The translations under genes were made by a program, and so were the position numbers. DNA of 34,115 bases, taken from the NCBI RefSeq assembly GCF_001273955.1, contig NZ_LIGI01000001.1, positions 791,718-825,832 of the forward strand. The letters run 5' to 3'. Position 1 is the stretch's first letter. Each line of letters begins with the position of its first letter. The notes below the pieces were generated by a model, which saw nothing but the letters and a program-made list of their open reading frames with translations, did no database searches and was not told the origin of the DNA. This document shows, in pieces, positions 1 through 34,115 of this stretch. The stretch is from Bacillus sp. FJAT-27245. GTDB taxonomy: Bacteria > Bacillota > Bacilli > Bacillales > Cytobacillaceae.

Positions 1-5
1 AGAAA

Positions 6-650
6 ATGGGCATTCGAATTTTAATCGCCGACGATCATAATGTCGTCCGCAGGGGCCTGGCGTTCTTTTTAAAAACACAAGAGGATTTTGAGATAATCGG
101 GGAGGCGAAAAATGGCGAGGAAGCAGTGGCTATGGCGGCGGAATTGAATCCAGATATAGTCTTAATGGATCTTGATATGCCGGTCATGGATGGAATTAGT
201 GCGACGGCAGCAATAAAGAAAAACCAGCCGAATATGAGAATAATGATCTTGACAAGTTTTTCCGACCAAAACCATGTCATTCCGGCGATTGAAGCAGGCG
301 CGACAGGTTATCAGCTGAAGGATATTGAACCGGATGAGCTCGCGGCATCCATCCGCAGGCTTTGCTCCGGCGAAAACCAGCTCCATCCGAAAGCGACCTC
401 CCATTTGCTGTCGCAATTTTCAGGGAGCAAAAGGGATGCGCGGAAACAGCTTGATGAACTGACAAAGAGGGAAGTGGAAGTGCTAAAGGAAATTGCCAGC
501 GGAAAGAGCAATAAGGAAATTTCGACCTCCCTTTTCATAACGGAAAAAACAGTAAAAACCCATGTGTCAAGCATCCTTGCAAAGCTTGAACTTGCCGACA
601 GGACCCAGGCTGCCTTGTATGCTGTCAAAAATGGGCTTGTAAACGATTGA
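6..650 (+). CDS. NarL/LuxR-family response regulator (LiaR/YhcZ-like)
   Basis: A 214-residue DNA-binding response regulator of a two-component system. The receiver domain (about 1-120) has the acidic pair D9/D10, the phospho-acceptor D55 in the VLMDLDMP stretch, and the Thr-Ser and Lys switch positions in ILTSF and YQLKD. A LuxR-type helix-turn-helix follows at about 148-205, with the typical NKEI and EKTVKTHVSSIL elements. The overall match is to the LiaR/YhcZ/YvfU group of Bacillus. The start codon is only five bases from the window edge, so its ribosome site and the expected partner sensor kinase upstream cannot be seen. The target genes are unknown. A strong terminator follows directly. 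Confidence 0.93.
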   Translation: MGIRILIADDHNVVRRGLAFFLKTQEDFEIIGEAKNGEEAVAMAAELNPDIVLMDLDMPVMDGISATAAIKKNQPNMRIMILTSFSDQNHVIPAIEAGATGYQLKDIEPDELAASIRRLCSGENQLHPKATSHLLSQFSGSKRDARKQLDELTKREVEVLKEIASGKSNKEISTSLFITEKTVKTHVSSILAKLELADRTQAALYAVKNGLVND

Positions 651-672
651 ACGGTTTTGGGAGGATTCATTC

Positions 673-706
673 TAAAAAGAGCACGGCCATTTTGGCCGTG
701 CTTTTT
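673..706. terminator. Bidirectional intrinsic terminator
   Basis: The hairpin GCACGGCC / GGCCGTGC with a 4-base loop is flanked by A-run and T-run. It lies between the response regulator (plus) and yhdB (minus), which converge on it. Confidence 0.93.
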
Positions 707-738
707 AGCATATTGTGGTGGAATTCACCCTGAACGTA

Positions 739-993
739 TCAGGATAAGCTGTAAGCCGGCAGCTGTTGTGGAGCATTTTCGGGCATCTCTGCTGCATGGT
801 CTAGATAGCGTAGCAGGGAGTAGAGCTTTTTCTCAAGAACCGCGTAATCATGCTCGAAATGGTACGCATGGAGAAAATGCTCGATTTTTTTTGAAAGAAA
901 ATGGTCCCGTGTCCGAACCATGAGGATCAGAAGATTGTCCCATTGGGAGCGGTGTACATAATAAAGCGCCCTGTCATAATCCAGTTTATTCAT
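739..993 (-). CDS. yhdB: YhdB-like conserved small protein
   Basis: An 84-residue cytoplasmic protein of unknown function, without signal peptide or membrane segment. The N-terminus (LDYDRALYYVHRSQWDNLL) and the helical, charged body match my recollection of Bacillus YhdB. The start is supported by an AAGGAGGAG-type ribosome site just upstream on the minus strand (cctcctt at about 1001-1007 of the plus strand). In B. subtilis the yhdB and yhdC genes lie in the spoVR neighbourhood, as here, which supports the assignment. It runs towards the response regulator and shares its terminator. Confidence 0.8.
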   Translation of the reverse strand: MNKLDYDRALYYVHRSQWDNLLILMVRTRDHFLSKKIEHFLHAYHFEHDYAVLEKKLYSLLRYLDHAAEMPENAPQQLPAYSLS

Positions 994-1182
994 TTTTTCT
1001 CCTCCTTGTTAGGAGTTGAAATTAGTGTATGGAGTTCGTGTGGAAAGTTACGCTGAAAATGTTGGAGATGCCTGTTTGAAAGGCTTTGTAACAACTGCCA
1101 GGACTAGAAACCATCCATGGTGCATAGGAAATTTTCGCCGAGCCACACTATACAATGAGAAAACAGGAAAGGACTGTTGGGG

Positions 1183-1497
1183 ATGAAAAAACTGGTTGCT
1201 GTACTTATTGCCGTCCTGGCATTTATGGCGATACAGCCAAACAACATTGAGGCGCAAAATCCTGACTATGAAAAGTATGGAAGAATGGCCATAACGGTGG
1301 TTAGTGCCGACTATCCAGGCGAGCCAATCAGGGACTATGAATACCTTGGCCGCTCAAAAATAAATGAATCGGATGTTGCCGATACGTTCCGATTCAAAGT
1401 AGAGGAAAACGGCAAAACATTTTTCGTCCGGGTCATTATTACACATCGTTTAACGTCGGAAAAACTACTCTCGATGAAGGTTGAGCCTGAAAAATAG
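1183..1497 (+). CDS. yhdC: YhdC-like secreted DUF3889 protein
   Basis: A secreted protein of about 104 residues. Residues 1-25 form a signal peptide (MKKL, hydrophobic core, then an EAQ-type cleavage region). The mature part has the YxKYGxMAI opening and the YEYLGR / FRFKVEENGKTFFVRV pattern of the DUF3889 family (YqzG/YhdC); it probably folds as a small beta-rich periplasm-side domain. The function is unknown. The ATG at 1183 is preferred over an in-frame TTG at 1177, because the ribosome site AGGAAAGGA (1165-1173) is 9 bases from the ATG and only 3 from the TTG. It is divergent from yhdB. Confidence 0.8.
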   Translation: MKKLVAVLIAVLAFMAIQPNNIEAQNPDYEKYGRMAITVVSADYPGEPIRDYEYLGRSKINESDVADTFRFKVEENGKTFFVRVIITHRLTSEKLLSMKVEPEK

Positions 1498-1569
1498 GCA
1501 GGAGCCTGGTGGGCAGGCCCAATGGCCGTTGTAGCGGCCAGGCTAGTCAATAGAACTGCAGGTCATGGA

Positions 1570-1660
1570 ACCGTTTGAGACGGTCCCTAGGCCTTTGTAA
1601 AGACCGTTTCAAGTGGGGAAGCCATTTGAAATGGTCTTTAGTGCATTTATAAAGTCCGCT
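1570..1660 (+). repeat. Interlocking inverted repeats (alternative hairpins)
   Basis: A chain of arms in which neighbours pair alternatively. 1570-1574 pairs with 1580-1584. 1577-1585 pairs with 1602-1610 (one G-T wobble). 1602-1612 pairs with 1626-1636 (11 bp, one wobble). 1622-1626 pairs with 1630-1634. Each internal arm can therefore choose between two partners. No T-run follows. Confidence 0.6.
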
Positions 1661-1796
1661 TCATCAACATTCACAAGCCGCAGAGCAAAGAACGCTGCGA
1701 CCTTTCTTAAAACATCAGCCTCCGTATATAAAAAGTAATGCTTATCCTCCTGCCCATTAAGACATTCCCCAGGCAAAAAGGCTCATTGAAAAAACT

Positions 1797-1825
1797 TTGA
1801 CACCGATTAAGAGTTTCAATTATAT
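1797..1825 (+). promoter_or_regulatory. Sigma-A promoter of the DHA2 transporter gene
   Basis: TTGACA at 1797-1802, a 17-bp spacer, and TTATAT at 1820-1825. The start codon lies about 75 bases further on. An imperfect AT-rich dyad around TAAATTTA (about 1831-1853) sits just past the predicted start of transcription and could be an operator. Confidence 0.75.
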
Positions 1826-1903
1826 TCATGTAGTCAGTAAATTTAATGGACTTTTTTGCCATCTTAATCAAAGGTTACTTTATGTGGGGAAGGCGGTAGA
1901 TGT

Positions 1904-3427
1904 ATGGCGGCAAAGGATAAAAATCTTAAACTCGTCGTTACCGGGCTATTGCTCGGAATATTAATGGCCGCGATGGATAATACGATTGTCGTGACGGCAA
2001 TGGGGACAATTGTTGCCGACCTGGGAGGGTTTGACAGGTTTGTGTGGGTCACAGCTTCTTATATGGTCGCAGTTATGGCTGGAATGCCGATTTACGGAAA
2101 ATTGTCCGATATGTATGGACGGAAAAGGTTTTTTATTTTTGGGCTGATTGTATTCTTGTTGGGTTCCTGTCTGTGCGGTCTCGCGCAAACAATGGATCAG
2201 CTGATTCTTTTCCGTGCAATCCAGGGAATTGGTGGCGGAGCGCTTCTTCCGATTTCCTTTACGATTGTCTTTGATATTTTCCCGCCGGAAAACAGGGGGA
2301 AGATGACTGGGCTGTTAGGGGCGGTTTTCGGTTTATCCAGTGTCCTCGGGCCGTTACTAGGCGCATTCATTACTGATTCAGTCGGCTGGAATTGGGTATT
2401 CTACATAAACGTCCCAATCGGAATCGTTTCATTGGCTCTTATTTCTTTGTTTTACAAAGAATCGCTCGAACACAAAAAGCAAAAGGTTGACTGGTGGGGA
2501 GCCATTACGCTTGTGGTGGCAGTTGTGTCGCTTATGTTCGCATTGGAGCTCGGTGGAAAGGAATACGAGTGGAACTCTACGCAAATTATTGGCTTGTTCA
2601 CGGTTTTTGCTGTATTCTTCATCGCCTTTTTTATGATTGAACGGAAAGCGGAAGAGCCAATTATTTCATTCTGGATGTTTAAAAACCGCCTATTCGCCAC
2701 TTCGCAAATCCTTGCTTTCCTTTACGGCGGGACATTCATCATTCTTGCGGTTTTCATTCCAATCTTTGTTCAGGCGGTGTATGGCGGTTCGGCCACGAAT
2801 GCCGGATTCATCCTGACGCCAATGATGCTTGGGTCAGTTGCGGGAAGCATGATCGGCGGTATTTTCCAAACGAAAACGAGTTTCAGAAACCTGATGTTCA
2901 TTTCAATCATTGCTTATGGGGCCGGGATGATTTTATTAAGCACGCTGACGCCAGAGACCTCCCGGGTTCTTTTGACAATCTATATGGTTATTGTCGGATT
3001 TGGGACAGGGTTTTCGTTTTCGCTACTTCCGGCTGCTTCCATTAATAATCTTGATTTTAAATACCGGGGCTCGGCTAACTCAACGAACTCGTTTCTCCGT
3101 TCGTTTGGCATGACACTAGGGGTTACAATTTTCGGAACGATACAAACAAAAGTTTTTACGAATAAGCTGGAGAAGGCGTTTTCCGATTTTCCTGGTGCAG
3201 GCGCCGGTAATCCAATGAATATTAGTGATCCGCGGCAAATTTTCAGCGGGGAAGGAAGGGCAAGGATACCAGAAAATATCCTTGAAATTATCGTAAATGC
3301 CATGTCAGACTCGATTACGTATATTTTCCTGCTTACACTAATTCCGATTGCGGTTGCCGCGATCACAATCTTTTTTATGGGCAACGCCCGAGTTGAAATA
3401 AACAAGGAAAAGAACACAGCCAGGTAA
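1904..3427 (+). CDS. DHA2-family multidrug:H+ antiporter (14 TM, EmrB/QacA type)
   Basis: A 507-residue inner-membrane exporter of the major facilitator superfamily, expected to use the proton gradient to expel lipophilic drugs. Family marks are the TM1 motif [14 protein letters not shown], motif [12 protein letters not shown] in the first cytoplasmic loop, the antiporter motif C in [14 protein letters not shown] (TM5), and [11 protein letters not shown] at the end of TM6. The length and hydrophobic segments fit the 14-helix DHA2 class rather than the 12-helix DHA1 class. B. subtilis relatives are Mdr and YusP; the substrate cannot be read from sequence. The ATG has a GGGGAAGGCGGT site 6-13 bases upstream. 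It is monocistronic between its own promoter and a terminator. No local regulator gene is adjacent. Confidence 0.93.
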
Positions 3428-3434
3428 TATATGC

Positions 3435-3470
3435 AAAAGTGTGAAAAGCATTCGCTTTCGCACTTTTTTT
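3435..3470 (+). terminator. Intrinsic terminator of the DHA2 transporter gene
   Basis: AAAAGTGTGAAA pairs with TTTCGCACTTTT (one G-T wobble, 9-base loop), followed by a T-run to 3470. Confidence 0.9.
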
Positions 3471-3514
3471 CTGGGATTTTTTAAAAAAGAATACAACTAT
3501 CCCCCCATTCTGTT

Positions 3515-3522
3515 CATACATT
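3515..3522 (+). promoter_or_regulatory. Possible sigma-E -10 element for spoVR
   Basis: CATACATT matches the mother-cell sigma-E -10 consensus (CATACA-T) about 30 bases before the spoVR start. No good -35 at the usual spacing was seen. B. subtilis spoVR is known to be sigma-E dependent. Confidence 0.4.
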
Positions 3523-3551
3523 GTTGTAAGAGGAAAAGGGGGAATAGCTTT

Positions 3552-4964
3552 ATGAACAGCGAGGACAGGAAGGAGCTGGAGCGCGCGATTGGCGAGATTA
3601 CGGAAATCGCGAGCGGCTTCGGCCTTGATTTTTACCCGATGAGGTACGAAATTTGCCCGGCAGACATCATTTATACGTTTGGCGCTTACGGAATGCCGAC
3701 CCGGTTTTCGCACTGGAGCTTCGGCAAGCAGTTTTATAAGATGAAGCTTCAGTATGACCTTGGCCTCAGCAAAATTTATGAATTGGTCATCAATTCAAAC
3801 CCCTGTTACGCTTTTCTTCTCGACAGCAACAGCCTGATCCAGAATAAGTTGATTGTTGCCCATGTCCTGGCACACTGTGATTTTTTCAAAAACAATGTCC
3901 GTTTCCAAAACACAAAGCGGGATATGGTCGAAAGCATGGCTGCGACTGCCGAGCGGGTCCACCAATATGAAATCACGTACGGGAAAAAGGAAGTCGAAAC
4001 ATTTCTGGATGCCGTCCTGGCAATTGATGAACACATCGACCCATCTTTAATGAGGCCGAAGCTTTCCTGGTCCATAGGCGATGAGGAGGAGGAGAGCCCC
4101 GACCGTCCTCCGAGCCCGTATGATGATCTTTGGAAATTGGATGAAAAACCGTCGAGCAAACAGAAGGGAAAAAAGAGAGCCAGGAAATTTCCGCCGAAAC
4201 CGGAAAAGGACCTTCTCTTATTCATTGAAACGTACAGCAGGGAACTTGAACCATGGCAGCGCGACATCCTGACGATGATGAGGGAGGAAATGCTGTATTT
4301 CTGGCCGCAGCTTGAGACGAAAATCATGAACGAAGGCTGGGCTTCCTACTGGCACCAGCGGATAATCCGTGAGATGGACTTGACGAGTTCGGAGGCGATT
4401 GAATTCGCGAAGCTGAATGCCGGCGTCGTCCAGCCGTCGAAAACTGGGATTAATCCTTATTACCTGGGAATCAAGATATTTGAGGATATTGAAGAAAGGT
4501 ACAACAAACCGACAGAGGAGATGAAACGGCGGGGAGTCAAGCCGGGTTCCGGGCGTGAGAAGATGTTCGAAGTTAGGGAAATGGATTCGGATATTTCTTT
4601 CCTTAGGAACTACCTGACCAAGGAACTCGTCATGCGGGAAGACATGTACCTGTTCCAGAAGCAGGGGAAGGAGTACAAGATTGTCGATAAGGAGTGGGAG
4701 AAGGTACGCGACCGGCTTGTCAGCATGCGCGTCAACGGAGGCTTCCCTTACATTACAGTGAATGACGGGGACTATTTGAAGAATGGCGAGCTGTACCTGA
4801 AACACTGGTATGAGGGAATTGAGCTCGATGTTAAGTACCTTGAAAAGGTACTTCCATACATTTATCAGCTTTGGGGAAGGACTGTCCACATCGAAACAAC
4901 GATTGAAGAGCGAAACATGCTGTTCACGTATGACGGGAAAGGCGTGCATCGGAAGTATTTATAA
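3552..4964 (+). CDS. spoVR: Stage V sporulation protein R
   Basis: A 470-residue soluble protein, close to the 468 residues of B. subtilis SpoVR. It is needed for normal spore cortex; the biochemical activity is unknown. Recognisable blocks are the [34 protein letters not shown]-terminal region, the [16 protein letters not shown] block, and the [16 protein letters not shown] block with conserved His/Glu residues; the fold suggests a metal- or cofactor-dependent enzyme. The ATG at 3552 is chosen over an in-frame extension to 3441, because AAAGGGGGAA lies 9 bases upstream and the homologue begins here. The extension would run through the previous terminator. It is monocistronic, and indicates an endospore former. 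Confidence 0.96.
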
Positions 4965-4969
4965 AGAGA

Positions 4970-5002
4970 GGGCAGCACCTGTTTGGGGCTGCCTTATTTT
5001 TA
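4970..5002 (+). terminator. Intrinsic terminator of spoVR
   Basis: GGCAGC (4971-4976) pairs with GCTGCC (4988-4993), followed by TTATTTTTAT. Confidence 0.88.
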
Positions 5003-5004
5003 TG

Positions 5005-5033
5005 TTGAACATATAAGCAAATAGTTATATTCT
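5005..5033 (+). promoter_or_regulatory. ars promoter with embedded ArsR operator
   Basis: TTGAAC (5005-5010), a 17-bp spacer, and TATTCT (5028-5033). The inverted repeat ATATAA-N8-TTATAT (5011-5030) fills the spacer, the expected place for an ArsR repressor to block RNA polymerase. Confidence 0.7.
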
Positions 5034-5057
5034 AATTAAGGGAAAGGAGGAGTACTT

Positions 5058-5405
5058 ATGCAACAAACTAAGATCGAGGTTGAACAAGCATCTCTTGTCC
5101 TAAAGCTTCTTGGTGACAGGACGAGGCTGACAATCATGGCTCTTCTCAAAATGAGGGAACTATGCGTATGTGAACTGCTTGAGGTTTTCGACATGAGCCA
5201 GCCAGCCATCAGCCAGCACCTGCGCAAACTAAAGGACGCAGGCCTTGTAATAGAGGAGCGGAAAGGCCAGTGGATTTATTATTCGCTTAATAAAAACAAC
5301 ATTGCTTCCCCGCTTGTGGAAACTGTCCTGGAGTTCGTACCTGGACAACACGAAAAAATGGAACAAATCATTGAAAGCAACCCGACAATGAGGTGCGGTT
5401 GCTAA
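5058..5405 (+). CDS. arsR: ArsR-family arsenite-responsive repressor
   Basis: A 115-residue winged-helix repressor that releases the ars promoter on binding As(III) or Sb(III). The metalloid-binding motif ELCVCEL gives C36 and C38, located at the start of the DNA-recognition region as in canonical ArsR. The recognition helix is in MSQPAISQHLRKLKDAGLV, and the wing in ERKGQWIYYSLN. A further C-terminal CGC ends the protein. A ribosome site AAAGGAGG (5043-5050) precedes the ATG. It is first in an arsR-arsB-arsC operon and probably autoregulated through the dyad in the promoter. Confidence 0.95.
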   Translation: MQQTKIEVEQASLVLKLLGDRTRLTIMALLKMRELCVCELLEVFDMSQPAISQHLRKLKDAGLVIEERKGQWIYYSLNKNNIASPLVETVLEFVPGQHEKMEQIIESNPTMRCGC

Positions 5406-5429
5406 ACTGTTATTTTTGGAGGTTTGAGC

Positions 5430-6728
5430 TTGGTGTCATCAATATTGGCATTACTTATTTTTTTGGCAACATTAATCCTGGTTATTTGGCAGCCTAGAAA
5501 TCTATCCATCGGCTGGTCTGCATGCGGAGGAGCTGTCCTTGCCCTGCTTGTGGGGGTCGTTGATTTAACCGATGTAATGGATGTGACGCAAATTGTCTGG
5601 AATGCCACATTCTCTTTTATTGCCATTATAATCATATCCCTCATATTAGATGAAATAGGCTTCTTTGAATGGGCCGCACTCCATATGGCGAGGGCCGCTA
5701 AAGGGAACGGCATTAAAATGTATGTTTACATTTGTATTTTAGGTGCCCTGGTGGCAGCCTTGTTCGCAAATGATGGAGCCGCTCTAATCCTGACGCCAAT
5801 TGTCCTGGCGATGGTAAGAAACTTGAAGTTTGAAGAGAAGATGATCTTCCCATTCATCATCGCAAGCGGCTTTGTCCCCGATACAACTTCACTTCCGCTT
5901 TTAGTCAGCAACCTGGTAAACATCGTATCGGCTGACTTCTTTGATATAGGTTTCAATGAGTTTGCCTCAAGGATGTTCGTTCCAAATCTTTTTTCTTTAC
6001 TCAGCAGCATTTTCGTTCTGTTTCTTTATTTCAGAAAGATTTTACCCCGGAAGTACGAAGTGACTGATTTAAAAAAGCCTGTTGAGGCGATAAAGGACAA
6101 AAGAATGTTCCGGCTTTCCTGGATTGTCCTTGCACTGTTGCTTTCCGGGTACTTCATCAGCGAGTTTTTCCGCATCCCAGTGTCAATCATTGCTGGAACG
6201 GTCGCACTATTCTTCCTGTTCATGGGGAGGAGAAGCCCGGCTTTTGATACAAAAACCGTAGTAAAGGGTGCTCCGTGGGCAATTGTGTTTTTCTCAATCG
6301 GAATGTATGTGGTCGTATATGGTTTGCGAAACGCTGGGTTGACGGGCCTTTTGGCCGGGATGATTCAATGGACAGCGGACCATGGATTATTCGCAGCTAC
6401 TATCGGAATGGGATTCATCGCGGCCGTTCTCTCGTCCATAATGAATAACATGCCTACCGTCATGATTGATGCACTTGCCATCGCCGATACAAATACAACA
6501 GGAGTTTTGAGAGAGGCCTTGATTTATGCGAATGTAATCGGGTCTGACCTGGGCCCGAAAATTACGCCTATTGGGTCCCTTGCAACCTTGTTATGGTTGC
6601 ACGTACTCTCCCTAAAAGGAGTCAAAATCTCGTGGGGGACCTACTTCAAAACTGGGATCGTGTTAACCATCCCTGTCCTCTTTATCACACTGGCAGGGCT
6701 CTATATATGGCTGGCCATTATTTCGTAG
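5430..6728 (+). CDS. arsB: ArsB arsenite efflux pump
   Basis: About 432 residues; an inner-membrane arsenite/antimonite exporter of the ArsB/NhaD ion-transporter superfamily. It is almost wholly hydrophobic with 10-12 segments. Family signatures include [17 protein letters not shown] at the N-terminus, [30 protein letters not shown] and [13 protein letters not shown]. No arsA ATPase is present, so it acts as a secondary, membrane-potential-driven pump. The start is uncertain: the site GGAGG (5418-5422) is 7 bases from TTG 5430 and 10 from GTG 5433, while an in-frame TTG at 5424 is too close. It follows arsR by about 24 bases and is co-transcribed. Confidence 0.94.
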
Positions 6729-6758
6729 CGAATTTTTTTCAAAAAGGAGCAATCAAAA

Positions 6759-7181
6759 ATGTCAAAGAAAACGATTTACTTCTTGTGTACAGGAAATTCA
6801 TGCCGCAGCCAAATGGCTGAAGGATGGGCCAAAAAATACTTAAGCAACGAGGAGTGGGAAGTTAAAAGCGCGGGTCTTGAAGCACATGGATTGAATCCTA
6901 ACGCAGTAAAAGCAATGAAGGAAGCAGGAATTGATATCTCCAACCAGACTTCCGATGTGATAGACCCCAACATCTTGAATAACGCAAATTTAATTGTCAC
7001 ATTGTGCGGCCATGCGGCTGACCATTGTCCTGTAACCCCTCCACATGTAAAAAAAGAACATTGGGGATTTGATGACCCGGCGAAAGCGGAGGGAAAGGAT
7101 GAAGAAAAATGGGCTTTCTTCCAGCGTGTTCGTGATGAAATTGGCGATAGGATCAAGACATTCGCCGATACAGGAAAGTAG
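6759..7181 (+). CDS. arsC: Thioredoxin-dependent arsenate reductase
   Basis: A 140-residue cytoplasmic enzyme that reduces arsenate to arsenite for export by ArsB. It belongs to the low-molecular-weight phosphatase-like ArsC class, with the P-loop [11 protein letters not shown] (nucleophile C10, C15) and the redox pair C83 and C90 in [10 protein letters not shown]. The three catalytic cysteines of the thioredoxin-coupled triple-Cys relay are therefore all present. The ribosome site AAAAAGGAG precedes the ATG. It is the last gene of the ars operon, 30 bases after arsB. Confidence 0.97.
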
Positions 7182-7183
7182 AC

Positions 7184-7247
7184 AATAAGCAGAGGCAGAC
7201 TATGGACTCGGCAATAGTTTGCCCCGCAGGCGTGGTCTCTGCTTGTT
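7184..7247 (+). terminator. Large stem-loop after arsC (possible terminator)
   Basis: AATAAGCAGAG (7184-7194) pairs with CTCTGCTTGTT (7237-7247), 11 bp with one wobble. The 42-base loop holds an inner GGCAA/TTGCC hairpin (7210-7223). There is no T-run, so intrinsic termination is doubtful. Confidence 0.45.
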
Positions 7248-7372
7248 ACAGGAACAAAATTTAGCAATTTCCTTTTATGCTTGCCGTAATTTTCCGTGGC
7301 CCCGCCAATCTTGAGTACCGGCACATGAGTTTGGTATACTTTTAACAAAAATGAATGTAAGAGGTACATACT

Positions 7373-8476
7373 TTGTCCAAATCCAAATTGCAGTACTGGC
7401 TGATTCAAATTTTGCTCATTGTAACGATTATTTTCGTCGCGACAAAAATTTCATTTATATTCAAACCGATTGGGATTTTTTTCTCGACCGTTTTCTTTCC
7501 CATCCTGATTACCGGGTTTCTTTATTTCCTATTGAATCCGGTAGTGAACTTCCTGGAACGAAAGAAACTTCCGAGGACAGCATCTATATTAATCATCTAT
7601 GCCGTGTTTACTGGCCTGCTCGTTTTGGTTATCGTCAATTTGGTTCCTGCAGTTTCAAAGCAGGCGTCTGAGCTGGCCAATGAACTTCCTGTCCTGGCCA
7701 ATAAGACGAGTGATTTTTTTTATGACGTAGTCCAGTCTTCCGAGTTTGAAAGTTTTAAGAAAGAACAGCAGGAAATGATTGAGACGGGTAAGCAGCGTCT
7801 GATTGAGTTTGCCAATACACTCCCTAACAGGCTTACAAACGGGCTTAAAGGATTTTTTGGCATCCTCACGAATATCGTAATCATCCTTGTGACGGTTCCG
7901 TTTTTATTGTTTTACATGTTTAAGGATGGACAAAAGTTCCCAAAAGCAGTATCAAAGTTTATTCCGTTAGATTACCGGGACGAGGGATTAAAAATCCTGC
8001 GGGAAACTGGTGAAACACTGTCCGCTTATATCCAAGGACAGGTTATTGTGGCCTTATCGGTAGGGACATTGGCATTCATCGGCTACTTGATCATCGACTT
8101 GCGTTATGCGTTAATCATGGCATTAATCGTCGCCCTTACAAACATTATCCCGTATGTTGGGCCGATTATTGGGGGAACCCCGGCTGTCTTGGTAGCTTTT
8201 TTCGATTCCCCGACAAAAGCTTTGCTGGTAATCATTGTTATTCTTATCGCACAGCAAATTGAAGGCAATCTCCTTTCCCCGATGATTTTGGGGAAAACAT
8301 TGGATACACACCCGGCTACGATCATCATGATATTATTGGCTGCGGGCAATCTCGCTGGGGTATTGGGGATGGTGCTGGCGGTTCCAACATATGCCGTCAC
8401 AAAAACCATCGTACTGAACCTGGTGAGATTTTTAAAAGCAAGAAAAAGAGAGAGCATTGCAAAGGCAGGAACCTAA
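7373..8476 (+). CDS. AI-2E-family transporter (PerM/YubA type)
   Basis: A 367-residue integral membrane protein of the AI-2E transporter family (PF01594). There are hydrophobic segments at the N-terminus (about 8-75), an amphipathic soluble stretch (about 90-155), then the conserved C-terminal block with NIIPYVGPIIGGTPAVLVAF, IAQQIEGNLLSPMILGKTLDTHP and the glycine-rich LAAGNLAGVLGMVLAVP. Members include quorum-signal exporters, permeases of unknown substrate and some Na+(Li+)/H+ antiporters; the substrate here cannot be assigned. The TTG start has AAGAGG 8 bases upstream. It is monocistronic, with its stop codon inside the terminator stem. Confidence 0.88.
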   Translation: MSKSKLQYWLIQILLIVTIIFVATKISFIFKPIGIFFSTVFFPILITGFLYFLLNPVVNFLERKKLPRTASILIIYAVFTGLLVLVIVNLVPAVSKQASELANELPVLANKTSDFFYDVVQSSEFESFKKEQQEMIETGKQRLIEFANTLPNRLTNGLKGFFGILTNIVIILVTVPFLLFYMFKDGQKFPKAVSKFIPLDYRDEGLKILRETGETLSAYIQGQVIVALSVGTLAFIGYLIIDLRYALIMALIVALTNIIPYVGPIIGGTPAVLVAFFDSPTKALLVIIVILIAQQIEGNLLSPMILGKTLDTHPATIIMILLAAGNLAGVLGMVLAVPTYAVTKTIVLNLVRFLKARKRESIAKAGT

Positions 8477-8499
8477 GCCATTGGCTAGGTTCCTTTTTT
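8467..8499 (+). terminator. Intrinsic terminator of the AI-2E transporter gene
   Basis: AGGAACCTA...TAGGTTCCT with an inner AGCC/GGCT and six T residues. The stop codon TAA (8474-8476) lies in the left arm. Confidence 0.93.
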
Positions 8500-8510
8500 A
8501 AAATATATAT

Positions 8511-8787
8511 AGGTTGAAATAAATTTTTACACACTATTTATTTGAAATGTAAGTTGATTGTAGAGGAAGGCACCGGCTCCTCGAAAATGCTACGCATTTC
8601 CTTCGTGCGTGGGCAATTTCGAGGATGCCATTCAGTGTCCTGCGGGGTACAGCGGCAAGGTGGAGACCCCACAGGCGCTAGCGCCGAGGAGGCTCCACTG
8701 ACGCCCCGCGGAAAGCGTGTGCCTGGAGCGGAAATCAACCGCAAGGTTCCATTTGAATATAAATTTTTGGTTCAACCTTTAAAGGTT
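8511..8787. repeat. Structured intergenic repeat-like element
   Basis: Nested inverted repeats: AGGTTGAA (8511-8518) / TTCAACCT (8771-8778); GTTGATT (8553-8559) / AATCAAC (8733-8739); TCCTCGAAA (8578-8586) / TTTCGAGGA (8617-8625); GCGGGG (8642-8647) / CCCCGC (8704-8709); GTGGAG (8660-8665) / CTCCAC (8693-8698), enclosing the 12-bp palindrome GGCGCTAGCGCC (8674-8685). A 14-bp palindrome, 8774-8787, ends it. The GC-rich core resembles a repeat I recall scattered between genes in many Bacillaceae. No protein is credible in it. Confidence 0.7.
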
Positions 8788-8922
8788 AAATACTTCGTTC
8801 TTTGTCATCCCATTCTCTTCAAATTGGAATTGCCATTCAGCAAAAGATGATCGACCAGATGATATCTTTTTACTATTCCATGCTGAAAAAGGAGAAGTCC
8901 CGATGCGTATTTTTCCAAGCGG

Positions 8923-8951
8923 TTGACATACTAAAAATAAGATGATATTAT
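8923..8951 (+). promoter_or_regulatory. Sigma-A promoter of the quinone-detoxification cluster
   Basis: TTGACA (8923-8928), a 17-bp spacer, and TATTAT (8946-8951). The leader to the first gene is about 190 bases. It holds a GTGCTT/AAGCAC hairpin (9002-9022) and a second ATCTTTAA/TTAAAGAT dyad (9049-9079). Confidence 0.85.
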
Positions 8952-8969
8952 TATCTCGAATTAAAGATA
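8952..8969 (+). promoter_or_regulatory. MhqR-like operator
   Basis: TATCTCGAATTAAAGATA is an inverted repeat (TATCT-N8-AGATA) directly after the -10. It resembles the MhqR box I recall for the B. subtilis mhq genes (tATCTcgaAtTCgAGATa) and sits before mhq-type genes. No mhqR gene lies in the window. Confidence 0.6.
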
Positions 8970-9145
8970 TTTAAATATATGATTTTCAGCTAACTCTTAA
9001 TGTGCTTGCAAAGGCAAAGCACTTTGGGCGTTTATATTTTTCAATAAAATCTTTAATTAAGAATTGTTTAGTTAAAGATAATTAAGGGAAGATTTCTTAT
9101 AAAGAAACAGGACAAAATAGTCATATCTCACGAGGGAGTGAAAAA

Positions 9146-10084
9146 ATGGGCAAAAAAACTACGGGAATCCACCATATAACAGCTATTGTCGGCCATCCAC
9201 AAGAAAACGTTGATTTCTATGCAGGAGTTTTGGGATTTCGCCTCGTTAAGCAAACTGTCAATTTTGATGATCCTGGTACGTATCATCTTTATTTTGGCAA
9301 CGAAGGAGGGGAACCTGGAACAATCATTACTTTCTTCCCATGGGCAGGTGCCTATCAAGGAAGGATCGGTGATGGGCAGGTAGGGGTAACTTCTTACGCG
9401 GTCCCTTCAGGGGCAATGGAATTCTGGGAAAAAAGACTTGGAAAGTTTCGTATTCCATTCACGAAAACAGAGCGATTCGGTGAGAAGTATCTCCAATTCG
9501 AGGATACCCATGGCTTGCGTCTTGAGATTGTTGAAAGAGAACAAGGGGAATTGAACCAGTGGACATTTGGCGACGTTACTCCGAAAGTGGCCATAAAAGG
9601 GTTTGGAGGGGCAACTCTCTTTTCCGCTCAGCCTGATAAAACGGCAGATTTGCTAGAAAGGGTTATGGGCCTTGAATTCGTTGGAAGTGAAGAAGGCTTC
9701 CTCCGCTTCCGTTCTTCTGCCGATATAGGAAATGTCATTGATTTAAAAACAACTCCAACTGGACGAGGCAAAATGGGCGTAGGAACTGTCCATCATATTG
9801 CTTGGAGGGCAATCGATGATGCGGATCAATTGGACTGGCAAAAATACGTTGCTTCAAATGGGTACGGCGTAACACCTGTCCAGGACAGGAACTATTTCAA
9901 TGCCATTTATTTCAGGGAACACGGAGAAATCCTGTTTGAAATCGCGACTGACCCTCCCGGTTTTGCCCATGATGAATCACAGGAGACCATGGGTGAAAAG
10001 TTGATGCTTCCTTCACAGTATGAACAGTTAAGGGAGCGAATTGAACGGCAGCTTATACCTTTTGAGGTCAGGAATTTAGACTGA
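9146..10084 (+). CDS. mhqO: Ring-cleaving dioxygenase (MhqO/MhqA-like glyoxalase family)
   Basis: A 312-residue cytoplasmic enzyme of the vicinal-oxygen-chelate (glyoxalase/dioxygenase) superfamily, built of two similar halves. The metal-site His lies in the GIHHITAIVG opening of the first half (H9/H10). The second half has GVGTVHHIAWR and the ligand Glu in EILFEIATDPPGF. Bacillus relatives (MhqA, MhqE, MhqO) are induced by quinones and catechol-like electrophiles, and are thought to open hydroquinone or thiol-quinone adducts. The ribosome site GAGGGAGTG precedes the ATG. It is first in a cluster with flavin reductase, hydrolase and quinone reductase genes. Which mhq paralogue it matches best is uncertain. 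Confidence 0.85.
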   Translation: MGKKTTGIHHITAIVGHPQENVDFYAGVLGFRLVKQTVNFDDPGTYHLYFGNEGGEPGTIITFFPWAGAYQGRIGDGQVGVTSYAVPSGAMEFWEKRLGKFRIPFTKTERFGEKYLQFEDTHGLRLEIVEREQGELNQWTFGDVTPKVAIKGFGGATLFSAQPDKTADLLERVMGLEFVGSEEGFLRFRSSADIGNVIDLKTTPTGRGKMGVGTVHHIAWRAIDDADQLDWQKYVASNGYGVTPVQDRNYFNAIYFREHGEILFEIATDPPGFAHDESQETMGEKLMLPSQYEQLRERIERQLIPFEVRNLD

Positions 10085-10102
10085 TTAAAGGGGAGAATAC
10101 GA

Positions 10103-10711
10103 TTGCTTTCTATAGATCCGTCCAAGAATACCGAAAGAGAAAATTACAAGTTCCTAATCGGGAGCATCATACCCAGGCCGATTGCTTTCGTTACTACCTT
10201 ATCAAAAGACGACGTCCTGAATGGTGCACCCTTCAGTTACTTTAACATTGTTTCTTCCAATCCCCCAATGATATCCCTATCGATTCAAAGGCAAGGAGGG
10301 AGACAAAAGGATACTGCGAGGAACATCATTGAATACAAGGAATTTGTCGTCCACATCGTGGATGAGCAGAACGTTGAAAAAATAAATCAAACTGCTGCAA
10401 GACTTCCGCCTGACCAAAGTGAAATCGAGGCGGCAAATTTAACCCCGGTTGATAGTATGAAAATTTCAGTTCCTGGAGTAAAGGAAGCCAAGATTAGGAT
10501 GGAATGTAGATTGGAAAAACATTTGGAACTCGGTGATGAAGATTCGATAGGATGCGACTTGATTATAGGGAGAGTTGTTCAATTCCATATTGAACCTGAC
10601 ATTTACGAAAATGGGCGAATAAATCCAACGGGGTTGGCTGCCGTCAGCAGGTTGGCTGGGAGCAATTATGCAAAAATAGGTGAGATATTTTCAATTGAGC
10701 GGCCTGAATAG
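10103..10711 (+). CDS. Flavin reductase-like FMN-binding protein (YwrF-like)
   Basis: A 202-residue protein of the flavin reductase-like split-barrel family (DIM6/NTAB). The family opening IIPRPIAFVTTLSKDDVLNGAPFSYFNIVSSNPPMISLS is clear; it binds FMN in related structures. The C-terminal GRINPTGLAAVSRLAGSNYAKIGEIFSI block, with conserved R/Y, is also typical. It may supply reduced flavin or reduce electrophiles directly. The TTG start has AAAGGGGAG 7 bases upstream and lies 18 bases after the dioxygenase stop, so the two are probably co-transcribed. Confidence 0.88.
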   Translation: MLSIDPSKNTERENYKFLIGSIIPRPIAFVTTLSKDDVLNGAPFSYFNIVSSNPPMISLSIQRQGGRQKDTARNIIEYKEFVVHIVDEQNVEKINQTAARLPPDQSEIEAANLTPVDSMKISVPGVKEAKIRMECRLEKHLELGDEDSIGCDLIIGRVVQFHIEPDIYENGRINPTGLAAVSRLAGSNYAKIGEIFSIERPE

Positions 10712-10818
10712 GTTCCATTACAAACTCTGGATTGGAAGCAGCCGAGCGGGGTATACTTTTTAAGAGATGAAAGAAGCCTTGCCACATGTGGTGGTTCGCG
10801 TTTTGGAGGGAGAAAAAC

Positions 10819-11442
10819 ATGAAACATATATTTAACAGGGGATCAAATGTAACAAAACCTACTTTACTCTTGCTTCATGGCACAGGAGGGAATGAATTGG
10901 ACCTTCTTCCGCTTGCGGGAAGAATTGACGATGAGGCTTCTGTTTTGAGTGTCCGCGGAAATGTACTGGAAAACGGAATGCCGCGTTTCTTCAGAAGATT
11001 GGCGGAAGGTGTGTTCGATGAAAAGGACCTTGTATTCCGAACGAAGGAACTGAATGAATTCCTTGATGAGGCGGCTAAAAACTATGGATTTGACCGTGAT
11101 AACATTGTTGCCATTGGTTACTCGAATGGGGCCAATATAGCTGCAAGTTTATTATTCCATTATCAAAACGCGTTGAAGGGGGCAATCCTCCATCATCCAA
11201 TGGTACCATTGCGGGGCTTAGAACTGCCTGATTTGTCAGGAAAGTCGGTGTTTATCGCCGCGGGGACAAATGATCCAATCTGCTCACCAACAGAATCGAC
11301 TGAACTCCAAACTTTATTGGAGAAGGCGAATGCGAACGTTGAGATTCATTGGGAAAATCATGGGCATCAGCTGACTTTGTCAGAAGTTGAGGCGGCCGCT
11401 GATTGGTATGGTAATGGAATCGGAATACAAAAGAATAGTTAG
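10819..11442 (+). CDS. mhqD: Carboxylesterase/phospholipase-type hydrolase (MhqD-like)
   Basis: A 207-residue alpha/beta hydrolase. The oxyanion-region motif LLLLHGTGGNE (about 16-26) and the nucleophile elbow GYSNGAN (S102) are present. The likely acid D152 is in AAGTNDPIC and the catalytic His (H183) in ENHGHQL. This is the small carboxylesterase family that includes MhqD, co-induced with ring-cleaving dioxygenases by 2-methylhydroquinone. The start is ATG 10819 (site TGGAGGGAG, 10804-10811); an in-frame extension to 10786 has no ribosome site. A TATACT -10-like motif at 10752-10757 in the 107-bp gap could give an extra promoter, but its -35 is poor. Confidence 0.87.
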   Translation: MKHIFNRGSNVTKPTLLLLHGTGGNELDLLPLAGRIDDEASVLSVRGNVLENGMPRFFRRLAEGVFDEKDLVFRTKELNEFLDEAAKNYGFDRDNIVAIGYSNGANIAASLLFHYQNALKGAILHHPMVPLRGLELPDLSGKSVFIAAGTNDPICSPTESTELQTLLEKANANVEIHWENHGHQLTLSEVEAAADWYGNGIGIQKNS

Positions 11443-11469
11443 GGTAATATATAAAAGGGTGATAAGAGT

Positions 11470-12141
11470 ATGGGATTTTTATCCAAGTTGTTTGGAAAAA
11501 CAAAAAAGAGGGAGGAAGAAAATTTGTCAAACGTCAAACTAGCAGTCATTTTTTACAGCATGGGCGGTACAAATTTCCAACTTGCGAAGTGGGCTGAGGA
11601 AGGTGCCAAAGAAGCCGGTGCCGAGGTAAAAGTATTCAAAGTACAGGAATTGGCTCCTGAATCCGTTGTACAGGGAAATGAAGTGTGGAAACGCACAACG
11701 GAAGCAACAAAGGATATTCCGGTTGTTACCTCTGAAGATCTTGAATGGGCCGATGCCATCATCTTCAGCGTTCCTACAAGATTCGGGAATATGCCTTCCC
11801 AAATGAAGCAGTTCCTTGATACTCAAGGGGGATTATGGGCATCTGGAAAAACAGTTAACAAAGTTGTCAGTGCGATGACTTCCGCACAAAATCCTCATGG
11901 CGGCCAGGAGGCAACAATACTTTCCTTATATACTTCAATGATGCACTGGGGAGCTATCATTGTACCGCCTGGCTACACAGACCCAGTTTTATTCGGAGCG
12001 GGCGGAAATCCGTATGGAACGAGTGTCACTGTCGGTGAAGATGGAAAAATGAAGGATGCTTCCCAAGCAGAACCAGCCGTTAAACACCAGGCAAAACGGA
12101 CTGTCCAAGTTGCAGAGTGGGTTAAAAAAGCAAATCAATAA
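11470..12141 (+). CDS. NAD(P)H:quinone oxidoreductase, WrbA type
   Basis: A 223-residue flavodoxin-fold enzyme that reduces quinones by two electrons to hydroquinones, avoiding semiquinone radicals. The FMN phosphate loop is YSMGGTNFQLA (about 29-39). The WrbA hallmarks FSVPTRFGNMPSQMKQFLD, WASGKTVNKVVSAMTSAQNPHGGQEAT and GYTDPVLFGAGGNPYGTS are present. An extra N-terminal segment, FLSKLFGKTKKREEEN, precedes the catalytic domain and is amphipathic and basic. The ATG has AAAAGGGTGA 8 bases upstream. A TTG at 11524 would remove the extension but has a poorer site. It is the last gene of the cluster, before a perfect terminator. Confidence 0.9.
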   Translation: MGFLSKLFGKTKKREEENLSNVKLAVIFYSMGGTNFQLAKWAEEGAKEAGAEVKVFKVQELAPESVVQGNEVWKRTTEATKDIPVVTSEDLEWADAIIFSVPTRFGNMPSQMKQFLDTQGGLWASGKTVNKVVSAMTSAQNPHGGQEATILSLYTSMMHWGAIIVPPGYTDPVLFGAGGNPYGTSVTVGEDGKMKDASQAEPAVKHQAKRTVQVAEWVKKANQ

Positions 12142-12150
12142 TGCAGGTTG

Positions 12151-12184
12151 GAGCTAATCAAATGATGTTTGATTAGCTCTTTTG
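12151..12184 (+). terminator. Intrinsic terminator of the quinone cluster
   Basis: A perfect 12-bp stem GAGCTAATCAAA / TTTGATTAGCTC, a 5-base loop, then TTTTT. Confidence 0.95.
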
Positions 12185-12215
12185 CTATGGAATTCATTAA
12201 AAGGGGGGGGAGTTT

Positions 12216-12914
12216 TTGAATGAAAAAAAGGCTGTTGGAGAAAAAGCTGCAGAATTTGTAAAGGAAGGCATGGTAGTTGGACTGGGAACGGGCTCAACAG
12301 TTTATTATACTTTACAATTGCTTGGAAAACTTGTTCAGCAAGGGTTTTCCATAAAAGGAATTCCAACTTCACGCCAAACTGAAAAATTAGCAAACGAATT
12401 AAACATTCCCTTAACCTCCTTCGATGACATAAACCAGGTTGATATAGCTATTGATGGGGCTGATGAAGTAAGCAGCAATTTAGATTTAATTAAGGGCGGC
12501 GGTGGTGCATTATTGCGTGAAAAAATAGTGGCTAAAGCCGCAAGGAAATTAATCATTGTAGCAGATTCCAGTAAATTGGCTGATCAGTTGGGTTCCTTTC
12601 CATTGCCGGTTGAAATTGTCCCTTTTGGGTTGGAAGCGACAAGAAGGCATATTCAGAAACTCGGAATCCATCCAGAATTAAGAATGGTTAATGGGACTCC
12701 TTTTATTACAGACAACGGCAACTATATCCTCGACTGTGCTTGCAGAAGAATAATCGCGCCCCATGAATTGGAGAACAACTTAAATATCATTCCAGGCGTA
12801 GTTGATAATGGGCTTTTTATAGGGATGGCTGACCTTGTTATAACAGTCGATGAAAATAAGGAAGTAATAATGAAGAAGCGGGAGCAAAAGGCAAGTGACG
12901 ATATTCTCCAATAA
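12216..12914 (+). CDS. rpiA: Ribose-5-phosphate isomerase A
   Basis: A 232-residue cytoplasmic enzyme interconverting ribose-5-phosphate and ribulose-5-phosphate in the pentose phosphate pathway. Phosphate-binding GLGTGST (about 22-28), catalytic-site AIDGADE (D80, D83, E84), KGGGGALLREK (K93 to E102-K103) and the C-terminal HxxE-like LENNLNIIPGVVDNGLF are all present. The TTG at 12216 is used: the only ATG nearby (12220) is out of frame. The upstream AAGGGGGGGGAG site (12201-12212) contains a run of eight G. The gene stands alone between two terminators. Confidence 0.95.
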   Translation: MNEKKAVGEKAAEFVKEGMVVGLGTGSTVYYTLQLLGKLVQQGFSIKGIPTSRQTEKLANELNIPLTSFDDINQVDIAIDGADEVSSNLDLIKGGGGALLREKIVAKAARKLIIVADSSKLADQLGSFPLPVEIVPFGLEATRRHIQKLGIHPELRMVNGTPFITDNGNYILDCACRRIIAPHELENNLNIIPGVVDNGLFIGMADLVITVDENKEVIMKKREQKASDDILQ

Positions 12915-12943
12915 AAAAAGCCAACCTCCAGTGTTGGCTTTTT
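12915..12943. terminator. Intrinsic terminator after rpiA
   Basis: AAAAAGCCAAC pairs with GTTGGCTTTTT, 7-base loop. It could serve both rpiA and the minus-strand operon ending at 12983. Confidence 0.93.
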
Positions 12944-12982
12944 ACATTGGTTAATAAGAATCAGGTGAATTCATCACTTGCA

Positions 12983-13096
12983 TCACTTTTCAGCTGATTG
13001 GCTTTTACAGAAATCTTCTTCAACCTCTTTAATTTCCACAGAGCAGCAATCAGATTTTGGATTCTGTCCAAGAATATTCTTAATGAAGTCAAACAT
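12983..13096 (-). CDS. 37-residue Cys-bearing small protein
   Basis: A very short gene: MFDFIKNILGQNPKSDCCSV, then EIKEVEEDFCKSQSAEK. It starts with an amphipathic FDFIKNIL segment, then a Cys-Cys pair (C17, C18), an acidic stretch and C30. The ribosome site AAGGGGGGTGA is close to ideal, 6 bases before the ATG, and is the best argument that it is translated. It is the last gene of the ArsR-permease operon, and an ArsR-type operator (13115-13136) lies just upstream, so it may also be expressed separately. The function is unknown; a metalloid- or thiol-binding accessory for the permease is an inference from the Cys pair and position. Confidence 0.65.
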   Translation of the reverse strand: MFDFIKNILGQNPKSDCCSVEIKEVEEDFCKSQSAEK

Positions 13097-13114
13097 TCAA
13101 GTCACCCCCCTTAG

Positions 13115-13136
13115 TTAATCAAGTATTTTTGATTAA
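13115..13136 (-). promoter_or_regulatory. ArsR-type operator, copy 1
   Basis: A perfect inverted repeat TTAATCAA-N6-TTGATTAA between the permease and the 37-residue gene. Confidence 0.7.
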
Positions 13137-13145
13137 TAATCCGGT

Positions 13146-14009
13146 TTAAACGAGAAAAAATATGAAACCAGAAATCGTGCTCATCGTAATGACAGAAAGT
13201 ACAAACGCAATCACAAGCTGCTTGCGGAAGATGGATTTTAAAAGGACTACCTCCGGAAGGCTTGCACCGGCGGATGAAATCATGAGCGCCATAACAGGGC
13301 CAAGAGCCATACCTTTTGCAATCAAGATCTGGGAGATTGGAATCATGCTTGATAATCGAATATACAAAGGAATTCCGATGATGGCCGCAATTGGGATTAG
13401 CCACCATCTGTCCTGTCCGAACCATTCAGCGATAAAGTGTGTCGGAACCAGCCCATGGATTGCTGCCCCGATAAACGCTCCAATGAGCAGATATGGGTAG
13501 ACGCTTTTCATGAGGGAAAGTGTTTCGGCCAGCGCGTACCTCCAATTGAATTTCCTCGTTGATTGTTCATATCCCTTCATCACAACATTTTTCACATGCC
13601 GTTCAAACCCTAGTTTATCTAGTGCAAAACCGATGGCAATTGAGAGGATGGAAGTGATTAACGTATAGAGAGCCGTTACTTTCCAGCCCATGACAACCCC
13701 CATGATTGTCAGGATCGTCGGGTCCAGGACCGGCGAAGCAAATAGGAAGACCATTGTGATTGAAAATGGAATCTTGTTCTTCAGCATGTTGACGACAACC
13801 GGTATCGTGGAGCAAGAACAGAATGGCGTGATAAAAGCGAACACGATGGCAATGATGCTTGCAATGAACTTATTGCTGCCAGTCAGCTTTCTTTCTATTT
13901 TCTCATAAGGTATATAGCCTTGCAGCAGGCTGATGGCAAAGCTGATGATAATGAACAGGATGGTCAATTCAACCGCGATTCCGAGAAAACTTTTTAAAAA
14001 ATCCATCAT
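13146..14009 (-). CDS. ArsP/DUF318-family permease
   Basis: A 287-residue membrane protein of the permease family PF03773 (ArsP_1/UPF0718). It has about eight hydrophobic segments. The family motif TPFCSCSTIPVV, with its cysteine pair, lies near residue 60-70; FASPVLDPTI and the second-half mirror MISSAGASLPEVVLLKSIF follow. ArsP members export trivalent organoarsenicals; others have no known substrate. The ribosome site TAGGAGGCTAAG precedes ATGATG. Its neighbours (an ArsR with CxC, two small Cys proteins) point to a metalloid or thiophilic substrate, but the substrate is inferred. The spacing of 11 bases to the 58-residue gene indicates one transcript. Confidence 0.88.
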   Translation of the reverse strand: MMDFLKSFLGIAVELTILFIIISFAISLLQGYIPYEKIERKLTGSNKFIASIIAIVFAFITPFCSCSTIPVVVNMLKNKIPFSITMVFLFASPVLDPTILTIMGVVMGWKVTALYTLITSILSIAIGFALDKLGFERHVKNVVMKGYEQSTRKFNWRYALAETLSLMKSVYPYLLIGAFIGAAIHGLVPTHFIAEWFGQDRWWLIPIAAIIGIPLYIRLSSMIPISQILIAKGMALGPVMALMISSAGASLPEVVLLKSIFRKQLVIAFVLSVITMSTISGFIFFLV

Positions 14010-14020
14010 AACTTAGCCTC

Positions 14021-14197
14021 CTATGCCTCGCACAAGCATTGGCAATCGGAAACCTTTGCTTTTGGGGCGTTCCTTTTGAAAAAACCGAAAAAGTTTCTTT
14101 CTTCCATAGGGGGAGAGTGTTTCCAGGCGTCTTTAGCATTCTCTTCAATTTCCCGCTGTTTTAATTCAACCATCAGTTCGATATCGTAAATTGTCAT
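14021..14197 (-). CDS. 58-residue small protein with C-terminal CxCxC
   Basis: MTIYDIELMVELKQREIEEN followed by a helical charged part, then NFFGFFKR and the tail SDCQCLCEA (three Cys spaced CxCxC). The start is the ATG at 14197 (site AAGGAGGAAATTG); an upstream ATG at 14218 lies in the operator and has no site. The amphipathic helix is rich in Glu/Lys, and the Cys tail is suited to bind a soft metal or As(III). I do not recognise the family. It sits between arsR and the permease, preceded by operator copy 2, so it should be induced with them. Confidence 0.72.
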   Translation of the reverse strand: MTIYDIELMVELKQREIEENAKDAWKHSPPMEERNFFGFFKRNAPKAKVSDCQCLCEA

Positions 14198-14210
14198 TGC
14201 AATTTCCTCC

Positions 14211-14255
14211 TTAATCAAATAAAGTTGTTTTATTAATCAAAAAAAATTGATTTAA
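14211..14255 (-). promoter_or_regulatory. ArsR-type operator, copy 2 with extra half-site
   Basis: TTAATCAA (14233-14240)-N6-TTGATTTAA (14247-14255), with another TTAATCAA half-site at 14211-14218. It lies between arsR and the 58-residue gene. Confidence 0.65.
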
Positions 14256-14271
14256 TATCCAGCCTAAAGGC

Positions 14272-14598
14272 CTAACAGGAAGCAGGCCTGAATAAGCAGC
14301 ATAGCTCGTTTGACAGCAAGTGGTTGATTTCCTTTTGGTTAATTGCGTAATAGCTCCATGTCCCTTTCGCTTCCTTTAAAATCAAATTGGCTTCTAGGAG
14401 AATTTTTAGATGGTACGATAGCTTGGATTGCTGCATGTCGATCATGTCGGCTAAATCGCAAACACAGATGGAATCTTGCTGGCAGAGAAGGTTTAAGATC
14501 TGGAGCCGTTTTTGGTCCGCAAGTGCTTTGAATTTTTGCTCATAGGATGCAAAAGTATCCTGCAGGGAAACATCTGTCAGCGGAATTGTCTTTTCCAT
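14272..14598 (-). CDS. ArsR-family regulator of the permease operon
   Basis: A 108-residue winged-helix repressor. The metal-binding motif SICVCDL gives C45 and C47, with C39 nearby; the tail ELCCLFRPASC adds three Cys. The recognition helix is in MQQSKLSYHLKILLEANLI and the wing in KGTWSYYAIN. The ATG at 14598 is chosen, because AAAGGAAG lies 9 bases before it; the upstream ATGATG at 14619-14616 overlaps that site. Its promoter is flanked by operator copies 3 and 4, so it should repress itself and the operon. The inducer is probably As(III) or a related thiophilic species, judged from the CxC motif. Confidence 0.93.
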   Translation of the reverse strand: MEKTIPLTDVSLQDTFASYEQKFKALADQKRLQILNLLCQQDSICVCDLADMIDMQQSKLSYHLKILLEANLILKEAKGTWSYYAINQKEINHLLSNELCCLFRPASC

Positions 14599-14611
14599 TC
14601 GGCAACTTCCT

Positions 14612-14633
14612 TTCATCAAATTTTATTGATTAA
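14612..14633 (-). promoter_or_regulatory. ArsR-type operator, copy 3
   Basis: TTCATCAA-N6-TTGATTAA, just downstream of the -10 of the operon promoter. Confidence 0.65.
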
Positions 14634-14637
14634 TTGT

Positions 14638-14666
14638 ATTATAGTACCAGTATATCCAAATTGCAA
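14638..14666 (-). promoter_or_regulatory. Sigma-A promoter of the arsR-permease operon
   Basis: On the minus strand: TTGCAA (14666-14661), a 17-bp spacer, TATAAT (14643-14638). Confidence 0.85.
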
Positions 14667-14670
14667 CACT

Positions 14671-14692
14671 TAAAACAAATTTTTTTGATTAA
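14671..14692 (-). promoter_or_regulatory. ArsR-type operator, copy 4
   Basis: TAAAACAA-N6-TTGATTAA; the right half-site is perfect and the left has two mismatches. It lies just upstream of the -35. Confidence 0.5.
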
Positions 14693-14865
14693 AAGTTTCC
14701 AGGTATTATTATCTGTTTTTCATTAGTTGACAAAGGTGACAAATGCCCAGAAGTGTCTCTGAGCTTTTTTCTTTGTAGAACATGAAAAACTTCTCTGGAT
14801 TCAACCTGGGCCAACAGGGTTGGCAGGCAACTTTTTGAAAAATGAAGGATAGAGTAAGAGCCTCA

Positions 14866-15735
14866 TTAAAGTGGTTCCACATGGACATGGACATCGTACA
14901 CGCCGTGGTCTTCCATCATAATGTTTTCGACGAGGGTCGCAATATCATGGGCCTCCTTGATTCCAAGCTTGGAATTTACAAGTATCACGCAATCAATGAC
15001 CTCATTATTGCCGTAATTTCGTCCTTTGATTTCCTTTATGCCTTTTACATCCTTAACGTTTAAAATGATTTCCTTATAGAATTCAAGCTTTGTTTCATCA
15101 AAACCATCCGATAGTTCATGTGAAGCCTGTCTAAAAATAACCCAGGCTGTTTTGCAAATTAATAAACCTACGACAATGGCCGTAACTGTGTCTAGCCAAG
15201 GCATGTTCAGTTGTGATCCGAAGATACCGATGGCCGTACCAATACTTACCCAGGCATCCGAAAGGTTATCTTTTGCCGCGGCCGAAACGGAACTGCTATT
15301 AATTTTCATCGCAAGCTTATTGTTGTACCGGTAGACAAAATACATGGCCAGCGCGGAAATAAGTGCAACATAAGCGGCGATAATATCAGGGGACTCTTTC
15401 CCGCTATGGAACATGGAAGTGAATCCTTCTATTAGTACTTGGACTCCCACAGCAGCCATAATGAACGAAGCTACCATCGATGCGATGGTTTCGCTTTTCC
15501 AGTGCCCGTATTTATGGTTTTCATCGGCCGGCTTTTGGGAAATTTTCAGCCCAATCAGTACAGCAATAGAGGCTATGATATCGGTTGTATTATTTAGCCC
15601 GTCCGCTTTTAGGGCGGCAGAATCGCTCATATATCCAATTATCAGCTTCAAACAGGAGAGTGCGAGATAGGCAACTATGCTAATGATGGCACCGCGTTCC
15701 CCTAGTTTTAGATCTTTGTATTTTTGTTCTGCCAT
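14866..15735 (-). CDS. mneP: Cation diffusion facilitator, MneP-like Mn(II) exporter
   Basis: A 289-residue CDF transporter that exchanges cytosolic divalent metal for protons. The TM2 metal site is in ALKADGLNNTTDIIAS (N/D type, as in Mn exporters rather than the HxxxD Zn type), and the TM5 partner in AAAKDNLSDAWVSIG. The signature KYGHWKSETIAS follows TM3. The C-terminal cytoplasmic domain ends VYDVHVHVEP. Similarity to B. subtilis MneP (YdfM) is high in my recollection. The start is ATG 15735: GGAGGGG lies 9 bases before it, while upstream in-frame starts overlap that site. In B. subtilis mneP is activated by MntR; no convincing MntR box was seen here. Confidence 0.88.
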   Translation of the reverse strand: MAEQKYKDLKLGERGAIISIVAYLALSCLKLIIGYMSDSAALKADGLNNTTDIIASIAVLIGLKISQKPADENHKYGHWKSETIASMVASFIMAAVGVQVLIEGFTSMFHSGKESPDIIAAYVALISALAMYFVYRYNNKLAMKINSSSVSAAAKDNLSDAWVSIGTAIGIFGSQLNMPWLDTVTAIVVGLLICKTAWVIFRQASHELSDGFDETKLEFYKEIILNVKDVKGIKEIKGRNYGNNEVIDCVILVNSKLGIKEAHDIATLVENIMMEDHGVYDVHVHVEPL

Positions 15736-15960
15736 AGAAACCATCCCCTCCAAAAAAACTCCTCCATAACCATACCATCCGGCATCCGTGTGGGTCTAGG
15801 GCAAGACTTTTGTGTATTTTTAACTAAATAAGGCATGGTGAAGAAAGTTAACCTGGAGAAAATAGACGGTGTTACGCTTAAAGCGGCAAACAAAGCCTGA
15901 CAGGACAGCAAATCTGCTCGAAAGGCTTATGTAGCTTGAATCCATTACCCTTATAAAATG

Positions 15961-15987
15961 AAAAAAGCCAACTAAATTGTTGGCTTT
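15961..15987 (-). terminator. Intrinsic terminator of the DUF2935 gene
   Basis: AAAGCCAAC / GTTGGCTTT with a 6-base loop; the A-run on the plus strand gives the U-run on the minus strand. Confidence 0.9.
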
Positions 15988-15998
15988 AAAATATTTTT

Positions 15999-16904
15999 TT
16001 ACATCCGTTGTTCGGCCGCTTTCTTGGCATTCAGCCTTTGCTCCAATATATGAATCATAAAGAGGAAGTGGTCGGCTTCGCGGATAACGTGGTCTGCCAG
16101 TAAAGGGTTAATGACATTCTGGATTTGGCACGCCTGGATGAAGTCCAATCCTGCTTTCTTGAAAGCCCTTAATTCAGTGGTCGCACTTTCGCTGTCTTTA
16201 TTCAATTTACCGATAATCGGATAGGTTGGCTGTTTTCGGTATAACATTGACTCAACATCTTTTGCCTGGTTAAGCAAAACCTCAAAATCATCCCCGAATT
16301 TCCGCGCGGCATTAACAAGATTTCGTTCAGATTGATCGAGCAAAGAAGCGATAAAGCGTGAATGTTCCATCATTATTTTTAGCCAAAAGACATTCTCGCT
16401 GATAATCGCATCCTGAATAGGGTCCAGGATTCCATCATTGAATTTTTTTAGCGTCCTCATAAAATATTCGGCTTCCCGTGCGATATGGTCAACGAGCAGA
16501 GGGAAGTTAAAGCCATGTACCTTGCAGTTGATGATCAGAATGAGAAGGTTTCTTTTAAAATTTCGGAACCCATTGACCAGTTCAATGCTTTCTTCGTTCA
16601 ATTTTCTCACAAGTGACACGTTATTCGGGACTTGATAAGCTTTCCGTTCCTGCTGCTCAAAATACGTATGGAACCGGTCTGCTTGTTGTATGAGCTGGGT
16701 ATCGTTGCGGCTAAATCCTTCTCCAAGGAACAAAGCGTGTTCCTTCATGATTCTGAGCCAAAACCTGTTTTCCGTTATCGAGCGTTCAACAAACATTTGC
16801 TCTGTGAGTGACTCCGGCCTGGCAGCAAATGATTCTGGCGGCACCAGCATTTGGCTGAACTGGCCGCTGCTCACATGTCCGGGTAATTGCGGCTGGTTTT
16901 GCAT
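15999..16904 (-). CDS. DUF2935 family protein
   Basis: A 301-residue soluble, helical protein with two copies of the DUF2935 helical unit. Each opens alike (ERSITENRFWLRIMKEHALFL at about 40-60 and DAIISENVFWLKIMMEHSRFI at about 165-185) and closes alike (NFPLLVDHIAREAEYFMRTL and NPLLADHVIREADHFLFMI). The repeated E...MxEH and DHxxREAxxF patterns place Glu and His as in four-helix di-metal bundles, so a ferritin/hemerythrin-like metal site is likely by analogy. The function is unknown; the family is common in Bacillus and Clostridium. The ribosome site GAGGGGGGGAGAG precedes the ATG. It is monocistronic. Confidence 0.85.
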   Translation of the reverse strand: MQNQPQLPGHVSSGQFSQMLVPPESFAARPESLTEQMFVERSITENRFWLRIMKEHALFLGEGFSRNDTQLIQQADRFHTYFEQQERKAYQVPNNVSLVRKLNEESIELVNGFRNFKRNLLILIINCKVHGFNFPLLVDHIAREAEYFMRTLKKFNDGILDPIQDAIISENVFWLKIMMEHSRFIASLLDQSERNLVNAARKFGDDFEVLLNQAKDVESMLYRKQPTYPIIGKLNKDSESATTELRAFKKAGLDFIQACQIQNVINPLLADHVIREADHFLFMIHILEQRLNAKKAAEQRM

Positions 16905-17048
16905 GCTCTCCCCCCCTCGTATTCCAATTCACTATTCATCATATTGAATTGAAATGTTGAATATGTGTTTATACGGGGGGATAGTCAGCTTTTTGTATAA
17001 TAATTGCCGCCGAGGAGGAAAATCTGGCCGGGAGAATGTCTCGCTTTG

Positions 17049-17076
17049 AAAAAGCGCGGTAGTTTCCGCGCTTTTT
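17049..17076. terminator. Terminator of the nrd operon
   Basis: A perfect 11-bp stem AAAAAGCGCGG / CCGCGCTTTTT with a 6-base loop, directly after the flavodoxin gene; symmetric, so it can act on both strands. Confidence 0.93.
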
Positions 17077-17084
17077 ACAATGCT

Positions 17085-17549
17085 TTATGTTTCGCACCCC
17101 AAGCGTTTAAGCATGCTCTCCACAAACAGGCGGCAGCGGGGGAGGTCGGTGTCCTGGGGCGCCAGTTCAATCTTCAATGTCGCGGCCAATGTTGTCCGGA
17201 CGAAAAGCATGTCCCTGAAAGCATCTACCGCACCGCAAAAGTGTGGGTAGAAGCTATCTCCGGTTCCGGCAATCCCTGTAATAATGTGTTTTGTACCCAA
17301 CAGTTCAAAGGTTTCATAAATCGGAATCATGCTAGATGGTATTTCCCCCTTCCCCCATGTGTAGGTTACGATGGCGATTGCATCGAAGCCCTTCAGTGTT
17401 TCGAGTGGAAATGCGCTTGATTGAAACAGGGAAGGGAAAATACCGTATTGCTGAAAAAAGGATTTTATATGTTCCGCTAAAACTTTAGTATTTCCGGTTA
17501 CTGAGGCGTAAACAATTGCTACCCTCGCTTCATAGTTCGTCAAAGCCAT
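17085..17549 (-). CDS. Flavodoxin, NrdI-like partner of ribonucleotide reductase
   Basis: A 154-residue flavodoxin-fold protein. The FMN phosphate loop is YASVTGNTKVLAEHI (about residues 13-27). The second and third flavin loops are in TYTWGKGEIPSSM and GIAGTGDSFYPHFCGAVDAF. It overlaps the end of the beta-subunit gene by 20 bases, which implies translational coupling. Flavodoxin-like NrdI proteins activate the metal-radical cofactor of class Ib reductases; this one is longer and more like a classical short-chain flavodoxin, so it may instead be the electron donor. The ATG at 17549 is chosen; an extension to 17612 would run deep into the beta-subunit gene. Confidence 0.8.
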   Translation of the reverse strand: MALTNYEARVAIVYASVTGNTKVLAEHIKSFFQQYGIFPSLFQSSAFPLETLKGFDAIAIVTYTWGKGEIPSSMIPIYETFELLGTKHIITGIAGTGDSFYPHFCGAVDAFRDMLFVRTTLAATLKIELAPQDTDLPRCRLFVESMLKRLGCET

Positions 17550-18576
17550 TCGACTGGGTAACCTTCGTATACGTCCGTGATTTTTGTTCGAAAAAATCGG
17601 ACTTCGTCTCATTGATCATTTCATCACTGAAAACATGGATCCATGGCATCGGGTTATCCCTGTCTTCATAAAGGTTTTTTAACCCTAGCTGCCGTAGCCG
17701 CTTATTGGCCAAATACTCAACATAGCCTTTGAATTCAGCCAAGTTAATTCCTTCGATTTCCGACAGGATTGCGGCTGCCCATTCATTTTCCAAATCGACT
17801 GCCTTACCGATTGCCTCGTAAATATACTGGATATTCCTTTCTGTATTTAGTCCAGGATTTTCGGAGAGGAGAATCCGGATGAATTGGGAAATAAAATAGG
17901 CATGCTGCATTTCATCCCGTTGGATATAGCTAATCATCGTGCTCGTCTTCAACATTTTTTGCTGGCGGGCGAGATTATAGAAAAATGCAAATCCCGCGTA
18001 AAAATAAATCCCCTCCAAAATAATTGAATTGACGCCTAGCTCAAATAGATGCTGTGGCGAAGGAGTTTGCCGAAATTGTTCATAGGCATCCAAAATCAGC
18101 TTGTTTCTTCTTTGTACAATGGAGTCAGCCTTTGCTTCATTGAATCTCTTATTCTGCTCACTTAAAGGGACCAACGAGCTTAACACATAGGAATACGATT
18201 CGTTATGGACCGCTTCCTGCTGGGAAATAACCGCAAAAATCGCTTTGAAGCTGGAATCCGTTACATAATCCATCACTTGGCTCATTGTCGGGGTTTGCAG
18301 GCTGTCGAGGGAGGCAAGCTGAGTGTTGACCCGAAGAAAAATATCTTTTTCCACGGTGCTTAAAGAATCCCATTGCTTGATGTCGTCCTGCATATTAATT
18401 TCCTGGGCCTTCCAGAAGTTGGACAGCAGTGTTTGGTATAGGTCATACATTTGCGGATAGGCAATATCATTCCAATTGAGCAGTCCCGATGACTGGCCGT
18501 TAATGATTCCTGTCGAGCGGTTCGGCTCATCGTGGTTTAATAGGTTGCTCTTTTTCAATGGTGCAAATATCTCCAT
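17530..18576 (-). CDS. nrdB: Ribonucleoside-diphosphate reductase, beta subunit (class I)
   Basis: A 348-residue radical-generating subunit. All metal ligands of the ferritin-like core can be placed: D91 (LASLDSLQ), E121 and H124 (QQEAVHNESY), E188 (IILEGIYF), E222 and H225 (RDEMQHAYF). The radical tyrosine is Y128, four residues after H124 as in E. coli NrdB. Whether it is Fe- or Mn-loaded cannot be told; the adjoining flavodoxin hints at Mn (NrdF-type). The ribosome site AAAGGAGAACC precedes the ATG. The gap of 150 bp to the alpha gene holds a structured repeat. It is the second gene of the operon. Confidence 0.94.
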   Translation of the reverse strand: MEIFAPLKKSNLLNHDEPNRSTGIINGQSSGLLNWNDIAYPQMYDLYQTLLSNFWKAQEINMQDDIKQWDSLSTVEKDIFLRVNTQLASLDSLQTPTMSQVMDYVTDSSFKAIFAVISQQEAVHNESYSYVLSSLVPLSEQNKRFNEAKADSIVQRRNKLILDAYEQFRQTPSPQHLFELGVNSIILEGIYFYAGFAFFYNLARQQKMLKTSTMISYIQRDEMQHAYFISQFIRILLSENPGLNTERNIQYIYEAIGKAVDLENEWAAAILSEIEGINLAEFKGYVEYLANKRLRQLGLKNLYEDRDNPMPWIHVFSDEMINETKSDFFEQKSRTYTKVTQSNGFDEL

Positions 18577-18604
18577 TTATGGTTCTCCTTTCAATGAAAA
18601 AGAA

Positions 18605-18726
18605 TGAATAAAATTTGTCTGGCTCCACTAGGAACGCTGCGGCCGCAAAACTGCAAGGAAGTAACTCAAAGTGGTTGCTTCCCTCCAGTCCTGTCGAGCG
18701 CTAAACAGGCGCTTTCGCTTTTCTGC
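18605..18726. repeat. Structured intergenic repeat-like element inside the nrd operon
   Basis: Fills the gap between nrdA and nrdB. It has the palindrome GCGGCCGC (18639-18646), a 9-bp hairpin GGAAGTAAC / GTTGCTTCC (18657-18665 / 18674-18682, one wobble) and the ending CAGGCGCTTTCGCTTTTC. The opening TGTCTGGCTCCA and that ending resemble another family of intergenic repeats I recall from Bacillus genomes. There is no second copy in this window. Confidence 0.6.
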
Positions 18727-21015
18727 TTAGCTATGGCACGCTTCACATTCCTGGATTTCCTCTTGGGACGTGCTCCGTACATAATAGGTGGTCTTTAGGC
18801 CTTGTTTCCAAGCCTCCAAATGAAGGTTCAACAGCTCTATAGCTTTAATGTCGTGCCGGACGTAGAGATTGAAGCTGATCGACTGGTCAATATGGCGCTG
18901 CCGTTTTGCGTTTTGGCGGATGCTCCAAGTTTGGTCGAGTTCATGCCGCGCGCGCCGGTAGAAATTATAGGTAATATGGTTAAGGTCAGGCGCTGTTACC
19001 TTGAATTTGAAATTTTTCTTTTCCTCTGCGTATTCAACAGAATAAAGAGGATCAATTCCGTCCGTCGAGCCGCCGATTTTGGCTGTCGAGGAGTTTGGTG
19101 CGACTGCCATCAGCCAGCCATTGCGGACACCATATTTCTGAACCTCTTCCTTCAGTTCCCTCCAGCGGTTTGATGAGTAATTCCTCCGCTCGAAATATTT
19201 GCCTGTTTCCCATTCGGATCCGGGGAATTTGCTGTAAGGTCCCTTTTCCTTTGCAAGTTCCATGGAGGAGCGAATTGTGTGGTAAGCAATGTCTTCATAG
19301 AGCTTATCGGCATAGTCAACCGCATCGTCGCTTTCCCAGTGGATTCCCCTGAGGGCGAGGAGATGGTGCCACCCGAATGTTCCGAGCCCAACCGCCCTGA
19401 ATTTTTTGTTCGTCTGCTGCGCCTGCCCGACAGGGATTGTATTTAGGTCAATCACATTATCAAGCATTCTTACCTGAATAGTGATCAGCCTATCTAAGAC
19501 TTCCGCCGGAACAGCTTTTGAAAGATTGATGGATGATAGGTTACAGACGACAAAATCACCGGGCCTGCGGACAATCACGATGTCTCCATCTTTGTTCAAG
19601 TATTCTTTAACAATCGTGGTTGGGGACATATTCTGCGCAATTTCCGTGCATAGATTGCTGCAATATATCGAAGTCCTGCATTCGGCGGCAAGGTGCTTAT
19701 TCGGGTTTTGCCTGTTCACTTCATCCCTGTAAAACATATAGGGTGTACCTGTCTCAAGTTGTGCGACCATGATCCTTGCCATAATATCCATCGCCCGGTA
19801 TGTTTTCCGCGGCAAAAGCGGATTGTTAACCGCTTCGTAGTATTTCTCCGTGAATAGTCTCCTGTCTTTTTCATCATAAAAGTCCTCGAGGCCAAGCGGA
19901 CGCCCTTCCTCGTCGCGCCAGCCCATAAGCTGCTTCACCTGGTGAGGGCAGAAGGTATGCCATTCGCCAATGCTCCTCCCGTTTTCATCGGTCTCAAGCA
20001 GTTTTTCCATGAAAAGGTCCGGGATGGCGACCCCTGTAAAGATATCGTGGGCCTTCCGCCTTTCATCGCCGTTGTTCGTTTTTAAATCGAGGAATCCATT
20101 CATGATGTCCTTATGGAAAATATCAAGGTAGATGGCGATTGCGCCCTGCCTTTGGCCAAGCTGGTCGACGCTAACGGCAGTATCATTGATTAGCCTTATC
20201 CACGGCACGACACCGGAAGACATGCCTTTAAAACCTTTTATATCCGAACCGAGGGCACGTACCTTCCCAAAATAAATGCCGATTCCGCCGCCATCCTTGC
20301 TTAGGCGGGCGATATCCCAATTGTTCAAGTAGATGCCATCAAGCGAGTCCTCAACCGTATCAATAAAACAGGATGAAAGCTGTCCGTAGCTTTTTCCGGC
20401 ATTTGAAAGGGTAGGGGTGGCAACGGTCATATACAGGTTGCTCATCGCCCAATAGGCCTCTTTGACAAGTTCGAGCCTTTTTGCTCTGTCTTCTTGCATC
20501 ATTAGCGTCATCGCGATGACCATAAACCGTTCCTGCGGGAGCTCGTAAAGGTTGCGCATGTAATCCCTGGCAAGGTACCGGTCGGCCATTAAAAACAAAC
20601 CTATGTATGTAAAGAGCCGGTCTCTTTCCGGGGCAATCGCCCTAGCCAGTTCGTTTATTTCTTCTTTTGAATAAGAGTTTAGGAGTGCGGGGGAATAGAT
20701 TTTGTGTTCAGTAAGTGTTGAAATCAGATTAAAGAGGCAGCCGTATTTTAAGTGGCGGCTATAACCTCGGTTTTCGGCCGCTTCATTGTACAATTGCTCA
20801 AGGTAAAGGCGTGCGGCGACGAAAGTCCAGTCGGGCTCATCGATGGCAATATTGTTCAATGCGTAAAATAGGGCCTGCTGGTTTGCTTCCTGCTCCGGAA
20901 CATCCAATACCTCCAGCTTCGTTACTAACTTCGAGCAATCCAAGCTGTATTCTTCGGCTACGGCTTTTACTATTTCCATGATGCCTGAATATCTTTCCTT
21001 CATCTGTCTGCTCAA
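18727..21015 (-). CDS. nrdA: Ribonucleoside-diphosphate reductase, alpha subunit (class I)
   Basis: A 762-residue catalytic subunit that reduces ribonucleotides to deoxyribonucleotides. It has PTLSNAG, then QLSSCFIDTVEDS (active-site Cys), the thiyl-radical Cys in YCSNLCTEI, the partner Cys in VCNLSSINLS, PNSSTAKIGGSTDGIDP, and the radical-transfer tyrosines in the TYYVRS tail. The C-terminal shuttle is ECEACHS (CxxC). The N-terminus (about 1-70) looks like an ATP-cone remnant lacking the usual KRDG nucleotide motif, so dATP inhibition may be lost. The TTG at 21015 is preferred: GGAGGGAT is about 8 bases upstream. It is controlled by a cobalamin riboswitch and NrdR boxes. Confidence 0.95.
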   Translation of the reverse strand: MSRQMKERYSGIMEIVKAVAEEYSLDCSKLVTKLEVLDVPEQEANQQALFYALNNIAIDEPDWTFVAARLYLEQLYNEAAENRGYSRHLKYGCLFNLISTLTEHKIYSPALLNSYSKEEINELARAIAPERDRLFTYIGLFLMADRYLARDYMRNLYELPQERFMVIAMTLMMQEDRAKRLELVKEAYWAMSNLYMTVATPTLSNAGKSYGQLSSCFIDTVEDSLDGIYLNNWDIARLSKDGGGIGIYFGKVRALGSDIKGFKGMSSGVVPWIRLINDTAVSVDQLGQRQGAIAIYLDIFHKDIMNGFLDLKTNNGDERRKAHDIFTGVAIPDLFMEKLLETDENGRSIGEWHTFCPHQVKQLMGWRDEEGRPLGLEDFYDEKDRRLFTEKYYEAVNNPLLPRKTYRAMDIMARIMVAQLETGTPYMFYRDEVNRQNPNKHLAAECRTSIYCSNLCTEIAQNMSPTTIVKEYLNKDGDIVIVRRPGDFVVCNLSSINLSKAVPAEVLDRLITIQVRMLDNVIDLNTIPVGQAQQTNKKFRAVGLGTFGWHHLLALRGIHWESDDAVDYADKLYEDIAYHTIRSSMELAKEKGPYSKFPGSEWETGKYFERRNYSSNRWRELKEEVQKYGVRNGWLMAVAPNSSTAKIGGSTDGIDPLYSVEYAEEKKNFKFKVTAPDLNHITYNFYRRARHELDQTWSIRQNAKRQRHIDQSISFNLYVRHDIKAIELLNLHLEAWKQGLKTTYYVRSTSQEEIQECEACHS

Positions 21016-21039
21016 CGATTATCCCTCCAAAAATGAAAT

Positions 21040-21068
21040 AAAAAAATCCGCTCATGAATTGAGCGGAT
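21040..21068 (-). terminator. Riboswitch expression-platform terminator of nrdA
   Basis: On the minus strand ATCCGCTCA / TGAGCGGAT with a 5-base loop, then seven U, about 25 bases before the nrdA start. A competing antiterminator pairs 21121-21131 with 21066-21076 (perfect 11 bp, GATGAAACGAT / ATCGTTTCATC) and would break the base of the terminator stem. 21095-21101 (AAACGAT) is a third competitor. Confidence 0.9.
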
Positions 21069-21151
21069 GAAACGATCACATCAAAAGGGGGAGCAAACGA
21101 TACCTTTCCTTCTGATTGCCATCGTTTCATCTTCCCAATCCCCGAGGAAGT

Positions 21152-21342
21152 GAAACAGCTTAAGAGAGGACAGGTCTCCTGACTCATGCGTCAACCTACT
21201 TTGGACCCTTCCCTTACAGGCACCTTTTTAAAAGCACGATGTAAAGTGGTTCGTCCATTTCGTCTGCATTTACAGTTGCGGGGGCAGTTCCGGAATTTAA
21301 CCGGATTCCCTATTAAGCCTAACGGCATCCTATCTCAAGGCA
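21152..21342 (-). ncRNA. Cobalamin (vitamin B12) riboswitch
   Basis: Read on the minus strand, the leader holds the conserved aptamer core: AATAGGGAATCCGGT, then CCGGAACTGCCCCCGCAACT and GTAAATGCAG (about 21326-21265). Further on comes the B12 box GAGTCAGGAGACCTGTCC (21185-21168). Downstream lie the antiterminator and terminator described separately. The architecture predicts premature termination when adenosylcobalamin is bound, so the B12-independent reductase is made only when B12 is scarce. Confidence 0.95.
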
Positions 21343-21389
21343 ATACAATATATAGTTGTTTCCAACAGGTTATTATCAATATATTGAAT
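21343..21389 (-). promoter_or_regulatory. Paired NrdR boxes
   Basis: Box 1 ATACAATATATAGTTG (21343-21358) and box 2 TATCAATATATTGAAT (21374-21389) both resemble the NrdR consensus acaCwAtATaTwGtgt. Their centres are 31 bp apart, the three-turn spacing typical of NrdR pairs. They lie just after the predicted transcription start. Confidence 0.75.
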
Positions 21390-21398
21390 ATGGTCTCT

Positions 21399-21427
21399 AT
21401 ACTAATAGATTCAATTTTGATTGGCAA
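21399..21427 (-). promoter_or_regulatory. Sigma-A promoter of the nrd operon
   Basis: On the minus strand TTGCCA (21427-21422), a 17-bp spacer, TAGTAT (21404-21399). The predicted leader is about 375 bases and contains the NrdR boxes and the riboswitch. Confidence 0.65.
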
Positions 21428-21485
21428 GCAAAAACATTTTCTTTTTACCTTAAGTCTCCAAACCTACTTTTCCAACATTGTCGGA

Positions 21486-22208
21486 TTAGGAAGATATTCT
21501 TTTCCTGAAAAGCGCAGTCCAAAGGCCGTTTACGCCAAAAACCCCTTCATGCTCATTCACATGCTTCATGTTCCTTAATTCAACAGCCTCAAAATCTCTG
21601 AATATATGCCTCAATTTCTCCTCTGTAAATCCAAGCCCGCCTTGCATTGTCCGGAACTTGTATACTTCTAGGTCGGAGAGGGAGGATCCGCCCAGTTCGC
21701 CGCCTTCAATAAAGCAGGTAAGGCCAAAATATCCTCCCGCTTTCAACGCTTTTGCGACAAGCTCAAGATAATTCATCCTACGATGCGGGGGAATGTGATG
21801 AAAACATCCCGAATCATAAACGAAATCATAGCTTTCAGTTGCCAAATTTAACCCGAAGATGTTGCTATGGATGAAATTCACATCAGATCCGTGGTGCCTG
21901 GCCCTCTCAATTCCCCAATCCAATGCTTCGCGCGAAGAATCAACCGCATCTACTTTGTACCCATTTTTGGCGAGAAAAAGAGCGTTCCGTCCAGGGCCGC
22001 AGCCCAGCTCAAGAGCAGTTCCGGAAGTTAAAAGCCCTTTATTAAAATAGCCGGCCAGGTTTTCATCCGGAAGATCCCTGAAAAAGGGAACATTTCGGTC
22101 ACGTTTCTGATAAAAGTCGTCCCAGTTGAACGTTGATTCCTCCTTTAAAAGCTCATCGAGCATGGAAAGAAGGTCTTCGCCGCTGCGTATTGTTTTTCCC
22201 ACCATCAT
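21486..22208 (-). CDS. Class I SAM-dependent methyltransferase
   Basis: About 240 residues. The SAM-binding motif I is ALELGCGPGRNALFLA; motif II has the acidic residue in VDAVDSS; motif post-I/III are YDFVYDSGCFHHIPP and LKAGGYFGLTCF. This is the TehB/UbiE-like small-molecule methyltransferase type, also seen for thiopurine or tellurite-linked enzymes. The substrate is unknown. The start is uncertain among closely spaced GTG/ATG codons at 22214-22202; the ribosome site AGAAAGTGG is weak. It is divergent from nothing and monocistronic, upstream of the nrd promoter. Confidence 0.85.
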   Translation of the reverse strand: MMVGKTIRSGEDLLSMLDELLKEESTFNWDDFYQKRDRNVPFFRDLPDENLAGYFNKGLLTSGTALELGCGPGRNALFLAKNGYKVDAVDSSREALDWGIERARHHGSDVNFIHSNIFGLNLATESYDFVYDSGCFHHIPPHRRMNYLELVAKALKAGGYFGLTCFIEGGELGGSSLSDLEVYKFRTMQGGLGFTEEKLRHIFRDFEAVELRNMKHVNEHEGVFGVNGLWTALFRKRISS

Positions 22209-22214
22209 CACCAC

Positions 22215-22501
22215 TTTCTAAAACGTATCTTCTTTATTCTACCTTTTTATCCGTGTATATCCGTTACAGGTTTATTAAGTAAATGTTAATTCAGCAGGGA
22301 GGTGGAGGGGATAGTGGACGGCTAATCAAGGGTTATTAGGAAGGCAGGGCCTTATATTGGGGGTCAAAAAGGCAGTTTAATACTAAGGGGTTAAGCGGAA
22401 ATATTGATGGCGAATGAAGGCTGAAAATAGCCTTGGCAGAGTGTCGGGATCAGTGGAACCTAGAAAAATGTAACGATTATTACAAATATTACAGGCGAAT
22501 C
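22215..22501. other. Intergenic stretch without recognised gene
   Basis: A small hairpin AAGGCT-N6-AGCCTT near 22415-22432 and purine-rich sequence; no ORF with a ribosome site was found. Confidence 0.5.
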
Positions 22502-22525
22502 AAAAAAGGACAGCATTTGCTGTCC
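22502..22525 (-). terminator. Intrinsic terminator of the sulP-arsR pair
   Basis: GGACAGC / GCTGTCC with a 4-base loop, and a U-run on the minus strand from 22507-22502. Confidence 0.9.
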
Positions 22526-22537
22526 CCGTTATCCACT

Positions 22538-22885
22538 TTATTCCTCTTGTACGCCCCCGCCATCCTCGCTGAATCTGTCCAGCATTGTGATTGTATCGAC
22601 AAGGTGATTATTAAAAATTTGCCTCGCGACTGCGAGCAATTCAATTATCAGGGGATCGCGCAGCGAATAAATGACACGATTCCCTTCCTTTCTCCCCGTA
22701 ACAATATTTTTCGTCCTTAAGACCATTAGCTGCTGAGAAACGGCAGAGCCCTCACTCCCGACAAGGCTTTGTATTTCATTAACACTTTTGTCTCCATCCC
22801 CAAGCAGTTCGAGTATCCTGATTCTCAAAGGATGCGCCAAAGCTTTGAAAAACTCGGCTTTAAACTTTTGCATTTCCAAATCCAA
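22538..22885 (-). CDS. ArsR-family regulator linked to SulP transporter
   Basis: A 115-residue winged-helix protein. It has FFKALAHPLRIRILELLG (helix 1-2), the recognition helix in SAVSQQLMVLRTKNIV and the wing in RKEGNRVIYSLRDP. It lacks every cysteine, so it cannot be a CxC metal sensor; the signal is unknown. The family also holds redox and small-molecule sensors. TTG 22885 is used (GGGAGG about 7 bases upstream); ATG 22873 is an alternative. It follows the SulP gene by 77 bases and is probably co-transcribed, so it may control that operon through the dyad near 24758-24785. Confidence 0.9.
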   Translation of the reverse strand: MDLEMQKFKAEFFKALAHPLRIRILELLGDGDKSVNEIQSLVGSEGSAVSQQLMVLRTKNIVTGRKEGNRVIYSLRDPLIIELLAVARQIFNNHLVDTITMLDRFSEDGGGVQEE

Positions 22886-22962
22886 TACGTTTCCTCCCTT
22901 TTTGCCCTTTCCTAACCAGCGAACAACTAAGTGCCATGGGCATCATTGTATGTTGATTCGCT

Positions 22963-24732
22963 TTACCCCCTGGAATGTACAAGGGCTTGTCCTGGTTCGC
23001 CTGCCTTTTGTTTAATGGCTGATAATGTGGCGCATTCCCTAAAGGCGAAATGTTTGCATCCCAGACATTTGTCTTTATCTAGTTCTTTTAGCGCAAAATT
23101 AATCGCATCGCCCGTATGGCTGAAAAAATGTTCTCTGCCAATAAAATCATATAAGCCCGTTTTCTTCAGAAGTTCCAGCGGCCCAGGTTTAAGCCCGGTT
23201 ATTAAAACCCTTCCCTGGGCGGAGAAATCTTTAACGATACTTGAAAGGTGCGATTCACCAGTCGTATCCATGAAGGGGACCTTGCCAAGCCTTAAGATTA
23301 GGATCTTCGGTTTATAGTTTATTGTATTTAGTATAGTTTGTTCAAATGTTTGCGCGGCCCCGAAGAAAAGGGGGCCTTCAACCGTGTAAATACTGATTTG
23401 GGGACAGTCATGTGAATTGCCCGCCGCTGACTGCAGATTCACGGCTTGCAGCTTATGATTGTCGTTGGGCAGAACTTTTGCCGTCACCAGGGCGTCACCC
23501 ATCCTCTTTGTGAAAATAATGACAGCGAGGAGCAGCCCTACCTGTACGGCCACTGTAAGGTTGACAAAAACGGTAAGGAAGAAGGTGACAACCAGTATGA
23601 GTGAATCAAGTGTTTTTGTTTTAAGAACGCTGTAAAAAACTGTTTTCTCGCTCATATTCCACGCAACCACCATCAAGATTGGCGCCATGCTGGCAAGAGG
23701 AATTTTTGAAGCGTGGGGTGCAAACAGGACAAGTACTAGGAGGACAACAAGTCCATGGATGATTCCCGACAATGGGGAAACGGCTCCATTTTTAATATTG
23801 GTGGCGGTCCTGGCAAGCGCCCCTGTTGCGGGAATCCCCCCGAATAATGGGGCAATCATGTTGGCCGCACCCTGGCCCATTAATTCCCGGTTGCTATTAT
23901 GCCTTGTGCCGCTCATCCCATCGGCCACGACTGCTGATAATAAAGATTCAATCGCCCCAAGGATTGCAATGATAAAAGCCGGCTTAAGTAGAAAGCGGAT
24001 TTTTTCGAACGTTATTTCGGGAAAATGGAATTCTGGCATCTTGCCTGGTATCTCCCCGTAAGTGGAGCCGATTGTCGCCACTTGCCCCGGAAACAAATAT
24101 GTGGCAACCAGCGTTGAAATCATTAACCCGATTAGGGGGCCAGGCACCTTAGGGAAGAGTTTTGGCGTGAACAGAACAGTTACTAGGCAAAGTGCTGCCG
24201 TGGCAACGCTGTACAGGTTCACGCTTGGAAAGTGAATTATAATTTCCTTTACATTGTCAAAGAAATATTCATGCCGTTCAACTCTTGTGAGACCAAGGAA
24301 ATTAGGGATTTGCCCTACAAAAATAATAACGGCGATTCCAGCTGTAAATCCTATTGTCACAGGCCGCGGAATGAATTTTATTAATGCGCCGAGGCGGAAA
24401 ATCCCCATTAAAAAGAGAATGATTCCCGCCAGGAAGCCTGCAATCAGGAGATTCTCGAATCCATAGGTCATGACAATTCCGAACAGGATTGGTATAAATG
24501 CGCCAGTCGGGCCGCCAATCTGATACTTTGAGCCGCCCAGCAATGAAATAAGAATTCCCGCAATAATGGTCGTATAGATTCCATTTTCCGGCTTCACCCC
24601 TGAAGCAATCGCGAATGCCATCCCAAGAGGAATCGCAATAATGCCCACAACCAAGCCCGAAATAAGATCTTTTTGAAAGGAGTGAAGAGAATAATTCTTA
24701 TATCTTCCGTCAAAAGCCAACTTGTGCAGCAC
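22963..24732 (-). CDS. SulP-family anion transporter with STAS domain
   Basis: A 589-residue membrane transporter of the SulP/SLC26 family, for sulfate, bicarbonate or related anions. The opening DLISGLVVGIIAIPLGMAFAIASG and the core GGPTGAFIPIL and ELMGQGAANMIAPLFGGIPATGALARTATNIKNGAVSPLSGI are family marks. After about 11-14 helices a STAS domain follows (about 445-555), with FMDTTGESHLSSI around the usual switch position. The tail has KCLGCKHFAFREC, a CxxC plus Cys beyond the STAS domain that SulP proteins usually lack. The substrate cannot be assigned. It is first of a two-gene operon with the ArsR-type regulator. Confidence 0.92.
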   Translation of the reverse strand: MLHKLAFDGRYKNYSLHSFQKDLISGLVVGIIAIPLGMAFAIASGVKPENGIYTTIIAGILISLLGGSKYQIGGPTGAFIPILFGIVMTYGFENLLIAGFLAGIILFLMGIFRLGALIKFIPRPVTIGFTAGIAVIIFVGQIPNFLGLTRVERHEYFFDNVKEIIIHFPSVNLYSVATAALCLVTVLFTPKLFPKVPGPLIGLMISTLVATYLFPGQVATIGSTYGEIPGKMPEFHFPEITFEKIRFLLKPAFIIAILGAIESLLSAVVADGMSGTRHNSNRELMGQGAANMIAPLFGGIPATGALARTATNIKNGAVSPLSGIIHGLVVLLVLVLFAPHASKIPLASMAPILMVVAWNMSEKTVFYSVLKTKTLDSLILVVTFFLTVFVNLTVAVQVGLLLAVIIFTKRMGDALVTAKVLPNDNHKLQAVNLQSAAGNSHDCPQISIYTVEGPLFFGAAQTFEQTILNTINYKPKILILRLGKVPFMDTTGESHLSSIVKDFSAQGRVLITGLKPGPLELLKKTGLYDFIGREHFFSHTGDAINFALKELDKDKCLGCKHFAFRECATLSAIKQKAGEPGQALVHSRG

Positions 24733-24757
24733 ACTTACACTTCCTTGTTTTTAATAT

Positions 24758-24785
24758 TTGTATATTTGATTATTTGAATATACAA
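24758..24785 (-). promoter_or_regulatory. Operator-like dyad upstream of sulP
   Basis: TTGTATATT-N10-AATATACAA, a perfect 9-bp inverted repeat, 26-53 bases before the SulP start and flanked by AATATT on both sides. This is the expected site for the co-encoded ArsR-type repressor. Confidence 0.55.
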
Positions 24786-24886
24786 CATAAATATTACGCT
24801 ATTTGCTTGGCAAGTCAATGATTTTGTTTTGTAAAAAATGATATTTTCTATTTTGGATGATATTCTGCATAGAGGAGGGATTTAGT

Positions 24887-25567
24887 GTGCTGATCGAATA
24901 TATTGCAACAACCCTGGAAGATGCGTTACTAATCGAAGAGTCCGGGGCGGACAGGATTGAACTGGTTTCCGCACTGACAGAGGGAGGATTAACGCCAAGT
25001 TATGCGATGGTTGAGGCGGTTGTTAAGTATACTGAAATTCCGGTAAATGTTATGATCCGGCCGCATAGCCAGTCGTTTGTCTATTCAGAAGCTGACCTGG
25101 AGATTATGAGGAAAGATATTGCTATCGCGGGCTCATTGGGTGCGAACGGAGTGGTTTTTGGCGTTCTTACCGAGGAAAACGAAATAAATCGTGAAGCTCT
25201 GGAAAGTTTACTAGGAGAATGCAGCGGCTTGGAGGTGACGTTCCACCGGGCGATTGATTCGACAAGCAATCCAGTTCTTTCGGCACAGTTTCTGTCCCAA
25301 TATAAGGAGATAAACAGCATCTTAACCTCTGGCGGGATTGGAAGCCTCACCAGCCGGCTAAAAACAATCAATGATATGAAAATTGCTTCAGGCCACATTT
25401 CCATACTGGTAGGAGGCGGGTTAACGAGGGAAAATGTTCTCTCCGTTCATTCTGCCACAAACACTTGCCACTACCATTTTGGGACAGCTATACGGAAAAA
25501 TAATAGCCCGGTAAGAGCCATTGACCTGGATGAGGCAAAATCGATTGTCCGGATTTTAAAAGGATGA
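24887..25567 (+). CDS. cutC: CutC family protein (copper homeostasis)
   Basis: A 226-residue cytoplasmic TIM-barrel protein. Family blocks are GADRIELVSALTEGGLTPS, NVMIRPHSQSFVYS, EVTFHRAID and ILTSGGIGSLTSRL, then ILVGGGLTRENV. CutC was named for copper tolerance in E. coli but its direct role is doubtful; the fold suggests an enzyme. GTG 24887 is chosen, with GAGGAGGGA (24872-24880) just upstream; an in-frame start at 24857 has no site. It is divergent from the SulP operon and monocistronic. Confidence 0.93.
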   Translation: MLIEYIATTLEDALLIEESGADRIELVSALTEGGLTPSYAMVEAVVKYTEIPVNVMIRPHSQSFVYSEADLEIMRKDIAIAGSLGANGVVFGVLTEENEINREALESLLGECSGLEVTFHRAIDSTSNPVLSAQFLSQYKEINSILTSGGIGSLTSRLKTINDMKIASGHISILVGGGLTRENVLSVHSATNTCHYHFGTAIRKNNSPVRAIDLDEAKSIVRILKG

Positions 25568-25570
25568 GAA

Positions 25571-25596
25571 AAGGGGCCTTGTTTCCCTGGCCCCTT
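25571..25596. terminator. Bidirectional terminator
   Basis: AAGGGGCC / GGCCCCTT with a 10-base loop between cutC (plus) and the 66-residue gene (minus); the U-run is better on the minus strand. Confidence 0.8.
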
Positions 25597-25795
25597 ACTT
25601 TGCAAAAAAATAATGAATGCAATTTTCTTGTGGTTCTTTCTTCTTAACGAGGCATGGATCGTTCTTGCCAAGTTTTTGGCCAATCATTTTATCCAGGCGT
25701 TCACTTACCTTATGGTTAACAGGGCTGGCATACACGGCCATACCGAGCACGAAAAAAGAGGCGGTGATTAGAATGGCGATGAGCAGGCGTTTCAT
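25595..25795 (-). CDS. Small secreted or membrane-anchored protein (66 aa)
   Basis: The N-terminal 24 residues form a signal peptide or anchor (KRLLIAILITASFFVLGMAV, then YASP). The mature part is basic with two Cys (in DPCLVKKK and ENCIHYFF). A TGGGGGAAAA site precedes the ATG. The family is not recognised. Convergent with cutC. Confidence 0.6.
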   Translation of the reverse strand: MKRLLIAILITASFFVLGMAVYASPVNHKVSERLDKMIGQKLGKNDPCLVKKKEPQENCIHYFFAK

Positions 25796-25993
25796 TTTCG
25801 TTTTCCCCCAGTGGTATCGAATATCCTACTATGAGTTTAACAGCATTTCAACGTTAAAAAATTCTGGGATTTGTCAAAAAAAGCAATTATTGTCCGGAGA
25901 GAAAAGGACAAAACGAAAAGGGAGGCAAAGTTTCAGTCACCAAACGGCTCCATTTTCCTCCCCGGTAAGTAATCTTTTAGAAGAGAAAAGATG

Positions 25994-26404
25994 TTAGTGT
26001 CTCCTCCTCAAATTCTTGTTGAAAATTCTTACTTGCGAAACATCATTTTCAGCTTCCTTTGTAAAAAGGAAGTCTTTTTTGCGGGTAAGGCCTTCCAGCC
26101 TCCTCACCGCCTCATCAAATTCCTCATTATTCATTTGTTTGGTTGCAAGCAAAGAACATAATAGAGCGAATGCAATCGCTGTAGTTTCTACTTTCACTTC
26201 AACCTGTATATCCACATCTGAATTTCCGCTCTGGCCTATGCTGTTTATCGTTTCATTGTTTATTTTTACTATGTCTTCAACTGCTGAGACGGCCTCGGCT
26301 TCATTCGTGTTTTCCAAAAAGGTTTCTTCCGATTTATTGATACGCACATTTTCCCGCCCATCACGAGTACGGCGCAATCTGTTTCTCCCCTTGTTTTCTT
26401 CCAT
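25994..26404 (-). CDS. Hypothetical SGNS-VDI protein 1 (136 aa)
   Basis: 136 residues with a basic Arg-rich start, a middle segment IKINNETINSIGQSGNSDVD then IQVEVKVETTAIAFALLCSLL, and a charged tail. The alternating polar/hydrophobic strand (DVDIQVEVKVE) followed by a small hydrophobic segment slightly resembles the spore coat X/V domain, but I would not assign it. It shares the SGNS-x-VDI motif with the next two genes on the same strand, and has a GAGGTGAAACC site. Probably an exported or spore-surface protein by context only. Confidence 0.65.
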   Translation of the reverse strand: MEENKGRNRLRRTRDGRENVRINKSEETFLENTNEAEAVSAVEDIVKINNETINSIGQSGNSDVDIQVEVKVETTAIAFALLCSLLATKQMNNEEFDEAVRRLEGLTRKKDFLFTKEAENDVSQVRIFNKNLRRRH

Positions 26405-26425
26405 GGTTTCACCTCATCTTTGAAA

Positions 26426-26452
26426 AGGGTGGGGCCGAATGAACCCCACCCT
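26426..26452 (-). terminator. Intrinsic terminator in the SGNS-VDI cluster
   Basis: AGGGTGGGG / CCCCACCCT with a 9-base loop, and UUUU on the minus strand. It separates genes 1 and 2, so they are independently transcribed. Confidence 0.85.
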
Positions 26453-26461
26453 CATTTGAAA

Positions 26462-26794
26462 TTAAATATCAATATCTACATCGACATCTTGATCCTGGTC
26501 ATTATCCTGATCCTGCTCGGATCGTACCCTGGCGTTGCTCCGGCTATTAAGGGTAATATCAACCCTTGAATTACCTGAGTTCGTGACAAAAGACCGGGAA
26601 ATGTTCGTATTTCTGTCAACGTTTCGAACATCCGCTTCCGCTTCGGCCTCTGACCTAGTTCGGATATCATTTTCAATGTCATTTTCGAAGTTTACATCAA
26701 CTTCGGTATTCGTATTGTTTCCTCGGTTCCTTTCAAACCTTTCTCTTTCAAAGCGTTCCCTATTAATACGGCGGCGCCTTCTTTTTCGTCCCAT
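26462..26794 (-). CDS. Hypothetical SGNS-VDI protein 2 (110 aa)
   Basis: An extremely biased protein: Arg-rich start (GRKRRRRRINRERFERERFE), then Asn/Asp/Glu/Arg repeats and the ending QDQDNDQDQDVDVDIDI. Its core VTNSGNSRVDITLNSRSNARV is nearly identical to that of protein 3, so the two arose by duplication. Alternating V/D residues could form a beta-strand stack or bind cations. No signal peptide. The ribosome site CAGGAGGCAG precedes the ATG. Family not recognised. Confidence 0.75.
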   Translation of the reverse strand: MGRKRRRRRINRERFERERFERNRGNNTNTEVDVNFENDIENDIRTRSEAEAEADVRNVDRNTNISRSFVTNSGNSRVDITLNSRSNARVRSEQDQDNDQDQDVDVDIDI

Positions 26795-26933
26795 TTTACT
26801 GCCTCCTGAATTTTGTTTTTTATAAAAACTAAGAAAATAAAATTTTACTTGTTCCCGTACAGGATTGAATTTTGATGTATTGCTGTTTCCCTATCCCGGG
26901 AACAGAGGTCCAATCTACTTGCGGTTATACAGA

Positions 26934-27251
26934 TTAAAAGTCAGCATCAATATCGATATCCTGCTCCTGGTCATTATCCTGGTCCTGTTCAGAAACCACC
27001 CGGGAGTTGCTCCTGCTGTTCAACCTGATATCAACCCTCGAATTACCCGAGTTTGTTACCGTTGCCCGGGCAATATTTGTGTTCTTGTCTGTATTGCGGA
27101 CATCTGCTTCCGCTGCGGACTCGGCGTTGCTGCGGACGGTGTTGTCGAGTTCGGTATCAAAGTCAACATTTACATCCACGTTCGTATTGCCCCGCCGGTT
27201 GTTGCGGAACAAGTTTTGATTGCCAAAATCATCAAATTCCCTATGAGACAT
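26934..27251 (-). CDS. Hypothetical SGNS-VDI protein 3 (105 aa)
   Basis: A paralogue of protein 2: blocks NTNVDVNVDFDTELDNTVRS, then AESAAEADVRNTDKNTNIA and RATVTNSGNSRVDIRLNSRS, then SEQDQDNDQEQDIDIDADF. It lacks the Arg-rich start. ATG 27251 is chosen, because AAAGGAG lies 8 bases before it; an in-frame GTG at 27260 overlaps the site. The nucleotide sequence is also clearly similar to gene 2, so the duplication is fairly recent. The function is unknown. Confidence 0.75.
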   Translation of the reverse strand: MSHREFDDFGNQNLFRNNRRGNTNVDVNVDFDTELDNTVRSNAESAAEADVRNTDKNTNIARATVTNSGNSRVDIRLNSRSNSRVVSEQDQDNDQEQDIDIDADF

Positions 27252-27466
27252 TCTTTCCACTCCTTTCCCTCATGCTTACTAGCTAGCTTATTCATAGTGA
27301 TGAAAGCGGACTAGACGTATGAAGGAGGACAAATACCCGTTTTTATCCCACTCATGGCGGACAGTGGGAGGGTACTGCATTTTGCAGGAAACCAGTGATA
27401 TAAGGTTTCTTTCCAAAAGCTTAACAGCCAGCCAAATTATCTTTTTTTGGAAAAATGGATTATTGT

Positions 27467-27516
27467 TTGACAGTCAAATGTACATTTGAATATCATATAA
27501 TCAAATGGTTGTTTGA
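27467..27516 (+). promoter_or_regulatory. cad promoter with two CadC-type operators
   Basis: TTGACA (27467-27472), 18 bp, TATCAT (27491-27496). Operator 1 is TCAAATGTACATTTGA (27474-27489), a perfect 16-bp palindrome within the spacer. Operator 2 is TCAAATGGTTGTTTGA (27501-27516), with 5-bp arms, between the -10 and the ribosome site. Confidence 0.8.
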
Positions 27517-27529
27517 ATGAGGTGGGAGT

Positions 27530-27904
27530 ATGGCCCGGCAAGATATATGTGAAGTTGTTTCAGTCAATAAAGATAAAGTGGATCAAGTTAAGGAGATGCT
27601 CCAACATCAAAGTACTGGTGGGGTGGCGAAAATTTTCAAAGCCCTGTCCGATGATACGAGGTTGAAAATTGCTTACGCCTTGGCGATAGAAGAGGAGCTT
27701 TGCGTCTGTGATGTAGCGACTATCGTTGGATCTTCCGTTGCGACGGCCTCCCATCATTTACGGACCCTCCGCAACCTTGGCTTAGCAAAATTCAGGAAGG
27801 AAGGCAAGCTCGTCTTTTATTCGCTGGATGACGACCATGTGAAACAGCTTATCGAGATTGCCTTTGAACATCATGAGGAGGTGGCTGGGCGTGGCCGAAA
27901 CTAA
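27530..27904 (+). CDS. cadC: CadC-type ArsR/SmtB metal-responsive repressor
   Basis: A 124-residue winged-helix repressor released by Cd(II), Pb(II) or Zn(II). The metal-site cysteines C7 (DICEV) and C58, C60 (ELCVCDV) occupy the same numbers as in Staphylococcus pI258 CadC. The recognition helix is in SSVATASHHLRTLRNLGLA, and the wing in RKEGKLVFYSLDDDH. The ribosome site GAGGTGGGA precedes the ATG. It overlaps the cadA start region by 14 bases (GTG 27891), so translation is coupled. It should repress the operon through the two dyads upstream. Confidence 0.95.
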   Translation: MARQDICEVVSVNKDKVDQVKEMLQHQSTGGVAKIFKALSDDTRLKIAYALAIEEELCVCDVATIVGSSVATASHHLRTLRNLGLAKFRKEGKLVFYSLDDDHVKQLIEIAFEHHEEVAGRGRN

Positions 27905-30002
27905 ACAGATTTTTCGTATTGAGGGGCTTTCCTGAGCGAGCTGCGCGGCGAAGTTCGAAAAGAACGTCAAGCACCTGGATGGTGTTTCTAACGCAGCTAT
28001 CAATTTTGGCGCTTCAAAAATAACCGTGTACGGAACAGCAACAATTGAGGAAATCGAAGAAGCGGGCGCCTTTGACCGGCTGAAAATTTTCCCGGAGAGA
28101 GCTGCTGCTTCCGAAACGGTACAAGAGCCTTTTTTCAAAAAATACGCCAGGGTAATCATTTCATTGGCTTTCGTCCTGATGGGATACGCTTCGCACTGGT
28201 TTAATGGGGAGGCTTCTGCCGCATTTTTGCCATTCCTTGCTGCCATTTTGATTGGTGGATATCCATTATTTAAAACCGGCCTGAAAAACTTGGTCCGGCT
28301 TGAATTCGACATGAGGACCTTAATGACGATTGCCATCATAGGGGCGGCAATCATCGGAGAGTGGAGCGAGGGAGCGGTCGTTGTCATCCTGTTCGCGATA
28401 AGCGAAGAACTCGAGAAATTTTCGATGGATAAAGCGAGGGCCTCCATCCGGTCGCTTATGGATATTGCCCCTAAAGAAGCCTTGATCCGCAGGAATGGCG
28501 ATACACTGGTAATTCCGGCTGATGAAATCGAAATCGGCGACATCATGATTGTGAAGCCAGGGCAAAAACTGGCGATGGATGGAATTGTAACGAAAGGGCA
28601 TTCAACGGTTAACCAGGCTGCCATTACAGGGGAATCCGTTCCGGTTGAAAAAAAGGAGCGCGATGATGTGTATGCCGGTACCTTAAATGAAGAAGGAATC
28701 TTGGAAGTAGAGGTAACAAAGCTTGTCGCGGACACGGCAATCGCAAAAATTATCCACCTGGTCGAGGAAGCACAGGCGGAAAAAGCGCCCGCACAGGCTT
28801 TCATTGACCGCTTCGCCAAATATTATACGCCGATAATCATGGCAATTGCCGCACTGGTCGCAATTGTTCCGCCGCTTCTATTCGGAGCGGGCTGGAATGA
28901 ATGGATTTACCAAGGCCTATCGGTATTGGTTGTTGGCTGTCCATGCGCATTGGTCATTTCAACGCCGGTTTCCATTGTCACGGCAATTGGAAATGCCGCC
29001 CGGAACGGAGTTCTAATTAAGGGTGGCATCCACTTGGAGGAAACCGGAGCACTAAATGCCATTGCCTTTGATAAAACCGGTACGCTGACAAAAGGCGTTC
29101 CGGCCGTAACGGACATTATTGCCTTAAAAGGAAAGGATGAAAAAGAGATTCTGTCCGTTTTGGCGGCTCTCGAATACGGGTCCCAACACCCGCTCGCTTC
29201 GGCAATTTTAAAAAAGGCTGAAGATCTCTCCATTCCCTTTAAAGATGTATTCGTTGAAGATGCATCTTCCGTAACCGGGAAGGGAATTAAAGGCAGGATT
29301 AACGGAACATCTTTTTTCGCCGGAAGCCCGGCCTTTATGGCGGACGTTTGCCGGGAAAAAGCGATCCGTCCTCTTCAGGCGCAAATTGAATCGCTACAAA
29401 AGGAAGGAAAGACAGTTATGGCCCTTTTTAGCGAAAAAGATATACTAGCCCTCGTTGGCGTTGCGGATGAGGTACGGGAAAGCAGCCGTGAAGTCATCGA
29501 CAGGCTGCATGGCATGGGCATTAAGAGGACGGTTATGCTGACAGGGGACAATGCGGGAACCGCACGGGCAATTGGGGCACAAACCGGAGTAACCGATATC
29601 CGGGCGGAGCTTCTCCCTGAAGATAAATTGTCAATAATAAAGGAGCTTAGGAAGGATTATGGGAAGGTGGCGATGGTTGGGGATGGAATAAATGACGCCC
29701 CGGCACTTGCCGCTGCAACGATCGGAATCGCGATGGGCGGCGCGGGAACGGACACGGCCCTTGAAACCGCCGATCTAGCCCTGATGGGTGACGATCTCAG
29801 AAAGCTGCCATTCGCTATAAAGTTAAGCAGGAAAGCTCTGGCGATTATTAAGCAGAACATCACTTTCTCGCTCGCGCTAAAGCTTGTGGCGCTCCTTTTG
29901 GTCATCCCTGGGTGGCTGACATTGTGGATTGCAATTTTTGCCGATATGGGAGCGACCCTTCTCGTCACGCTTAATGGATTAAGATTATTGAAGGTAAAGT
30001 AA
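27891..30002 (+). CDS. cadA: CadA Cd/Zn/Pb P1B-type ATPase with in-frame TGA at codon 15
   Basis: A cation-exporting ATPase of 703 codons before the stop. GTG 27891 has a strong site (GAGGAGGTG, 27876-27884). The reading frame opens an HMA metal-binding domain, RIEGLS-(TGA)[11 protein letters not shown], in which TGA (27933-27935) replaces the first Cys of CxxC; the frame then stays open to 30002. The rest is complete: about eight helices, [16 protein letters not shown] (CPC), [20 protein letters not shown]. An internal start at GTG 28026 would give 658 residues without most of the HMA domain, but no ribosome site precedes it. So this is a nonsense-interrupted gene, a selenocysteine codon, or a truncated pump. 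Confidence 0.85.
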
Positions 30003-30040
30003 AAAGGGCAACCTTGTGCGGTTTCTTTCGGGGGAGTGGG

Positions 30041-30673
30041 ATGAATAGCAACTGGAACAAAATCATTTATAAATTTTGGCCGCCGGTCTATGATGTGTTC
30101 TTCAATAAAGGGCCATTTTTAAAAGCGCGGAAGGAACTATTTTCATCCATTCCCTTTTTGAAAAGCGAGCGGATCCTATTTGTCGGAGTCGGGACAGGGG
30201 CGGACCTTATGCAGATTCCTCTGTCCGACCTCAACGTAACCGCGATTGACTTTTCAAAGGAGATGCTTGAAAAGGCAAAAAGGAAAGCGAATGGAAAAAA
30301 GGTTGAATTTCTCGTAATGGATGCGCAGGAATTGTCCTTTCCTGATGAGTCTTTTGATTGGGTTATTGGGAGCCTGATTCTCTCAGTTGTACCTGACGGG
30401 GAAAAAGCGTTCCAGGAGATGGCCAGGGTTGTGAAGAAGGGAGGCGGCATTGTGATATTTGACAAATTTGCTCCCCGCGGTAGAGACTTGGGCCGATTGA
30501 AGAAACTAGTCAGGCCGCTCATCCGCCTTCTCGGTACGGATATCGGAATTTCTTTTGAAAAGGTCATTAGCAGCTCCGAAAACAGGGTAAAGATAAAGGA
30601 AGACAGGGGGATCCTGTTAGGCGGGATGTACCGGAAGATTGTCCTGGAAAGGACAGACGGCGGAAAAATATAA
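30041..30673 (+). CDS. SAM-dependent methyltransferase in the cad operon
   Basis: 210 residues. The SAM motif I is RILFVGVGTGADLMQI; the acidic residue of motif II is in VTAIDFSKEM; further motifs are LVMDAQELSFPDESFDWVIGSLILSVVPD and KKGGGIVIFDKFAP. It resembles phospholipid N-methyltransferase/UbiE-like enzymes, and opens WNKIIYKFWPPVYD as in membrane-associated members. The start is ATG 30041 (GGGGGAGTGGG upstream), 38 bases after cadA. The substrate is unknown; its place between cadA and czcD suggests a role in metal stress, which is inference. Confidence 0.85.
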   Translation: MNSNWNKIIYKFWPPVYDVFFNKGPFLKARKELFSSIPFLKSERILFVGVGTGADLMQIPLSDLNVTAIDFSKEMLEKAKRKANGKKVEFLVMDAQELSFPDESFDWVIGSLILSVVPDGEKAFQEMARVVKKGGGIVIFDKFAPRGRDLGRLKKLVRPLIRLLGTDIGISFEKVISSSENRVKIKEDRGILLGGMYRKIVLERTDGGKI

Positions 30674-30733
30674 CTACTTCGGTGTCGGCTTACTATCCGT
30701 CCGGCCCGGAGCGTAACTTGGGAGGATTTTTAC

Positions 30734-31666
30734 ATGGGGCATCATCATCATCATTCCCATTCACATGGCCATGGCCACGGCCATCACCACCATACAGGCA
30801 ACAAAAAGGCGCTGCTTTGGGCATTTGTGCTAATCGCTTCGTTTATGTTCGTGGAAGTGGCGGGCGGCCTGATCACGAACAGCCTGGCGCTGCTTTCGGA
30901 TGCCGGCCATATGCTTAGCGATGCGGCCGCCTTGGGGCTAAGCTATTTTGCGATTAAGCTTGGGGAACGGAAATCCACCCCTGGGAAAACCTTTGGCTAC
31001 AAGCGATTTGAAATTATTGCGGCAGCCTTGAATGGCCTTACGTTGATGGCCATTTCAATCTATATTTTCATTGAGGCATTTCAAAGGTTCAGGAACCCGC
31101 CCGAGGTACAGAGCCTTGGGATGCTGACAATTTCTGCTATTGGGCTACTTGTGAACATTGCAGCCGCCTTTATCCTGATGAGAGGCGATAAAGACGGTAA
31201 CCTCAATGTTAGGAGCGCGTTCCTCCATGTTTTAGGCGACATGCTCGGCTCGGCTGGTGCCATCGTTGCCGCTTTATTGATTTTCTTCTTTGATTGGGGC
31301 GTGGCGGACCCGATTGCGAGTGTCGCCGTCGCGGTATTGATTATCATCTCCGGCTGGAGGGTGACGAAGGAATCCTTCCATATTCTGATGGAGGGTGCTC
31401 CACACCATATTGATACGGGAAAACTGCGTGCTGCTTTATCGAATATCCGATGTGTAAACGATGTCCATGACCTCCATATTTGGTCAGTAACGAGCGGGAT
31501 GCCGATGCTGAGCTGCCATATCGCAATTTCCTGTGAGGGGGATCATGATTCTATCCTTCACGAAGCCCAAAGCCTTCTTCACGACCAGTTTGGCATCGAC
31601 CATAGTACAATTCAGGTTGAAAGGGAAGTTGAGGGCTGTCCGAGCAGCCATGGAGTCTGCAATTAA
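30734..31666 (+). CDS. czcD: CzcD cation diffusion facilitator (Zn/Cd/Co export)
   Basis: A 310-residue proton-coupled metal exporter. The first 20 residues hold 13 His (a natural histidine tail likely to collect Zn). The TM2 metal site is SDAGHMLSDAAALG (HxxxD, the Zn/Cd type) and the TM5 partner is in AFLHVLGDMLGSAGA (HxxxD). The cytoplasmic domain ends in VNDVHDLHIWSVTSGMPMLSCHI and a Cys-bearing tail (GCPSSHGVCN). The ribosome site TTGGGAGG precedes the ATG. It is the last gene of the cad operon, and matches B. subtilis CzcD in length. Confidence 0.95.
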   Translation: MGHHHHHSHSHGHGHGHHHHTGNKKALLWAFVLIASFMFVEVAGGLITNSLALLSDAGHMLSDAAALGLSYFAIKLGERKSTPGKTFGYKRFEIIAAALNGLTLMAISIYIFIEAFQRFRNPPEVQSLGMLTISAIGLLVNIAAAFILMRGDKDGNLNVRSAFLHVLGDMLGSAGAIVAALLIFFFDWGVADPIASVAVAVLIIISGWRVTKESFHILMEGAPHHIDTGKLRAALSNIRCVNDVHDLHIWSVTSGMPMLSCHIAISCEGDHDSILHEAQSLLHDQFGIDHSTIQVEREVEGCPSSHGVCN

Positions 31667-31685
31667 AAGATTTACTGTGCGGAGG

Positions 31686-31717
31686 CGCCGTGTTTTGTAA
31701 AACACGGCGTTTTTTTG
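31686..31717 (+). terminator. Intrinsic terminator of the cad operon
   Basis: CGCCGTGTTTT pairs with AAAACACGGCG around a tight centre, then TTTTTTT. Confidence 0.95.
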
Positions 31718-32362
31718 TGTGCGAAAAAGACACCTTCGTTTGCTATCCAAATTTCCGCTTCATTTGGACACTGAATCTGGGGAATCTCCATTCGCTTTCC
31801 AAATCCTTGATTTATTTGGTCAACAGGTGGCCTCCAGTGAAGTGGAACGAGTAATTGAATGGTACAATCCGGCACTTTGTGATTAAATTTCACAACTTGG
31901 GGAAGTTAATATGGAAAAGCTGGCCTGGTTCAGTTTTATTTTTCCATCCAGTACATACTCACAGAGACGGAGCGCAAAATCCAAAAGTTAACCTTGCTGT
32001 TGTTCAGGAGTAATGGACTGTTCCTTTTGCCGCAGGGTAATTAACAAAAATAATGGCTTTAACGCATGCTACCGGCGGCTGGTTTCCCCATTTTGGGTCA
32101 GCAGCAATAAGAAGCGTTTAGTTAGACATGGGATTAATAAAGAGGTAAAGTATTTACAGATTAAAAGAACGAACGGGGATAACCCACTGAATAAAAAGTA
32201 ACCTTCCATTAGCAGGGGGCTTCCCCGCTGATGGTTAGCTGAACCAATCGGACCTTTTACAAGCAATTGATTCCTACCTATTTTCCTTGATTTCAACGGT
32301 ACCTTGAGGTGGGGGTCTTCCTGCCTGTTGAGAATGGATAAAGAGGGGAGCAGTCTAAAATT
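31718..32362. other. 645-bp intergenic region
   Basis: No credible gene. It holds two copies of TCCAAAT-N9-ATTTGG (31746-31768 and 31798-31819) and a strong hairpin at 32206-32234. Short ORFs here lack ribosome sites at proper spacing. Confidence 0.6.
32206..32234. other. Stable hairpin upstream of the STAS gene
   Basis: CCATTAGC-A-GGGG / CCCC-GCTGATGG with a 4-base loop, a T-G pair and one bulge. There is no T-run on the plus strand; on the minus strand a T5 begins 8 bases away. It may be a decayed terminator or RNA element. Confidence 0.45.
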
Positions 32363-33394
32363 ATGGAAAAATTAACTCCCAAGCAGGAAATCAATGTAGG
32401 CGGCCTGGACTTTAAATGGAATATTGGGAATGGCCAATTCTTATTTGAAGGAGAAGATGCTGTCCTTTTTTGGATTACTTCCGCAATGAGAACCTTTTTT
32501 GATACGATTGAAGAAGTTTCCGGAGAGGAAGCCGGTGCTCTTGTGCTTGAGACAACCGGATTTCGGCAGGGGTTGGTCGTAAGTGAGTATTTTGTGAAAA
32601 ATAAAGTTTCACCGGAGGAAGCTTCAAAAAGGATTCCTTATACATATGCTTCCGCAGGCTGGGGGAAAGCGGAAATCAAGCATCTGGATCTTGATGATAA
32701 AACACTTATAATTGAAATTAAGGACAGTTGGGAATATAAAATCAACAAGGTGCAAGGAAAAAACGCAAGCGGAAAATATTTGCCAGCCCATTATGCTGGA
32801 ATTTTTACCGGGCTATTGGGGACCAACATTTGGTACAGGGTAGTGAAGGACCAGATGGATGGAAACGAATGTACAGTTGTCGAATATTTCCCGTCGGAAA
32901 TCACGGTCTCAAGCAATATTCATCAGCTGGCGAGGAAAAAAGAGTCTGAAAAAATCCGGGAGCTGGAACTGCTCGTAGAGGAGAAAACGAAGGACCTTCA
33001 GGAGCTTGTAAAACAAATTTCGTCTCCAATCATTCCTGTCCTTGATGGCATTGTTGTTGTTCCGCTTATCGGAAAATACGATGAAAGCCGCGCCGAAGAC
33101 CTTCTTGTGAAAACACTTTTCAACCTGCCAAAATACAATGCTTCTTATCTGATTCTTGACCTTACAGGGCTCGATCATGACCATGATATGAGTGAATACG
33201 GATTTGAATTTATCCAGAAGCTTGGCTCGGCGGCATCTTTAATTGGGATTGAAACAATACTCGTTGGCATTTCTGCGGAGCTAGGGGCAATGGTAACCAA
33301 ATCGCAAATCAACCTGTCCAAATTCCAGTGCTTTCAAACGCTGCAGCACGGCATTTATTATGCGCTGTCTCAGAGCGGGAAGAGAATTATATAG
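32363..33394 (+). CDS. V4R-like sensor domain fused to STAS domain
   Basis: 343 residues. The N-terminal domain (about 20-190) resembles the 4-vinyl-reductase (V4R/XylR_N-like) ligand-binding fold: AMRTFFDTIEEVSGEEAGALVLE, YASAGWGKAEI, then SGKYLPAHYAGIFTGLLG. A predicted coiled coil (195-225, ELELLVEEKTKDLQELVK) links it to a C-terminal STAS domain (230-343) of the RsbR stressosome type (SPIIPVLDGIVVVPLIGKYD, LDLTG, LVGISAELG). The two usual phospho-Thr positions of RsbR appear to be Met here (DHDMSE and GAMVTK), by eye alignment. The site GAGGGGAG is 12 bases before the ATG, a little far. A ligand-sensing stressosome partner is likely by inference. Confidence 0.8.
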   Translation: MEKLTPKQEINVGGLDFKWNIGNGQFLFEGEDAVLFWITSAMRTFFDTIEEVSGEEAGALVLETTGFRQGLVVSEYFVKNKVSPEEASKRIPYTYASAGWGKAEIKHLDLDDKTLIIEIKDSWEYKINKVQGKNASGKYLPAHYAGIFTGLLGTNIWYRVVKDQMDGNECTVVEYFPSEITVSSNIHQLARKKESEKIRELELLVEEKTKDLQELVKQISSPIIPVLDGIVVVPLIGKYDESRAEDLLVKTLFNLPKYNASYLILDLTGLDHDHDMSEYGFEFIQKLGSAASLIGIETILVGISAELGAMVTKSQINLSKFQCFQTLQHGIYYALSQSGKRII

Positions 33395-33403
33395 GTGCCT
33401 ATT

Positions 33404-33439
33404 AAGCAATGCCAATTATAATAATGGTGTTGCTTTTTT
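33404..33439 (+). terminator. Intrinsic terminator of the V4R-STAS gene
   Basis: AAGCAATGCC pairs with GGTGTTGCTT, followed by TTTTT. Confidence 0.82.
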
Positions 33440-33449
33440 GTTGGCAAGC

Positions 33450-33473
33450 AAAAAAAAGGCCGTTTCCGGCCTT
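33450..33473 (-). terminator. Intrinsic terminator of the 64-residue gene
   Basis: AAAGGCCG / CGGCCTTT with a 4-base loop; the A-run gives the U-run on the minus strand. Confidence 0.88.
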
Positions 33474-33498
33474 TAATCATTGGATGGAATACTCCGTA

Positions 33499-33693
33499 TT
33501 ATTTCAACCTCGAAGTGGAGGAGTCTGTAAAGTTCAGCCGATATACCAACTCACTTAGTGCGATGGTTACCAGGTCACGCTCTGTATAGTCAAATGTATC
33601 CAGAGGAGAGATATGGTTTCGCTCAGCCAGCTTTTCTTTAATCTGCTGGCACATCCAAAGATGATAATCTGAAAGTTCTACCTGCTTAAACAA
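33499..33693 (-). CDS. Hypothetical 64-residue protein
   Basis: A soluble, acidic helical protein (FKQVELSDYHLWMCQQIKEK, then NHISPLDTFDYTERDLVTIALSELVYRLNF). A strong AAAGGAGGGA site is 7-9 bases before the TTG start, and a terminator follows. The family is not recognised. Confidence 0.7.
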   Translation of the reverse strand: MFKQVELSDYHLWMCQQIKEKLAERNHISPLDTFDYTERDLVTIALSELVYRLNFTDSSTSRLK

Positions 33694-33841
33694 TAATCAA
33701 TCCCTCCTTTCTGATACTTCCGGGGCAAATACCAGATTGGATTCCTGAGTGCCTTTTGATTGTATGAAATCCTATATGATTCATCTGTTTTCCAGCAACG
33801 GAAAATGGTTCAATTTCTCCCACCCTCATGGAAGTTTTCAT
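33686..33841 (-). CDS. Possible 51-residue ORF overlapping the 64-residue gene
   Basis: Runs KTSMRVGEIEPFSVAGKQMN to KEGLIIV and overlaps the next start by 8 bases, as in coupled gene pairs. Its own site (GGGGA, 10 bases upstream) is weak, so it may be fortuitous. Confidence 0.3.
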   Translation of the reverse strand: MKTSMRVGEIEPFSVAGKQMNHIGFHTIKRHSGIQSGICPGSIRKEGLIIV

Positions 33842-33997
33842 ATTAATTATTCCCCATAATAAAAGCCCAACAAACATTCAGAAGCCTTATAACGCTCATT
33901 TTTTAACAGGAAATAAAAGGGAATTATTGCGCTTTACTCAGATGACTTGGTTGGGTTAATAAAGCTTATGCGACATCGTGTGGCTTCCTAGTAAGTT

Positions 33998-34115
33998 TTA
34001 CCCCGGTTTTTTGACAGGTTCCTTATGTGAGACCAGCCCATCGCAATCCGTTATATAAAATTGGATTTTTGGCAGCTCCTTTAAATAATGGTCCTGGAGA
34101 AGCTGATAATAATTA
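33998..34115 (-). CDS. 3' end of an unidentified gene (partial)
   Basis: An open frame entering from the right edge and ending at TAA 33998-34000. It reads NYYQLLQDHYLKELPKIQFY, then ITDCDGLVSHKEPVKKPG. The residue mix looks like protein, but only 38 codons are visible and no start lies in the window. Confidence 0.35.
   Translation of the reverse strand, partial: NYYQLLQDHYLKELPKIQFYITDCDGLVSHKEPVKKPG

Follow-up and report, generated by a model that had tools for sequence, protein, structure and literature searches.

A CadA/ZntA-type heavy-metal pump gene of Bacillus sp. FJAT-27245 with an in-frame UGA that is very probably read as selenocysteine

Does a stop codon placed exactly at the metal-binding motif of an efflux pump mark a broken gene, or is it a site of selenocysteine (Sec) insertion? 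The question is raised by a P-type ATPase gene of Bacillus sp. FJAT-27245, located in a window of 34,115 nucleotides (the whole stretch of DNA that was analysed; contig NZ_LIGI01000001.1, positions 791,718 to 825,832), for which an earlier note, made from the letters alone, had proposed either selenocysteine or a nonsense mutation. The selenocysteine proposal is supported by the presence of the Sec machinery, by the conservation of the TGA codon in relatives (8/8 genomes of the genus and 154/193 of the family), and by selection on the RNA downstream. It is almost certain, from these comparisons of sequences, that the gene is a genuine selenoprotein gene coding for a CadA/ZntA-type pump with Sec at the first metal-ligand position of its HMA domain (U-x-x-C), and the in-frame UGA is very probably read by the cell as selenocysteine.

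The pump gene and its neighbours

The frame that opens at GTG 27891 has 703 codons before the stop at 30000-30002, and the TGA, at codon 15, is its sole internal stop, occupying the place of the first Cys in the HMA metal motif GLS-C-xx-C (Table 1). The earlier note had described this arrangement correctly, including the strong ribosome site in front of the GTG, the second Cys of the motif and an otherwise intact ATPase: the HMA (PF00403, E 4.6e-12), E1-E2_ATPase and HAD domains are all found. The best match among solved structures is 2aj0 ('Probable cadmium-transporting ATPase'), in which a Cys is aligned with the Sec15 site. Among curated models, the heavy-metal and cadmium-family P-type ATPases are passed (TIGR01525, 611.7 bits for a cut-off of 346.25; TIGR01512, 526.1 for 313.5), as is, narrowly, the copper model TIGR01511 (402.9 bits, cut-off 397), and the E. 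coli-type ZntA equivalog models stay below their cut-offs (NF008262, 650.9 bits for 1005; NF033775, 566.8 for 1240). By its domains and model scores the ATPase fits the P1B-2 type (Zn/Cd/Pb, CadA/ZntA), the transported metal being predicted.

Other candidates for read-through in the window were sought as frames joined across a TGA, with at least 8 codons before it and more than 120 after. There are 13 such joined frames, and only the one at 27933 combines a UxxC-type context with a neighbouring known domain, the rest being judged by eye from their context.

The start of the ATPase gene is overlapped over 14 bases by a metal-responsive repressor gene, and a second metal exporter gene lies 3′ of the pump gene. 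Further groups of metal or metalloid genes are seen at 5058-7181 and 13146-14619 of the window, with ArsR-like regulators, an ArsB-like or other permease and an ArsC-like protein, all named by appearance, without a search.

Table 1. Features of the pump locus (positions in the window)
Feature	Position	Strand	Basis or remark
ArsR/SmtB-family metal-responsive repressor gene (CadC-like)	27530..27904	+	NF033788, 93.9 bits (cut-off 55); PF01022
Shine-Dalgarno AGGAGG	27876..27881	+	9 bases upstream of GTG 27891, from sequence
Predicted Sec-containing CadA/ZntA-type P-type ATPase	27891..30002	+	703 residues with Sec15; frame, and TIGR01525 and TIGR01512 above cut-off
UGA codon, very probably read as selenocysteine	27933..27935	+	first HMA ligand position (UASC); TGA in 8/8 genus genomes and 154/193 family genomes
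Codon of the second motif Cys (Cys18), TGC	27942..27944	+	Cys in 72/72 unique Sec sequences
Hairpin 1, GUUC-GAAAA-GAAC	27953..27965	+	loop starts after 21 nt from UGA; RNAalifold and pair counts
Hairpin 2, CACC-UGGAU-GGUG plus one G-U pair	27971..27985 (CACC-GGUG core 27972-27984)	+	loop starts after 40 nt from UGA; RNAalifold and pair counts
Cation-diffusion-facilitator metal exporter gene	30734..31666	+	PF01545, PF16916; linked to the pump by proximity alone

Codon 15 in relatives and the selenocysteine machinery

An orthologue is present in all 8 genomes of the genus (the strain itself and 7 others, 66-81% identity), each with one TGA, and codon 15, which the earlier note had proposed to compare among sister strains, reads TGA and not TGC in every one of them. 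Among the matches listed for the 193 genomes of the family (to about 1e-61), a TGA form occurs at least once in 154 genomes, 24 have only Cys forms, a class in which weaker extra copies could be TGA (for example in G027, G028, G033, G039, G040, G066, G169, G171, G175 and G176), and 15 are without an orthologue. For 53 genomes the search was repeated with a full listing, from which rows weaker than 1e-30 (other P-type ATPases, fragments) were excluded and in which a 98-residue TGA fragment (G069) was counted. The TGA form is also carried by plasmid pBO1 of Cytobacillus oceanisediminis, whose RefSeq CDS is annotated as one, across the TGA; three more Cytobacillus plasmid records match equally well by similarity.

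That an ordinary Cys-type CadA gene was hit by a nonsense mutation or misread in sequencing, a possibility which the earlier note had kept and which could appeal to the single base that separates TGC from TGA and to the relatives with TGC or TGT at this codon, is the least probable of all readings and already refuted, given that independent genomes share the codon (8/8 and 154/193, mostly inside open frames of about 700 codons) and that silent sites 3′ of it are frozen (next section).

Could the true product start at GTG 28026 or later, without the HMA domain, the TGA merely ending a short regulatory leader? A frame of 658 aa does open at this GTG, and some P1B ATPases are without an HMA domain, as may be compared with a 648-aa relative encoded in the same genome, whose match to the ATPase begins only after the HMA part. 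However, the HMA protein sequence is kept before and after the TGA (of the first 48 residues, 34 are invariant in the 8 genus sequences), and Cys homologues keep the domain. A ribosome site before GTG 28026 was looked for by eye and none was found, in agreement with what the earlier note had said of the next in-frame start. A product of this kind is thus very improbable, and reinitiation at GTG 28026 was rejected for want of a ribosome site by eye and for the conservation of the HMA domain on both sides of the TGA.

The genome of the strain encodes SelA (561.7 bits), SelB (370.7 bits) and SelD (398.5 bits, with an internal TGA), and a tRNA-Sec with anticodon TCA is present; all four genes for which the earlier note had proposed to search (selA, selB, selC and selD) are there. 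A small gene beside selA (L021:2584-2823), SelW-like by appearance, carries CMM-TGA. There are two near-identical tRNA-Sec genes, 13.4 kb apart (L017:4145-17683, that is C1:1834144-1847682), and one such gene in each of the 7 other genus genomes (E 1e-8). The two copies enclose a SIR2-like large protein, a DUF3732/AAA ATPase and a piece of a DDE transposase, and the stretch resembles a mobile island, perhaps concerned with defence, bounded by a duplication of tRNA-Sec.

In the family, SelA is found in 153 of the 154 TGA genomes, in 12 of the 24 Cys-only genomes (among the matches listed) and in 7 of the 15 without an orthologue (Fisher p ~2e-11 for TGA form against SelA, optimistic with kinship uncorrected). 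The SelA-less family genomes number 21, G192 being placed there by deduction, and the SelA-less genomes G063, G108, G165, G173 and G183, listed in full, have no TGA form. The same association appears in a sample of the order (397 genomes, 121 of the 381 outside the family being tabulated, with matches to about 3e-57): among the matches listed, SelA is found in 39 of 41 TGA genomes and 26 of 80 Cys-only genomes (Fisher p ~6e-12, also optimistic through relatedness). Both samples together give SelA in 192/195 TGA genomes, and the comparison shows that UGA is kept where the Sec machinery is kept.

SelA was not found at the threshold used in three TGA genomes. One belongs to the family and is an 81% complete assembly (G179); the two others, from outside the family (G722 and G923), have intact recoding signals. 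The Sec-type pump gene of G722 (L216:3371-8550) is located on an 8.7-kb contig beside a gene resembling a transposase, which suggests a recent transfer. These three genomes, apparently without SelA, are what could be put forward for the idea that a standard amino acid is placed at UGA, through either a near-cognate tRNA (Trp, Cys) or a changed code. Against this stand the presence of SelA in all the other TGA genomes, the conserved hairpins, and the residue replaced, which is Cys, the usual partner of Sec; moreover, SelD of the same genome also has a TGA at a Cys/Sec site. Such decoding is hardly credible, and a changed genetic code was rejected because TGA goes together with SelA.

Selenocysteine, then, is the preferred reading of the codon, and it does not seem to be essential to the pump, since 12 of the 165 SelA-positive, orthologue-bearing family genomes show only Cys forms among the matches listed.

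The RNA 3′ of the codon in selenocysteine and cysteine forms

Signals in the RNA were compared between unique sequences of the two forms (72 Sec, 68 Cys), two false pattern matches (L083, L181) having been removed first. Silent codon positions 3′ of the TGA are frozen in Sec genes and not in Cys genes: the Phe codon is TTC in 72/72 Sec against 17/68 Cys sequences, and the Asn codon is AAC in 70/72 against 16/68. The Leu codon is CTG in all 72 Sec sequences, and the third base of codon 9 is G in every one of them, though this codon specifies K, E, Q, T or S. RNAalifold, run without a preset structure, returns two tandem hairpins, GUUC-GAxxx-GAAC followed by CRCC-UGGAU-GGYG. The first has a loop opening with GA in 72/72 sequences and a compensatory change at its outer pair (G-C to A-U in one sequence, and A-U again in L201); in the second, an A-U pair is changed to G-C in 7 sequences, UGGA of the loop is invariant and the last U is kept in at least 90% of Sec sequences. 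Paired cells amount to 99.4% in Sec sequences against 64.7% in Cys sequences. Covariation is limited, with 2 of 10 base pairs covarying and 6 of 10 never varying, and the RNA of the strain's own gene, taken alone, folds no better than shuffled sequences (z -0.55 over 60 nt and +0.75 over 38 nt), so the structure rests on comparative evidence. Both hairpins are kept in 14 further Sec genes, of which six come from outside the family. Locus L070 reads as intact. Altogether, this comparison shows that the downstream RNA is under selection.

To what extent do these hairpins resemble a bacterial SECIS element (bSECIS)? According to the legend of Fig. 2A in PMC13188914, the bSECIS model has a loop of 3-9 nt on a stem of at least 4 bp, 16-37 nt from the UGA, with a G in the first two loop positions (commonly in the pattern GG or GU) and an MFE of -7.5 or lower. 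Hairpin 1 falls within these limits (loop 5, stem 4, G first, 21 nt), marginally as to energy (-7.6 kcal/mol for a 38-nt stretch that includes a further small hairpin), but has GA instead of the common loop pattern. Hairpin 2 has the GG, in a UGGAU loop, but starts after 40 nt, just beyond the range. The stem described in the earlier note, with its loop 21 bases after the TGA and opening with G, is indeed hairpin 1; described there as weak and as encoding conserved residues anyway, it is kept beyond the needs of the protein, and hairpin 2 was absent from that account.

A similar arrangement is seen in another gene of the lineage. The flanks of selA were compared in 20 other genomes (L221-L240) and in the strain itself (L021), and a TGA-bearing SelD was recovered in 19/21 and a SelW-like gene in 18/21, counts that do not measure the constancy of TGA in these genes as its presence was required for recovery. 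The SelD site reads KAG-U-GCK and is followed, as in CadA, by two tandem hairpins. Across 16 unique sequences, the first of them has its loop at +18 (UGA, AGA or CGA), and the second has GU at +34 in 16/16. Compensatory pairs are found in both (A-T for G-C at 13-25 in 2 sequences, G-C for A-T at 33-37 in 3), and each hairpin has one pair that is broken in 2/16. The SelW-like gene (CM-x-TGA), located by selD and selA, has a single hairpin of the usual type at +22 to +26, with an [A/G]GUNU loop (mostly AGUNU) in 17 of 18 unique sequences and AGGUU in one.

What becomes of the signal in Cys forms? In L173, which lies inside a Sec clade and comes from a genome without SelA (G108), the codon is TGC and HLDGV is kept, one pair of hairpin 1 being lost and one of hairpin 2 weakened. 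In L219 (G190, SelA present), TGC is accompanied by a broken pair in hairpin 2. In L220 (G124), the codon is TGT with both hairpins still intact, and the same genome has a second, TGA copy; the coexistence of the two is possibly a replacement in progress. This Sec copy (L218, minus strand, near 2700-3300 of 6001) has a second TGA just before the HMA domain. On the unrooted tree, 9 changes of the Sec/Cys label are needed, of which 6 are forced by starred branches; in a rooting attempt the outgroup branches were very long and the base was a polytomy, so the direction of change from Sec to Cys is argued from the leftover signals and not from the tree. It thus appears that the loss of Sec is recorded in the natural Cys versions found inside Sec clades, in some of which the signal is decaying.

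A proposed mechanism and its relation to known systems

Translation of the pump would start at GTG 27891, probably coupled to the upstream ArsR-type repressor gene, and SelB with Sec-tRNA-Sec, guided by the hairpins at 27953-27985, would insert Sec at UGA 27933 with no termination. SelB may bind at the GG loop of hairpin 2, with hairpin 1 serving as a conserved spacer or accessory element and shortening the effective distance to the UGA. Synthesis of the pump would depend on selenium, because termination at the UGA leaves a 14-residue peptide. In the protein, Sec could act as a softer and stronger HMA ligand for Cd(II), Pb(II), Hg(II) or Zn(II).

Alternatively, Sec may be real and its value regulatory or redox, the synthesis or activity of the pump being tied to selenium or oxidant status and not to metal affinity, a variant of the preferred reading that does not exclude it. 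Termination at the UGA would abolish the pump, Cys forms occur elsewhere, and the HMA domain of P1B ATPases is commonly held to be regulatory, all of which is in favour of such a role; on the other hand, Sec15 occupies what we take to be a direct metal-ligand position in the HMA fold, where a Cys is aligned in 2aj0. A regulatory or redox value is rather unlikely on this evidence, and it and the ligand role may both be regarded as live for the part played by selenium in metal binding and resistance.

Taken together, the observations on Sec insertion and on the pump can be joined in a broader proposal, which is tentative and has somewhat less than an even chance of holding as a whole: in Bacillales, a two-hairpin Sec signal, in which a small conserved hairpin lies between the UGA and a SelB-binding hairpin with a GG or GU loop, would operate in both CadA and SelD with the SelB loop 33-40 nt away and not about 20, and metal export would be selenium-dependent in most genomes of a large family, Sec being a metal ligand in the pump. 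The selenoproteins known so far are regarded for the most part as redox proteins. In the present case selenium would stand in for sulphur where an efflux pump binds its metal, the codon being kept in 154/193 family genomes. As Cys versions exist beside the Sec forms, a direct test is possible: why pay for Sec in metal binding? The same comparison could show whether metal tolerance depends on selenium supply.

Among known systems, Cys-type CadA proteins of Gram-positive chromosomes and plasmids (for example in Oceanobacillus, Staphylococcus and Listeria) belong to the same family, with 49-61% identity over the N-terminal 160 residues in the set of loci compared, but have CxxC in place of UxxC and hairpin pairs that are not kept, and frequently carry two or three HMA domains; in four listed plasmid records, an annotated cadC lies under the match. 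The UxxU metal-binding (seleno)protein model NF041115 matches the HMA part of the pump weakly (28.8 bits, far below the cut-off of 95), and this family, listed in PMC13188914 among selenoprotein families as UxxU, has two Sec where the pump has one.

A closer likeness is found in P1B ATPases that share the pump's COG/TIGR family and have Sec in UxxC (for example ABB15669.1), which are already listed as selenoproteins in PMC13188914, PMC9312934 and PMC2398784, and which are likened to the pump by family description and not as orthologues. For this family, 25 organisms and 32 genes are counted in Table 3 of PMC5029168. Bacillaceae hosts or a recoding signal for it do not appear in the covered parts of these four sources, and a literature search, with most subscription journals outside its scope, returned no account of the Bacillales form, its spread, its two-hairpin signal or its function. 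The 2026 review (PMC13188914) considers that the exact roles of such proteins in heavy-metal detoxification need more study. The pump gene appears to belong, by sequence, to an already predicted selenoprotein family, and what seems new is a codon and a decoding signal conserved together across many relatives, with a two-hairpin arrangement that bears on the recognition and prediction of recoding signals in bacteria.
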